A stretch of 64,000 bases of DNA from an uncultured Pelagibacteraceae bacterium (GTDB lineage Bacteria > Pseudomonadota > Alphaproteobacteria > Pelagibacterales > Pelagibacteraceae), in assembly GCA_902593905.1 (NCBI GenBank), contig CACJKF010000001.1, forward strand, positions 248,001 through 312,000. The letters run 5' to 3'. A program made the position numbers and the translations under genes. The notes below the pieces were generated by a model. The model made no database searches, was not told where the DNA came from, and saw nothing but the letters and a program-made list of their open reading frames with translations. This document shows positions 1 through 64,000 of this stretch, one piece after another. Every line of letters begins with the position of its first letter. Positions within the stretch are counted from its first letter, which is position 1.

Positions 1-1
1 T

Positions 2-211
2 AAACCAATAGTAGAGAAAATTTCAAATGACATGTCAGATAAGATTGATTGTTATTATCATGATATTGAAAGTCAACCTAATGAGCCAACTAAGTATTCA
101 GTTAGAGGTGTGCCAACAATTCTTTTATTTAAAGAGGGGAAACTTTTAGGAACTAAAGTTGGTGCTTCAAGTGAAAAAGATATGCTTGAATTTATTAAAC
201 CTCACATTTAA
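2..211 (+). CDS. trxA: thioredoxin, C-terminal fragment (5' truncated by window edge)
   Basis: Translation KPIVEKISNDMSDKIDCYYHDIESQPNEPTKYSVRGVPTILLFKEGKLLGTKVGASSEKDMLEFIKPHI*; cis-Pro 'VRGVPTILLFKEG' motif typical of thioredoxin. Confidence 0.85.
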   Translation, partial: KPIVEKISNDMSDKIDCYYHDIESQPNEPTKYSVRGVPTILLFKEGKLLGTKVGASSEKDMLEFIKPHI

Positions 212-1470
212 TTTTTATTTAAAATATTTCCACAATTATAAAGACTACCAAAACAAACAATTAACTTTTTTTCTTTACTACTTATTTTTTTTAATGCTTG
301 TGTGAAATTATTACTTTTTTCTACTTTGAATTTATTTTTGACTGCTGCTTTATAAAGTTCATTAGCTGAGACCGAGTTGAACTCATTTTCGATGGGCATT
401 GTAACAACTTTTTTAAATATCCCTTTAAGCTGTTTTATAAATAAATCTGGATCTTTATTTTTAGTCATAGCCCAAATCCCATATTTAGGAATTTTTATTT
501 TTTTTAAATATTCTGCTAGGTTTTGTGCGTCAGTAGTAGCATGTGCGCCATCAATCATAATGATTTCATTTTTGTAAAGCTTTTTTTTAATTTTACCCTC
601 ATTAAGATATTGAAAACGACCCTCAAAAGAGAGCAAAGGCAAAGTCTTTTGAATAGTTCTCTTATTTATATTAAGGTCAAGAGCCACTTTTATAGCAAGG
701 CAAACATTCTCAAACATTCCTTTAGAATAAACATTTTTAGTATTAAGTTTTATTTTAAATTTTCTATCTTGATAGTAGTAATAATTACCCTTTTTAATAA
801 GTTTCCATGTGCTTGGGTATATAATTTTACTTTTGTTACTTTTTAAAAGTGTCTTAATTTTTCTTAAAACATATGGTGTCTGTTTACCTATATAAATATT
901 TGTAAAATTACTAAGAAAACCGACATCTTCTCTAATAACCTCATCCAAAGTTTTTCGTTTTAAAAAATTTAAATGTTGTTTATTGATATTTGTGCAAATC
1001 TGAAGTCTTGGAAAATCATTTATATTATTAGAGTCCAGTCTCCAGAGAGCACCTGTTTCTTGTATATTATAATCAGCGTTTATTTTTGAGGCATTTATAA
1101 TGTAAACTAAAGTAAGACATTCAAAAACTGTTAAAGGGATATTTAATTTTTCTACCTGTTTTATAGTTTTTTTAATTTCTTTATGATTTAAATATTTATC
1201 ACCCATGTAAAATCTTTCCTTAATGTCTCTAATAGAAGGTGAAACATGAGTCGTAACCTTTTGATTATTAGCTTCAATAAATGATTTTAAAGAAAATAAA
1301 GTAGTAAATTTGCCAGATTCTCCAATGACTGAAATTACATTTTTAAGTTTTTTTTCTGGATGCCCTAACAATCCTAAGGCTAATTTTATTCTTTTTAAAC
1401 CAAAATTTACAGATTTACAAAATAGTTTATGATTAGCTAGCTGATTGTAAAGATTGATCGACTGTGACAT
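208..1470 (-). CDS. folC: folylpolyglutamate synthase / dihydrofolate synthase (divergent FolC-like Mur ligase fold)
   Basis: GESGKFT P-loop-like, DGAHATTDAQNL (cf. DGAHN), C-terminal CFGSLYNCG; position downstream of accD as in many proteobacteria. Confidence 0.7.
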   Translation of the reverse strand: MSQSINLYNQLANHKLFCKSVNFGLKRIKLALGLLGHPEKKLKNVISVIGESGKFTTLFSLKSFIEANNQKVTTHVSPSIRDIKERFYMGDKYLNHKEIKKTIKQVEKLNIPLTVFECLTLVYIINASKINADYNIQETGALWRLDSNNINDFPRLQICTNINKQHLNFLKRKTLDEVIREDVGFLSNFTNIYIGKQTPYVLRKIKTLLKSNKSKIIYPSTWKLIKKGNYYYYQDRKFKIKLNTKNVYSKGMFENVCLAIKVALDLNINKRTIQKTLPLLSFEGRFQYLNEGKIKKKLYKNEIIMIDGAHATTDAQNLAEYLKKIKIPKYGIWAMTKNKDPDLFIKQLKGIFKKVVTMPIENEFNSVSANELYKAAVKNKFKVEKSNNFTQALKKISSKEKKLIVCFGSLYNCGNILNKN

Positions 1471-2347
1471 TGGACTCTTGTTTAGCTTGAGCCTCAGCTT
1501 TTTTCAATAGAACATTTAACAATGTCCCAATAGTTGAATTTAAATATTGTCTTTCAACAATAAGATCTATTCCTCCATGATCTTTTACATATTCTGCAGT
1601 TTGAAAGTCATCAGGTAGAGTTTCCCTAACGGTATCTTGAATTACTCTTCGTCCAGCGAATCCTATTACACTTTTAGGCTCGCTAATCAATATATCTCCT
1701 AGCATGGCCCAAGAGGCTGTTACACCTCCAGTTGTTGGATTAGTTAATACCACAATAAAAGGAATATTTTTTTTCTTCAGTTCATTAACAGCCAAAGCAG
1801 TTCTTGACATCTGCATTAATGCAATAGAACTTTCATGCATACGTTGACCTCCAGAACAGCTAAAAAATATATAAGGCATTTTATTTTCAATTGCGTGCTG
1901 TGCTCCAGCTATAAACGCTTCACCAGAGGCTGCTCCAAATGAACCACCAATGAATCTAAAATCTTGCGCCCCTACAACTGCATTAATGTTTTGCACTTTT
2001 CCAATTGCAATTAAAACTGCATCATCTTGACCTGTGAGTTTTCTTGCTGCCTTCAAACGATCTGTATATTTTTTCTTATCTTCAAAATTTAAAGGGTCAT
2101 CTTTTGGAAGAGGTGTTTCAATTATTTCAAATTCTTTATTATCAAAAAAAGTTTCAAATCTCTCTTTACATGTCAACTTATGATGCTCCCCACACTTAGG
2201 ACAAACTTTTCGACTGGCATTCATATCCTCTGAATAAATTAAGTTTTTACAACTGCATGTAGTCCACAAGCTGGACTCTGTTTTTGCTGATCTTTTTTCA
2301 AAAAGAGATTTAATTTTAGGCTTAATAAATTTAGTAATCCAATTCAT
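1433..2347 (-). CDS. accD: acetyl-CoA carboxylase carboxyltransferase beta subunit
   Basis: SCSGGQRMHESSIALMQMSRT, GGVTASWAMLGDI, EPKSVIGFAGRRVIQ motifs. Confidence 0.95.
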   Translation of the reverse strand: MNWITKFIKPKIKSLFEKRSAKTESSLWTTCSCKNLIYSEDMNASRKVCPKCGEHHKLTCKERFETFFDNKEFEIIETPLPKDDPLNFEDKKKYTDRLKAARKLTGQDDAVLIAIGKVQNINAVVGAQDFRFIGGSFGAASGEAFIAGAQHAIENKMPYIFFSCSGGQRMHESSIALMQMSRTALAVNELKKKNIPFIVVLTNPTTGGVTASWAMLGDILISEPKSVIGFAGRRVIQDTVRETLPDDFQTAEYVKDHGGIDLIVERQYLNSTIGTLLNVLLKKAEAQAKQESNVTVDQSLQSAS

Positions 2348-3144
2348 AAAATTTTTTTCTTAAGATTGTACACAACTTTATCTAATTTTGTGACAGGATT
2401 TTGTCTCATTTTGAGCGAATTAGTAATACTTTTACACAACATACTGCCTACAACAAGCCCATTAGCAGATTTGAGGGCTGAAATCGTCTTATCTGTTATT
2501 CCAAAACCTATAACGATATTTTTTTTTGGGTTGATTCTTTTTATCTTAAAGTAGTTTTTTAATATATTTTTAGGCGAAACTTTAAGCTTCCCCCCTGTAG
2601 TTGATAACATAGAAATATAATAAACCATATCATGAGAGTCTTTAATAATTTTTTTCATTCTATCAAAAGGTGTAGTGGGTGAAATAAGTTGAATAAAATT
2701 CATTGATTTTTTTTTACACTTCGCAGCAAATTTTTTATTTTCTGGATGAGGAAGATCAACAATTATACATCCATCAACACCAGATGTTTTACATTTCCTT
2801 AAAAAATTATTTTCTCCACTTTGATATATAAGATTATAATAACCCATAAGAATTAAAGGCTTATCAGGATTTTTTCGCTTAAACCTTTTAACAATTTGAA
2901 AAACATCTTTTAGTTTTAACCCGTTATTAAGAGCCCTGTATGAACTACCCTGTATCTGACCGCCATCTGCTATTGGAGTATTATGAGGAAATCCAAGTTC
3001 AAGAATATCTGCGTGTTTTGATATTTTATTTAAAATTTTAAGAGAATTATTCTGTGTATTATCTCCAGCTACTGTATATGTTATAAGTGCTGGTCTTTTT
3101 TCTTTTTTACATTTCTCAAAAGTTAAAGCAATACTAGATCTCAT
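2344..3144 (-). CDS. trpA: tryptophan synthase alpha chain
   Basis: LELGFPHNTPIADGGQIQGSSYRAL, GCIIVDLPHPE; next to trpB. Confidence 0.95.
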   Translation of the reverse strand: MRSSIALTFEKCKKEKRPALITYTVAGDNTQNNSLKILNKISKHADILELGFPHNTPIADGGQIQGSSYRALNNGLKLKDVFQIVKRFKRKNPDKPLILMGYYNLIYQSGENNFLRKCKTSGVDGCIIVDLPHPENKKFAAKCKKKSMNFIQLISPTTPFDRMKKIIKDSHDMVYYISMLSTTGGKLKVSPKNILKNYFKIKRINPKKNIVIGFGITDKTISALKSANGLVVGSMLCKSITNSLKMRQNPVTKLDKVVYNLKKKIL

Positions 3145-4373
3145 CTAATGTAAGATCCTAATTTTTGTTTAATAATGTCTTTATCTTTTAGACTATCACC
3201 GCACGAATTTACAATAATAACATCTGAGGATTTTAATTTTATCGCCAGCTTAATTGCTTCAGCAAATGCATGTGACGGTTCCAATGATGGAGAAATATTT
3301 TCTAGTTTTGAAACTAATTTGTAAGCATTAAGTGCATCTTCGTCACTTGCTGAAGTATATCGTGCTCTTTTTGTGTCTTTAAGAAAACAATGTAACGGTG
3401 AAATACCCGGATAATCTAGGCCTGCCGAAATAGACTCAGTAGAACCGATTTGACCTTCTTTATCTTGAATTACATATTGTGCTGCACCGTGAAGAATTCC
3501 AATTTTTGATCCATTAGTTAAAGGGGCTGCGTGAAGTTTGCTGTTTTTTGGACCACCAGCTTCTATACCAATAAACTCAGCATCAGTATCCATAAATTCA
3601 TTCCAAAAACCCATCGCAGAACTACCTCCACCAACACAATTTAATAATTTCATCTTACTTGGAATTTTTCCAAATTCTTCTTTTACTTGTTTAAAAAGTT
3701 CTCTTGAAATTTGTGCGGTGCTCCAAGCACAAATTTTTACAAATATGTTTGGCCCTACAGTTGATCCAACACACATGTGCGTTGTATCACAATTTGCAAC
3801 CCAGTAACGCATACACTCACTTACAGCATCGACAAGTGTTTGACTGCCAGTAGTAACTGGCACTATTTTTGCTCCATTTTTTCTCATAGCTTCAACATTT
3901 GGTCTTTGTCTTTTAATGTCCTTTGCTCCCATGAAAATTTTACATTTTAAGCCAAATTTTTTTGCAGCCATAGATAGCATTTTCCCCGCATAACCAGCTC
4001 CAGTATCACCAACGATAAATTTTTTACCTGCTTTTTTGGCAATTAAACAATGTACTGTGGCATTATAAATCTTGTGAGCACCTCCGTTAGCTTCAGAAAC
4101 TACTTTTGCGTAAATTTGAGCCCCTCTAAGATGGTCTGTTAAGTTTTCTAATTTTATAAAAGGTGTAGGAGCCCCAACATAATTTTTAAAATGATAATCA
4201 CGCTCTTTTAAGAACTTTTGATCTTTTCTCAGCTTTGAAAAAAGTTTTGTTAAATCATCGATAGGTTTTTTTAATGTTTCTGGTATAAAATTTCCTCCAA
4301 ATTTACCTCCGTACATGAAGTTTTTATCGTGTTGATCAATTAGGGGAATTCCTTTTTTAATCTTTAATTTCAT
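3141..4373 (-). CDS. trpB: tryptophan synthase beta chain
   Basis: GGAHKIYNA, GDTGAGYAGK, GGGSSAMGFWNEF. Confidence 0.96.
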   Translation of the reverse strand: MKLKIKKGIPLIDQHDKNFMYGGKFGGNFIPETLKKPIDDLTKLFSKLRKDQKFLKERDYHFKNYVGAPTPFIKLENLTDHLRGAQIYAKVVSEANGGAHKIYNATVHCLIAKKAGKKFIVGDTGAGYAGKMLSMAAKKFGLKCKIFMGAKDIKRQRPNVEAMRKNGAKIVPVTTGSQTLVDAVSECMRYWVANCDTTHMCVGSTVGPNIFVKICAWSTAQISRELFKQVKEEFGKIPSKMKLLNCVGGGSSAMGFWNEFMDTDAEFIGIEAGGPKNSKLHAAPLTNGSKIGILHGAAQYVIQDKEGQIGSTESISAGLDYPGISPLHCFLKDTKRARYTSASDEDALNAYKLVSKLENISPSLEPSHAFAEAIKLAIKLKSSDVIIVNSCGDSLKDKDIIKQKLGSYIR

Positions 4374-4971
4374 TTACTTTATTAATAAATTTTTTTATTT
4401 TTTGATGATCTTTGTATCCTATTTCAGCATCTGTTTCCAAGTTACTTGATAAATCACAAAAGGTAATACCTAATTTCTTTATGTTTTCAATATTACTTTG
4501 AGAAATCGAGCCTGCCAATGCATATCTTTCTCCTTTTGGAAGTTTTGAGATTAAATTTTTTGGAAACTCAATAGATTTTTCCATACCAGGGGTGTCAAAT
4601 AAAATTATATCGGCATTTACGTATTCTTTATAACTATCTATATCCTTTTCATCTCTTATCTTTATAGCTTTTATAATTTTAAGCCCTGTTGATTTAATTT
4701 CATTAACCCTCTCTTTTGTTTCTGATCCATGTAGTTGTATATAATCAAAATTTCCCAATACGACACTTTTAATAAACTCATCACTTGGATTAACTGTTAC
4801 AGCGACAAATTTCGAGTTTAATTTACTAAATTTCTTCAATTTTTTTATTTCCTCTAAATCTACATTCCTTGGAGATTTTGCATAAAATATGAAACCTAAA
4901 AAATCTACTCCTAGGTCGATACAAAGCTGTACATCTCTTGCTGGGTGCAAACCGCAAATTTTAACTCTCAT
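4357..4971 (-). CDS. trpF: phosphoribosylanthranilate isomerase
   Basis: MRVKICGL start, LGFIFYAKSPRNV, DYIQLHG, LAGSIS. Confidence 0.93.
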   Translation of the reverse strand: MRVKICGLHPARDVQLCIDLGVDFLGFIFYAKSPRNVDLEEIKKLKKFSKLNSKFVAVTVNPSDEFIKSVVLGNFDYIQLHGSETKERVNEIKSTGLKIIKAIKIRDEKDIDSYKEYVNADIILFDTPGMEKSIEFPKNLISKLPKGERYALAGSISQSNIENIKKLGITFCDLSSNLETDAEIGYKDHQKIKKFINKVNEIKD

Positions 4972-4972
4972 T

Positions 4973-5647
4973 TTATTTTAATTCTTTGATTATTTTTTTA
5001 ATATTTTTTTTTATATTTCCACTAGTAATACTTCTACCTACTACTAAGGCTGTAGCACCATTTTTAAAAGCTTCTTTTGGAGTCATTACTCTCTTTTGAT
5101 CTCCTTTCTTATCATTAAGAAATCTTATCCCGGGAGCAATTATTTCTTTTTTAAATACCTTTTTTACAATTTTGATTTCATGAGGACTGCATACGATTGC
5201 ATCTAATTTTGCTTTAGCTGCTAACTTAGCTTGGTGAAGAACTAATTTTTTCGTATCTTTATCAAATCCAATTTCTTTCAAAGATTTATCATCTAGTGAA
5301 GTAAGTATAGTAACACCAATTAATTTCGTTTTCCCTGAGACTTTCTTCGCAGCTTTAAGCGCTTGCAAACCTGAACTAATGTGAATAGTGATGTAATTGA
5401 ATTTTAAATCTTTTACTGCTCTTATTGCAGACACACAAGTATTAGGTATATCTGCAAGCTTATAATCTCCAAAGGTGATTTTATTTTTTAGATTAGAAAC
5501 AAATTTTCTTCCATTTTTAGAATTCAAGAATTGTAAACCAAATTTATATCCAAATTTAATTTTTGATCCTTGAGTAAATTTGATTATTTTTTGAATTTTT
5601 TTTGTACTAGTAGTATCACAGGCAATAAAAATCATAGGAGAAATCAT
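4973..5647 (-). CDS. pyrF: orotidine-5'-phosphate decarboxylase
   Basis: IACDTTS, FGDYKLADIPNT, IAPGIR, LVVGRSIT. Confidence 0.92.
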   Translation of the reverse strand: MISPMIFIACDTTSTKKIQKIIKFTQGSKIKFGYKFGLQFLNSKNGRKFVSNLKNKITFGDYKLADIPNTCVSAIRAVKDLKFNYITIHISSGLQALKAAKKVSGKTKLIGVTILTSLDDKSLKEIGFDKDTKKLVLHQAKLAAKAKLDAIVCSPHEIKIVKKVFKKEIIAPGIRFLNDKKGDQKRVMTPKEAFKNGATALVVGRSITSGNIKKNIKKIIKELK

Positions 5648-5925
5648 TTATTCATTAATTTTTTTAGTTTTTTACTCGCTCTAAATCTTACTTTATTTTT
5701 TTCTGGAACATATATCAATTGTGAAGTTTTTGGATTTCGTGCATTATAATTTGCTTTAATTCTTTTGACAAAAAAAGATCCAAAACCTCTTAATTCTACT
5801 TTTTTATTTTGATTTAAAGCTTTCTCAATACTATCTGTAAAAATATCTATAATTTCTTCTATTTCAAAATTACTAAGTTGAGGATTTTTTTGCTTAAGTT
5901 TTTTAATAATCTCTGGTCTTGACAA
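5644..5925 (-). CDS. ihfB: HU/IHF-family DNA-binding protein (IHF beta-like)
   Basis: KVELRGFGSFFVKRIKANYNARNPKTSQLIYVPEKNKVRFRASKKLK; directly downstream of rpsA. Confidence 0.88.
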   Translation of the reverse strand: MSRPEIIKKLKQKNPQLSNFEIEEIIDIFTDSIEKALNQNKKVELRGFGSFFVKRIKANYNARNPKTSQLIYVPEKNKVRFRASKKLKKLMNK

Positions 5926-7653
5926 TTATTTATCTTTTTTACCTTTTTTACCTTTTCCCATGGCCTGTTTAAATATTCCTGCAAGCGTGGCACCAGATTT
6001 TGTTGCGTTTTCTCCAAATTTTTGTATCAAAGTTTTCTCCTCATCAATTTGAGCAGCTTTAACACTTAATTTGATTTTTCTTAATTTTAAATCAAGATCA
6101 ACAATTTTAGCGTCAAGGGCGTTGCCTGGTGAAAAAACTTCCGGTCTTGCATCAGCAGAGTCTTTTGCTAAGTCAGCTTTTCTGATTGTAACAATTAATT
6201 TCTTATCTTTATCTATCGCAACTTTCACTCCAGTTTTTAGTACTTCATGAATTCTTGTAGTAATTATGTCGCCAACTTTTTTATTATTATCCTTAAAGAA
6301 ATCTAATGGATCTTTATCTAAAGCTCTTTTACTAAAACGAATTTTATCATCTTTAATCTCTATTATTTTTACGTTAATTAAGTCGTTTTTCTTAAATTTT
6401 TTAAGGTTATCTACGTTTTCGTTGTAAGAAATTTCTTTGTAGTGAAGCATCCCTGATAAACCATAATCTGCAAGCTCGCCAAATATAGCTTTGTCAGTAA
6501 TATTATTTACTTTTACTTTCACTTCCTTTCCAATCATATTTTTAATCTTATCCCAAGGATTTTCTAAAACAGCTTTGTAAGAAAGTGAAATTCTTTTCGT
6601 CTCTTTATCAATATTTACAATTTTAAATTTAATTTTTTGTGATACAGATAAAACTTTACTAGGTTTAATGTTCCTATTAGTCCAGTCAAGTTCTGAGTTG
6701 TGAATTAGACCCTCAATTCCCTCCTCAATTTTTACAAAACAGCCATAATCCATTATTTTTGTAACTTCTCCCTCGTAAATTTCACCAACTTTGTATTTTT
6801 TATCAATATTTGCATAAGGGTCTTCCGTCAAAGCTTTTACTGAAGCCGAAACGCGATTCGTTTTTTCGTCTATTTTGATAATTTTTACTTTTAATTTTTG
6901 CCCTATAGTTACTAAGTCTGATGGTTTTTTTACTCTACCATGACTCAGATCTGAAACATGGAGCAGAGCATCAATACCATTTATGTCTAAAAATATTCCC
7001 CAATCAGTTGTTGCTTTTACTATTGCATTTTCAACTACGTCACCTTCTTTAATATTTTTAAGAGCTTCGGTTATTTCTGCGTTTTTACTTTTTTCAAGGA
7101 CTGCTCTTCTCGATACACAAACATTACCTCTATTTTTGTCAATTCTCGTAGCTATTACTTTTACCGGTGTATTCATAAGGTGATCGATTTTTTTTAAAGG
7201 TCTAACATCTATTTGGGACGAGGGCATGAAACACGGCAATCCCTCAACAGTAGCTATAAACCCGCCTTTTACTTTACCAGTAATATACCCTGTCATTTCC
7301 TCCTGGGTTTCAAAAACTTTCTCCATTTTTTTCCAGGCTTTCATTTTTCTTGCCTTGTCTCTAGATATTATTATTTCTCCTTTGAAACTTTCTATCCTTT
7401 CGAGATAAACATCGATTTGTGAACCAACTTTTAATTTTTGAAATTCATCATCATTTTTAAATTCCTCTACCGGAATCATTCCTTCCATTTTAGCTTTGCA
7501 ATCTACTACAACAAAATTTTTTGTGATTTCAGTTACTGTAGCTTTAATTATTTCGTTTTCTTTGAGTTTTCTATCTTTAAAATCTTTATCTAATAGGGTT
7601 TGAAATTCTTTGTGCAAAGAATTGGATTTATTTAGCTCTTGCTCTGTTGCCAT
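5926..7653 (-). CDS. rpsA: 30S ribosomal protein S1
   Basis: Multiple S1 repeats (GIFLDINGIDALLHVSDLSHGRVKKPSDLV, GCFVKIEEGIEGLIHNSELDW). Confidence 0.96.
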   Translation of the reverse strand: MATEQELNKSNSLHKEFQTLLDKDFKDRKLKENEIIKATVTEITKNFVVVDCKAKMEGMIPVEEFKNDDEFQKLKVGSQIDVYLERIESFKGEIIISRDKARKMKAWKKMEKVFETQEEMTGYITGKVKGGFIATVEGLPCFMPSSQIDVRPLKKIDHLMNTPVKVIATRIDKNRGNVCVSRRAVLEKSKNAEITEALKNIKEGDVVENAIVKATTDWGIFLDINGIDALLHVSDLSHGRVKKPSDLVTIGQKLKVKIIKIDEKTNRVSASVKALTEDPYANIDKKYKVGEIYEGEVTKIMDYGCFVKIEEGIEGLIHNSELDWTNRNIKPSKVLSVSQKIKFKIVNIDKETKRISLSYKAVLENPWDKIKNMIGKEVKVKVNNITDKAIFGELADYGLSGMLHYKEISYNENVDNLKKFKKNDLINVKIIEIKDDKIRFSKRALDKDPLDFFKDNNKKVGDIITTRIHEVLKTGVKVAIDKDKKLIVTIRKADLAKDSADARPEVFSPGNALDAKIVDLDLKLRKIKLSVKAAQIDEEKTLIQKFGENATKSGATLAGIFKQAMGKGKKGKKDK

Positions 7654-8299
7654 ATTTTTTTTTAATCACTCTTTCTATATGATTAGACATTTTTACTATC
7701 ACAGCACGTTTGTCTAATTTTCCGGTGTCGATAGATACCGAATCTGGGTGTTTAAGTAAAGGACTGATTTTTCTATTCATATCAGCAATATTCCTTATTC
7801 TTAGGGCTTTTTTTACATCATTTAATTTTATTTTTGAATTAGACCTTTTAAGTTCTTTATATCTTCTTTTTGCAGCAATATCTAATTTACATTTAAAAAA
7901 AAATTTAATATCTGAGTTTGGCAGAATTTTAGTAGAAATATCTCTCCCCTCTATACAACATTTTTTGTTTTTTTTTGAAAATTCAATTTGAAATTTTTTC
8001 AAAATTTCTCTAATTGAGCTAATCTTTGCAATTATAGAAGTATGTTCGGATATTTTAGGTGTATGTAGATTTATCTTACTAAGTTTTTTATGATTTAATC
8101 TTTTAAACTTTCTTTTTAAAAAAGCAATTTTATTTTTTGGATTATATTTTATAATTAAATAACTTGCATATCTATAAAGTAGACCAGAAGATAAAAAACT
8201 TAAATCATATTTTTTTGAGACCATTTTTGCACCGGTCGATTTGCCAGTAGCGGCACCCCCATCACAAGAAATTTGCAAAGATTTAATTTTTGATATCAA
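7628..8299 (-). CDS. cmk: cytidylate kinase
   Basis: SCDGGAATGKSTGAK P-loop, EGRDISTKILPNSDIKFF; aroA-cmk-rpsA order. Confidence 0.92.
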   Translation of the reverse strand: MISKIKSLQISCDGGAATGKSTGAKMVSKKYDLSFLSSGLLYRYASYLIIKYNPKNKIAFLKRKFKRLNHKKLSKINLHTPKISEHTSIIAKISSIREILKKFQIEFSKKNKKCCIEGRDISTKILPNSDIKFFFKCKLDIAAKRRYKELKRSNSKIKLNDVKKALRIRNIADMNRKISPLLKHPDSVSIDTGKLDKRAVIVKMSNHIERVIKKKYGNRARAK

Positions 8300-9629
8300 A
8301 TTTTGCTCCTAAATGCTTAATTATTTTTAAAAAAGAAGGTGAAGAAGTAAAAACAGTTTCAAAATTTTTTATTTTAGTTTTGGCACCTGTCAATATAGCC
8401 AAAATGAAAGAGCTCATTGCTATACGATGATCCCCTAAATTACTTACGTTTACCGTCTTATTTTTTGCTGTGATCATGCCCTCTCCAAAAATTTTAATTT
8501 GATTTTTTTTGTAAATAGATTTCACTCCTATTTGTTTTAAGATCTTTTGCATTTCTGTAATACGGTTACTCTCTTTATTTGCTAAATCACTAATTCCTTT
8601 AAATATTGAAACACCTTTCGTTAAAGCTGCCAAAATAAACATAATAGGGTATTCATCTGTAGAGTTCACATAATAACTCTTCGGAGCATTTAAAGATTTC
8701 AGTTTACAACTTTTAACATGTATGTCACCTCTTAACTCATTATTGTTTTTGGTAATTTTTTTAAATTTTATATTCGCACCGTTTTTTTTTAGTAAATTAT
8801 AAAATCCTATTCTTGTTGGATTTAATCCAACATTCTGAATTGTCAGTGATGATTTCTTATTTAATAATGTTAAAGCAGTAAAAAAAGCAGCTGAGGATGG
8901 ATCACCTGGCACAACAATATTAATGGGGTTTAAATATTCTCTCCCTTTAATCTTAATTATTTTTTTTTTTCCTTTTATGATTTTTATTAATTGAGAATTA
9001 TTTAAAATCATATTTTCAGTATGATCTCTACTTTTCTCTTCTTCAATTACTTCAGTATTTCCATATGAGTTAAGTCCAGCTAATATTACCGCACTTTTTA
9101 ATTGAGCTGACACTCCTGCTTTATATTTAATTCCAATAGGCATTTCACTAGATATAAGCCTTAAAGGAAAATTAAATTTATTTTTGGGTTGAAAGGTTGC
9201 TCCATATTCTGACATAAGTATTTGAATTTTTTTCATACTTCTTTTATTCAAAGAATGGTCGCCAGTAATTTTGACATCTATATCTGGCGTTGTAGAGAGT
9301 ATTCCTATAATCAGTCTTGCTAATGTGCCAGAGTTTCCAAAGTTTAATTTTGTATTTTTTTTGGCGTACAAAGATCCTAGTCCCTTCCCGTAAATTGCAT
9401 AAGATCCAGAACTTTTCCTTAAAATTTTCACGCCTAGTTTTTTTAAACAGTTTATTGTTGATAAAACATCCTCAGATTCTAAAACATTTTTTGTATGAGA
9501 AATATTTTGACAAATAGAGCCAATTAAAAAACTTCTTATAGAGATTGATTTATCTGAGTCAACTTTTATGATTTTTTTAAATGGCTTTATCTGAGTATGA
9601 ATTGATAAATCAAAACTTTTTAAAGACAT
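8283..9629 (-). CDS. aroA: 3-phosphoshikimate 1-carboxyvinyltransferase (EPSP synthase)
   Basis: LNFGNSGTLARLIIGIL, VPGDPSSAAFF, NLGDHRIAMS. Confidence 0.95.
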   Translation of the reverse strand: MSLKSFDLSIHTQIKPFKKIIKVDSDKSISIRSFLIGSICQNISHTKNVLESEDVLSTINCLKKLGVKILRKSSGSYAIYGKGLGSLYAKKNTKLNFGNSGTLARLIIGILSTTPDIDVKITGDHSLNKRSMKKIQILMSEYGATFQPKNKFNFPLRLISSEMPIGIKYKAGVSAQLKSAVILAGLNSYGNTEVIEEEKSRDHTENMILNNSQLIKIIKGKKKIIKIKGREYLNPINIVVPGDPSSAAFFTALTLLNKKSSLTIQNVGLNPTRIGFYNLLKKNGANIKFKKITKNNNELRGDIHVKSCKLKSLNAPKSYYVNSTDEYPIMFILAALTKGVSIFKGISDLANKESNRITEMQKILKQIGVKSIYKKNQIKIFGEGMITAKNKTVNVSNLGDHRIAMSSFILAILTGAKTKIKNFETVFTSSPSFLKIIKHLGAKFDIKN

Positions 9630-9634
9630 TAGTT

Positions 9635-10390
9635 TTAAGAAAATTGTGATCCGAAATAATGTTCTATAGCCTTCGAAGATTTCAATAATTCTCTTGATGT
9701 TCCTTCAGCAATAATTGTTTGTTCTCCTAAAACGTAACTTCTATCTGTAATATCAAACAAATTTTTAACATTATGATCTGTGACTAGTATCGCCGTGCCA
9801 TTAGACTGAATTTTAAGTATATATTTTTGTATATCTTGTATCACAAGAGGGTCAAGCGCAGCTAAAGGTTCATCTAACAAAACTATTTTCGGTTTGTTAA
9901 TCATCACTCTTGCCATCATTAATCTTCTTATTTCACCCCCAGAGAGAACTGAAGCATTAAGCGTCCTTAAGTGCTGTAAATTAAATTCGTCTAATAATTT
10001 TTCAGTAATTTCTTTTTGGTTTTCACTTCCTTGTATCGAAATTTGAGCGATGCCCATAATATTATCATAAACAGACATATTAAACACACTCCTTTGCTGA
10101 GGAAGGTAGCCCAATCCCTCTTTAGATCTTAAATGAATAGGAATTTGCTCTATAGATTTATTATTTAGAAAAATTTTTCCATTATCAACGTTTTGTTCAC
10201 CTATACACATTGAGAACAGAGTAGTTTTTCCGCATCCATTAGGGCCTAGTACTCCAACACACTCACCTGGAAATACTTTGAGAGTAAGCTTTTTTAAAAT
10301 TGGTCTTCCATCAAAAGATTTACTTACATCCTTAACTTCGAAGATTGGTCTATCTTTTTTAAATTTTAATATTCTAAAACCTTTTTTCAT
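9635..10390 (-). CDS. lptB: LPS export ABC transporter ATP-binding protein
   Basis: LGPNGCGKTTLF Walker A, LSGGEIRRLMMARVM, ILVTDHNVKNLFDITDRSYVL. Confidence 0.92.
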   Translation of the reverse strand: MKKGFRILKFKKDRPIFEVKDVSKSFDGRPILKKLTLKVFPGECVGVLGPNGCGKTTLFSMCIGEQNVDNGKIFLNNKSIEQIPIHLRSKEGLGYLPQQRSVFNMSVYDNIMGIAQISIQGSENQKEITEKLLDEFNLQHLRTLNASVLSGGEIRRLMMARVMINKPKIVLLDEPLAALDPLVIQDIQKYILKIQSNGTAILVTDHNVKNLFDITDRSYVLGEQTIIAEGTSRELLKSSKAIEHYFGSQFS

Positions 10391-10992
10391 TTTAAATCTA
10401 TATTAGCATTTATTTTATCATTTAGTGAAGATGCAATGTCAAGTTTTTGATTTTTTATATCAAAAAATAATTTGTCAGCAGCTATTGTGCCTCTAATATC
10501 TTTTACCTTAACATTATCAGATATTGTTAAAAAACTTTTCGAATTAGAATATTCAGCCTTATCTGCAAAAAGCTCACTTCCTTCGTAATTAGCTAAAACA
10601 TTTCCTAAAAACTTCATATCTAGTGTTTTATTGTTATACACCCCTGTGTCTGATCTTACAAATAAAGTAGTATCATCTTTAAAGTAAAAAACCGCCTCAA
10701 CAAATTTCATATTTACCACTGCTTGATTATTTTTCTTACTATAAGCTTCTTTAGACTTAAGAGAGTATCTGTTCCCAGCTAAATCTAAACCTGTGTATTC
10801 AACATTATAAAAAACATCACTATTTTCGGATTTAGAAGACTGTTGTTTATTTATTTTTTCTTGCAAATCTTGAGTAATAATTTTTTCAGAATTAGGTTTT
10901 TCTCTATTGCTGTAGGTAAAAAAAATTATAAGGCTTCCAAGAATGAGTAAGCTTAATTGAATTAATCTTAGTTTTTTTTTTCTATCTGTCAT
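10387..10992 (-). CDS. lptC: LPS export ABC transporter periplasmic protein LptC
   Basis: N-terminal TM helix plus LptC-type beta-jellyroll sequence; 4-nt overlap with lptB. Confidence 0.82.
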   Translation of the reverse strand: MTDRKKKLRLIQLSLLILGSLIIFFTYSNREKPNSEKIITQDLQEKINKQQSSKSENSDVFYNVEYTGLDLAGNRYSLKSKEAYSKKNNQAVVNMKFVEAVFYFKDDTTLFVRSDTGVYNNKTLDMKFLGNVLANYEGSELFADKAEYSNSKSFLTISDNVKVKDIRGTIAADKLFFDIKNQKLDIASSLNDKINANIDLK

Positions 10993-11966
10993 TTCATACC
11001 TGTCTGTAATAAGAAATGAATGTGAATAATGCCTTTAAGCACTTTATTTTTTCTTTTTAAATGATTGTCTGGAACTACTAGTAAACTAGTTATTTTTTTT
11101 TCATTCATGATTGCCAATGCTTTAGATGCAGGCATATTTTCATTAACAACGAAAGGTGATTTACTCATAAAATTCATTAATTTTTTATCTTTAGAATAGT
11201 TTTTTAATTCTCTCCTTAAGTCGCCATCTGTTACCAAGCCTTGTATATACTTATTTTTTTTAATTACCAAAACTCCAAGCTTTTTTTTATTCATTATTTT
11301 TAGAGCTTGTTTGAAACTTTTATCAAACCCAATAACAGGCATTTTTTTTCCAGAAACCATAATATCCTTTGCAAGCAACAAAGAACCTCCAATATTTCCA
11401 CCAGGATGAAAAACTTTAAATTTTTCCTTTGAAAACTTTTTTAAATGCATAACAGTAGTTGCTAGGCAATCACCGAGTAAAAGAGTTAAAGAAGTACTTG
11501 TCGTAGGTACTAAGCCGGTTAAGTCAGACTCTTTTACTTTAGGAAGCTGAATTTTTACGTCACTTGCTTTTAATAAAAGACTCTCAGGTTTTGATGCCAC
11601 ACCTATCAATTTTATTCTATATCGATTTGCATATTTTAACATATTAGTTAATTCTGAAGTGTTCCCTGAATAAGAAAAAATTATTAATAAATCTTTTTTT
11701 TCTATTTGGCCCATATCGCCATGTAAAGCTTGAGCTGGATCGCAAAAAAAACTAGGAATACCCACACTTGAAAATGTTGCAGAAATTTTTCGAGCAATCA
11801 AACCAGATTTCCCTATACCAGCGAAAATTATTTTTCCTTTACAGTTCAGTATTAGTTCTATTGCTTTAGTAAAATTTTTATTAAAGACCTTTTTAATCTT
11901 TTTTAGTTCAACTATTTGAATATCAGCAGATTTTTTAGCAATAGATATATAATTTTTTTTGTTCAT
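10989..11966 (-). CDS. kdsD: arabinose-5-phosphate isomerase (SIS + 2 CBS domains)
   Basis: GIGKSGLIARKISATFSSVGIPSFFCDPAQALHGDMGQI, PTTSTSLTLLLGDCLA, CBS repeats. Confidence 0.93.
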   Translation of the reverse strand: MNKKNYISIAKKSADIQIVELKKIKKVFNKNFTKAIELILNCKGKIIFAGIGKSGLIARKISATFSSVGIPSFFCDPAQALHGDMGQIEKKDLLIIFSYSGNTSELTNMLKYANRYRIKLIGVASKPESLLLKASDVKIQLPKVKESDLTGLVPTTSTSLTLLLGDCLATTVMHLKKFSKEKFKVFHPGGNIGGSLLLAKDIMVSGKKMPVIGFDKSFKQALKIMNKKKLGVLVIKKNKYIQGLVTDGDLRRELKNYSKDKKLMNFMSKSPFVVNENMPASKALAIMNEKKITSLLVVPDNHLKRKNKVLKGIIHIHFLLQTGMK

Positions 11967-12589
11967 TAATGTTCAAAAATATCTTGTTTAAATCCTTTTT
12001 GATCTAACTCTACTCTTGTATCCAAAAATTCTAAACATTTTTTAAATACTTCGAGTCTTTTCTCTCTAATCAACATTTTTTCTAATTCTTTTTGTATTCT
12101 ATGTAAGTAAACAACATCGTTCGCAGCATATTCTAGTTGTTTATTTGAAAGTTCGTTTATATCTTTGTTCCAATCACTGCTTCCTTGTCTCTTGTCGAGA
12201 GTTTTGTTGCAAAATTCTTGAGTTAAGTTTTTTAGGCCATGAGCATCAGTGTAAGTTCTAACTATTTTTGATGCAATCTTAGTATCAAAAATATTTTTTA
12301 CTTTGCATTTTAGAAAATATTCAAGAGCATTTTTATCAAATCTAAGGAAATGTCCAATTTTTAAAATATTATTATTTTCTAACACTGAAACTAAATTTGG
12401 AGCCTCGTAATTATCTTTATTTGGCTGTATTATATAAACATTTTCTTTATCGTCGCAGATTTGAATTAGACTTAATTTGTCTCTCTCAGGAATTTGAAGA
12501 CCAGTTGCTTCTGTATCTATCGCGATACTATTTTCAAACGATTTTGCAATATCTTGTGTTATGTCCCCTTTAATCTTAGTTATTTTCAT
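11966..12589 (-). CDS. ribonuclease D-like 3'-5' exonuclease
   Basis: IAIDTEATGLQ, FDTKIASKI, ELEYAANDVVYLHRI; start chosen at MKITKIKG (12589) rather than track start 12628. Confidence 0.85.
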   Translation of the reverse strand: MKITKIKGDITQDIAKSFENSIAIDTEATGLQIPERDKLSLIQICDDKENVYIIQPNKDNYEAPNLVSVLENNNILKIGHFLRFDKNALEYFLKCKVKNIFDTKIASKIVRTYTDAHGLKNLTQEFCNKTLDKRQGSSDWNKDINELSNKQLEYAANDVVYLHRIQKELEKMLIREKRLEVFKKCLEFLDTRVELDQKGFKQDIFEH

Positions 12590-12606
12590 ATATAAGTTTA
12601 AATACC

Positions 12607-13551
12607 ATGAAAAATCAAATTTGCACAATTTTAGGTGGTGGAGGTTTTATAGGAAGATATCTTGTTCGAAATTTGACCAAGAAAAACTATAGATGCATCA
12701 TAACTACTAGAAAATCCTTTCAAAAGGGGTATTTAAAGACTCAAGCTACTCCAGGAGCTATAGAACTTTTAGATTGGAATCCAACTAATTTTTCAGATTT
12801 GAAAGAAGCTATCAAAAACTCCGATGTAGTCGTAAATTTAATTGGTATTCTCTTTGAAAATAGAAAACAGAAATTTTATAATATTCACTCAAAAATTCCT
12901 GAAGCCGTTGCTAAGATTTGTTCAGAGTCAGATGTAAAAAAATTTATTCATGTTAGTGCTATTGGTGCTAATGAAAAATCAAAATCTCTGTATCAAAAAT
13001 CGAAATTTCTGGGAGAACAAAAGGCACTAGAGAATTTCAAAAAAACAGTAATTATTAGACCAAGTGTAGTTTGTGGTCCCGAGGATAACTTTACCAATCT
13101 TTTTTCAAAATTAAGTATATTGCCTGTAATTCCAATTGTTGGCAAAAATTATAATTTTCAACCAATCTTAGTTTCAGATGTAGCTAGCTCCATTTTAAAA
13201 GCAATTGAAATTAAAAATAACGAAAGTAAAATATATGAGATCGGAGGACCAAAAATAATTAGTTTTGGAGATATGGTTAAGTCAATTTTATCAACTATTA
13301 ATAAAAAAAGATTTGTTGTTGAAATGCCAATGCCTATAGCAAAAATACAGAGTAGTATAACGGATTTACTTCCTTTCCCTCCGATTTTAACCAGAGACCA
13401 ATGTGAAATTTTGTCTGAAGCAGATAATGTTGTTTCAAATAATTACTTAACACTTAAAGATCTTGATATAGACCCAGTAGACGTTGAGGAAGAGATGAAA
13501 AAATGGTTATGGAGATACAAAGACGGCGGCCAATTTGCTAAAGCACAATGA
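12607..13551 (+). CDS. NAD(P)-binding epimerase, complex I NDUFA9-like family
   Basis: TILGGGGFIGRYLVRNL Rossmann motif, VVNLIGIL, IRPSVVCGPEDNFTNLF. Confidence 0.88.
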   Translation: MKNQICTILGGGGFIGRYLVRNLTKKNYRCIITTRKSFQKGYLKTQATPGAIELLDWNPTNFSDLKEAIKNSDVVVNLIGILFENRKQKFYNIHSKIPEAVAKICSESDVKKFIHVSAIGANEKSKSLYQKSKFLGEQKALENFKKTVIIRPSVVCGPEDNFTNLFSKLSILPVIPIVGKNYNFQPILVSDVASSILKAIEIKNNESKIYEIGGPKIISFGDMVKSILSTINKKRFVVEMPMPIAKIQSSITDLLPFPPILTRDQCEILSEADNVVSNNYLTLKDLDIDPVDVEEEMKKWLWRYKDGGQFAKAQ

Positions 13552-13892
13552 AAAGTATAAGTTTACTATCTGGATATATTTATTTAATTTTTGCTATAGT
13601 CACAGGCATAGCATCTAATGGATTTTTAAAAACTACAGAAGGCTTTACAAAGCTATATCCAACTATTTTTTGTATATTAAGTATTATTGTTTGCCTTTTT
13701 TGTATTTCTAAAGCGATGACAATTATTCCAGTTGGCTTCACATACGCAACTTACGGAGCTCTAACTATTACTGCGGTAACTTTTTTTGGTATTTTCAAGT
13801 ATAATCAAACTCCTAACCTTTATGGAGCAATCGGTATTATTCTAATTATTATAGGAGTTGTACTTTTAAACATATTTGGGAAGGTTAAATAA
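13548..13892 (+). CDS. small multidrug resistance (SMR/EmrE-like) transporter
   Basis: Four hydrophobic helices; YIYLIFAIVTGIASNGFLKTTEGFTKLYPT and IPVGFTYATYGAL typical of SMR. Confidence 0.85.
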   Translation: MKSISLLSGYIYLIFAIVTGIASNGFLKTTEGFTKLYPTIFCILSIIVCLFCISKAMTIIPVGFTYATYGALTITAVTFFGIFKYNQTPNLYGAIGIILIIIGVVLLNIFGKVK

Positions 13893-13989
13893 AACCCTAG
13901 GTAGAATTTTATTTTTAATCGGCGACTCCTCTTTATTAATATTTTGTGTTAGCTTTTTTCTTTTTTAAAGAAGAAAATGGGGGAATAAA

Positions 13990-15303
13990 ATGAAACATTT
14001 AAAAGCAATAATTGCTTCGATCGCATTTTTCGCAATGTTTGCGGGAACATCGCTTCAAGCAAAAGTAGAAATACAATGGTGGCATGCTTTTGGTGGAAGA
14101 CTTGGTGAATTACTTGATGAACAAGTAAACAAGTTTAACGCAAGCCAAGACAAATACACTGTAGTTCATACTAGAAAAGGAAACTATTCTGAAACTCTTA
14201 ACGCAGGAATAGCTGCATTCAGAGCTGGACAACATCCAAACATTCTAATGGTATTCGAAGTCGGTACTGCTAGTTTAATGGCTGCAAAAGGAGCTTATGT
14301 TCCTATGTACCAACTAATGAAAGATGCTGGTCAAAGATTTAATCCTAATGGATTTGTTTCTGCTGTATCTGGTTATTATACAACAACAGATGGCAAAATG
14401 TTATCTATGCCGTATAACTCTTCAACACCAGTTCTTTGGGTAAATAAAGACTTGATGAAAAAAGCAGGTTTAGATCCAGAGATGGACTTAAGTACATGGA
14501 AAAGAGTTGGTAACGCACTTGATGCTGCAAAAGCAAAAGGTATTGATATGCCTTTCTGCACTTGTTGGCACAGCTGGGTTCACCTTGAAAACTTTTCAGC
14601 GTACCACAACATACCGTTTGCAACTAAATCAAATGGATTTGCAGGTTTAGATACTGAGTTAGCTTTCAATAGCCCAGTACACATTAAGCATATTCAAACT
14701 TTAGGTAAATGGGCTCAAGAAGGTAAATTTAAGTACATGGGTAGAAGAAATGAAGCCGGTAAAAATTTTAGAGCTGGTGAATGTATGTTAATGACAGAGT
14801 CTTCTGCTGGTTATGCTGGTATCAAAAAAGAAGCTAAATTCGAATTTGGTATTAGACACTTACCTTACTATGGAGCAACTGAAGCACCTCAAAACACAAT
14901 TATTGGTGGTTCATCTCTATGGGCATTATCTGGAAAATCTAAAGAAGAGAACAAAGGTACTGCAGCATTTTTAGCTTTCTTATCAAGAACTGATATTCAA
15001 GCTAAGTGGCACCAAGACACGGGTTATTTAGGTGTTACAACTGCAGCTGCTAAAAAAACTAAAAGTTCAGGTTTCTACAAAGCAAACCCTGGAACTGATT
15101 TAGCTGGAATACAGATGATGAGAAATAAAGTTACTCAAAACTCTAAAGGCTTACGTCTTGGATCTTTTGATCAGATAAGAGGTATTATCGATGAAGAGAT
15201 GGAAGGAGTTTACAGCGGTAAGAAAACTGCTCAAGTAGCTTTAGATAGCGCTGTAAGAAGAGGTAACGTTCTTTTAAGAAGATTTGAAAGAGCAAATAAA
15301 TAA
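13990..15303 (+). CDS. ugpB: sn-glycerol-3-phosphate ABC transporter substrate-binding protein
   Basis: Signal peptide, QWWHAFGGRLGELLDEQVNKFN; followed by ugpA/E/C. Confidence 0.92.
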   Translation: MKHLKAIIASIAFFAMFAGTSLQAKVEIQWWHAFGGRLGELLDEQVNKFNASQDKYTVVHTRKGNYSETLNAGIAAFRAGQHPNILMVFEVGTASLMAAKGAYVPMYQLMKDAGQRFNPNGFVSAVSGYYTTTDGKMLSMPYNSSTPVLWVNKDLMKKAGLDPEMDLSTWKRVGNALDAAKAKGIDMPFCTCWHSWVHLENFSAYHNIPFATKSNGFAGLDTELAFNSPVHIKHIQTLGKWAQEGKFKYMGRRNEAGKNFRAGECMLMTESSAGYAGIKKEAKFEFGIRHLPYYGATEAPQNTIIGGSSLWALSGKSKEENKGTAAFLAFLSRTDIQAKWHQDTGYLGVTTAAAKKTKSSGFYKANPGTDLAGIQMMRNKVTQNSKGLRLGSFDQIRGIIDEEMEGVYSGKKTAQVALDSAVRRGNVLLRRFERANK

Positions 15304-15314
15304 ATCAATTTTAT

Positions 15315-15340
15315 TTACTAGGGGCGAAAGCCCCTAGTAA
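15315..15340 (+). terminator. strong stem-loop between ugpB and ugpA (11-bp perfect stem, GAAA tetraloop), probably a 3'-end stabiliser or partial terminator
   Basis: TTACTAGGGGC GAAA GCCCCTAGTAA; no U-tract follows. Confidence 0.75.
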
Positions 15341-15355
15341 CATTCTTAAGATCAA

Positions 15356-16237
15356 ATGGAAAAAAGAGTTTTTTTTAAAGGCTGGTGGTTACCAGCACTA
15401 TTAGTTGCACCTCAACTACTGATTTCTTTTGTTTTCTTTTTTTACCCATCAGGACAAGCCATTTGGAATTCTTTATTTCTACCAGATCCGTTTGGATTAA
15501 AGACAGAATTTGTGGGTTTAGATAATTTTAGATTTTTATTATCCGATCCTTATTATTTAGCAAGTTTTAAAACGACAGTTATCTTCTCAACTGCAGTATC
15601 AGTTTCTTCTATGGCTTTAGGTTTATACTTAGCGGCGTTAGCGGATCGATTAATTAAAGGAGCTGGCGTTTATCAAACTTTATTAATTTGGCCTTACGCT
15701 ATCGCGCCAGCGATCGCAGGAGTTTTGTGGTTATTTATGTTCAATGGAAATATTGGTTTAGCTTCTTATTATCTTAAAGCTTTGGGTTACGAATGGAACC
15801 ATACTTTAAAAGGTGATCAAGCAATGTTTCTTGTTATTTTAGCCTCATCATGGGGAAGAATAAGCTATAACTTTTTATTTTTTTTAGCAGGACTTCAAGC
15901 CATTCCAAAATCAATTATTGAGGCGGCAGCAATAGATGGAGCTAGTTTTTGGAAAAGATTTGGTACAATTGTAATACCTCTACTTTCACCCATTACATTC
16001 TTTTTATTAGTCGTGAATATTGTTTATGCTTTCTTTGATACTTTTGGAGTAATACATACAATTACTTCAGGCGGACCCGAACAATCAACTACTATACTTG
16101 TATATAAAGTATTCTCTGATGGATTTGTGAGCCAGGATCTAGGATCAAGCGCAGCTCAGTCTGTAATCCTACTAGTTTTAGTCGGAATTTTAACCGTCAT
16201 TCAATTTAAATATATAGAGAGAAAGGTGCATTATTAA
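15356..16237 (+). CDS. ugpA: sn-glycerol-3-phosphate ABC transporter permease
   Basis: Permease EAA loop IIEAAAIDGASFWKRFGTIVIPLLSP; locus context. Confidence 0.92.
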   Translation: MEKRVFFKGWWLPALLVAPQLLISFVFFFYPSGQAIWNSLFLPDPFGLKTEFVGLDNFRFLLSDPYYLASFKTTVIFSTAVSVSSMALGLYLAALADRLIKGAGVYQTLLIWPYAIAPAIAGVLWLFMFNGNIGLASYYLKALGYEWNHTLKGDQAMFLVILASSWGRISYNFLFFLAGLQAIPKSIIEAAAIDGASFWKRFGTIVIPLLSPITFFLLVVNIVYAFFDTFGVIHTITSGGPEQSTTILVYKVFSDGFVSQDLGSSAAQSVILLVLVGILTVIQFKYIERKVHY

Positions 16238-17091
16238 TGGTTGAGAAAAAGAAATCAGGATATTGGTTAACTCACCTTGGTTTAATTCTTGGAGTATTAT
16301 TTATATTTTTTCCAGTTTGGTTAACTTTCGTTGCATCCACTGTAACTCAAGATGCAATTATTTATCCTCCATTACCAATGTTACCAGGGACAGAGTTTTT
16401 TGAAAATTATGCAAATGCTTTATTTAGAGGTTCACCAGAAGGATATGGAGCCAAAGTACCTGTTATAAAAATGATGATGAACTCAGCAATCATGGCAATT
16501 GGTATTACAGTTGGAAAAATTATTATCTCATTATTGTCAGCTTTTGCTTTTGTTTATTTCAGATTTCCATTCAGAAATTTATGTTTTTGGTTAATCTTTA
16601 TTACCTTAATGCTCCCAGTAGAAGTAAGAATAGTGCCAACTTATGAAGTTGTTGCAAATTTAAATCTATTAAATTCTTACACAGGATTAATCTTCCCGTT
16701 AATTGCATCAGCTACGGCAACTTTTTTATTTAGACAATTTTTTATGACCATACCTGATGAAATGGTTGAAGCAGCGAGAATGGATGGCTGCAGTCCAATG
16801 CGTTTCTTTTTTGATATATTAGTCCCAATTAGTAAAACCAACATTGCAGCTTTATTTGTTATTTTATTTATTTTTGGTTGGAACCAATATTTATGGCCGT
16901 TATTAATGACGACCGATCCTGACATGAGAACTATTGTAATGGCAATTGATTCAATGATACCTACAGGCGATGACTATGCACACTGGCCAACGGTTATGGC
17001 AACAGCAATGTTAGCTATGGTGCCGCCAGTTATAGTAGTAATAAGTATGCAAAAGTTTTTTGTTAAAGGATTATTAGAAAGCGATAAATAA
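16237..17091 (+). CDS. ugpE: sn-glycerol-3-phosphate ABC transporter permease
   Basis: MVEAARMDGCSPMRFFFDILVPISK EAA motif; locus context. Confidence 0.92.
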   Translation: MVEKKKSGYWLTHLGLILGVLFIFFPVWLTFVASTVTQDAIIYPPLPMLPGTEFFENYANALFRGSPEGYGAKVPVIKMMMNSAIMAIGITVGKIIISLLSAFAFVYFRFPFRNLCFWLIFITLMLPVEVRIVPTYEVVANLNLLNSYTGLIFPLIASATATFLFRQFFMTIPDEMVEAARMDGCSPMRFFFDILVPISKTNIAALFVILFIFGWNQYLWPLLMTTDPDMRTIVMAIDSMIPTGDDYAHWPTVMATAMLAMVPPVIVVISMQKFFVKGLLESDK

Positions 17092-18146
17092 TGTCTCAAA
17101 TTAGTTTACAAAATCTAAAGAAATCTTTTGGAAAAACCCAGGTTATTCACGATCTGAGTATTGACGTCAAAGATGGCGAGCTGATTGTAATAGTTGGACC
17201 ATCAGGATGTGGAAAATCAACTCTATTAAGAATGGTTGCAGGCTTAGAAGATGCTAATGAAGGAAATATTTTAATTGATAATAAAAAAGTAAATGAACTT
17301 GAACCTATGGAGCGAAATATTGCAATGGTATTTCAAAATTACGCTCTTTATCCACACATGACTGTTTTTGGTAACATGGCTTATGGTTTAAAAATTGCAA
17401 AAGTACCAAAGGAAGAAATTGAGTCCAGAGTTCAAAAAGCTGCTGAAATTTTAGAGCTTGGAGAATTGTTAGAGAGAAAACCCAATCAATTATCTGGCGG
17501 ACAAAGACAAAGAGTTGCCATGGGAAGAGCGATTGTAAGAAATCCTGTGGCTTTTTTATTTGATGAACCCTTATCAAACCTTGATGCCAAATTAAGAGTT
17601 CAAATGAGATTGGAGATTAAAAAACTTCAAACTCAATTAAAAACTACTTCTTTATATGTAACGCACGATCAAGTTGAAGCCATGACTTTAGCTGATCGAA
17701 TGATTGTAATGAACGAAGGTAATGTGGAACATATTGGAACACCTTTAGAAGTATACACAAAACCTAAAACTTTATTCACGGCTCAATTTATCGGAAGTCC
17801 AGCAATGAATATTTTAAAAGGAAATTGTGGAGGCAACAAATTGATTTTGGCAAACAAAGCTTCACTTTCAGTGAATTCAAAATTTAATGGACCTGTTAAT
17901 ATAGGTATGCGACCTGAAGATTTTGAATTAGATCAAAATGGTCCAATCAAGTTAAAAGTTGAACTTGTAGAGCTGATCGGAGCTAATACACTTATTCATG
18001 GTAAACTTGAAAATAGTAATGAAATTTTAGTTGCAAGTATCTCAGGTGTTGTTAAAGAAGATACTATTGGAAAAAATATTAATCTTTCCATTCAAGATGA
18101 CAAACTACACCTGTTTGATACTAATACTGATTTGAGGATTAATTGA
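17091..18146 (+). CDS. ugpC: sn-glycerol-3-phosphate ABC transporter ATP-binding protein
   Basis: [50 protein letters not shown]. Confidence 0.95.
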   Translation: MSQISLQNLKKSFGKTQVIHDLSIDVKDGELIVIVGPSGCGKSTLLRMVAGLEDANEGNILIDNKKVNELEPMERNIAMVFQNYALYPHMTVFGNMAYGLKIAKVPKEEIESRVQKAAEILELGELLERKPNQLSGGQRQRVAMGRAIVRNPVAFLFDEPLSNLDAKLRVQMRLEIKKLQTQLKTTSLYVTHDQVEAMTLADRMIVMNEGNVEHIGTPLEVYTKPKTLFTAQFIGSPAMNILKGNCGGNKLILANKASLSVNSKFNGPVNIGMRPEDFELDQNGPIKLKVELVELIGANTLIHGKLENSNEILVASISGVVKEDTIGKNINLSIQDDKLHLFDTNTDLRIN

Positions 18147-19075
18147 TCAATCCATTTTTAACGAAACCTAACTACATAAGAATTTACGGCCATAGAGGAG
18201 CTAGAGGTGATATTGTTGAAAACTCAATCTCTGGTTTTAAATATACTTTTGATCTTGGTATCAAAGCTGTTGAGTTTGATGTTGTAATTTCAAAAGATAA
18301 TATTCCAACAATATTTCATGATTACAGATTAAATCCTGATTTAGTTAAAGATGCTTCAGGGAACTGGATCACAGATAAAAGCATGAAATTAGTAGAACTT
18401 ACTTATGAGGAAATTAGCAAGTATACTATTGGAAGCGTAAAGCCCGAAACAAAGTACGCAAAAAGATTTAAAAATCAAAAACCTATTACAGGAGAAAAAA
18501 TACCAAAATTAACTGATTTCTTTAAATTAGTGACGGAAGATAAATATAAAGATGTATTCTTAAATTTAGAAATTAAATCAACCCCTACACAAGAAAACGT
18601 AACACCAGACCCAGAAAAAATGGTTTCTTTAATCCTTAAAGATATAAAAGATTTTAAACTTGAGGATAGAACTTTAATCACTTCTTATGACTGGAGAATT
18701 TTGTACGCACTTAAAAAACAAAACCCAAATATCCTAAGAGGATTTATTACTCTACAACAAGGTCTTTCAATTACTAAAAAAAATATTTACGAGAACTCTC
18801 CTTGGATGGTTAAAAATTATCCAATGGAAGAATTATTTTTACTTCCTAATATTATTAAATCGTTAGAAGGGCATGTATGGAGTGCTTTCTACCGTGATGT
18901 GACTAGACAAAATGTAGAATTAGCACACAAACATGGTTTAGCTACTTGTGTTTGGACAGTGAATAGAGAAAAAGATATTATTAGGATGATCGAGTACGGA
19001 GTTGATGGAATTATCACTGACTATCCAAAAAAAGTTCAAGAAATTTGTAAATCTAAAAATATCTCTTGGTTTTAA
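18143..19075 (+). CDS. ugpQ: glycerophosphodiester phosphodiesterase
   Basis: YGHRGARGDIVENSISGF, EFDVVISKDNIPTIFHD, TVNREKDIIRMIEYGVDGIITDYP; TTG start overlapping the ugpC stop. Confidence 0.9.
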   Translation: MINPFLTKPNYIRIYGHRGARGDIVENSISGFKYTFDLGIKAVEFDVVISKDNIPTIFHDYRLNPDLVKDASGNWITDKSMKLVELTYEEISKYTIGSVKPETKYAKRFKNQKPITGEKIPKLTDFFKLVTEDKYKDVFLNLEIKSTPTQENVTPDPEKMVSLILKDIKDFKLEDRTLITSYDWRILYALKKQNPNILRGFITLQQGLSITKKNIYENSPWMVKNYPMEELFLLPNIIKSLEGHVWSAFYRDVTRQNVELAHKHGLATCVWTVNREKDIIRMIEYGVDGIITDYPKKVQEICKSKNISWF

Positions 19076-19119
19076 GCCTGAAAACTTGAAAAAATATTTG
19101 TCATCGTGTAAATAATCTC

Positions 19120-19257
19120 ATGGCAAAAAAAAAATATCAAAGAAATTGGTTAGAGAGAAAACTTGATGAATATAACCATACAATGGAGCTGATTAGAACT
19201 ATCCTACCTTTTTTAATACTTTTGCTACAAATTTACATACTAACGAAACTCATTTAA
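19120..19257 (+). CDS. 45-aa single-TM small protein (below the ORF-track cutoff)
   Basis: ATG...TAA, MAKKKYQRNWLERKLDEYNHTMELIRTILPFLILLLQIYILTKLI*; basic N-terminus plus hydrophobic C-terminal helix, in an otherwise empty gap. Confidence 0.5.
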   Translation: MAKKKYQRNWLERKLDEYNHTMELIRTILPFLILLLQIYILTKLI

Positions 19258-19288
19258 CACATCATCAAATATCAGGTATAACTCAATA

Positions 19289-19531
19289 ATGACTTTATTG
19301 TTTTTATCACTAGCAGGCATCATTGCTATCATTGTTATTCTTGTATCAGCCAAATTTATTAAAGCTGGGTTTGATGCTAGAGGTGAGGTTAAAGAGGAAC
19401 AAAGAAAAGAGAAACTCAAGCAAGAGGACGAAGATATTTTAGATGAATTAAAAAGAAAAGATCTTTCTGAGGAAGACTTAAAAGATCTTTACGATAAAAT
19501 TCAGAATAAAAAAAAAGATGACAATGAGTGA
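19289..19531 (+). CDS. 80-aa small membrane protein with highly charged tail; possible detached PhoR membrane anchor
   Basis: One N-terminal TM (LLFLSLAGIIAIIVILVSAKFI) then K/E/D-rich helix; overlaps phoR start in a different frame. Confidence 0.7.
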   Translation: MTLLFLSLAGIIAIIVILVSAKFIKAGFDARGEVKEEQRKEKLKQEDEDILDELKRKDLSEEDLKDLYDKIQNKKKDDNE

Positions 19532-20558
19532 GTCTTTAAAAGAGATTAAATTTCTAAATGATTTACCTGACCAAGTTATAGTAATAGATAAATTTAAAAC
19601 AATTAACTTTGCAAATAAAAGCGCTAAAACTCGTTTTGGATCTAATATTGAGAGTCAAAATATTTCAAGTATTGTTCGTGATGCTGAATTGTTGGATCAG
19701 ATCGATAAATCATTGGAAAAAAATCAAGGCGGGATCTTGGATATTGAAATTAAGGCACCTAATTTCCAATATTATAAAGTAAGTGTCATGCCTGGACCTA
19801 AAAATTTATTAAATACGAGTGATAGTGTAATAATCTTTTTTAAAGATTTGACTGATATCATTAAAGTTCAAAAACTCAAATCCGATTTCGTTGCGAACGT
19901 CTCTCACGAACTAAGAACGCCTTTGCAAAGTATTAAACTTGGCCTTGAAACAATAAATAATGGTCATGCGTCTAAAGATTTAGAAAGTCAAAAAAAAATA
20001 TTACCAGTTGTTCTTCAGCAAACCTCAAGGATGGAAAGTATTGTAAATGATCTTTTATCTCTCTCAAGAATAGAACTTCAAGAACATATAAGACCGAGTG
20101 AAAAAGTGGATTTAAATGAGATTATTTCTCACTCAATTGATTTAAATAAAGAAATAATAAAAAAAAATAATATGAGCTGTAGTTTCGATAAACAATCAGA
20201 CAATATAAAAATTAATGGTGATAGAAACAGGTTAATTGAGGTTTTTAATAATCTTATAGATAATGCAATAAAATATAGTGAAAAAAATAAGAAAATAAAA
20301 ATAACTACTAAATCTAAAGATAATAATTTTCATGCAATAGTCGAGGATGAAGGTATTGGGATATCTAAAGAAAACATACCCCAAATAACTGAGAGATTTT
20401 TTAGGGTAAATCCTGCTAAAAGCAAAGAAGTTGGAGGAACTGGTTTAGGTTTAGCAATAGTAAAACATATAGTGAATCAACATAGAGCAGAAATGTCTAT
20501 AACAAGTGAATTAAATAAAGGTACCCGTATTTCCTTAGTTTTTCCAATCAGTTTATAA
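19518..20558 (+). CDS. phoR: phosphate regulon sensor histidine kinase PhoR (PAS-HisKA-HATPase; no TM segment in this ORF)
   Basis: LPDQVIVIDKFKTINFAN PAS, FVANVSHELRTPLQSIK H-box, N/G boxes GTGLGLAIVKHI; start could be 19518 or 19524. Confidence 0.9.
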   Translation: MTMSESLKEIKFLNDLPDQVIVIDKFKTINFANKSAKTRFGSNIESQNISSIVRDAELLDQIDKSLEKNQGGILDIEIKAPNFQYYKVSVMPGPKNLLNTSDSVIIFFKDLTDIIKVQKLKSDFVANVSHELRTPLQSIKLGLETINNGHASKDLESQKKILPVVLQQTSRMESIVNDLLSLSRIELQEHIRPSEKVDLNEIISHSIDLNKEIIKKNNMSCSFDKQSDNIKINGDRNRLIEVFNNLIDNAIKYSEKNKKIKITTKSKDNNFHAIVEDEGIGISKENIPQITERFFRVNPAKSKEVGGTGLGLAIVKHIVNQHRAEMSITSELNKGTRISLVFPISL

Positions 20559-20578
20559 ATTCAACTAAAAAGTTAGGT

Positions 20579-20597
20579 TTGTAACAAAAATTTAATA
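20579..20597 (+). promoter_or_regulatory. candidate Pho box upstream of pstS
   Basis: TTGTAACAAAAATTTAATA: AACA / AATA half-elements 11 nt apart (PhoB direct-repeat spacing). Confidence 0.4.
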
Positions 20598-20661
20598 TTT
20601 GTTTAATAAATCAATAACTTCGAAAGATTACATTCTAGCCATGTTTAATAAGGAGATAAAT

Positions 20662-21678
20662 ATGAAAATAATAAAAAACATAGTAGCAGTTATTGCTATT
20701 CTTTCTTTTGCTTCATACGCACAAGCAAGAGACCAAATTAAAATTGTAGGTTCTTCAACAGTTTACCCATATGCAACAGTAGTTGCTGAAAAATTTGGAA
20801 AACAAGGTAGTTTTAAAACCCCAGTAATTGAAAGTACTGGTACTGGTGGTGGAATGAAATTATTTTGTGCTGGTATTGGAGTAAACCACCCAGACATCAC
20901 TAATGCTTCAAGAGCAATTAAATCTAAAGAAAAGGCTCTATGTGAAAAAAATGGTGTAAAAGATATAATCGAAGTAGTTGTAGGAAATGACGGTATAACA
21001 TTTTCTCACTCAGTAAAATCACCTGACGCAAATTTCACAAAAGAGCAACTTTGGAGAGCTTTAGCAGCGAAAGTAGATGTTAATGGTAAATTAGTAGAAA
21101 ACCCATATAAAAAATGGAGTGATATAGATGCAAGTTTACCTAGCAAGAAAATTGAAATCTTAATTGCACCCCCAACATCTGGAACAAGAGATGCTTGGAA
21201 TTCATTGGTAATGAATAAAGGTTGTTCAAAAGAAGCTAAATCTTTATTTGGTGATAAATCTAAAAAAGAATGTGCAAAAATGAGAGAAGATGGTTACGCG
21301 GTTGAAGCAGGTGAAAACGACACTTTAATTGTACAAAAACTTGCAGCAAATCCTGATGCTTATGGTTTCTTTGGCTATAGTTATTATTTAGCAAACAAAG
21401 ACAAAATAAAAGCAGCGGCTATCAATGGGGTAAAACCTTCATTAGAAGGGATTCAAGATTATTCTTATCCAATAGCAAGACCATTATTCTTTTATGCAAA
21501 GAAAGCTCATGTTGGAGTAGTCCCTGGTCTGAAAGAATTTTTAGACGCATTCACTTCAAAAAAAGCTATGGGATCTAGAGGTTACTTAACTGATATTGGA
21601 TTAGTGCCACTAGCTAGCGATAAATATAAAGTTACTAGAACTGCAGCAAAAGACTTAGTTACAATCAACCTCAAGTAA
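20662..21678 (+). CDS. pstS: phosphate ABC transporter substrate-binding protein
   Basis: KIVGSSTVYPYATVVAEKF, APPTSGTRDAWNSLV; start at MKIIKNIVAVIAILSF (signal peptide) preceded by AGGAG at about 20651, not track start 20599. Confidence 0.93.
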   Translation: MKIIKNIVAVIAILSFASYAQARDQIKIVGSSTVYPYATVVAEKFGKQGSFKTPVIESTGTGGGMKLFCAGIGVNHPDITNASRAIKSKEKALCEKNGVKDIIEVVVGNDGITFSHSVKSPDANFTKEQLWRALAAKVDVNGKLVENPYKKWSDIDASLPSKKIEILIAPPTSGTRDAWNSLVMNKGCSKEAKSLFGDKSKKECAKMREDGYAVEAGENDTLIVQKLAANPDAYGFFGYSYYLANKDKIKAAAINGVKPSLEGIQDYSYPIARPLFFYAKKAHVGVVPGLKEFLDAFTSKKAMGSRGYLTDIGLVPLASDKYKVTRTAAKDLVTINLK

Positions 21679-21694
21679 CAGTTGTTAATTAATG

Positions 21695-21727
21695 AAAAAA
21701 AGGCCGATTATTCGGCCTTTTTTTTTA
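21695..21727 (+). terminator. intrinsic terminator after pstS
   Basis: AAAAAAAGGCCGA TTAT TCGGCCTTTTTTTTT. Confidence 0.9.
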
Positions 21728-21750
21728 TTCTCAATTTAAAGTTTAAATAT

Positions 21751-21769
21751 TTAACAAATCTGTAACATT
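21751..21769 (+). promoter_or_regulatory. candidate Pho box upstream of pstC
   Basis: TTAACAAATCTGTAACATT: AACA repeated with 11-nt period. Confidence 0.45.
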
Positions 21770-21788
21770 ACTCATCTACATAAAGGTC

Positions 21789-23168
21789 ATGAATTCTTTA
21801 ATTGCGGGAGTAATTTTAATTCTCTGCCTTTCAAGTTATTTTTTCGGTAGATCTGAAGCTCGTAAGTTAGTTACTCAAAATATTAAACTAAAAGCGCTTC
21901 CCGCTTATTACGGTTATTATTTATCTCTATGGTGTGGCTTACCGGCATTAATTATTTTTGGATGTTGGTCACTGTTTGAACCTACAATAATCAAAGTCTT
22001 GATACTTAATAATTTTCCTCAAATTGAGTCTAAAGACTTATTTTATGAGCAAACATTATCATTTTTTAATGGAAATTTTTCAGGTGAGATCACAAATGAA
22101 ATTAAAGCAGCTTCAATAAAGTACTCTTCAATTAATATTATTGCTCAAAATTCAAAAATTGTAATTATAGCTGCTGCGTTAATTGGCTCTCTAACTTTTG
22201 CATACAGAAAAATTCAAAATAACAATAAAGCCAGAGATGATGTTGAGATAATACTAAAAGTTTTATTATTTACCTCTTCTTTAGTAGCAATTTTGACAAC
22301 AGTAGGGATAATTGTATCTCTGTTATTTGAAAGCCTAAAGTTTTTTTCTACGATAAACATATTCGAATTTATATTTGGTACCTCTTGGAGTCCTCAACGT
22401 GCTTTCGTAAGGGATGCATCTGCTATTACTCCTGAAGAACTTTTAGAGCTTCAAGATGCTTTTGGTTCTGTGCCTTTATTTGCAGGTACCGCATTCATCG
22501 CCTTAATTGCAATGTGTGTGGCTGTTCCAATAGGTTTATTTTCTGGAATATATTTAGCTGAATACGCTTCAACGAAAGTTAGAAAATATTCCAAACCAAT
22601 TATTGAAATCTTAGCTGGTATACCAACTGTGGTTTACGGTTTTTTTGCTGCTTTAACTGTTGGACCTTTCTTTAGAACCCTTGGTGAGAGTTTAGGTCTC
22701 ACTGTTTCATCAGAAAGTGCACTAGCAGCTGGATTGATTATGGGAGTTATGATTATTCCTTACATATCTTCTTTATCTGATGATGTAATAAATTCAGTTC
22801 CACAATCCTTAAGAGAGGGCTCTTACGCAGTAGGCGCTACCAAATCCGAAACAATAAAAAAAGTTGTAATACCAGCAGCTCTACCGGGAATAATTGGATC
22901 TATTCTTTTAGCGGTCTCAAGAGCTATTGGAGAAACTATGATTGTAGTGATGGCTGCAGGTTTAGCTGCAAACCTGACTATAAATCCTCTTGAGTCCACT
23001 ACAACCATCACAACTCAAATTGTTATGATATTGGTGGGAGACCAAGAATTTGACAGCCCTAAAACACAAGCTGCATTCGCATTAGGATTAACATTATTTA
23101 TCGCAACATTAATTTTAAATTATATCGCTCTGAGAGTTGTTAAAAAATACAGAGAAAAATATGACTAA
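21789..23168 (+). CDS. pstC: phosphate ABC transporter permease PstC
   Basis: IEILAGIPTVVYGFFA, permease EAA-type loop; long N-terminal extension. Confidence 0.93.
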   Translation: MNSLIAGVILILCLSSYFFGRSEARKLVTQNIKLKALPAYYGYYLSLWCGLPALIIFGCWSLFEPTIIKVLILNNFPQIESKDLFYEQTLSFFNGNFSGEITNEIKAASIKYSSINIIAQNSKIVIIAAALIGSLTFAYRKIQNNNKARDDVEIILKVLLFTSSLVAILTTVGIIVSLLFESLKFFSTINIFEFIFGTSWSPQRAFVRDASAITPEELLELQDAFGSVPLFAGTAFIALIAMCVAVPIGLFSGIYLAEYASTKVRKYSKPIIEILAGIPTVVYGFFAALTVGPFFRTLGESLGLTVSSESALAAGLIMGVMIIPYISSLSDDVINSVPQSLREGSYAVGATKSETIKKVVIPAALPGIIGSILLAVSRAIGETMIVVMAAGLAANLTINPLESTTTITTQIVMILVGDQEFDSPKTQAAFALGLTLFIATLILNYIALRVVKKYREKYD

Positions 23169-24423
23169 AGAACAAAGGTTAAAAAAAAGATATAGAGCAG
23201 AAAAAAGATTTAAGATGTACGGCTTAATCTCTGTCAGTTTAGCAGTTATCTTTGTATTAATTCTTGTACAAAATATTTTTTCTAAGGGAAGTTCAGCTTT
23301 CAGTAGAACGATGATAGAAGTGGCAGTAAATTACGACTCCTCTCTTCTAGAATTAGAGGGTCCAATTAATCAAAATTCTCTTAAAGATGCAGATTTCTAT
23401 GATTTAGCTGTAGAAAGTCTTTTGAAAATATATCCTGCAAAAGACTCTAAAGAGGAAAGACAAATTTTAAGATTATTTAGCCCTGATTACGAATTTGAGA
23501 TTAAAGATTTTTTAATTAAAAATCCGAATAAAATTGATCAAATTGTTCCAGTTAAAATCACAGCATCCGATGATATTGATCAGCTGAATAAAGGAAATTT
23601 TCCTAGAGATTTACCAGAGGACAGAAGACGAGTTAGCAATTATCAATTAAATATTTATGACAATTTAATTGAAAAAGAAAAAATTGATAAAAAGTTTAAT
23701 AATTATCTTTTTACCAAAGGAGATTCTAGAGATCCTGAGTTAGCTGGTATTGGCGGTTCTTTAATGGGATCATTCTTTACAATTATAATTTGTTTAATCT
23801 TGTCTTTCCCAATAGCTATAATGGCTTCAATTTATCTGGAAGAGTTTGCTCCAAAAAATAAAATAACCGACTTTATAGAAATTAATATTAATAATTTAGC
23901 AGCAGTACCATCAATAGTTTACGGTCTTTTAGGTTTAGGAATATTATTAAGTGTAATGGAATTTCCTAGGTCTACCCCATTAGTTGCAGGAATTACATTA
24001 TCTCTAATGACTTTACCGAGAATAATAATTCCATGCAGAGCATCATTAAAAGCAGTTCCACCCTCGATAAGAGAAGCAGCATTATCAGTTGGAGCTTCAA
24101 AATTTCAGACAGTGTTTCATCACGTTGTTCCACTAGCTATGCCAGGAACTTTATCTGGAACAATAATTGGTCTAGCTCAAGCTTTAGGAGAAACCGCTCC
24201 TTTAATTCTTATTGGGATGGTCGCTTTTGTAGTTGATATTCCAAGTTCACCAGTTGATCCATCAGCATCTTTACCAGTACAGGTTTACTTATGGTCTGAG
24301 CAAGCTGAGAGAGGATTTGTGGAAAAAACGTCGGCAACAATTATGATGTTGCTTGGCTTTCTTATTGTAATGAATTTCATTGCCGTTTATCTTAGACAAA
24401 AATTCGAAAAAAAATGGAATTAA
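23161..24423 (+). CDS. pstA: phosphate ABC transporter permease PstA (with N-terminal DUF3333-like extension)
   Basis: [47 protein letters not shown]; start set at [11 protein letters not shown] overlapping the pstC end. Confidence 0.93.
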
Positions 24424-25187
24424 ATAATTCAAAAATAAAAATAAAAGCAAAAAACTTAAATGTTTATTACGGAAAAAAACAAGCTTTATTCGATATTAAT
24501 TTAGATATTAATCAAAAGGAAGTAACAGCATTAATTGGTCCATCAGGATGTGGTAAGTCTACATTTATAAGATGCATTAATAGAATGAACGATGTAATTG
24601 ATATTTGTAAAGTAGAAGGGTCTGTTGAAATAGACGGAGCTGAAATTAATGAAAAAAATGTTGATGTAGTTACACTTAGAGAAAAAGTGGGAATGGTGTT
24701 TCAAAAGCCAAATCCTTTTCCAAAAAGTATTTATGATAATATTGCTTATGGCCCAATTATACATGGCGCTGCTGAGAACAAAGATCAAATGGATAACATA
24801 GTTGAGACAAGTTTAAAAAAAGCAGCTCTTTGGGATGAAGTAAAAGATAGATTAAATGAGCCTGGCACAAGTTTGTCAGGGGGGCAACAACAAAGACTTT
24901 GTATTGCTCGAGCACTATCGGTTAATCCAGAAGTAATTTTAATGGATGAACCTTGCTCTGCTTTAGATCCAATCGCTACCGCGAAAATAGAGGAATTAAT
25001 AGATGATTTAAAAAAAAGCTACACAATTGTAATTGTTACGCACTCAATGGCACAAGCAGTAAGAGTTTCACAAAAAACAGGTTTTTTTCATCTTGGAAAA
25101 ATAATAGAAGTAGATTCAACGGATAAAATATTTAAAAATCCGGCTAATAAAATGACGCAAGATTATATTACAGGGAGATTTGGATAA
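24414..25187 (+). CDS. pstB: phosphate ABC transporter ATP-binding protein
   Basis: [57 protein letters not shown]. Confidence 0.97.
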
Positions 25188-25883
25188 ATGTCTGGAACAG
25201 GCCATACAGTAAAATCATACGAAGAGGAGATGCAAAGCCTAAATGATAATCTTGTAATGATGGGAAGTCTTACAGAAAATCAGATGGCAGATGCGATGGC
25301 AGCCGTTATTAAAGTTGATAAAGAATCAGTAGACAAGATTGTAAAAAATGACGGAAAAATAAATGAATTAAGATCCACTATTGATAATCAAATCACAACT
25401 GTTTTAGTGAAAAGAGCTCCAATGGCAGTTGATTTAAGAATTACTATTTCAACGATGAAAATTTCACATGATTTAGAAAGAATTGGAGACCTAGCGAAAA
25501 GTGTTGCTAAAAAAGTCAAACCGCTACCAGTAGATTTACCTAATGAACTTATAGGAAGCCTTAGAAGGTTGGGAGATTTAGTACAAAAACAATTAAAAGA
25601 TGCTCTAGACGCTTATCTAAATAGATCAAAAGATAAGGCAATTGAAATTTGGAAAAAAGATGAACAAGTAGATGATTTGACTAATTTAGCTATGAATGAA
25701 GTTGCAACTTATTTACAAAAAGACAAAAAAAATTTAGAAATGGCAACACATTTATTATTTGTAACAAAAAATATAGAAAGAGCTGGAGACCATATAACTA
25801 ATATTGCCGAGTCTCTTTATTATTTAATTGAAGGCGAATATCTTGAGGGAGCAAGACCAAAAGGTAAACCTGTAGAAAGTTAA
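25188..25883 (+). CDS. phoU: phosphate transport system regulatory protein PhoU
   Basis: DLRITISTMKISHDLERIGDLAKSVAKK, KNIERAGDHITNIAE. Confidence 0.95.
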   Translation: MSGTGHTVKSYEEEMQSLNDNLVMMGSLTENQMADAMAAVIKVDKESVDKIVKNDGKINELRSTIDNQITTVLVKRAPMAVDLRITISTMKISHDLERIGDLAKSVAKKVKPLPVDLPNELIGSLRRLGDLVQKQLKDALDAYLNRSKDKAIEIWKKDEQVDDLTNLAMNEVATYLQKDKKNLEMATHLLFVTKNIERAGDHITNIAESLYYLIEGEYLEGARPKGKPVES

Positions 25884-26566
25884 TGAGCGCCCATATTTTT
25901 GTTGTAGAAGATGAAAAGCCAATTTTAACACTTCTTACTTATAATCTCCAAAAGGAAGGATATAAAGTATCCTCTAGCTCCAATGGAGAAGAAGCTCTCT
26001 CGAGTATAAAAGAAAAAAAACCAGACCTTGTTTTGTTAGATTGGATGTTACCTGATTTATCTGGAATAAAAATTTGTCAATATTTAAAACAAGATGAAAA
26101 AGTAAAAAATATACCTATCATTATGCTTACGGCAAAAGGTGAAGAGGAAGATAAAGTTAAAGGACTTAATACTGGCGCAGAAGATTACATGACAAAGCCC
26201 TTCAGTTTTCCAGAGCTTTTAGCGAGAATAAAATCTTTATTAAAAAGAGTTAAACCTAATATTGTAAGTGAAGAGGCTACTTATTTAGATCTTAAAATAG
26301 ATAGAGAGTCTATGAAAGTATTTAGGAAAGAAAAAGAAATTACTTTAGGTCCTAAAGAATATAAATTACTTGATTTTTTAATTAAGCAACCAAAAAGAGT
26401 GTATTCAAGAGAGCAGTTGCTAGAACATGTTTGGGGAGATGATATTAACGTGGAGTCTAGAACAGTAGATGTTCATATTACCAGATTAAGACAATCAATA
26501 AACATTGAAGGGGCTAAACCTTTAATTAGAACTGTCCGTTCAGCTGGGTATTCTTTAGAAAATTAA
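25883..26566 (+). CDS. phoB: phosphate regulon response regulator PhoB
   Basis: Receiver domain (VVEDEKPI, DLVLLDWMLPDLSG) plus winged-helix output (TVDVHITRLRQSI). Confidence 0.93.
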   Translation: MSAHIFVVEDEKPILTLLTYNLQKEGYKVSSSSNGEEALSSIKEKKPDLVLLDWMLPDLSGIKICQYLKQDEKVKNIPIIMLTAKGEEEDKVKGLNTGAEDYMTKPFSFPELLARIKSLLKRVKPNIVSEEATYLDLKIDRESMKVFRKEKEITLGPKEYKLLDFLIKQPKRVYSREQLLEHVWGDDINVESRTVDVHITRLRQSINIEGAKPLIRTVRSAGYSLEN

Positions 26567-26779
26567 TTGATAAAACCCTATTAAAAATAAAGGAATTTGT
26601 AATCCGAAGTTTGTAAGAATAGCTTTATCTTTTGATAAAAAACCAGCTATCGTCCAGCCTACAACTCCAGCACCATGGAACATTATATTTACTGGATAAA
26701 TATTTAAGTTAGTTAATAGTATTCCCGTTAAGACTAAAAAAGTACTTAACCACTTAAGGTATTTTTTAATAAATTCCAT
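26555..26779 (-). CDS. small membrane protein of unknown function (74 aa)
   Basis: Two to three predicted TM segments; ORF abuts gcrA and fills the gap. Confidence 0.65.
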   Translation of the reverse strand: MEFIKKYLKWLSTFLVLTGILLTNLNIYPVNIMFHGAGVVGWTIAGFLSKDKAILTNFGLQIPLFLIGFYQLIF

Positions 26780-26790
26780 TTGTATTTAAA

Positions 26791-27282
26791 TTACCCTGAG
26801 GCCTTAACTTTTTTCTCGATAAATTCTGGTATCTCATCACCAAGATCATCGTCTTTTTGATTTTTAGGTTGAAAGGCATACAAAACATGAAGTTTGCAAT
26901 AAGGAAAATCTCCTTCAGGCTTTCTACCGCAAAAATAGAATTTTTCCTCATTAGGATGACCTATAGGCCATTTGCAAGTTTCGTCTGTAAGTTCTTCAAG
27001 AGATTTAGGATTTTCTGGCTCGAAGTTTTTATCTAATAATATTGATTGAAATTTAGCTTTTCTTGATGTGGGCGCTGGACCTCTTCTAATCTGCTTATTA
27101 TCATTGGTTCTAGGCGAATTAGATTGCTTTGAAGGGGCTCTGGCTTCTAAATTTAACCTATGAGCTTTTCCAATTACTGCGTTTCTAGTGGTGTCACCTA
27201 ATGCTTCGGCTATCTGACTTGCAGTATGCCCTTTTGACCAGAGTTCTTTTAATTTAGCGACTTTTTCTTCTGTCCAACTCAT
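26791..27282 (-). CDS. gcrA: GcrA cell-cycle regulator
   Basis: MSWTEEKVAKLKELWSKGHTASQIAEALGDTTRNAVIGKAHRLNLEAR; C-terminal CKWPIGHPNEEKFYFCGRKPEGDFPYCKLH. Confidence 0.95.
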   Translation of the reverse strand: MSWTEEKVAKLKELWSKGHTASQIAEALGDTTRNAVIGKAHRLNLEARAPSKQSNSPRTNDNKQIRRGPAPTSRKAKFQSILLDKNFEPENPKSLEELTDETCKWPIGHPNEEKFYFCGRKPEGDFPYCKLHVLYAFQPKNQKDDDLGDEIPEFIEKKVKASG

Positions 27283-27418
27283 AGTATATAATTACAATAT
27301 TTAGTAATTATTAAAAACTTAGGGCATAATATTGGGGTTTAAAACATTAAAACGCATCAAAGCTGTGAGTAGATTTAGTTTTGCACAGTTTTTTTAATAA
27401 CAGGTTATAAGACTATCA

Positions 27419-28231
27419 ATGGTTGAAATTTCGAAAAAATATAAAATTGGAAAAAGAAGATTTGGATTAGTTAATTGGTACGGAACATGGACTTTATATA
27501 AAAAAGAAGTTCTAAGATTCTTAATTGTGTGGATACAAACTATTTTTTCTCCACTAATTTCATCTTTACTCTTTTTACTTGTTTTATCTTTAGCCATTGG
27601 TGCTGATAGAGGAGATGTTCTTGGTGTACCTTTTATTACTTTTTTAGCGCCAGGGTTGATTTCTATGCAGGTAATTCAGCAATCTTTTTCACATTCCTCA
27701 TCATCTTTTATGATTAAGAAAATTGATGGAACTATAGTTGATTTATTATTTGCTCCCCTATCTGCTGGAGAGGTTACGATCTCAGTTTCTCTTGCAGCTG
27801 TAACAAGAAGTGTATTAATTGGAATAGTTTCGATTATTGTATTTAAATTAATTATAGATATTCAAATCAAAAACTATTTAACGCTTATAGCCTTTACTTT
27901 GCTTTCTTCTTTTGTTTTAGGAAACATAGGAATAATCGCTGGATTATGGGCTGAAAAATTTGATCATATGGCAACTGTCACAAATTTTGTAATAGTTCCA
28001 TTATCTTTCTTATCAGGCACTTTTTATTCAATAGAGAGACTTCCTGACTTTTTGCAAGCGGTAAGTAAAGTTAATCCGTTTTTTTATATGATTGATGGTT
28101 TTAGATATAGTTTTATTGGAACTTCAGATGGTTCAATCTCTATTGGTTTGGTATATTTAAGTGTCTTGAGCTTTGTTAGCTGGCTTGTTTGTTATTTATT
28201 GTATAAAAAAGGCTATAAGATAAAATCATGA
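27419..28231 (+). CDS. ABC-2 type transporter permease
   Basis: Six hydrophobic helices, FLAPGLISMQVIQQSF, PLSFLSGTFYSIERLPDFLQAVSKVNPFFYMIDGFRYSFIG. Confidence 0.88.
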   Translation: MVEISKKYKIGKRRFGLVNWYGTWTLYKKEVLRFLIVWIQTIFSPLISSLLFLLVLSLAIGADRGDVLGVPFITFLAPGLISMQVIQQSFSHSSSSFMIKKIDGTIVDLLFAPLSAGEVTISVSLAAVTRSVLIGIVSIIVFKLIIDIQIKNYLTLIAFTLLSSFVLGNIGIIAGLWAEKFDHMATVTNFVIVPLSFLSGTFYSIERLPDFLQAVSKVNPFFYMIDGFRYSFIGTSDGSISIGLVYLSVLSFVSWLVCYLLYKKGYKIKS

Positions 28232-29394
28232 GCAAAATTTTAAATACTTACAACAGAAAGAAAATCTCTTTTTCCAAGGGAAAGGGAAGTTTTTTATATG
28301 CAACGAATGGAAAGAAATATTTAGATTTCGTCCAAGGGATTGCTGTTAACTGCCTTGGTCACGCTAACGACTATTTAATAAGATCTATTAATAAACAATC
28401 GAAAAAATTATGGCATGTTTCAAACGTTTTTACTATCCCTGAGCAAGAGAGATTGGCAAAAAGAATAGCTCAAAAAACTTTTGCAGATTATGTAACCTTT
28501 CAAAATTCTGGTGCTGAAGCAACAGAGGCAGCTATAAAATTCGCTAGAAGATATTTTTATTCAAAAGGTCAACCAAGAAAAAATAGAGTTCTTTGCATCA
28601 ATAACAGTTTTCATGGGAGAACTATCGCAGCTATTTTTGCTAGCAATAGTAAAAAAGCTATTGAAGGTTTTAAACCTAAAGTGGATGGTTTTGATCATTT
28701 TAACTTTGGTGATCACAAAGGTTTAGAGAGAGCGATAACTAGCAGAACAGCTGCTATCATGGTCGAGACAATCATGGGCGAAGGGGGCATTAAAGTTATT
28801 CCAGATTTTTGTCTCAAAGGCTTAAGAAAACTATGTAATAAGAAAAAAATTTTATTAATTCTTGATGAAGTGCAATGCGGAATTGGAAGAAGTGGTAAAT
28901 TTTTTGCTTTTGAATATGCAAAAATCAAACCTGATATCGTTCCAATAGCAAAAGGTATTGGTGGTGGCTTTCCAATAGGTGCAGTTTTAGTAAACAAAAA
29001 AGTGGCTTCAGGTATGAAACCAGGAACTCATGGATCAACATTTGGAGGAAACCCTCTAGCAATGAGTGCTGGAAATGCTGTCATGGATATCATGTTTAAA
29101 AAAGGTTTCTTAAACAATGTAAGCAAAAATGGAAAATATTTTATTAGTCAACTTGATAAAATTAAAAATAAGTATCCTAAGATTATTAAAGAAGTTAGAG
29201 GGAAAGGACTTCTCATTGGACTCTGTCTTCATGTAAATCAGGTAAAATTTATTCAAAAGCTTTTAGATAATAATTTATTGACAGTAAGAGCTGCTGAAAA
29301 TGTTGTCAGACTTTTGCCTCCTTTGAATGTAACAAAGAGCGAGATAAACTTAGGTTTAAAAATAATTGAGAAAGTTTGCAAAAATTTTAAATGA
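28228..29394 (+). CDS. argD: acetylornithine aminotransferase
   Basis: FQNSGAEATEAAIKFARRY, LDEVQCGIGRSGKFFAFE, HGSTFGGNPLA. Confidence 0.93.
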   Translation: MSKILNTYNRKKISFSKGKGSFLYATNGKKYLDFVQGIAVNCLGHANDYLIRSINKQSKKLWHVSNVFTIPEQERLAKRIAQKTFADYVTFQNSGAEATEAAIKFARRYFYSKGQPRKNRVLCINNSFHGRTIAAIFASNSKKAIEGFKPKVDGFDHFNFGDHKGLERAITSRTAAIMVETIMGEGGIKVIPDFCLKGLRKLCNKKKILLILDEVQCGIGRSGKFFAFEYAKIKPDIVPIAKGIGGGFPIGAVLVNKKVASGMKPGTHGSTFGGNPLAMSAGNAVMDIMFKKGFLNNVSKNGKYFISQLDKIKNKYPKIIKEVRGKGLLIGLCLHVNQVKFIQKLLDNNLLTVRAAENVVRLLPPLNVTKSEINLGLKIIEKVCKNFK

Positions 29395-30317
29395 AAAACT
29401 TTATAAATATCTCTGACTGTTCTTCAGTTGAGCTTAGAGCGATTATTGAAGAAGCAAAGAAGAGAAAACAAAATAGATCTGGATTAAATAAATCTGCGCC
29501 TGATGAAGATAAGCCCTTTGAAGGTAAGTCGATGGCTATGATTTTTGAGAAACCCTCAACAAGAACAAGAATGTCATTTGACATCGCAGTTAAACAACTG
29601 GGAGGGTCATCAATTATTTTAAATCCGGATGGAATACACTACGGAAAGGGAGAGGAAACTTTAAAAGATACTGCAAAAGTTTTATCGGAGTATGTCGACA
29701 TCGTTATGTTGAGAACTTCATCTCACAAAAATTTAGAGGAGTTCGGAAAGCATTTAGATATCCCAATTATCAACGGTCTGTCTGATTTAAGTCATCCCTG
29801 TCAAATTATGTCTGATATTCTTACTTACGAAGAAAGCAATGGTTCCATTGAGGGCAAAACTGTTTCTTGGATTGGAGATGGTAATAATAATATGTCAAAT
29901 TCCTTAATAGAAGCCGCAGGTAAATTCAATTTTCAACTAAAAATTGGTTGTCCAAAAAAATATTCTCCAAACAAAAATATATTGAAGCTGGCAAAAAAAG
30001 AGAGAGTAAATTTAACAATTACTACTAAACCTCTAGAAGCGGTTACTGGTGCTGATTGTGTAATGACCGATAAATGGATCTCAATGAATGATAAAGTAAA
30101 TAAAGTTTCTAAAAAGAAAACTTTAAAACCTTACCAGGTTAATAAGAAATTAATGAGCAAGGCAAATTCGGACGCTATATTTATGCATTGTCTTCCAGTC
30201 GGAAGAGGAGAAGAGGTTACAAATGAAGTAATAGATGGAAAGCAATCAGTGGTTTGGAGACAAGCATTAAACAGAGTGCATGCTCAAAAAAGTATTATTA
30301 AATGGTGTATCGATTAG
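29391..30317 (+). CDS. argF: ornithine carbamoyltransferase
   Basis: FEKPSTRTRMSFD, HPCQIMSDILTYEE, FMHCLPVGRGEEV. Confidence 0.96.
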   Translation: MKNFINISDCSSVELRAIIEEAKKRKQNRSGLNKSAPDEDKPFEGKSMAMIFEKPSTRTRMSFDIAVKQLGGSSIILNPDGIHYGKGEETLKDTAKVLSEYVDIVMLRTSSHKNLEEFGKHLDIPIINGLSDLSHPCQIMSDILTYEESNGSIEGKTVSWIGDGNNNMSNSLIEAAGKFNFQLKIGCPKKYSPNKNILKLAKKERVNLTITTKPLEAVTGADCVMTDKWISMNDKVNKVSKKKTLKPYQVNKKLMSKANSDAIFMHCLPVGRGEEVTNEVIDGKQSVVWRQALNRVHAQKSIIKWCID

Positions 30318-30859
30318 GGTAAAGGTTTTGGATTATCACCTTTTGAATTCATATATAAAATAACTGACGCTCTGTCTTTTTCTTTTCTAAGTCCAGCAAA
30401 AGCCATTTTAGTTCCTTTAATATATGCTTGCGGTTTAATTAAGTAACTATTCATTTCTTCAAAAGACCATTCTTTACCATAAGCGACCATAGCTTTAGAG
30501 TATTTATAGTCATTTACTGAACCAGCGGTTCTTCCGATCACACTCCACAAATTTGGACCTATCATATTTTTCCCCCCTGCTGCGATCATGTGACAAGCGC
30601 TACATTTTTTGAAAACTTTTTCTCCATGCGCCAAGTCACCCATTGCCAATAAAGCTTTGATATCAACTACCTCAGCAACCTTTTCGGATGTCTCTTTAGT
30701 ATCGGTAGATGAGGCGACTTCTAATCCTTCGACTTTATAAGCTGACTGTTCTGGCTTATCTATGTGAAATAAGATGTCTGTGAATTTTCCTATACCTATT
30801 ACAATAAGAGCTGTAAGAAGCACTGCAGCTATTATTTTATTTATTTCAAAACTGTCCAT
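30314..30859 (-). CDS. membrane-anchored cytochrome c
   Basis: N-terminal TM, CSACH heme motif, GPNLWSVIGRTAGSVNDYKYS; start at MDSFEINKI. Confidence 0.9.
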   Translation of the reverse strand: MDSFEINKIIAAVLLTALIVIGIGKFTDILFHIDKPEQSAYKVEGLEVASSTDTKETSEKVAEVVDIKALLAMGDLAHGEKVFKKCSACHMIAAGGKNMIGPNLWSVIGRTAGSVNDYKYSKAMVAYGKEWSFEEMNSYLIKPQAYIKGTKMAFAGLRKEKDRASVILYMNSKGDNPKPLP

Positions 30860-30953
30860 AATTTTGGTAAATACTAACCAGACATATAACACGAGTTTTG
30901 TAAAAAAAACTTAAAATTACCAAATTTTTTTGCGTCTCTAAGACGCATAATTT

Positions 30954-31691
30954 ATGAATAAAACTGTAATAATAATACCATCAAGATTAGACGCTCAAAG
31001 ACTACCCAATAAACCTCTCAAACTTATAAATAATAAAGAGATGATTCTTCATGTTTATGAAGCAGCTAAGAGAGCAAAGTCAGGGGAAGTTTACATCGCT
31101 TCTCCAGATCAAAAAATAGTTGATTTAGTTAAAAAATTTGGAGGAAAAGGTATTTTAACATCGGAAAGTCATCAAACAGGAACAGACAGGGTATTTGAGG
31201 TATTTAAAGAAAATTTAGATACGAGCCCAAAAATTATTGTAAATCTTCAGGGTGATATGCCAAATATTAAACCAGATACTATCAAACATCTCATTGAATA
31301 TATGAAACAAGGTAAATGTGAAATTGGAACTTTGGCAAGTGAATTAAAGTCTAATCATGAATTGGAGGATAAAAACATCGTTAAGGTATTAGTAAAAGAG
31401 AAAATGAAAACAGGGATGTTCATTGGAGCTTCAGATTTTGTGAGAGTTAACCCATCCAATAAACTGAAAGCCTACCATCATATTGGTATTTACGCCTTTA
31501 CTAATGAAGCTTTATTAAGGTATGTAAGTCTAAAAAGATCAAAACTTGAATTAGAAAGAAATCTAGAGCAGCTTAGAGCTATGGAAAATAATATGTCCAT
31601 TCATGTAGGCTATATAGACTCTTCTCCTTTAAGTGTAGACACTGAGGAAGATTTAAATGAAATTAAAAAATTGATGAAAAAACATGAGTAA
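30954..31691 (+). CDS. kdsB: 3-deoxy-manno-octulosonate cytidylyltransferase
   Basis: IIPSRLDAQRLPNKPL, NLQGDMPNI, HIGIYAFTNEAL. Confidence 0.94.
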   Translation: MNKTVIIIPSRLDAQRLPNKPLKLINNKEMILHVYEAAKRAKSGEVYIASPDQKIVDLVKKFGGKGILTSESHQTGTDRVFEVFKENLDTSPKIIVNLQGDMPNIKPDTIKHLIEYMKQGKCEIGTLASELKSNHELEDKNIVKVLVKEKMKTGMFIGASDFVRVNPSNKLKAYHHIGIYAFTNEALLRYVSLKRSKLELERNLEQLRAMENNMSIHVGYIDSSPLSVDTEEDLNEIKKLMKKHE

Positions 31692-32526
31692 AATTAAAAT
31701 TGCTATACAAGGTGAACTTGGAGCTTATTCACACATTGCTGCAGAAACTTTATATAAGGGCGCAGAAATAAAAACATGCGTGACTTTTGAAGAGACTTTT
31801 AAACAAGCTCATAATGATACAAATTATAAAATTGTTATACCAATTGAAAATTCTTTAGCTGGAAGAGTTGCTGATATTCATTATTTACTTCCAAAATATA
31901 AATTACAAATTCACGGAGAACATTTTCAACCAGTAGAGCACAACTTGCTTTGTAAACCTAATGCAACAATAAAAGATATTAAATTTGTTAGAAGCCATGC
32001 ACAAGCTATTGGACAATGTCAAAATCTAATAAATAAAAAAAAGTTAAAATCAATTATATCCGCTGATACGGCAGGATCGGCCAAAGATTTATCTGAAGGA
32101 AATGATAAATCTATTGCAGCTATTGCGTCTGAGCTGTCAGCAAAAATTTATAATTTAAAAATTTTAGAAAGAAATATTGAAGATGAGAAAGGTAACGTGA
32201 CTCGTTTCTTGATTATGGGAAAAAATATTGAACAACCAGAATACACCGATAGAAAAAAGTTTATAACAAGTTGTATATTTAGGGTTAAGAGTGAACCATC
32301 TGCTCTATATAAGTGTTTGGGTGGATTTGCTACTAATCAAGTAAATTTAACAAAATTGGAAAGTTTTTCAGTAAAGAATACTTTTGAACAAGCTAATTTC
32401 TATCTTGATCTTGAGGGTCATTTAGAACAGCCTGGAGTGAAAAAAGCATTAGAGGAGCTTGGCTTTCATACTGAAACTTTAGATATTTTGGGAGTTTACG
32501 AAGCCTCGGCATTTAGGCAAAAATAG
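31684..32526 (+). CDS. pheA: prephenate dehydratase
   Basis: IAIQGELGAYSHIAA, PIENSLAGRV, GNVTRFLIMG, C-terminal ACT-like ESFSVKNTFEQANFYLDLEGH. Confidence 0.93.
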   Translation: MSKIKIAIQGELGAYSHIAAETLYKGAEIKTCVTFEETFKQAHNDTNYKIVIPIENSLAGRVADIHYLLPKYKLQIHGEHFQPVEHNLLCKPNATIKDIKFVRSHAQAIGQCQNLINKKKLKSIISADTAGSAKDLSEGNDKSIAAIASELSAKIYNLKILERNIEDEKGNVTRFLIMGKNIEQPEYTDRKKFITSCIFRVKSEPSALYKCLGGFATNQVNLTKLESFSVKNTFEQANFYLDLEGHLEQPGVKKALEELGFHTETLDILGVYEASAFRQK

Positions 32527-32548
32527 TCCACAAAATACATTTCTACTC

Positions 32549-32578
32549 TTGTGGTAATTAAATTTATCTTGATATACT
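32549..32578 (+). promoter_or_regulatory. candidate promoter of the SRP RNA gene
   Basis: TTGTGG-18-TATACT, 6-7 nt before the inferred RNA 5' end. Confidence 0.5.
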
Positions 32579-32584
32579 CCTATT

Positions 32585-32674
32585 GAGGTTGGCATCAGGT
32601 GGATGTTTCATAAACCCGGTCAGGTCTGAAAAGAAGCAGCCGTAGTGAAAATTATTCAGGTTGTTGCCTGCCTC
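32585..32674 (+). ncRNA. ffs: bacterial small signal recognition particle RNA (4.5S)
   Basis: Core GGTCAGGTCTGAAAAGAAGCAGCCG, GTTTC..AAACCC arm, 5' GAGG pairs with 3' CCTC; immediately upstream of dnaX. Confidence 0.92.
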
Positions 32675-32680
32675 TTATAA

Positions 32681-34348
32681 ATGAAAAATAAAATTTTAGC
32701 TCTTAAATATAGACCACAGGAATTTAAGGATTTAATAGGTCAAGAAGTAATGGCTCAAACTATTACTAATGCAATTAAGCTTAATAAAACTCCTAATGCA
32801 TATTTATTAACTGGTATAAGAGGTGTCGGAAAAACTACAACGGCAAGATTGATTGCTAAAGCTTTAAATTGTGAAAGTAGTAATGATACAAAGATAAAAT
32901 GTTCTGCAGAAAATGTTTGCTCTACCTGTCAAGAAATTATTAATTCAAATCATATTGATATAATTGAAATGGATGCTGCATCCAAAACTGGAATAGATGA
33001 TGTAAGAGAATTAATAGAAAATTCTAAATATAGTCCTACAAGTGCAAATTATAAAATATTTATTATCGATGAGGTGCATATGCTCTCAAAACAAGCTTTT
33101 AATGGTTTGCTAAAAACTTTAGAAGAGCCACCACCAAGTTTAAAATTTATATTAGCAACTACAGAGGTCAGAAAAATACCAGTCACAATTTTATCTCGCT
33201 GTCAGAGGTTTGATTTAAAAAGAGTAGGTCTGGAGCAAATATGCAATCATTTAAAAAAAATAGCTGCAAAGGAAAAAGCTAAAATTTCAGATAAAGCAAT
33301 TGAATTGATCGCAAAAACATCAGAGGGCTCGGTTAGAGACTCGATATCATTACTTGATAGGGCTTTAATTTCTCAACCTGTTGACAATAAACTAATTGAA
33401 GAGCAAGACGTTAGAGAAATGTTAGGTCTAGCAGACAAAAGTAAAATAATTTCTTTATTTAAAGAAGTTTTAAATGGAGAAGAAAAAGAAGCTTTAGAAC
33501 ATTTAAAGTCACTTATAGATAATGGGCTAGATGCAAAAAACTTTTTAAATGATATTTTAGAAGTTCTGTATTTATTCAGTAGAAGAATTAATCTAGGTTC
33601 AATTGAAAAAGATATTGAAATTTCTGAGTTAGAATCCCAAATGGTAGATCAGTATTCAAAAAATATAGACATGCAGGATATCGGCTTGTTTTGGCAATTA
33701 ACAATTAAAACCTTAGATGAGCTTAGAATTGTTGGAAATGAAAACTTAACATTAGAAATGTACATTATGCAATTAATCCATCTAAAAAATTTGGGTAATG
33801 AAATTGAAACAAGTAATGAAAATTTAAATATTTCTAAAAAACAAGAAAATTTATCGGAAAAAAAAATTGAGGTTAAAAACACTGAGACTAATTTATCAAA
33901 TCAAATAAAAAATCAGCTTAAAAATACTAATCAAATCAGAACTAACCCAATTAAAAAAATATCATCTTTAACAAAAAAAAATAAAATTGAAATTACATCT
34001 TTTCAAGATTTGATTGATCAAGCTAACAATGAAAAAGAAATAGAATTAAAATATGATCTTGAAAGAAACGTAAAATTAGTAAGTTTTAGTAGAGGGACAA
34101 TCGACATAAGCTTTAATGAAAAATTAAATAAGAATTTTATAAAAAGTTTAACCGAAAAATTACACCAATGGACTGGAGAAAGATGGATTATCTCATTAAG
34201 TAAAAACACAAAAGCTAAAAGTATTTTTGAAAAAAATCTTGAAAGCAAAAATAATCAACTTGAAGAATATAAAAAAAGTGAAACAGCAAAGGAAATTGAA
34301 AGTGCTTTTCCAGATGCTAAATTAATAGATATTACAGAAGAGGAATAA
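32681..34348 (+). CDS. dnaX: DNA polymerase III subunits gamma/tau
   Basis: LALKYRPQEFKDLIGQE, GIRGVGKTTTARLIAKALNC, IIDEVHMLSKQAFNGLLKTLEEPP; in-frame TAA directly before ATG. Confidence 0.96.
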   Translation: MKNKILALKYRPQEFKDLIGQEVMAQTITNAIKLNKTPNAYLLTGIRGVGKTTTARLIAKALNCESSNDTKIKCSAENVCSTCQEIINSNHIDIIEMDAASKTGIDDVRELIENSKYSPTSANYKIFIIDEVHMLSKQAFNGLLKTLEEPPPSLKFILATTEVRKIPVTILSRCQRFDLKRVGLEQICNHLKKIAAKEKAKISDKAIELIAKTSEGSVRDSISLLDRALISQPVDNKLIEEQDVREMLGLADKSKIISLFKEVLNGEEKEALEHLKSLIDNGLDAKNFLNDILEVLYLFSRRINLGSIEKDIEISELESQMVDQYSKNIDMQDIGLFWQLTIKTLDELRIVGNENLTLEMYIMQLIHLKNLGNEIETSNENLNISKKQENLSEKKIEVKNTETNLSNQIKNQLKNTNQIRTNPIKKISSLTKKNKIEITSFQDLIDQANNEKEIELKYDLERNVKLVSFSRGTIDISFNEKLNKNFIKSLTEKLHQWTGERWIISLSKNTKAKSIFEKNLESKNNQLEEYKKSETAKEIESAFPDAKLIDITEEE

Positions 34349-34669
34349 ATGACAAACTTTTCAGATATGCTGTCCAAGGCAAAGGCAATGCAAGAAAAAA
34401 TGAAAGAGGTCCAAGAACAAATTAAACAAATAGAGGTTGAGGGAGTATCAGGAGGCAATCTTGTAAAAGTTGTTTTGTCAGGTGATTATGAAATTAAAGC
34501 AATTATAATTACTGAGACTGCCAAAAAAGAGAAGCAAGAAATAATCAATGATTTAATTAAAGCAGCATATAATAATGCTAAAGATAATTTAAAAAAAAAA
34601 TCAGCTGAAGAACTATCTAAAGTTACAGGTGGTTTAAATTTTCCAACAGATTTCAAGTTACCATTCTAA
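34349..34669 (+). CDS. YbaB/EbfC nucleoid-associated protein
   Basis: AMQEKMKEVQEQIKQIEVEGVSGGNLVKVVLSGDYEIKAI; dnaX-ybaB-recR order. Confidence 0.93.
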   Translation: MTNFSDMLSKAKAMQEKMKEVQEQIKQIEVEGVSGGNLVKVVLSGDYEIKAIIITETAKKEKQEIINDLIKAAYNNAKDNLKKKSAEELSKVTGGLNFPTDFKLPF

Positions 34670-35271
34670 TGGACAATAATATTCCAGAAATAAATGAGTT
34701 AATTCAGCAATTTTCAAAATTACCTGGATTGGGCCCTAAGTCAGCAAAAAGAATAATTTTAAAATTAATTAATAATAAAGAAAATATGGTTAAGCCGTTA
34801 GCTAAATCACTAGCTCAAGTTTATAAAAAAGTAGTTAGATGTGCTGACTGTGGTAATTTAAAACTAATCGACAAAACATGTATTTGTTCTGCGGACAATT
34901 CTTATGATAAAATTTGCATTGTTGAAAATTTAGCAGACATGTGGGTTATAGACTCAGCAAATATTTATAAAGGCCATTACCACATCTTAGGAGGCACTCT
35001 TAATTCTAATGAGAAATACCAGCAAAATAATTTGTTAATTGAGTCTCTAGTAAAGCGTATTAAAAAAAACAATCTTAAAGAGGTTATTATTGCAACAAGC
35101 GCCACTGTAGAGGGCCAAACAACTGCTCATTATATAGAGGATACAATTAAAAATGATAAAATAAAAATTACTAAATTAGCCCAAGGTCTTCCAGTTGGCG
35201 GAGAGATAGAACAACTTGATGATGGAACACTTTTTTCAGCATTTAAAAATAGAGTCCCAGTAACAGATTAA
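34669..35271 (+). CDS. recR: recombination protein RecR
   Basis: [16 protein letters not shown], zinc finger [26 protein letters not shown]. Confidence 0.95.
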
Positions 35272-37412
35272 TTGATAGATTTTTTTTCTAATCTTTTCTG
35301 GTGTAATAGTGGTTCAGTATATCCCGATGGCTGATGCCTGCCCTTAAAAACAAGGTCACATGCAGCTGAAAAAGCTACAGATTTTTCAAAATCATCGGAC
35401 ATTTTTTTATAATTAGGATCATTTTTGTTTTGATCATCAACTGTTTTAGCCATCTTTTTCATTATGGCCATCACTTGATCCTTTTTGCAAATTCCATGAT
35501 GTATCCAATTTGCAATGTGCTGTGAAGAAATTCGAAGAGTTGCTCTATCTTCCATCAACCCTATATTGTTAATATCAAGAACTTTTGAACACCCAACTCC
35601 TTGGTCAACCCATCTTACAACGTACCCTAAAATTCCTTGCGCATTATTTTCTAATTCACGATTAATATCTTCAATTGACCAATTAGGCCTATCTGCTTTA
35701 GGTATCTCTAAAATATTTTCTACCTTTGCTTTATCTCTTGATTTTATATGATTTTGCTCTTCAAAGACATTAATTTTATGATAGTGAAGAGAATGTAATG
35801 TAGCTGCAGTGGGAGAAGGTACCCACGCACAATTTGCCCCGGATTTTGGGTGTACAATTTTTTGTTCCATCATTTTAGACATTTGATCTGGCATTGCCCA
35901 CATTCCTTTTCCAATTTGAGCTTTTCCAGAAAAACCACATTTCAATCCAACATCAACATTCCAATTTTCATAAGCATTCAACCAAGTTGATTTTTTCATA
36001 TCTCCTTTAAATATCATCGGTCCGGCTTCAAAAGATGTATGCATTTCATCACCAGTTCTATCCAGGAAACCAGTATTAATAAAAACTATTCGATTTTTTA
36101 CTTGTCTGATACACTCCTTTAAATTTACTGTTGTTCGTCTTTCTTCATCCATAATTCCAACCTTGATAGAGTATTTTTTAATTCCTAGTGTCTCTTCCAC
36201 TTTACTAAATAGAGTGTTTGTAAAAGATACCTCTTCTGGACCATGCATTTTTGGTTTTACAATATAAACAGATCCAGTTCTTGAATTTTTTTTATTTTTG
36301 AAATCGTGTAAAGCGCACAAAGTAGATACAAATGCATCCATAATTCCCTCGGGAATTTCTGATCCATCTTTTAAAAGAATTGATGGGTTTGTCATTAAAT
36401 GTCCTACATTTCTATTTAATAATAAGGCTCTGCCATGTAGACTTATTTTATTTCCATCTTTAGAGATGTAATTTCTGTCTTCACTCAGTTTTCTAATAAT
36501 CTTTTTTCCATTCTTTATAAATGTAGAAGTTAAATCACCTTTCATGAGTCCCAACCAATTTTTATAGCATTTTACTTTATCTTCAGCGTCAACTGCAGCT
36601 ACAGAGTCTTCGTTATCTACGATTGTTGATAATGCAGACTCCACTATTACATCTGAGATATTAGCTTTATCAAGTTTCCCAACATCAGAACTTTTATCGA
36701 TTATTATATCTACATGAAGATTATTGTTTTTAATTAAGACTGAACTTGGACTTTCTTTGTTTCCATTATAACCTATAAACTGTTTATTCATTTTTAAAAA
36801 ATCTTTTTTTGATCCAGAAATTAAAACTAATTTATCTTGGTCAATTTGAATTTTTGAAACTTCATGCCATTTACTTTGTAGCAATGGAAATCGTTCATCT
36901 AAAAAGTTTCTTACAAAATTTATAACTTTTTTTGCTCTCTCTTGGTCCCAACTCTTCCCAATGCTCCCTGGTATGACATCAGTGCCGTATAGCGCGTTAT
37001 ACAAGCTTCCCCATCTTGCATTTGCTGCGTTAAGCGCATAACGAGCGTTATCTACAGGAACGACTAGTTGTGGTCCGGCAATAGAAGATATTTCTTTATC
37101 AACTTCAGAGGTTTCTATATTAAAATCATTCTTCTCGTGAGCTAAATATTCAATCTTTTTTAAAAAATTTATATATTCTGTTTTATCAAAATCTTTGCCT
37201 TTGTTAGATTTGTGCCAGTCATCTATTTTTTTTTGAATAGTCTCTCTTTTTTCAATTAAAGCTTTATTAATTGGAGATAGCTCATGAACCACATTTGAAA
37301 AGTTAGTCCAAAATTGATCTACACTAATGTTAGTATTTGGAATCGCCTCATTATTGATAAACTCTAAAAGAGCTGAACTAACTTTTAAGCCATTTTTATC
37401 TACCATTTTCAT
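35268..37412 (-). CDS. glcB: malate synthase G
   Basis: [61 protein letters not shown]; start may be 37406. Confidence 0.95.
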
Positions 37413-37472
37413 AATGATCCGATCTTTACAATATTTTATAATATAATAATACTAGTATAATTGTATCATTTT

Positions 37473-38579
37473 ATGAAAAATTATTTAGATTTTGAAAAAG
37501 AAATTAAAGCTCTAGAACAAGAGGTAGACGGATTAAAAAGCCCTTTTGGATCAGAGGGAATTTCCGAAGTTGATACAAATAAAATTAAGAATACTCAGCA
37601 AGAAATTAACAAGAAATTGGATGAAATTTATTCTAATCTCAATAGTTGGCAGCGCACACAAGTTGCAAGACATGAAGATCGACCAAAAGCTAATTTTTAT
37701 ATCAAAAAAATATTTTCACAATTTACTTTACTTTCTGGCGATAGGTATTTTGGTGATGATAAATCTGTAATTGCAGGATTTGGACTTATAGATAATAAAT
37801 CAGTTTTAATTATTGGACAGGAAAAAGGTGAAGATTTAAATAGTCGAATTGAGAGAAACTTTGGAATGATGCGTCCTGAAGGATATAGAAAATGTATTAG
37901 GCTAATGAAACTTGCTGATAGATTCCAAATACCTGTCATAAGTTTTATAGATACACCGGGCGCATATCCAGGTATAGGAGCTGAGCAAAGAGGACAAGCT
38001 TCTGCTATTGCTAATTCAATTGAATGCTGCATGTCTTTAACTGTTCCAAATATTTCTATAATAATTGGAGAAGGTGGATCAGGTGGAGCAATAGCTTTAG
38101 CATCTTCCAACAAAGTAATAATGTTAGAGAACTCTATTTATTCTGTAATTTCTCCGGAGGGCTGTGCATCTATCCTATGGCGTGATCCAAGTAAATCTCT
38201 TCAAGCTGCCGAAGCTATGAAACTGACTGCTAAAGATTTATTAAAACTTAAAATCATTGACGAAGTAATACCTGAACCACTAGGGGGTGCCCACAGAGAT
38301 CCAGATGCTATTGCTGCAGATATTAAGTATTCAATTATAAAAAATCTTAAAAATTTTGAAAATTTAAGTAAAGAAGAAATTTATGATCATAGGAAATCAA
38401 AATTTTTACAAATAGGAAGAGATCAAGGTTTTAGCAAGTCTGCTAAAACAAGCGATATAGGGTTAAGTTATAAAGAAACTGCTTTTAATAAAGTTAAATC
38501 ACACTTAATCAATAACAAATACATTTATGGAGGTTTAGGTCTTATCGTAATAGTAGGCCTAATTACGCTGATATCTTAG
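37473..38579 (+). CDS. accA: acetyl-CoA carboxylase carboxyltransferase alpha subunit
   Basis: YLDFEKEIKALE start, DTPGAYPGIGAEQRGQ, GEGGSGGAIAL, SPEGCASILWRD; C-terminal TM tail. Confidence 0.93.
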   Translation: MKNYLDFEKEIKALEQEVDGLKSPFGSEGISEVDTNKIKNTQQEINKKLDEIYSNLNSWQRTQVARHEDRPKANFYIKKIFSQFTLLSGDRYFGDDKSVIAGFGLIDNKSVLIIGQEKGEDLNSRIERNFGMMRPEGYRKCIRLMKLADRFQIPVISFIDTPGAYPGIGAEQRGQASAIANSIECCMSLTVPNISIIIGEGGSGGAIALASSNKVIMLENSIYSVISPEGCASILWRDPSKSLQAAEAMKLTAKDLLKLKIIDEVIPEPLGGAHRDPDAIAADIKYSIIKNLKNFENLSKEEIYDHRKSKFLQIGRDQGFSKSAKTSDIGLSYKETAFNKVKSHLINNKYIYGGLGLIVIVGLITLIS

Positions 38580-38624
38580 TATTGTTGCAAAAAAACAATT
38601 GCGTCAAATAATATAATTCTACTA

Positions 38625-38652
38625 TTGACTTTCGCTGAGCAAATCTATTTAA
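38625..38652 (+). promoter_or_regulatory. candidate promoter of csp
   Basis: TTGACT-16-ATTTAA upstream of a roughly 55-nt leader. Confidence 0.35.
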
Positions 38653-38711
38653 GGAGTGCAAGATTAGCTTATAGCTAGTTAAAGTTAATAATAATAAGGA
38701 AAAAAGTAAAT

Positions 38712-38924
38712 ATGAGTACACTAAAAGGTAAAGTAAAGTGGTTCAATGGAACTAAAGGATATGGTTTCATTGAAAGAGAAGACAAAGAAAAAGACGTGTT
38801 CGTCCATTCTTCTGCAGTAAGAGAAGCTGGTTTAAAATATTTAAACGAGGGTGATGAGTTAACGTTTGAAGTGGAGAGCACGGAAAAAGGTCCTTCCGCA
38901 GTAAAACTGCAGAAAACATCTTAA
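38712..38924 (+). CDS. csp: cold-shock protein
   Basis: [32 protein letters not shown]. Confidence 0.96.
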
Positions 38925-38950
38925 TCTAAATTTCCAAAATCACTGATTAT

Positions 38951-38990
38951 CGGGACATTAATTTAAGTCTTAACTTTTTTTAGTGTCCCG
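38951..38990 (+). terminator. stem-loop downstream of csp
   Basis: CGGGACATTA / TAGTGTCCCG 10-bp stem (one G-U), with inner AAGT-ctta-ACTT hairpin running into T7. Confidence 0.55.
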
Positions 38991-39035
38991 CTAATTTCAC
39001 CTTGAAATAGTCACAATTATTTTCTAAATACAAAT

Positions 39036-39111
39036 AATGATTATGAAAAAAAGAATCATTTCAACAGTAAGATCACATTCTCACAGAATGCACGCTAAGC
39101 TATTGCTTAGC
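39036..39111 (+). ncRNA. candidate structured RNA: three consecutive hairpins between csp and tRNA-His
   Basis: AATGATT-11-AATCATT; CATTCT-cac-AGAATG; GCTAAGC-tatt-GCTTAGC. Confidence 0.4.
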
Positions 39112-39165
39112 TTGTAATCAAAAATATATAAATTTAACTAAAATTAAGATAAAAATAACAGGGAT

Positions 39166-39242
39166 GCAGCAGTAGCTCAGTTGGTTAGAGCACTAGTTTG
39201 TGGAACTAGGGGTCGGTGGTTCGAATCCACCCTGCTGTACCA
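39166..39242 (+). tRNA. tRNA-His (anticodon GTG), CCA encoded, no G-1, A73
   Basis: GCAGCAGTAGCTCAGTTGGTTAGAGCACTAGTTTGTGGAACTAGGGGTCGGTGGTTCGAATCCACCCTGCTGTACCA folds as cloverleaf. Confidence 0.97.
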
Positions 39243-39246
39243 AAAA

Positions 39247-40581
39247 ATGACAAAAGAAAAAAATAACAAACCTTCAAAAGAACTTCCATTAGGGTTTGTA
39301 GACAGGCAAGAAAAAGAATTATTAGTTCGCGATTTTATAATTTCTAATATTAAAGAAGTTATGATCAAGTATGGTTTTCAATATCTTGAAACGCCAAGCT
39401 TTGAATACTCAGACAGTATCGGTAAATTTTTGCCTGATAAAGATAGACCTGATGAAGGCGTATTTTCATTTAAGGATGAAAATAAGTGGCTCTCTCTTAG
39501 ATATGATTTGACAGCTCCATTAGCAAGATATGTAGCAAAAAATTATTTAGAAATTCCAAAACCATTTAAGAGGTATCAACTAGGAACTGTTTGGAGAAAC
39601 GAGAAACCTGGCCCAGGAAGATTTAGAGAATTCTTACAATTTGATGCAGATTATGTTGGAACAAAAAGTTTACAAGCGGATGCCGAATTGTGTGTCATGA
39701 TTTCAGAAATTCTAGAAAAATGTGGTCTTGCGAAGTCAGAGTATATAATCAAAATCTCATCAAGAAAAATCACTGAAAAATTATTTAAAAAAATAAACAT
39801 AAGTGATAGTCAACAAAAGCTTACTACTCTTAGAGCTCTTGATAAAATCGATAGACTTGGTTGGGGTGGAGTTAAAGAATTATTAGGCAAAGGTAGAAAA
39901 GATAAATCCGGTGATTTTACGAAGGGTGCAAATTTAAAATCAAAGGACATTGAGACAATAGAAGAAACACTTAAGAAAAATTCCCCTGAGTCAGAGGATT
40001 TATTAGAGATATTTAAAATTTTTGAAGATTATAATTTCAATAATTTTGAATTTGATCCATCAATTATTAGAGGGTTGGAATATTACACCGGAGCAATATT
40101 TGAGGTTAACTTAAAATTTGACGTTACAAATAATAAAGGACAGGTAATTCAATTTGGTTCAATAGGTGGTGGAGGGAGATACGACAATTTAGTAAATAAT
40201 TTTGGCAACTTTGACGCTCCAGCCACAGGTATATCAATTGGATTAGATCGATTGGTTTATGCTTTAATGCAAAAAAAAGAATTTAAAGTGAAACAATCTA
40301 AACCTGTTGTGATTTGTGTTTTTGATAAAAATTCAATGAAAGAATACATAAATGTACAAACGATATTAAGAAAAGGTGGCGTTAGTGCAGAAATTTATCC
40401 TGGAGAGAATAAATTAAAAAAACAAATGGAGTATGCAAATAAGATTAAATCCCCAGCCGTTATTTTATATGGTGAGAATGAGATAAAAACAGGTAAACCA
40501 ACTTTAAGAAATCTGAGTTCAGGAGAGGAAAAATCAATTGAAATTAAAGACTTAGTTTATGAAATCAAAAAAATTATCTGA
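39247..40581 (+). CDS. hisS: histidine--tRNA ligase
   Basis: LRYDLTAPLARY, VWRNEKPGPGRFREFLQFDADYVG, RGLEYYTGAIFEV, GGGGRYDNL; start ATG 39247 (track start 39181 lies inside the tRNA). Confidence 0.95.
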   Translation: MTKEKNNKPSKELPLGFVDRQEKELLVRDFIISNIKEVMIKYGFQYLETPSFEYSDSIGKFLPDKDRPDEGVFSFKDENKWLSLRYDLTAPLARYVAKNYLEIPKPFKRYQLGTVWRNEKPGPGRFREFLQFDADYVGTKSLQADAELCVMISEILEKCGLAKSEYIIKISSRKITEKLFKKINISDSQQKLTTLRALDKIDRLGWGGVKELLGKGRKDKSGDFTKGANLKSKDIETIEETLKKNSPESEDLLEIFKIFEDYNFNNFEFDPSIIRGLEYYTGAIFEVNLKFDVTNNKGQVIQFGSIGGGGRYDNLVNNFGNFDAPATGISIGLDRLVYALMQKKEFKVKQSKPVVICVFDKNSMKEYINVQTILRKGGVSAEIYPGENKLKKQMEYANKIKSPAVILYGENEIKTGKPTLRNLSSGEEKSIEIKDLVYEIKKII

Positions 40582-41596
40582 AACTATAATAAAAACTTTT
40601 AAGGGCAATGGTTTTGTTTTATCTGAACCTGATGTTCTTTTAGACTCAGATTATATCATTGAGAGATCTGGAGAAAAATTTAGAAGTTCAATACTTACCT
40701 TCGAAAGAGAAGATGGAAAAATGATGTGCTTAAGACCAGATTTAACAGTAGCTTCATGTATAAGTTTTTTGCAAAAAAAAACTTCTTCTAAAATTTATTA
40801 TTCTGGACAAGCATACAGAAGGTCAAATAACAAAGCCACGAATTTTATTAACGATCAATTGGGTATTGAAATCTTAGGTTCAAAAAATCAAATACAAGAC
40901 GATTTTAAAGTAATAAGCACCATTTTAAGTTCAATAAAAAAGATTAAAAGAAAAAATATTCAAATTAAAGTAGGAGATATAAATTTATTTAAAAGTTTAA
41001 TAAATGCTTTAGATATGCCTGAAAGATGGAAGTTAAGACTGATAAGACACTTCTGGAGACCAAATTATTTTGAAGAACTATTAAAAAGATTAGAAAAAAA
41101 TACAGATATTGATGCAATTACTTTTGATACAGATAAAAAAAGATTTTATGAAATGAAAAAAAGAGATCAAAATAAAATAGTTGCCGGAAGATCTATATCA
41201 GAAATACTAAAAAGATTTGACAAAAAAATTAAAGATCCGAGATCTTTTGCAGATGGAAAAAAAATAGTAAAAATTATCAAATCTTTTTTAAATATAAACT
41301 GCAAACTTTCAGAACTTGAGGAAAAGCTATTAGATTTTGCAAAAAAAAATAAGTTAAAAAAAAATATATTTAAAGACTTTAAATCAATTCTTAATTTAAA
41401 AAAACTTAATCAAGATATTAACTTCATCGCAAATTTTGGCAGAGATGTAGAATATTATACTGGAATTGTGTTTGAAGTGTTCTCAAGAAAAAAAGAAATT
41501 GCTAGGGGAGGCCGTTATGACGACTTACTTAAAAGTCTAGGAGCTAAAAAAAATATTCCAGCTGTTGGTGCTGCAATAAACTTAAAAAATATATGA
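40559..41596 (+). CDS. hisZ: ATP phosphoribosyltransferase regulatory subunit (HisRS paralog)
   Basis: HisRS-like catalytic fold (LRPDLTVASCI, YYSGQAYRRS, GRDVEYYTGIVFEVF, GGRYDDLLKSLG) between hisS and short-form hisG. Confidence 0.87.
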   Translation: MKSKKLSETIIKTFKGNGFVLSEPDVLLDSDYIIERSGEKFRSSILTFEREDGKMMCLRPDLTVASCISFLQKKTSSKIYYSGQAYRRSNNKATNFINDQLGIEILGSKNQIQDDFKVISTILSSIKKIKRKNIQIKVGDINLFKSLINALDMPERWKLRLIRHFWRPNYFEELLKRLEKNTDIDAITFDTDKKRFYEMKKRDQNKIVAGRSISEILKRFDKKIKDPRSFADGKKIVKIIKSFLNINCKLSELEEKLLDFAKKNKLKKNIFKDFKSILNLKKLNQDINFIANFGRDVEYYTGIVFEVFSRKKEIARGGRYDDLLKSLGAKKNIPAVGAAINLKNI

Positions 41597-42270
41597 AAAA
41601 TTTAATTACTATAGGCTTGCCTAGTAAAGGAAGATTAAAGGATAAAGCAATATCATTTTTTAATGGTAGAGGATATAAGATTTTACAAAGTGAAAAAGAA
41701 AGAAATTATTTTGGGACTATCAAAAATAATTCTAACATTAAGATTATTTTTCTTCACGCAAAAGAAATTATTCAAAGATTAGGAGACGGAACTCTTGATG
41801 TAGGTGTATCTGGTTTAGATCTATTAAAAGAGTCTGAAAAAAACTTACAGAATAAAATAAGTATTGAAAAAAAACTTGATTTTGGTAATGCCAACTTAGT
41901 TATTGCAGTGCCAGATGATTGGATAGATGTTCAGACTATTGCTGATCTTGAAGAAGTATCATTTGATATCAGATCTAAAAGAAATTCTAGATTGAGAGTG
42001 GCAACCAAATATCCAAATTTGACTAACGATTTTTTGATTTCTAAGGGAGTTACACAATATAAATTGATAAGCAGTCTCGGTGCTACAGAAACATATCCTT
42101 TTATAGGTTCTTCAGAAATAATTACTGATATTACATCTACTGGAAAAACTTTGGCTGACAATAATCTAAGAGTTCTTAAAGATGGGTTGATACTTAGCTC
42201 TAGAGCGTGTTTGTTTATTGCAAAAAAAAAGGCTGCGAAACTGCAGCCTTTTTTAAAATCTTTTGTGTGA
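41593..42270 (+). CDS. hisG: ATP phosphoribosyltransferase, short (HisZ-dependent) form
   Basis: IGLPSKGRLKDKAISFF, GDGTLDVGVSGLDLL, ITDITSTGKTLADNNL. Confidence 0.93.
   Translation: MKNLITIGLPSKGRLKDKAISFFNGRGYKILQSEKERNYFGTIKNNSNIKIIFLHAKEIIQRLGDGTLDVGVSGLDLLKESEKNLQNKISIEKKLDFGNANLVIAVPDDWIDVQTIADLEEVSFDIRSKRNSRLRVATKYPNLTNDFLISKGVTQYKLISSLGATETYPFIGSSEIITDITSTGKTLADNNLRVLKDGLILSSRACLFIAKKKAAKLQPFLKSFV
42225..42254. terminator. bidirectional intrinsic terminator hairpin inside the hisG 3' coding end
   Basis: AAAAAAGGCTGC GAAACT GCAGCCTTTTTT; about 22 nt downstream of the groEL stop on the minus strand. Confidence 0.8.
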
Positions 42271-42276
42271 GTGAAA

Positions 42277-44249
<1,973 letters not shown>

Positions 44250-44284
44250 ATGTATTTTCTCCTATAAATTTTTATGTAGTGTTG

Positions 44285-44312
44285 ATATGGTACTTTTTAA
44301 CTAGATTTCAAG
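44285..44312 (-). promoter_or_regulatory. candidate RpoH (sigma32-type) heat-shock promoter for groESL
   Basis: On minus strand CTTGAA-16-CCATAT; no CIRCE inverted repeat seen. Confidence 0.5.
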
Positions 44313-44383
44313 AGGCAAATATCATTAAAAAGGCCTTAAAATACTGTACTTTATGACTATTAAGAGGAGATAATTAAAAAAAA

Positions 44384-45190
44384 TTGAAAGAACTAAAACA
44401 TTTATCAGATATATATAAAAACTATGAGACCTTCATAATTGACCTATGGGGTGTAATTCACAATGGTGTAAAGCTTAATGCAAAAGCAATAGAAGCAATA
44501 GATCAATTAACTAACAATTCAAAAAAAATTGTTTTCGTATCAAACGCACCTAGACCTAGTTCAAAAGTGATAAATTTTTTATTGAAACTAAAAATGGACG
44601 TGAAATATCTTTCAAATGTAATGACTTCAGGTGAAGCAGCTATGCATGCAATAAATAGAAATAAGTTTGGAAAAACTTTTTTTCATTTAGGCCCCCCTAG
44701 AGATACCTCAGTATTTGAAAAAGTAAAAAATAATAGAGTTGATTTAGAAAGTTGTGATTTTATTTTATGCACTGGATTATTTGATGAATATGAAGATGAT
44801 CTTGAATATTACAAAAAATTTTTAGGTAATCATATTTCAAAAAAATTAGTTTGTACCAATCCAGACCTAACAGTTCATAGAGGTAATATCGAGGAACTTT
44901 GCGCAGGTTCGGTAGCAAAAGTATTCGAAGACCTCGGTGGAGAAGTAGTATACTTTGGAAAGCCTTATAAAGAAATTTATAATTTATGTTTTAATTCTAG
45001 TGAAAAAGTTTTAGCAATTGGTGATAATTTAAGAACTGATATCAAAGGAGCTAACAATTTAGACATAGATTGTATTTTTATATCTGAGGGTGTGCATCGA
45101 GATGAATATAAAAGTGTTTCAGAACTAGATGCACTTTTAAAAAAATACAAAGTAAAAGCAAATTTTTTTCAAAAAGAGCTACAATGGTAA
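44384..45190 (+). CDS. HAD superfamily hydrolase, class IIA (TIGR01459-like)
   Basis: DLWGVIHNGVKL, FVSNAPRPSSKV, NPDLTVHRG, FGKPYKEIYNL, AIGDNLRTDIKGAN; TTG start with upstream GAGGAG. Confidence 0.88.
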   Translation: MKELKHLSDIYKNYETFIIDLWGVIHNGVKLNAKAIEAIDQLTNNSKKIVFVSNAPRPSSKVINFLLKLKMDVKYLSNVMTSGEAAMHAINRNKFGKTFFHLGPPRDTSVFEKVKNNRVDLESCDFILCTGLFDEYEDDLEYYKKFLGNHISKKLVCTNPDLTVHRGNIEELCAGSVAKVFEDLGGEVVYFGKPYKEIYNLCFNSSEKVLAIGDNLRTDIKGANNLDIDCIFISEGVHRDEYKSVSELDALLKKYKVKANFFQKELQW

Positions 45191-46098
45191 TGAAAATTTA
45201 TAATAATGCGAATCTTAATCAAAAACACCAAAATGGTGTGATAGCTATAGGAAACTTCGATGGACTTCATCTTGGACACCAAAAAGTTATTAATCAAGCA
45301 AAATTGAAAGCTAATAAATATAATATCCCTTTTGGAGTTATGACATTTGAACCAGTTCCAGTAATGTTTTTTAGTAAAAAAAATAAAGATCATAGAATCA
45401 ACTCATTGAGACAAAAAAAAATACAGCTTAAAAATTATAAATTAGATTTCTTAATAATTATTAAATTTAATAAAAAGTTTTCTTCTTTAACAGCCCAGGA
45501 ATTTATAGAAAAAATAATTTATAAAAAAACAAAATGTAACTATTTATATGTAAGTAAAAATTTTAAATTTGGTTTTCAACGTCAAGGTAATATTAAAACT
45601 TTAAAAAAATTTGAAAAAAAATTTAATTATAAAAATATTGTTACAAGTCCATACAAAAAAAATGACAAGATTATTTCCTCCTCATTCATTAGAAAAAAGA
45701 TAAGAATGGGAAGTATTAAAATAGTAAACAAATTATTAAATCGCCTATGGTGTGTTGAAGGAAAAGTTATTAGGGGAAAAAAAAGGGGTCGAAAAATAGG
45801 TTTTCCTACTTGTAATATTAGTCTCAACAGCTACGTTGTACCAAAATTAGGAGTATACGCAGTTAAAGTCAATGGAAAGGGGTTTAGTAAAAATGGCATT
45901 GCGAATATAGGGTATAGACCGACTTTTAATGGAAAAAATTTATTATTAGAAACAAATATATTTGGAATTAATAAAAATTTATATAATAAAGAGATAAATG
46001 TTAATTTTAAAAAGTTTATAAGATCAGAAAAAAAATTTAAGAACCTTGAACATTTAAAAAAACAGATAAAACTTGATATAAAACAGGCTAAAAAATAG
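45184..46098 (+). CDS. ribF: bifunctional riboflavin kinase / FAD synthetase
   Basis: IGNFDGLHLGHQKVI, SSSFIRKKI, GRKIGFPTCNI, GIANIGYRPTF. Confidence 0.94.
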   Translation: MVMKIYNNANLNQKHQNGVIAIGNFDGLHLGHQKVINQAKLKANKYNIPFGVMTFEPVPVMFFSKKNKDHRINSLRQKKIQLKNYKLDFLIIIKFNKKFSSLTAQEFIEKIIYKKTKCNYLYVSKNFKFGFQRQGNIKTLKKFEKKFNYKNIVTSPYKKNDKIISSSFIRKKIRMGSIKIVNKLLNRLWCVEGKVIRGKKRGRKIGFPTCNISLNSYVVPKLGVYAVKVNGKGFSKNGIANIGYRPTFNGKNLLLETNIFGINKNLYNKEINVNFKKFIRSEKKFKNLEHLKKQIKLDIKQAKK

Positions 46099-46100
46099 AA

Positions 46101-48830
46101 ATGTCCAAAGATACTTTGCAATTACCTAAAACAGCTTTTTCCATGAAAGCCAGTTTGCCCATCAAAGAACCAGAAATATTAAAAAAGTGGGAAAAAAATA
46201 AAATATTTGAAAAACTAAGAAAGAGTTCTAAAGGAAAAGAAAAATTCATCTTACATGATGGTCCGCCCTATGCGAATGGCCACATACATATGGGCACTGC
46301 TCTTAATAAAATTTTAAAAGATATGATAACTCGTTTTCAACAGATGAATGGCAAAGACTCGGTTTATGTCCCAGGTTGGGATTGTCATGGTTTACCAATA
46401 GAATGGAAAATTGAGGAGCAATACAAAAAAAAGAAAAAGAATAAAGATGAAATTCCTATTAAAAATTTTAGACAAGAGTGCAGAGAGTTTGCAAAGAGTT
46501 GGATTGATGTACATATAAAAGAGTTTAAAAGACTTGGAGTAGTGGGAGATTTTGAAAATTATTATTCTACCATGAGTTATGAGGCTGAAGCACAAATAGT
46601 TAGAGAGTTAGGTAAATTTCTCCTAGATGGAAGTTTATATCAAGGATTTAAACCAGTTTTATGGTCAACAGTCGAGAAAACGGCTTTAGCCGATGCGGAG
46701 GTCGAGTATATGGATCATTCTTCAAATACAATATACGCTGCTTTTCCAATAAAAAAAACTGATAAAGATTTTTTAATAAATTCAAGTATTATTATTTGGA
46801 CAACAACTCCTTGGACAATACCAGCTAATAGGGCATTAGCATTCAACAGTAATATTGATTACTCAGTTTTAGAAATTGAGGATCTAGAATATTTTAAAGA
46901 TAAAAAAATTGTAGTAGCAAAAAATTTAATCGATTCAATTATAAAAGCATGTGGCATTAAAAAGTTTAATGAATTAAAAACTTTTAAAGGATCTGAGTTC
47001 AAGGGAACAATTTGTAGTCACCCATTTTCTAAAATGAATTTTGAATATGACGTACCAATGCTGGACGCTCAATTTGTAAATTTAGAACAAGGAACTGGTA
47101 TAGTACATTGCGCTCCAAGTCACGGACCAGATGATTTTAATTTATGTTTAAAAAATAATATTCCATCTCTATATACTGTTGATAGCTCAGGTCTTTATAC
47201 AGAAGAAGTTCCCTATTTTACTAATACTCACATTTTTAAAGCTGACCCAATAGTAATTGAAAAGTTAAAAGAACAAAATAAACTATTAAAAAATGATAAA
47301 CTCAATCATAGTTACCCTCACTCTTGGAGATCTAAGGCGCCTTTAATTTATCGAGCTACACCACAGTGGTTTATTTCAATGCAAAAAAATAACTTAAGAG
47401 ATAAGGCAATTAAAGCAATCAATGAAACAGTTTTCTACCCTAATAAAGGTAAAGATAGACTGTTATCTATGGTTGAAGGCAGACCAGATTGGTGTGTCTC
47501 AAGACAAAGAGTGTGGGGTGTTCCGCTACCTATATTTATTAATAAAAAAACTAAAGAACCTTTGAGAGATCAAAATGTGATCAATAGAATTGCAGAAATT
47601 TATGAAAAACAAGGATCTGATTGCTGGTTTACAGATGACCCAAAAATTTTTCTTGGCAGTGACTACGATCAAAAAGATTATGAAAAATTAAATGATATTG
47701 TAGAGGTGTGGTTTGATAGTGGTTCAACACATAGTTTTGTTCTGGAAAAAAGAAAAGATCTTAGATGGCCTGCAGACATGTATCTCGAAGGTTCAGACCA
47801 ACATAGGGGGTGGTTCCATTCTTCTCTTTTGGAATCCTGCGGAACTAGAGGTAAAGCTCCTTTTAAAAGTATCTTGTCTCATGGGTTTGTTGTCGATGGC
47901 AAAGGAGTAAAAATGTCCAAATCTTTAGGAAATGTTATATCCCCGGATGATATTCTTAAAAACTATGGAGCAGACATCCTTAGAGTATGGATAGCTGCAT
48001 CTGATTACGCCGAGGATATTAGGATTGATAAAAGCATTCTTGCACAACATGCCGAGTCTTATCGAAAAATCAGAAACACTTTTAGATTTTTACTTGGAAA
48101 TTTAAAAGATAATTTTGAAAAACAAGAATTTGAAAAAATCAACATTAAAGATTTAGATGAGCTTGAGCAATTTATTTTGCATAAATTGTCATTAATAAAT
48201 AAATCATTTAAAGAAAATTTAAAAAATTATAATTTTCATAAGCTATATAAAGAACTATTAAATTTTTGTACTTCAGATTTATCATCTTTTTATTTTGATA
48301 TAAGAAAAGATGTTTTATATTGCGATAGTGTTAGTTCAAAAAAAAGAAAAAATTGTGTTCTGATTATGAATGTAATTTTGGAAAGTTTATTGAAATGGTT
48401 TGCGCCCATTCTAGTATTCACCACTGAAGAAATTTATAATCTAGTGAGCAAACAAGATGACAGCATACATGAACACAGTTTTGTTGAGATCCCTGATAAT
48501 TGGATAAATGAAAAACTAAGTGACAAATGGACTAAGCTTTATAAAATAAAACAAGAAGCTAACATAGCCATTGAAGAAAAAAGATCAAATAAAATAATAG
48601 GCTCAAGTTTAGAGGCAGATCTACAGATCTCAACTGATGGAGAAAATCATAAATTATTTGAAGGATTAGATTTAGCTGAATATTTTATTACTTCTAAGGC
48701 CGTAAAAGTTATCTCTAAAAAAAAAGGAGAATTAAAAATCGAAGTAAAAAAAGCCGAAGGAAAAAAATGTCCAAGATGTTGGAAAATTTTAGAAAAAAAA
48801 TGTGAACGTTGTGCAAATGCAGTAAATTAA
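46101..48830 (+). CDS. ileS: isoleucine--tRNA ligase
   Basis: DGPPYANGHIHMGTALNKILKD, PGWDCHGLPIEWKIEE, KMSKSLGNVISP, C-terminal zinc motif CPRCWKILEKKCERC. Confidence 0.97.
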   Translation: MSKDTLQLPKTAFSMKASLPIKEPEILKKWEKNKIFEKLRKSSKGKEKFILHDGPPYANGHIHMGTALNKILKDMITRFQQMNGKDSVYVPGWDCHGLPIEWKIEEQYKKKKKNKDEIPIKNFRQECREFAKSWIDVHIKEFKRLGVVGDFENYYSTMSYEAEAQIVRELGKFLLDGSLYQGFKPVLWSTVEKTALADAEVEYMDHSSNTIYAAFPIKKTDKDFLINSSIIIWTTTPWTIPANRALAFNSNIDYSVLEIEDLEYFKDKKIVVAKNLIDSIIKACGIKKFNELKTFKGSEFKGTICSHPFSKMNFEYDVPMLDAQFVNLEQGTGIVHCAPSHGPDDFNLCLKNNIPSLYTVDSSGLYTEEVPYFTNTHIFKADPIVIEKLKEQNKLLKNDKLNHSYPHSWRSKAPLIYRATPQWFISMQKNNLRDKAIKAINETVFYPNKGKDRLLSMVEGRPDWCVSRQRVWGVPLPIFINKKTKEPLRDQNVINRIAEIYEKQGSDCWFTDDPKIFLGSDYDQKDYEKLNDIVEVWFDSGSTHSFVLEKRKDLRWPADMYLEGSDQHRGWFHSSLLESCGTRGKAPFKSILSHGFVVDGKGVKMSKSLGNVISPDDILKNYGADILRVWIAASDYAEDIRIDKSILAQHAESYRKIRNTFRFLLGNLKDNFEKQEFEKINIKDLDELEQFILHKLSLINKSFKENLKNYNFHKLYKELLNFCTSDLSSFYFDIRKDVLYCDSVSSKKRKNCVLIMNVILESLLKWFAPILVFTTEEIYNLVSKQDDSIHEHSFVEIPDNWINEKLSDKWTKLYKIKQEANIAIEEKRSNKIIGSSLEADLQISTDGENHKLFEGLDLAEYFITSKAVKVISKKKGELKIEVKKAEGKKCPRCWKILEKKCERCANAVN

Positions 48831-48836
48831 AATACA

Positions 48837-49337
48837 ATGAATTTGAATGAAAAAATTAGTCTTGGTAAAAATAATTTAATTCATAAATCAAATATATTAT
48901 TTTTCTTATCTATTATATTTTTTTTTACAATCGATAGACTTTCAAAATTTAAGATAGTTAATGACATAAACGAAACGTATTTTTATATAAATGATTTTTT
49001 AAACATAAATTTAATATGGAATACTGGTATTGGATTTGGACTGTTTAGTTTTCAAGATAATTTTTTTTATAATATAATTACATTGCTTATTAGTTTTTTA
49101 ATATTGGTATTATTTTATGTAGCTTTAAAATCGGATAAATATGATAAATTTTTCCTATCTATAATTTTGGGTGGAGCTCTCGGAAATTTTTTTGATAGGA
49201 TCTTTTATAAAGCAGTACCGGATTTTATAGACTTGCATTATAAAGATTTGCACTGGTTTACATTTAATGTCGCTGATATATGTATTACATTAGGGATAAT
49301 ATCTTTTTTAATCAAAGGATTTCTTGTAAAAAAATAA
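48837..49337 (+). CDS. lspA: lipoprotein signal peptidase
   Basis: DRLSKF, NTGIGFGLF, GALGNFFDRI, FNVADICITLG. Confidence 0.94.
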   Translation: MNLNEKISLGKNNLIHKSNILFFLSIIFFFTIDRLSKFKIVNDINETYFYINDFLNINLIWNTGIGFGLFSFQDNFFYNIITLLISFLILVLFYVALKSDKYDKFFLSIILGGALGNFFDRIFYKAVPDFIDLHYKDLHWFTFNVADICITLGIISFLIKGFLVKK

Positions 49338-49340
49338 CTA

Positions 49341-49646
49341 ATGAAAAATCTTTACTATTTATTTTTAATTTTAATTTTTACCAGTTCATGTGGAGCAATG
49401 AAAGATGCTGGAAGTGTTTTAAGAAATGAAAAAAAAACAACGACAGATGAATTTTTAGTTAAAAAAAAGCAACCATTGGTTTTACCCCCCGATTATAAAA
49501 AACTTCCAGAACCTGACTCAATTTCTAAAGAAGAAATAAGTGATGAAAAAAAATTAAAAAAAATTTTAAAAGCACCAAACGAAGAAAATTCCAATAAAAA
49601 TTACTCTTCTTTTGAAGAGCAAATTTTAGAAAAAATTAGAAAGTGA
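49341..49646 (+). CDS. DUF3035-type alphaproteobacterial lipoprotein
   Basis: Lipobox FTSSC, DEFLVKKKQPLVLPPDYKKLPEP; downstream of lspA. Confidence 0.8.
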   Translation: MKNLYYLFLILIFTSSCGAMKDAGSVLRNEKKTTTDEFLVKKKQPLVLPPDYKKLPEPDSISKEEISDEKKLKKILKAPNEENSNKNYSSFEEQILEKIRK

Positions 49647-50857
49647 ATAAATCAAATATAATAATAAGTAATATATTTAAATCTGGTAAAATTAACAAAT
49701 CTTTTAAAAAAAAATTAAATAAGAAATTTTATAAAGAAATATCCAAAATAGAAAATAAATTTAAAAATTCAAAATCATTCTTTAACATTTTCAGCGAAAA
49801 CTATAAATTTAATTTTAATTTAAAAAATTTAGAAAAATTTAATAAATTTAATTCAATTGCAATTATAGGAATGGGTGGTTCAATATTGGGCTCAAAAGCT
49901 ATTTATGGATTTTTGAAAGATAAAATTAAAAAAGATATATTTTTTTTTGACAATATAGATATTAAAAAAATCAATGATTTTAAAAAGAGTAAAACAATAA
50001 AAAAAACACTTTTTTTAATAATTTCAAAATCAGGAAATACTACCGAAACAATATCTAATCTTTTATTCTTAAAAATATTAAAAAAACAATCAAAAAAAAT
50101 CATCATAATCTCTGAAAAAAAGGATAATTTTTTATATAAAATATCAAAAAAACTAAATTTATTTTATATTGAACATAAATCTTTTGTAGGAGGGAGATTT
50201 TCTGTTTTAAGCGAGGTTGGATTAATCCCAGCTTTACTAATGGGGATTAATATTAAAAAATTGAGAAAAAATTTAAAAAAATACTTAAGTAAAAGAAATA
50301 AACTAATTTTAAGAAATAGCGCAATATGCTTAGCAAATATTCTATATAAAAAGAAAAAAAATAACTTAATTTTTTTAAATTACGTTCCTCAAATTGAAAA
50401 CTTCTTATTTTGGTGTCAACAGCTTATAGCGGAAAGTTTAGGAAAAAATGGGAAAGGATTTTTACCAGTGATTTCAAATACTCCAAAAGATCATCATAGC
50501 TTACTACAATTATATTTAGATGGCCCAAAGGATAAAATATTTCAAATTTTCAACATCAACGAAAAATCAAAATCCAAAATAAATGTAAAAAAATATGATA
50601 AAGAAAATTATTTAAAAAATAAAACTTTAGAAAAAATTAAAAATGCTCAAAAAGAAGCTTTAAAAAATACTTTTTTAAAAAATAATATTACTTTCAGAGA
50701 AATTTACATAAAATCACTTAATGAAGAAGTTTTAGGTGAATTATTTTCATATTTTATTTTAGAAACAATTGTTGTTGGTAAATTAATAAACGTAAATCCT
50801 TTTGATCAACCAGCTGTAGAGCAAGTTAAAATTAATACCAAAAAAATACTTAATTAA
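49643..50857 (+). CDS. pgi: glucose-6-phosphate isomerase
   Basis: IIGMGGSILGSKAIYGFL, ISKSGNTTETISNLLFL, GGRFSVLSEVGLIPALLMG, NPFDQPAVEQVK; GTG start. Confidence 0.88.
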   Translation: MNKSNIIISNIFKSGKINKSFKKKLNKKFYKEISKIENKFKNSKSFFNIFSENYKFNFNLKNLEKFNKFNSIAIIGMGGSILGSKAIYGFLKDKIKKDIFFFDNIDIKKINDFKKSKTIKKTLFLIISKSGNTTETISNLLFLKILKKQSKKIIIISEKKDNFLYKISKKLNLFYIEHKSFVGGRFSVLSEVGLIPALLMGINIKKLRKNLKKYLSKRNKLILRNSAICLANILYKKKKNNLIFLNYVPQIENFLFWCQQLIAESLGKNGKGFLPVISNTPKDHHSLLQLYLDGPKDKIFQIFNINEKSKSKINVKKYDKENYLKNKTLEKIKNAQKEALKNTFLKNNITFREIYIKSLNEEVLGELFSYFILETIVVGKLINVNPFDQPAVEQVKINTKKILN

Positions 50858-51407
50858 ATGAACCAAATATTATTTTGGAGCGACCGTAGGATCTAGTTGA
50901 TATTTGTTTAAAGTAAAATCCTAAGTTCTCTCTTGATTTAGCTTCACGATGAATAATTACTAAATGATCCTTTTTAAAAATTTTTAATTTTTGAATTAAC
51001 TTAAAATTTCTTAAAAAATCGAAATCATTGAATGGTGGATCAAAAAAAAAGATATCAAACTTTTTATCATTAAAACTTAAAAAATTTTCAATCTCATCAT
51101 TAATAAGTATAGATTTGTTGCTTATTGATAAAAATTTTATATTTTGTTTGAGAATACTAAAAGTATTGTAATTCTTTTCTACAAATGTAACCTCCGAAGC
51201 CTCTCTTGATAAACATTCTATTCCAAAAGAACCTACACCAGAGTAAGCATCCAAAATAACTGCGTCTTTAATATTTGATTTTATATCTTTGGAGTGAGTA
51301 ATAATATTAAATATATTTTCTTTGACCGAATCTTTAAGAGGCCTAGTTACTTGATTTTTTAGAAATTGAATTTTTTTCCCCTTAAGGTTACCGCTTATTA
51401 TACGCAT
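50850..51407 (-). CDS. rsmD: 16S rRNA (guanine966-N2)-methyltransferase
   Basis: MRIISGNLKGKKI, TRPLKDSVKENIFNI, LDAYSGVGSFGIECLSR, FFDPPF. Confidence 0.93.
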   Translation of the reverse strand: MRIISGNLKGKKIQFLKNQVTRPLKDSVKENIFNIITHSKDIKSNIKDAVILDAYSGVGSFGIECLSREASEVTFVEKNYNTFSILKQNIKFLSISNKSILINDEIENFLSFNDKKFDIFFFDPPFNDFDFLRNFKLIQKLKIFKKDHLVIIHREAKSRENLGFYFKQISTRSYGRSKIIFGSFN

Positions 51408-52671
51408 TTTTTTTTATTACTCTCCAGCCAATATCTTTTCTATAAAAACCGTGTTTCCAATTTAATTTTCTCAATAATTTAAGAATATTTTTTCTAATAT
51501 TTAAAAAATTTTTACCAGTCGACGAAAAATTTAAAACCCTTCCACCTTGTGATAATAATTCATTGTTTTCAAGTTTAGTGCCAGCATGGTAAATAAAATC
51601 GTTTCTCCCCGTTTTTAATTTATGAAAATTTTTAATAATTTTATTTTTCTGATACTTTCCTGGATATCCTTTAGTACATAAAACTACAGTCATACTCTTA
51701 TTTTTTTTCCACTTTAAATTAATATTATTGAGTTTGTTGTTTGTTGCTTGGTATAATATTTTGACTAAATCTGATTTAAGTCTTGGTAAAATCACCTGAC
51801 ATTCTGGATCGCCCATTCTTACATTGTACTCAATAAGATATGGCTCATTATCTTTTATCATTAATCCGACATATAAAAAACCTTTGTAGTGTTTATTTTT
51901 TTTTTTTAATGCTTTTAGCGTAGGTTTTACAATTTTATTTATTATTTTCCTTTTCACAGACTTATTTATTATTGGAGCAGGCGAATATGCACCCATACCA
52001 CCAGTGTTAGGCCCTTTATCTTTTTCTCCAACACGTTTATGATCTTGTGCTGTACCAAAATATTTAAAAGTATTTTTATCCACTAATAAAAAAAAACTTG
52101 CTTCTTCTCCACTTAAGAATTCTTCCAAAACCAATTTTTTTGAAGATTTAAACTTTCCTTTAAAAATCTCCTCAGATATTTTCAAAACTTCATTATTAGT
52201 TTTACAAATTGACACTCCTTTTCCGGCAGCTAGTCCGTCAGCTTTCACAACTAAAGGTGGATGGTTTTTTTTAATAAATTTCAAAACTTGGGATTTATTT
52301 TTACAAATTTTAAATTTAGCAGTTGGTATTTTATTTTCTTTGCAGATTTTTTTCATAAAAGCCTTTGAACCCTCTAATTTTGCTGCAAATTTATTGGGCC
52401 CAAAAACTCTAATATTATTTTTTTCTAAAAAATCTACTAAACCCTTTACTAATGGTTCTTCAGGCCCAACTACAATAAAATCAATACAGTGAAGTTTAAT
52501 AAATCTTAAGAATTTTTTAAAATTTAATACATTTAAGTCAATATTTGTAGCTAATTTTTCAGTTCCAGCGTTTCCAGGAAAGCAGAATATTTTTTTACAT
52601 AAACTAGAGCTGTGTAGCTTTTGACATATTGCATGTTCTCTCCCACCGCTACCTATTAAACCAATATTCAT
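51388..52671 (-). CDS. purD: phosphoribosylamine--glycine ligase
   Basis: MNIGLIGSGGREHAICQKL, DGLAAGKGVSIC, GPNTGGMGAYSPAP; start moved from 52737 to 52671. Confidence 0.95.
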   Translation of the reverse strand: MNIGLIGSGGREHAICQKLHSSSLCKKIFCFPGNAGTEKLATNIDLNVLNFKKFLRFIKLHCIDFIVVGPEEPLVKGLVDFLEKNNIRVFGPNKFAAKLEGSKAFMKKICKENKIPTAKFKICKNKSQVLKFIKKNHPPLVVKADGLAAGKGVSICKTNNEVLKISEEIFKGKFKSSKKLVLEEFLSGEEASFFLLVDKNTFKYFGTAQDHKRVGEKDKGPNTGGMGAYSPAPIINKSVKRKIINKIVKPTLKALKKKNKHYKGFLYVGLMIKDNEPYLIEYNVRMGDPECQVILPRLKSDLVKILYQATNNKLNNINLKWKKNKSMTVVLCTKGYPGKYQKNKIIKNFHKLKTGRNDFIYHAGTKLENNELLSQGGRVLNFSSTGKNFLNIRKNILKLLRKLNWKHGFYRKDIGWRVIKKNAYNKR

Positions 52672-52699
52672 GATAATTGATATATTGTATAATTTATCG

Positions 52700-52894
52700 A
52701 TGAATAAAAAAAAAGCTAAAGTTATTTTTAAACACAACTCTTTTGACGTGGTTGAACAGGGTGATTACGTCGTATGTGCCATATCGGGAAAAGAGATTAT
52801 GTTAAAAGACTTAAGTTATTGGAATGTAGAGTTGCAAGAGGCTTACTTTTCTCCCAAAGAAGTAAAAAAAAGATATCAAAATTTTAAAATCTGA
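52700..52894 (+). CDS. DUF2093-type small protein
   Basis: VEQGDYVVCAISGKEIMLKDLSYWNVELQEAYFSPKEVKKRY. Confidence 0.85.
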   Translation: MNKKKAKVIFKHNSFDVVEQGDYVVCAISGKEIMLKDLSYWNVELQEAYFSPKEVKKRYQNFKI

Positions 52895-52897
52895 TTA

Positions 52898-53761
52898 TTA
52901 TTTCCATCTGTCATGAGACCATATCCACTCGTTAGGATTTTTGACTAACATATTCTCGATGAATTCATTTAGTTTTTTCGTTAAAATTGATTTGTCTTTA
53001 TAGTCGTCTGAATTAATTTCATTAAAAAATTTAATTTTGAAGGTGTTATTTTTTTCTCTTTCAATAAACACAGGAACTATTTTAAGTTTATATTTGATAG
53101 CAAGTTGGGCAGGCAAAGTTGTAGTCAAAGCTGGAAAATTAAAAAAGTTAATTCTTTCCCCTTCGCTTACCCTTTGATCGATCATCAGAGCAATGCTATG
53201 ATTTTTTTTAATATATTCTATAGCATCCCTAACACCGTTAATACCTTTTTTGATTTGATTCTTACACACATATTTTTTTCTTAAAAATTCCATAAAAGGA
53301 TTTAAATAATAATTATTTAGAGGTCTATATATAGTGGCTAAATTTACTTTTCTCTTTGTAATTTCCATTGACATAAGTTCAAAGTTTGAAAAATGTCCTG
53401 AAACAAATATTACTGGCTTATTATTTTCAACAATATTTTTCAAGACATGTTCTCCATAAATTTTAATATGATTATTATTTTTTTTAAAAAAACCTAAAAA
53501 TATATATTCTATGAAAGTCATACCATAATTCTTCCACATATTAGATGCTATGGTATCTCTCTCTTTTTGATTCATTTCTTTAGAAAAATAGTTTAAGTTT
53601 TTTTCAATAATTTTTTTAGATTTAAATAATGGAGCAAATCGCAAAAATAAGTATGAAAAAAATTTTCTACTTAATTTTAAACCAATTATTCGCCCAATAA
53701 TAAAAAAAAAATAAATAATTAAAGCTTGAGTAAAATACTTTAGATTTTTAATTATAAACAT
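52898..53761 (-). CDS. lipid A biosynthesis acyltransferase (LpxL/LpxM family)
   Basis: VSGHFSNFELMS, ALMIDQRVSEGERINFFNFPA, NPNEWIWSHDRWK. Confidence 0.92.
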   Translation of the reverse strand: MFIIKNLKYFTQALIIYFFFIIGRIIGLKLSRKFFSYLFLRFAPLFKSKKIIEKNLNYFSKEMNQKERDTIASNMWKNYGMTFIEYIFLGFFKKNNNHIKIYGEHVLKNIVENNKPVIFVSGHFSNFELMSMEITKRKVNLATIYRPLNNYYLNPFMEFLRKKYVCKNQIKKGINGVRDAIEYIKKNHSIALMIDQRVSEGERINFFNFPALTTTLPAQLAIKYKLKIVPVFIEREKNNTFKIKFFNEINSDDYKDKSILTKKLNEFIENMLVKNPNEWIWSHDRWK

Positions 53762-54680
53762 TCAAAACTTTCTTTAAAAATTTTTCATTATTTATTATCT
53801 CAAGCTTTACCTTTAAACACTTAATTTCTTCAATATTGTATTTTAATATTCTTAAATAATCTTTTTCCGTAGTGACTATTTCACAATTATTTTTTTTTGC
53901 GTAATCAACTAAATTTATAAGTTCACTTTTGCTATAATTATAATGATCAGGGTATGCAACTGTTTTAAAAATATCAAGATTATTTTCAATTAAAATCTTA
54001 AAAAAATTATCAGGATTTCCTATGCCGGCGAATGCAACTAGTTTTTTTTGTTGAAAAATTTTAAAATCCAGAAGATTATAAATTGAGTAATAAATTTCTA
54101 ATTTTTTATTTACTTTATAAATTTTTTCTTCAAAATCTTTATCAGGCTTGCCATTAATTAACACTACTTCTGATTCTTGAAGAGCGTCAATACCTTCTCT
54201 TAAAGGGCCTGACGGCAAAATATAACCATTACCAATCAATTGATTTTTATTAAAACATATGATGCTTAAGTTCTTATTAATACTATAATCTTGAAAACCA
54301 TCATCTAAAATCACCGAGTCAAAACCATCATTTTCCGCTCGTAAAATTCCTTTTGATCTATCTTCTTCGATAATAACGTTGCTAAAATTATTTTTTAATA
54401 AATAGTGTTCATCATTATGGCCTTTGTAATATTTTCTTAAAATAACTGGTTTTCTACCTTTTTTTTGAAGTTCCTTTGCTAAATAAATAGAGGAAGGAGT
54501 TTTTCCAGTACCGCCAATATAAATATTTCCTACACAAATTATAGGAATATTGAAACTCTTTCTTTTAGAAAATATTTTTCTTAATCTTATTATACAATTT
54601 ACAATTAAGGTTATTGGCATAAGTAAAAAAGGAAAAATACTTTTTTTTGTTTTCCAAAATTCTGGCTTATTGAATTTCAT
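53748..54680 (-). CDS. lpxK: tetraacyldisaccharide 4'-kinase
   Basis: VGNIYIGGTGKTPSSIYLAKEL, LDDGFQDYSI, AFAGIGNPDNFFKIL. Confidence 0.94.
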   Translation of the reverse strand: MKFNKPEFWKTKKSIFPFLLMPITLIVNCIIRLRKIFSKRKSFNIPIICVGNIYIGGTGKTPSSIYLAKELQKKGRKPVILRKYYKGHNDEHYLLKNNFSNVIIEEDRSKGILRAENDGFDSVILDDGFQDYSINKNLSIICFNKNQLIGNGYILPSGPLREGIDALQESEVVLINGKPDKDFEEKIYKVNKKLEIYYSIYNLLDFKIFQQKKLVAFAGIGNPDNFFKILIENNLDIFKTVAYPDHYNYSKSELINLVDYAKKNNCEIVTTEKDYLRILKYNIEEIKCLKVKLEIINNEKFLKKVLNVYN

Positions 54681-55986
54681 ACATTAAAAATTTCTTTATA
54701 TTTATCATTGTTTCATCTAAAGTTTTTTTTCCTAAATCATCTAAAAATTTGAAATTTTTAGTTTCCTTTCTTTTTTCCTTAAGATCACTTATTAAAAAAG
54801 AACTTAATTCATAAAAGTCTTCAATTTTTTTAGAAATTTCATTTTTTTTAAATAATTCATAAATTTCCTCAAAGTTATACACAAAGGGCCCATGATAAAT
54901 TTTACAACCAAATCTAGCTGCATCTATTGGATTTTGCCCACCTGATTTTTCAAATTTCTTTAATGTAGATTTTCCAAGAAAAATACTTTTTGCATATTTA
55001 AAAAAATGATTTAAACCGCCGTAAAAATTTATTATGAAAACTTCACTTTTAATGTCCATAACTTGATTTTTATTAACTACTACAGAATTTAAATGAAACT
55101 TATCACAAATTAGCTTTATATCATTTACTCTTTCAATATGTCTAGGTGCAATAATTGTTTTAATATCTTTAAATTTTTTTTTAACTTCTAAATGAGTTTG
55201 CAAACAAAGAGTTTCCTCATCTTTATGTGTGCTTGCTGCAATCCAAAACCTATTGTTCGATAAAAAATCTTCATTTAGGTTGTTTTCAAAATCTGTATGT
55301 TTTGAGCTTATTAATTTAATATTACCAGTGTATAAAATATTTGGAGCATTTAATTTTGAAAGAAAGTCTTTAGTTTCAAAATTTGATGTAAGACATAAAT
55401 TTAATTTACTAAAAATTTCTTTTGCAAAATTTGGCATTATTAACCATCTGTGAAAAGACTTTTTTGTTAGTCTTGCATTAATCAAAGCTACTGGGATTTT
55501 AAGTTTTTTTGCATTTAAAATTAGATTAGGCCAGATTTCTGAGTCAACTAAAAAAATTACATAAGGTTTCCATGTCATTAAAAACCGCTCAATCAGAAAA
55601 TCAGCATCTATTGGAAAATATCTATGAGATATATTTTTAAACCTTTTCAACTCTTCTTTTGCTAAATTACCAGAACTTAATGTTACAGTTGTAATTAAAA
55701 ATTCATAATCTTTATTATTAAGCTCTTCCAAAATAGGAAAAATACTTTTTAACTCACCAATACTAGCTGCGTGAAACCATATAAGTTTTTTTTTTTGATT
55801 AATTGGAACATTAAAATGGGAAGAAAAGATTTTTTCTTTATATCTTAGCTTGTCTTCTTTATTTAAAATTTTTCTAATGAATATAAAAATTACTAAAAAT
55901 GGATAAAAAATATTTGTAAACCATCTATAAAAAAGAACCATCAGATTACTTAAGTTGTTTTTGATAAAGAGATTTATATTCTGCAC
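54667..55986 (-). CDS. waaA: 3-deoxy-D-manno-octulosonic acid transferase
   Basis: WFHAASIGELKSIFPI, PIDADFLIERFLMTWKPYVIFLVDSEIWPN, GGQNPIDAARFGCKI. Confidence 0.94.
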   Translation of the reverse strand: MQNINLFIKNNLSNLMVLFYRWFTNIFYPFLVIFIFIRKILNKEDKLRYKEKIFSSHFNVPINQKKKLIWFHAASIGELKSIFPILEELNNKDYEFLITTVTLSSGNLAKEELKRFKNISHRYFPIDADFLIERFLMTWKPYVIFLVDSEIWPNLILNAKKLKIPVALINARLTKKSFHRWLIMPNFAKEIFSKLNLCLTSNFETKDFLSKLNAPNILYTGNIKLISSKHTDFENNLNEDFLSNNRFWIAASTHKDEETLCLQTHLEVKKKFKDIKTIIAPRHIERVNDIKLICDKFHLNSVVVNKNQVMDIKSEVFIINFYGGLNHFFKYAKSIFLGKSTLKKFEKSGGQNPIDAARFGCKIYHGPFVYNFEEIYELFKKNEISKKIEDFYELSSFLISDLKEKRKETKNFKFLDDLGKKTLDETMINIKKFLMYEIQ

Positions 55987-57688
55987 AATTTGAAATAAGT
56001 AAATTGTGATTTCCAGAGTCTATCAATTCACCATTTTTTAAAACAAATATTGTATTAGCATTATGAATTGTTGAAAGCCTATGTGCTATTACAATTGTAG
56101 TTTTATCTTTTGTTAAGTTTATAATTGCTTTTTGAACTATCTCCTCCGAGTCAGCATCGAGAGACGACGTTGCTTCATCTAATAATATAATTGGAGATTT
56201 CTTTAAAATTGCCCTTGCAATAGAAATTCTTTGCTTTTGCCCACCTGAGAGACGTACTCCGTTTTCTCCAACTACAGTGTCAAGTTTATTTGGCAATTTT
56301 TCAACAAATTCATACGCTGCAGCACTTTCACAAGCCTTTTTGATTTCTTCATCTGATGCTTTAGAGTTAGCATAAGAAATGTTATTTTTAATAGTATCAT
56401 CAAATAAAATTACATCTTGGCTTACTAGTGAGATATTTTTTCTTAAAGAAGATAGATTAACTTCATTTATTTTATTTCCATCAATAGATATATATCCTTT
56501 TTGAGGGTCATAAAATCTAGCGAGAAGATTAATTATTGTACTTTTGCCCGCTCCACTATGACCAACTAAAGCCGACATTTTTCCACCTTCAATTTTAAGA
56601 TTTAAACTTTTTAAAGCTCTATCATTAGTTTTATCGTATTTGAAATTTACATCATTAAAAACAATGTTGCATTTATTAACATTTAGATCGGGCAAGCTTG
56701 TAATATTCTTTATTTCTATTTCTTTATCTATAATTGAGGATATCCTGTTGAAGGCCGCACCTCCTTGATATGCAACCATATTTATAGTCGCTAATGATCT
56801 AATTGGTTGGTAAGCCAACATCATTGCTGCCAAGAATGAAAAAAAGTTGTTAAGGCCTAACTCACCACTTGAAATCAATTTTCCAGAAAAAAAAATAAAA
56901 CCAGCTATCATAATACCTGTTAGAGTTTCCATTATAGGAGTGGCTCTTATCATTACACTGTTGTATTTAATATTTTTTTCAATTAAATCATCAATAACTT
57001 TATCTGCCTTTGTACTTTCATCTTCTTCTTTTTGATAAATTCTTATCATCTTTGATGCCCGAAATATCTCACTTAACAATGTAGCTAACTTTCCGGATAA
57101 ATCTCCAGCTTGCGCAACTACTTTACCAACTCTTTTTCCAAGGCTTTTTGCAAAGCCGCCAGCTAATGGAATCATTAAAATTGCAAAAAGCGCCAATTTC
57201 CAATTTTGGTAAAACATTACAAAAATTAAAGCTAAAGCTGTGAAACTATCTTTCATAAGATTTAATACTCCAACGCTTACCAATTGTTGGATTTGATGAG
57301 AATCAAACATTATATTTGAAATATATTTTCCAGAGTGGCGACTATCTAAAGTTTTAATATCAGAAAATATAATATTATCAGATACCTTTTTTTGTATTTC
57401 TCCACAAATTTCTTGACCTACACGAATTGTAAGTAATCTTGCAAAATATAAGGAAATACCTTTTGTAGTGAAGACAACAATTATTGCTAAAGGTATTACC
57501 CATGCTAATGTTTTGTCTTGGTCTATGAAAATTTTTTTGACCGCCGGATCCAAGAGCCATGCTATACCTGAGGAACTACCTGCAACTAAGATCGATAGAA
57601 ATAATGAGAGAAAGAGCTTATTAAGATGATTAATAATATATTCTCTATAAAGTCTTTTTAAAATTGGAACTAACTCTTTAAATTTCAT
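55946..57688 (-). CDS. msbA: lipid A export ABC transporter, permease-ATPase (MsbA-like)
   Basis: Six-TM domain plus GHSGAGKSTIINLLARFYDP, RLSGGQKQRISIARAILK. Confidence 0.9.
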   Translation of the reverse strand: MKFKELVPILKRLYREYIINHLNKLFLSLFLSILVAGSSSGIAWLLDPAVKKIFIDQDKTLAWVIPLAIIVVFTTKGISLYFARLLTIRVGQEICGEIQKKVSDNIIFSDIKTLDSRHSGKYISNIMFDSHQIQQLVSVGVLNLMKDSFTALALIFVMFYQNWKLALFAILMIPLAGGFAKSLGKRVGKVVAQAGDLSGKLATLLSEIFRASKMIRIYQKEEDESTKADKVIDDLIEKNIKYNSVMIRATPIMETLTGIMIAGFIFFSGKLISSGELGLNNFFSFLAAMMLAYQPIRSLATINMVAYQGGAAFNRISSIIDKEIEIKNITSLPDLNVNKCNIVFNDVNFKYDKTNDRALKSLNLKIEGGKMSALVGHSGAGKSTIINLLARFYDPQKGYISIDGNKINEVNLSSLRKNISLVSQDVILFDDTIKNNISYANSKASDEEIKKACESAAAYEFVEKLPNKLDTVVGENGVRLSGGQKQRISIARAILKKSPIILLDEATSSLDADSEEIVQKAIINLTKDKTTIVIAHRLSTIHNANTIFVLKNGELIDSGNHNLLISNCAEYKSLYQKQLK

Positions 57689-58551
57689 ATTGAATAATTT
57701 TTAGATAAAATTGTCAAGAAAAGTACAAAACCAGAAAAATTATTTGTTTTAAATGCTTTTAGACAAGAGTTCGCTTCTTTTTTATTAAAAATAATTAACT
57801 GAAAAACCAAGCTAAAGATAAAAATTACAAATAACATAGAAAAAAAATTTGGCCCAAAATCTTTTAGGAAAAGAAAGATCAAAATTAAAAAAACTAAGCA
57901 ATAATTAAAACTTACAAACAATTTTATATTCTCTTTAAATTTTATTGAAGTTGACTTCACTCCTATAATTTCATCATCATTTATATCTTGGGCACCATAA
58001 ATAGTGTCATAACCCAATGTCCAAAATATGGCTGACGCATAAAGTGTGATTATATCTAAAGAGATGTAATTGTTTATTGATGCCCAAGCCATAATTATCC
58101 CCCAGTTGAATGTTAAGCCTAAGAATAATTGAGGCCAATAAGTAATCCTCTTCATAAAGGGGTATGAAAAAGCTAATAACATCGAACTCATGCCAAGAAC
58201 GATTGTTAAAAAATTAAATTGTAAAAGAATTATAAGTGCTAAAAAGCATAATACTAAAACATATAAAAAAGATCGTTTCACAGAAATTTTACCAGATGCA
58301 ATAGGTCTTTCTTTAGTTCTCAAAACCTTTTTATCAAAGTCTTTATCTACTATATCATTAAAAATGCATCCCGCGCTTCTCATTAATACAGAGCCCAAAA
58401 AAAATAGCACTAAGTAATAAAAAAATAATTTTGCGTCTTGATTAAAATTAAATGCATAGGCTAAACCCCATGAGCAGGGCCAAAATAAAAGCATATAGCC
58501 TATAGGCTTATTTAATCTTGTTAATTCTACGAAAATTTTTAATTGCTCCAT
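57685..58551 (-). CDS. ubiA: 4-hydroxybenzoate octaprenyltransferase
   Basis: TRLNKPIGYMLLFWPCSWGLAYA, AGCIFNDIVDKDFDKKVLRTKERPIASGKIS, GYDTIYGAQDINDDEIIGVKSTSI. Confidence 0.94.
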   Translation of the reverse strand: MEQLKIFVELTRLNKPIGYMLLFWPCSWGLAYAFNFNQDAKLFFYYLVLFFLGSVLMRSAGCIFNDIVDKDFDKKVLRTKERPIASGKISVKRSFLYVLVLCFLALIILLQFNFLTIVLGMSSMLLAFSYPFMKRITYWPQLFLGLTFNWGIIMAWASINNYISLDIITLYASAIFWTLGYDTIYGAQDINDDEIIGVKSTSIKFKENIKLFVSFNYCLVFLILIFLFLKDFGPNFFSMLFVIFIFSLVFQLIIFNKKEANSCLKAFKTNNFSGFVLFLTILSKNYSI

Positions 58552-58604
58552 GAAATATTACTTGTAAATATCAAACACTAACTTCATAATCAAATCGATT
58601 CGAT

Positions 58605-59015
58605 ATGGATATAGATTACACAGTAGCAGCACTAATGTTTCCTGCTATTCCACTAATGATGACAATGTACAGTAATCGTTTTCATACTTTAAGTGCATTA
58701 ATAAGAAAAATTCATGACCAATATACTTTTGAGAAAAAAATTCCCCCTGAGTGGGAAAATCAACTACATGTACTTAATAAAAGAACTAACTATCTTAAGT
58801 ATGTTATGGGCTTTTCGGCATTTGGATTTTTATTTAATATGTTAACCGTCCTACTCTTATATTTAGATTTTATTTTATACGCGAGATTAAGCTTTGCGTC
58901 CTGTTGTATATGTATGATTTTCTCAATTTTCTTATTTTTACAAGAAATAAGATTATCTAACGAGGCTTTAAAATTTCATTTGAGCGATATGGATTCAATG
59001 AAAAAAGATTTATAA
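58605..59015 (+). CDS. DUF2721-type membrane protein
   Basis: LMFPAIPLMMTMYSNRFHTLSALIR, NKRTNYLKYVMGFSAFGFLFNMLTVLLLYLDF. Confidence 0.8.
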   Translation: MDIDYTVAALMFPAIPLMMTMYSNRFHTLSALIRKIHDQYTFEKKIPPEWENQLHVLNKRTNYLKYVMGFSAFGFLFNMLTVLLLYLDFILYARLSFASCCICMIFSIFLFLQEIRLSNEALKFHLSDMDSMKKDL

Positions 59016-59279
59016 CTAATTCTTTTCCAAAAGACTTTTTTTAAACAGAGAAATTCCCTGCTTAATTTTATGATCATAAGACTCTTTAAATGTTTCAAGT
59101 TGCCAACCATTCATCCTATTTATAATTATCTTTAAATTTTCAGACTTCCAACCATCAGTTGTATTATCATCTTTCCATAACTTTTTTTCCTCATTGGTTC
59201 TAGCACAGCCATAGCAAAAACCTGAAACAGGATCAGTTTTACAAATACTTATGCATGGTGAGATAATTTTTTTTGACAT
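59016..59279 (-). CDS. DUF1289-type Cys-rich protein
   Basis: ISPCISICKTDPVSGFCYGCARTNEEKKLW. Confidence 0.88.
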   Translation of the reverse strand: MSKKIISPCISICKTDPVSGFCYGCARTNEEKKLWKDDNTTDGWKSENLKIIINRMNGWQLETFKESYDHKIKQGISLFKKSLLEKN

Positions 59280-60253
59280 TAAGGAACAAGTATAGCCGGG
59301 CCTAACAATTTTCTTGCCTCTAAATCAGCATGCGCTTGTTTAGCATCAGATAGCTTATATTTTTTTGCTATTCTAATTTTTATTTTACCAAATTTTACTT
59401 TTTCAAAAATTGCGTCCGCTCCAGCTTGAAGTTCTTTACCGTTTGTAAAGTATTGTGCTATTGAAGGTCTTGTTAAGTATAGACCTTTCGGTTGTATGTC
59501 TTTGGGGACATTTACTGGATCTAATGGCCCAGAAGCATTACCAAAGCTAATCATCATTCCTCTAACTTTAAGACATGCTAGAGATTTTTGAAAAGTATTT
59601 TTTCCTACACCGTCAAACACTGCGGTAACCCCCTCATTTTTGGTAATTTTCATAACTTCTTTAGAAAAATCATACTTAGAATAATTAATTACATTCAAGT
59701 ATCCATTTTCCTCTGCAATCTTTATTTTTTCATCAGATCCTACTGTTCCAATTACTTTTGCGCCAATACTATTCGCCCACTGTGCAAAGATTTGTCCAAC
59801 GCCTCCAGCAGCTGCATGGAATAATACTGTCTCACCAGCTTTAAGTTTATAAGTTTTTGTTAACAAATAATTCGTAGTTAAACCTTTTGTCATTAAAGTA
59901 GCAGCTAAATCATGTGAAATTCCATCTGGAACTTTTACAGCTATTTTAGAAGGAATAATTCTTTGTTGAGAATAAGCTCCCAAAGGAACTGACGCATAAG
60001 CTATGTTGTCTCCTTTATTAAAATTAGTGACGTTTGAACCAACTTCATCTATTTTACCAGCAGCCTCTAAACCAATACCACTTGGTAACTTAACCGGATA
60101 TAATCCTGATCTATGATAAGTATCAATATAGTTTAAGCCAATGGCATGGTTCGTAACTTTAATTTCGTCTGGGCCAGGTGATCCAACCTCAACCTCTTGA
60201 AGTTCTAAAACCTCGGGTCCTCCATTTTTATTAATTATTATAGATTTTGGCAT
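59279..60253 (-). CDS. quinone oxidoreductase (zinc-independent MDR family)
   Basis: IGLNYIDTYHRSGLYPVKLPSGIGLEAAGKIDEVG, AAAGGVGQIFAQWANSIGAKVIGTVGS. Confidence 0.93.
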   Translation of the reverse strand: MPKSIIINKNGGPEVLELQEVEVGSPGPDEIKVTNHAIGLNYIDTYHRSGLYPVKLPSGIGLEAAGKIDEVGSNVTNFNKGDNIAYASVPLGAYSQQRIIPSKIAVKVPDGISHDLAATLMTKGLTTNYLLTKTYKLKAGETVLFHAAAGGVGQIFAQWANSIGAKVIGTVGSDEKIKIAEENGYLNVINYSKYDFSKEVMKITKNEGVTAVFDGVGKNTFQKSLACLKVRGMMISFGNASGPLDPVNVPKDIQPKGLYLTRPSIAQYFTNGKELQAGADAIFEKVKFGKIKIRIAKKYKLSDAKQAHADLEARKLLGPAILVP

Positions 60254-60278
60254 TTTAAACGGAAACGTACTTTAAGTT

Positions 60279-61121
60279 TTAATATTTAGCAAATGTTCCG
60301 TTATTATAATCTTGAATAGCTTCAAGTATTTCAGCTTTTGTATTCATTACAAATGGCCCACCTCTTGCGATTGGCTCACCAATAGGTTTTCCAGCTATGA
60401 ATAAAAATTCTGACTTTTTGTTTGCTTTTATGTGAAGACGCGTACCTTTCTCAAGTAGAATTAGGTTCGAGTCAGATGTTTTGTCATGCTTTTTTTCTCC
60501 AATATTTAACTCACCTTTTAAGAGATATACAAAAGAGTTGTGACCTGGTGGAACTTCACATTTAAATTCTTTTTCCTCATTTAAAACTATATGAAAGTAT
60601 ACTGGTTCGACGTTATGATTTTTCTCAGGGCCTTCAGCTTTTTCAAATTTACCTGCAATTACTTTTACAGTTTTATCAATATCCACATGTTTACCTAATT
60701 CATTACCTTTAATATAAAGGTATTCAGGCTTATTTTTTTTCATTTTAGCTGGCATGTTTATCCAGAGTTGAAATCCCAATAATTTCCCCTCTTTCATCGC
60801 AGGCATTTCAGAATGGATAATGCCTCTACCAGTTTTCATCCATTGCACATCTCCAGATGCCATAATTCCTTTAGCTCCAGTACTATCTTGATGCTCAAAT
60901 TCTCCACTCAACATATAAGTTACTGTTTCTATCCCTCTGTGAGGGTGAGGAGGAAAACCTGCAATATAATCATCTTTATTTTCAGATCCGAATTCGTCTA
61001 ACATTAAGAAAGGATCAATGTAATCTGCCTCGGGAGTTCCTATACTTCGTTTTAATTTTACGCCTGCACCGTCTGAAGCGCTTAATGCTTTAATAATTTT
61101 TTTAACTTCAATTTGTGACAT
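60279..61121 (-). CDS. pirin family protein
   Basis: DPFLMLDEFGSENKDDYIAGFPPHPHRGIETVTYMLSGEFEHQDS, GRGIIHSEMP. Confidence 0.95.
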   Translation of the reverse strand: MSQIEVKKIIKALSASDGAGVKLKRSIGTPEADYIDPFLMLDEFGSENKDDYIAGFPPHPHRGIETVTYMLSGEFEHQDSTGAKGIMASGDVQWMKTGRGIIHSEMPAMKEGKLLGFQLWINMPAKMKKNKPEYLYIKGNELGKHVDIDKTVKVIAGKFEKAEGPEKNHNVEPVYFHIVLNEEKEFKCEVPPGHNSFVYLLKGELNIGEKKHDKTSDSNLILLEKGTRLHIKANKKSEFLFIAGKPIGEPIARGGPFVMNTKAEILEAIQDYNNGTFAKY

Positions 61122-61142
61122 GATAATGAATATAATACATGT

Positions 61143-61805
61143 TTAAACTATATCAAGTAGCTGCGTCAGGTTGCTAATTTCATTTTTGGGTTTGTAATCA
61201 AGAATATCAAATTCTGATTTGCTTCTATTAACCCAAATGGAATTATAACCAAAGTTCCCACCTCCCGATACATCCCATGTATTTGCGCTTAAAAAAGTAA
61301 TTTCATTCGCTATAACTTTATACTTTTTTATTGGAATTTCGTAAACCTTTGAGTCAGGTTTATAAACTTTAACTTCTTCAATAGAAAAAAGATCATCGAA
61401 TATATTATTTAATTTATTACTCTCAACTAGTTTATAGAGAAGATCAGGGTTTCCGTTAGAAAGAATTGCAAGTTTAAAGTTTTTCTTTTTTAAATGTTCT
61501 AATACCCCTCTAACTTCGGGATATGGGGATAAAATTTTATAAAGATTTAACAACTCATTTTTCATACTTTTATTGATATTGAACACTCTCATAGATTTAT
61601 CCAAACTATCCTCAGTAACTTCCCAAAAATTTTTATGTCTTTTCATTAAACTTCTAAGCCAAGTATACTCGAGTTGAGTAGTTCTCCAAAAATTTGCAAA
61701 TGCTTCCCATTTAGTTCCAATTTTATCTTTACATTTTTCAGCAGCTGAATTTACATCGAACAATGTACCATAAGCATCAAAAACTATTGCCTTTGTTTTC
61801 ATCAT
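61143..61805 (-). CDS. haloacid dehalogenase type II
   Basis: VFDAYGTLFDVNSAAEKC, LAILSNGNPDLL, SANTWDVSGGGNFGYNSIWVNRS. Confidence 0.9.
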   Translation of the reverse strand: MMKTKAIVFDAYGTLFDVNSAAEKCKDKIGTKWEAFANFWRTTQLEYTWLRSLMKRHKNFWEVTEDSLDKSMRVFNINKSMKNELLNLYKILSPYPEVRGVLEHLKKKNFKLAILSNGNPDLLYKLVESNKLNNIFDDLFSIEEVKVYKPDSKVYEIPIKKYKVIANEITFLSANTWDVSGGGNFGYNSIWVNRSKSEFDILDYKPKNEISNLTQLLDIV

Positions 61806-62045
61806 TTATTTAATGTTATGTGAACCATCACATAATGGCTGATCATTTGTTTGTTTGCATGTACAAAAAAAAACTTTTTTTGATTGATCTGCTAAATACT
61901 TTAAAGGTGCAAATTCAGTTCCTTTATGCGAACCGTCACAAAAAGGTTGTTTAGAGCTTATTCCACATGTACACCAAAAATAAGATTTCCCCTCTAACAC
62001 ATCAATACCTATTGGGGAATCCCCAGCTCTTTTACCTTTTTTCAT
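61806..62045 (-). CDS. tandem CDGSH iron-sulfur domain protein
   Basis: WCTCGISSKQPFCDGSHKGT and FCTCKQTNDQPLCDGSH. Confidence 0.93.
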   Translation of the reverse strand: MKKGKRAGDSPIGIDVLEGKSYFWCTCGISSKQPFCDGSHKGTEFAPLKYLADQSKKVFFCTCKQTNDQPLCDGSHNIK

Positions 62046-62091
62046 TAATGCTCCTTTATATCTTTAAAATTTATTTATATTATAAATGCTT

Positions 62092-62802
62092 ATGAATATT
62101 AGATTATATCATCCAGACAGTATACTAGAAAATAAAACAAGTTTGTTAAGTAAAGAGCACACTCATTATGTTGTAAATGTCATGCGACTTAAAAGAGGCT
62201 CAAGCTTAAATTTTTTTAATAAAAGCGGAGAATGGAAAAGTGAAATAATTTTTTTAAATAAAGATAGAGTTGAAGTTAGGTTTTTAGAAAAAATTAAAGA
62301 AGCAAAAAATCTATCTAAAACCGAAATAGCAATTTGTTTGGTCAAAAAAAATCCGATGGACAATATACTGCAAAAAGCCACAGAGCTCGGTGTTGGTAAA
62401 ATAATTCCTATAGTTTCAGAGAGAACAGAAGTAAAAGAATTGAATATTGATAGAGCAAAAAAAATTGTGATTGAGGCAACTGAGCAATCTAATCAACTTG
62501 TTCCTCCAGAAATTACAGATGTGATTAAATTGAAAGATTTTTTGAAAACCTTTGATGAAACTTCAAAACTTTTATTTGCTGATGTTAATTCAAAAGATAA
62601 TTTAAAAATTGAGGATTTAAAAAACTTCAAATCCCTCTGTATATTAATTGGTCCTGAAGGTGATTTTTCTCCGGTAGAGCGTGAGTCTATCCTCCAAAAC
62701 AGAGCAGTAAAACCTTTTACGTTATCTAGAAACATTCTAAGGTCCGACACTGCCGTAATAAGCGCGATTTCATTAGTAAATTTTATCAATAACTTTAATT
62801 AA
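62092..62802 (+). CDS. rsmE: 16S rRNA (uracil1498-N3)-methyltransferase
   Basis: HYVVNVMRLKRGSSLNFFN, KATELGVGKIIPIVSERTEV, ILIGPEGDFSPVE; start 62086 also possible. Confidence 0.92.
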   Translation: MNIRLYHPDSILENKTSLLSKEHTHYVVNVMRLKRGSSLNFFNKSGEWKSEIIFLNKDRVEVRFLEKIKEAKNLSKTEIAICLVKKNPMDNILQKATELGVGKIIPIVSERTEVKELNIDRAKKIVIEATEQSNQLVPPEITDVIKLKDFLKTFDETSKLLFADVNSKDNLKIEDLKNFKSLCILIGPEGDFSPVERESILQNRAVKPFTLSRNILRSDTAVISAISLVNFINNFN

Positions 62803-62853
62803 TTGTCGCATTAATTGAAATTGTTAAATCATCTAAAAACTGTATAAAAACTC

Positions 62854-64000
<1,147 letters not shown>

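Follow-up and report, generated by a model that had tools for sequence, protein, structure and literature searches.

Is the membrane-free PhoR kinase encoded at this locus one half of a gene that was broken at a run of nine adenines, or do the two overlapping ORFs found here have separate histories? The window analysed is the whole stretch of 64,000 nucleotides taken from contig CACJKF010000001.1 of an uncultured Pelagibacteraceae bacterium. The initial annotation described a PhoR apparently divided at the A9 run into an 80-aa protein with one transmembrane (TM) helix and a soluble PAS kinase. When the sequence was re-read, the ORF coordinates, the position of the A9 run, the frame overlap and the lack of a membrane segment in phoR were all as described there. 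The notion of a split PhoR seems to invert the history of the locus, and the best reading is quite probably that of an old, resident microprotein gene standing next to a cassette with a soluble PAS kinase, the two being probably translationally coupled.

The 80-aa ORF contains a single strongly hydrophobic helix with a Kyte-Doolittle peak of 2.96 in a 19-residue window, and lies behind ugpBAEC, a glycerophosphodiesterase-like gene and an ORF of 45 aa. The phoR ORF is in frame +1 relative to it and, counted from the first ATG, the overlap is 14 nt. Comparison with relatives gives the second ATG as the conserved phoR start, which shortens the overlap to 8 nt. In the downstream cassette, phoU and phoB were identified by NCBIfam, and the pst genes by sequence and order. 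The positions of all features are listed in Table 1.

Table 1. Features of the phoR locus, in positions of the 64,000-nt window.
Feature	Position	Strand	Remark
Gene of resident TM-SHOCT-like protein (80 aa, single TM)	19289..19531	+	Followed in relatives by the kinase, the PiT-like gene or gcrA
TM helix and juxtamembrane SAKFIKAGFDAR motif	19295..19381	+	Module common to fused PhoRs; from hydrophobicity and alignments
Predicted C-terminal helix-turn-helix tail of the microprotein	19424..19516	+	SHOCT-like by position and pattern; from AlphaFold and Pfam
A9 run	19508..19516	+	Varies among relatives with the same arrangement
Stop-start overlap, 8 nt, ATGAGTGA (ATGAATGA in sister species)	19524..19531	+	Fits translational coupling
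phoR, TM-free PAS-HisKA-HATPase kinase	19518..20558	+	Probable start 19524 (second ATG)
HisKA domain of PhoR	19878..20075	+	Residues 121-186
HATPase_c domain of PhoR	20217..20549	+	Residues 234-344
pstS-pstC-pstA-pstB-phoU-phoB, remainder of the exchangeable cassette	20599..26566	+	

The kinase resembles classical PhoR (TIGR02966 / NF008235) in its order of domains, with a weak match to PAS (E 0.0076) followed by HisKA (E 2.5e-18) and HATPase_c (E 1.1e-27), and in its operon context of pstSCAB, phoU and phoB. TIGR02966 (phoR_proteo) is also its best NCBIfam match, with E 7.6e-88. It differs from that family in that the chain begins at the PAS domain, without a hydrophobic N-terminal segment, and neither an N-terminal TM helix nor a charged region was found in it; also, its score of 294.7 bits misses the curated equivalog cut-off of 334.2. 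A fused PhoR from the window genus is likewise under this cut-off, with 295.8.

The arrangement was followed through 169 species of the window genus (g1). Incomplete assemblies from single cells or metagenomes make up most of these genomes, so that absence of a gene from one of them is weak evidence, and a pattern over 41 genomes is stronger. Full-length kinases at least 68% identical to that of the window are present in 14 species, and in all 14 a separate ORF of the microprotein family is placed immediately upstream on the same strand. Kinases of at most 54% identity lie in fused frames of at least 387 aa in 66 of 68 cases, and the other two are truncated. An anchor-like microprotein beside a TM-free PhoR is a genuine and conserved arrangement, and on this point the initial annotation was right. 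A single-base assembly error in one genome, one of the readings it had offered, is refuted already: 14 species have the same two ORFs, as do 15 separately assembled loci compared with the window, and the probability of this reading is negligible even though homopolymers are error-prone. One record in the comparison, L116 (LUQC01000062.1), is labelled as Rhodobacteraceae REDSEA-S34_B6 and carries the SAR11 locus; it looks misbinned.

The junction of the two ORFs was compared between the window and 15 separately assembled loci. Four near-identical genomes, including that of the window, share the A9 run at constant length together with the 8-nt overlap ATGAGTGA. In six sister loci the run is A6 or A8 and the overlap reads ATGAATGA; the A8 arose by substitution and not by an indel. 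Five loci have a junction without an A-run and a TTG start one base past the TAA stop, and the isolate HIMB058 has a TAATG overlap in frame +2, where dropping one A would still leave the two ORFs in different frames. No indel difference that would fuse the frames was found at any of the compared junctions, and the slippery run that a programmed frameshift would use is not conserved there.

The A9 run does sit at the junction and, as was noted initially, deleting a single A would bring both ORFs of the window genome into one frame, but as a signal it carries little: 26 runs of at least nine A are placed inside intact ORFs, across the 58 ORFs of at least 150 aa in the window, two of them within phoR itself (at 19990 and 20159). 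The missing Shine-Dalgarno sequence ahead of phoR, which had been taken as a telling sign, was rejected as evidence, since SD-like 4-mers precede only 7 of the 58 listed starts in the window. With A-runs so frequent in intact ORFs and SD-like motifs so rare, both features are ordinary here. Slippage at A9, programmed or random, was proposed to yield an anchored and a soluble PhoR by frameshifting or phase variation; given the constant A9 in the near-identical genomes and the different junctions of their sisters, it is very improbable.

The microprotein gene also exists independently of the kinase. In 40 of the 41 species of the window genus that have a PiT-like gene, the standalone microprotein gene adjoins it, tail to tail, and the PiT-like gene occupies the position of phoR-pst-phoB at the same site. 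No PhoR match at 1e-40 was found in these 41 species, and within the genus PhoR and the PiT-like gene are mutually exclusive. Median dN/dS is 0.118 for 39 microproteins of the PiT type and 0.114 for 13 adjacent to the kinase, which indicates purifying selection in both settings. The possibility that the standalone ORF is a decayed remnant was rejected on the dN/dS of about 0.12 and on the lack of internal stops in the 52 sequences compared. That the microprotein is kept where PhoR was not found suggests an additional role. Weak matches to it in family f2 are unrelated proteins.

The neighbour in these 41 species is a multi-TM protein of 322 aa (in L108 at 9241-10206, minus strand) with the motifs ANDSIQTLGT and SHDVANIAV, and is 89-100% identical across the genus. 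It is not recognised by Pfam, where PHO4 is reached at E 0.3 only; no match was found in PDB or in 76 genomes of the class, and its AlphaFold model, built on a shallow alignment, has a pLDDT of 34. The putative designation PiT-like is by motif, with support from a report on pitA, according to which many offshore Pelagibacteraceae lost pst and phoR yet keep pitA (PMC12636525).

In genus g6 of the same family, the NDUFA9-like gene and gcrA-argD-argF flank an orthologue of about 90 aa, which shares the helix and the juxtamembrane pattern K-x-I-x-x-G-x-x-A-R, with hhalign probability of 98% over 41 columns. Pfam recognised SHOCT in ten out of ten g6 orthologues, and SHOCT (PF09851) is absent among the families listed for 12 members from g1 and g9. 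AlphaFold predicted for the 80-aa protein, with modest confidence (mean pLDDT 67), helices at residues 2-54 and 61-78. In this it may resemble the small membrane proteins with SHOCT (PF09851; PMC3581485), which have one TM helix and a C-terminal helical hairpin; unlike in those, the tail in g1 has diverged and is not called by Pfam. TM-SHOCT ORFs or SHOCT tails are present in 111 of 119 g6 genomes, but six further examples that were inspected lie at other sites. PhoR of g6 is coded at another locus and bears a different helix. An upstream half left by a split gene would be expected only in or beside the kinase; here it stands without a PhoR match in 40 species of the PiT type and, in g6, as the orthologue described above. 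Together with the A9 run that sister lineages do not conserve, this speaks against a PhoR split at the A-tract.

Among the species of the window genus that bear PhoR, most carry a pst cassette of a different type, and their PhoR is fused, with about 398 aa. This protein shares with the locus of the window a homologous TM-juxtamembrane module, the PAS and kinase domains and the same hotspot, but is one polypeptide, lacks the SHOCT-like tail conserved in the standalone proteins, and belongs to a cassette whose phoU is about 43% identical. The hotspot is situated between the NDUFA9-like gene and gcrA, with the microprotein gene as its left edge. In g1 and g9, the fused as well as the unfused forms that were examined share this one hotspot, which ends at s74 and gcrA.

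The fused genes of relatives point to capture of the helix. The first approximately 120 nt of phoR in G293 match the standalone microprotein gene of G355, a member of the same genus as G293, at 98-100% identity, while the remainder is 92-100% identical, mostly at least 97%, to the fused phoR of the window genus. Judged by these identities, G293 PhoR is a clean DNA chimera, with the direction from microprotein to kinase. The first 60 nt of phoR in G015 are 95% identical to a standalone gene of the PiT type, and the microprotein of HIMB058 resembles the fused N-terminus of G031. The three resemblances imply more than one capture or swap of the helix, and on this sequence evidence some fused PhoRs of relatives got their membrane helix from the resident microprotein gene. 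G150 (L239) has a standalone microprotein as well as a fused PhoR 4 kb further on; the two are separated by an incomplete second NDUFA9-like gene, which resembles a recombination scar.

A PhoR without TM helix is not restricted to this locus. The complete genome of G198 (g6) codes for one without an adjacent microprotein, head to head with a PiT-like gene; the pair (L238) is placed at a different chromosomal site. Family f2 has TM-free PhoRs too; those that were read follow an exopolyphosphatase-like gene, directly so in L048, L049 and L051. Within the order, a soluble PhoR thus occurs repeatedly, and a TM-free PhoR lacking the 80-aa ORF, which the initial annotation had itself named as contrary to its reading, is found in G198 and in family f2. 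SenX3, the mycobacterial orthologue of PhoR, still senses Pi after deletion of its TM part when PAS is intact (PMC12301784). That form from Mycobacterium smegmatis is likewise a soluble PAS kinase of PhoR type, but a laboratory truncation and not a natural TM-free kinase.

On the reading that the comparisons support best, the 80-aa gene is old and independent, coding for a predicted small inner-membrane protein with a TM helix, a charged juxtamembrane helix and a SHOCT-like helical tail, and forms the left edge of a hotspot for phosphate genes. In the window clade, a cassette phoR-pstSCAB-phoU-phoB with a kinase devoid of a TM segment lies directly behind it. The microprotein would be a small membrane protein synthesised on its own, and phoR would be translated from its overlapping start, probably coupled to the microprotein. 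The kinase is most likely a soluble, cytoplasmic PAS histidine kinase and may be under control of PhoU and Pst. The resident helix has, in sister lineages, become fused to the N-terminus of the PhoR in the same hotspot, or been exchanged with it.

A true gene split would put the order of events the other way: a PhoR that was fused in the ancestor would have been divided a single time, in this clade, into an anchor gene and a kinase gene, and the anchor would have stayed behind when the PiT-like gene replaced the cassette. The homologous helix in fused PhoRs and the wide distribution in the family of PhoRs with an N-terminal helix agree with such a history, and so does the kinase-core tree, in which the window-type kinases with two ORFs form one clade with support of 100/99. 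The conserved tail of the standalone protein, predicted to be helical and missing from the fused forms, and the g6 orthologue, which occupies the same site and has a true SHOCT tail while PhoR of that genus lies elsewhere with another helix, weigh against it and make it rather unlikely. In the tree of the whole cassette, the window clade is sister to the TM-free G198 and the fused G234 and G354 (g9), but the join has a modest support of 86, and the tree cannot show whether the ancestral kinase of the clade had a TM helix.

The resident-microprotein reading is compatible with a bipartite receptor as an added step, in which the microprotein would bind the soluble kinase and anchor it at the membrane or signal to it, like a fused PhoR in two chains. 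Such binding is plausible since relatives have both in one fused protein, a 'Rosetta stone' pattern, and their genes are adjacent and overlapping in all 14 species. On the other hand, adjacency alone could yield fusion, the microprotein is under purifying selection also where PhoR was not found, and the closest TM-free PhoR, that of G198, has no microprotein beside it; the receptor is a possible but doubtful proposal. A wider reading is equally tentative: the hotspot may hold most of a design series of PhoR, with the soluble form behind the microprotein and the helix captured or swapped repeatedly, the soluble form alone occurring elsewhere in the order, and the microprotein of the window may be the membrane subunit of a bipartite PhoR with its tail docking to PAS.

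These arrangements indicate that a textbook sensor kinase can do without its membrane part, or exchange it, in bacteria that rank among the most abundant of the ocean. The closely related natural variants, with the helix free, adjacent or fused, represent a set for testing whether PhoR needs the membrane. The locus also marks a precise hotspot for swaps in SAR11 between the PhoR/Pst cassette and the PiT-like gene, in agreement with PMC12636525.

Two further small ORFs were noticed. The 45-aa ORF (19120-19257 in the window), which has the glycerophosphodiesterase-like gene on one side and the microprotein gene on the other, codes for a single-TM protein with 91-100% identity in most relatives that carry ugp, and is present in two copies in G024. 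On the opposite strand, an ORF of 74 aa (26555-26779) overlaps the end of phoB; nearly all relatives conserve it where the hotspot ends on the right.
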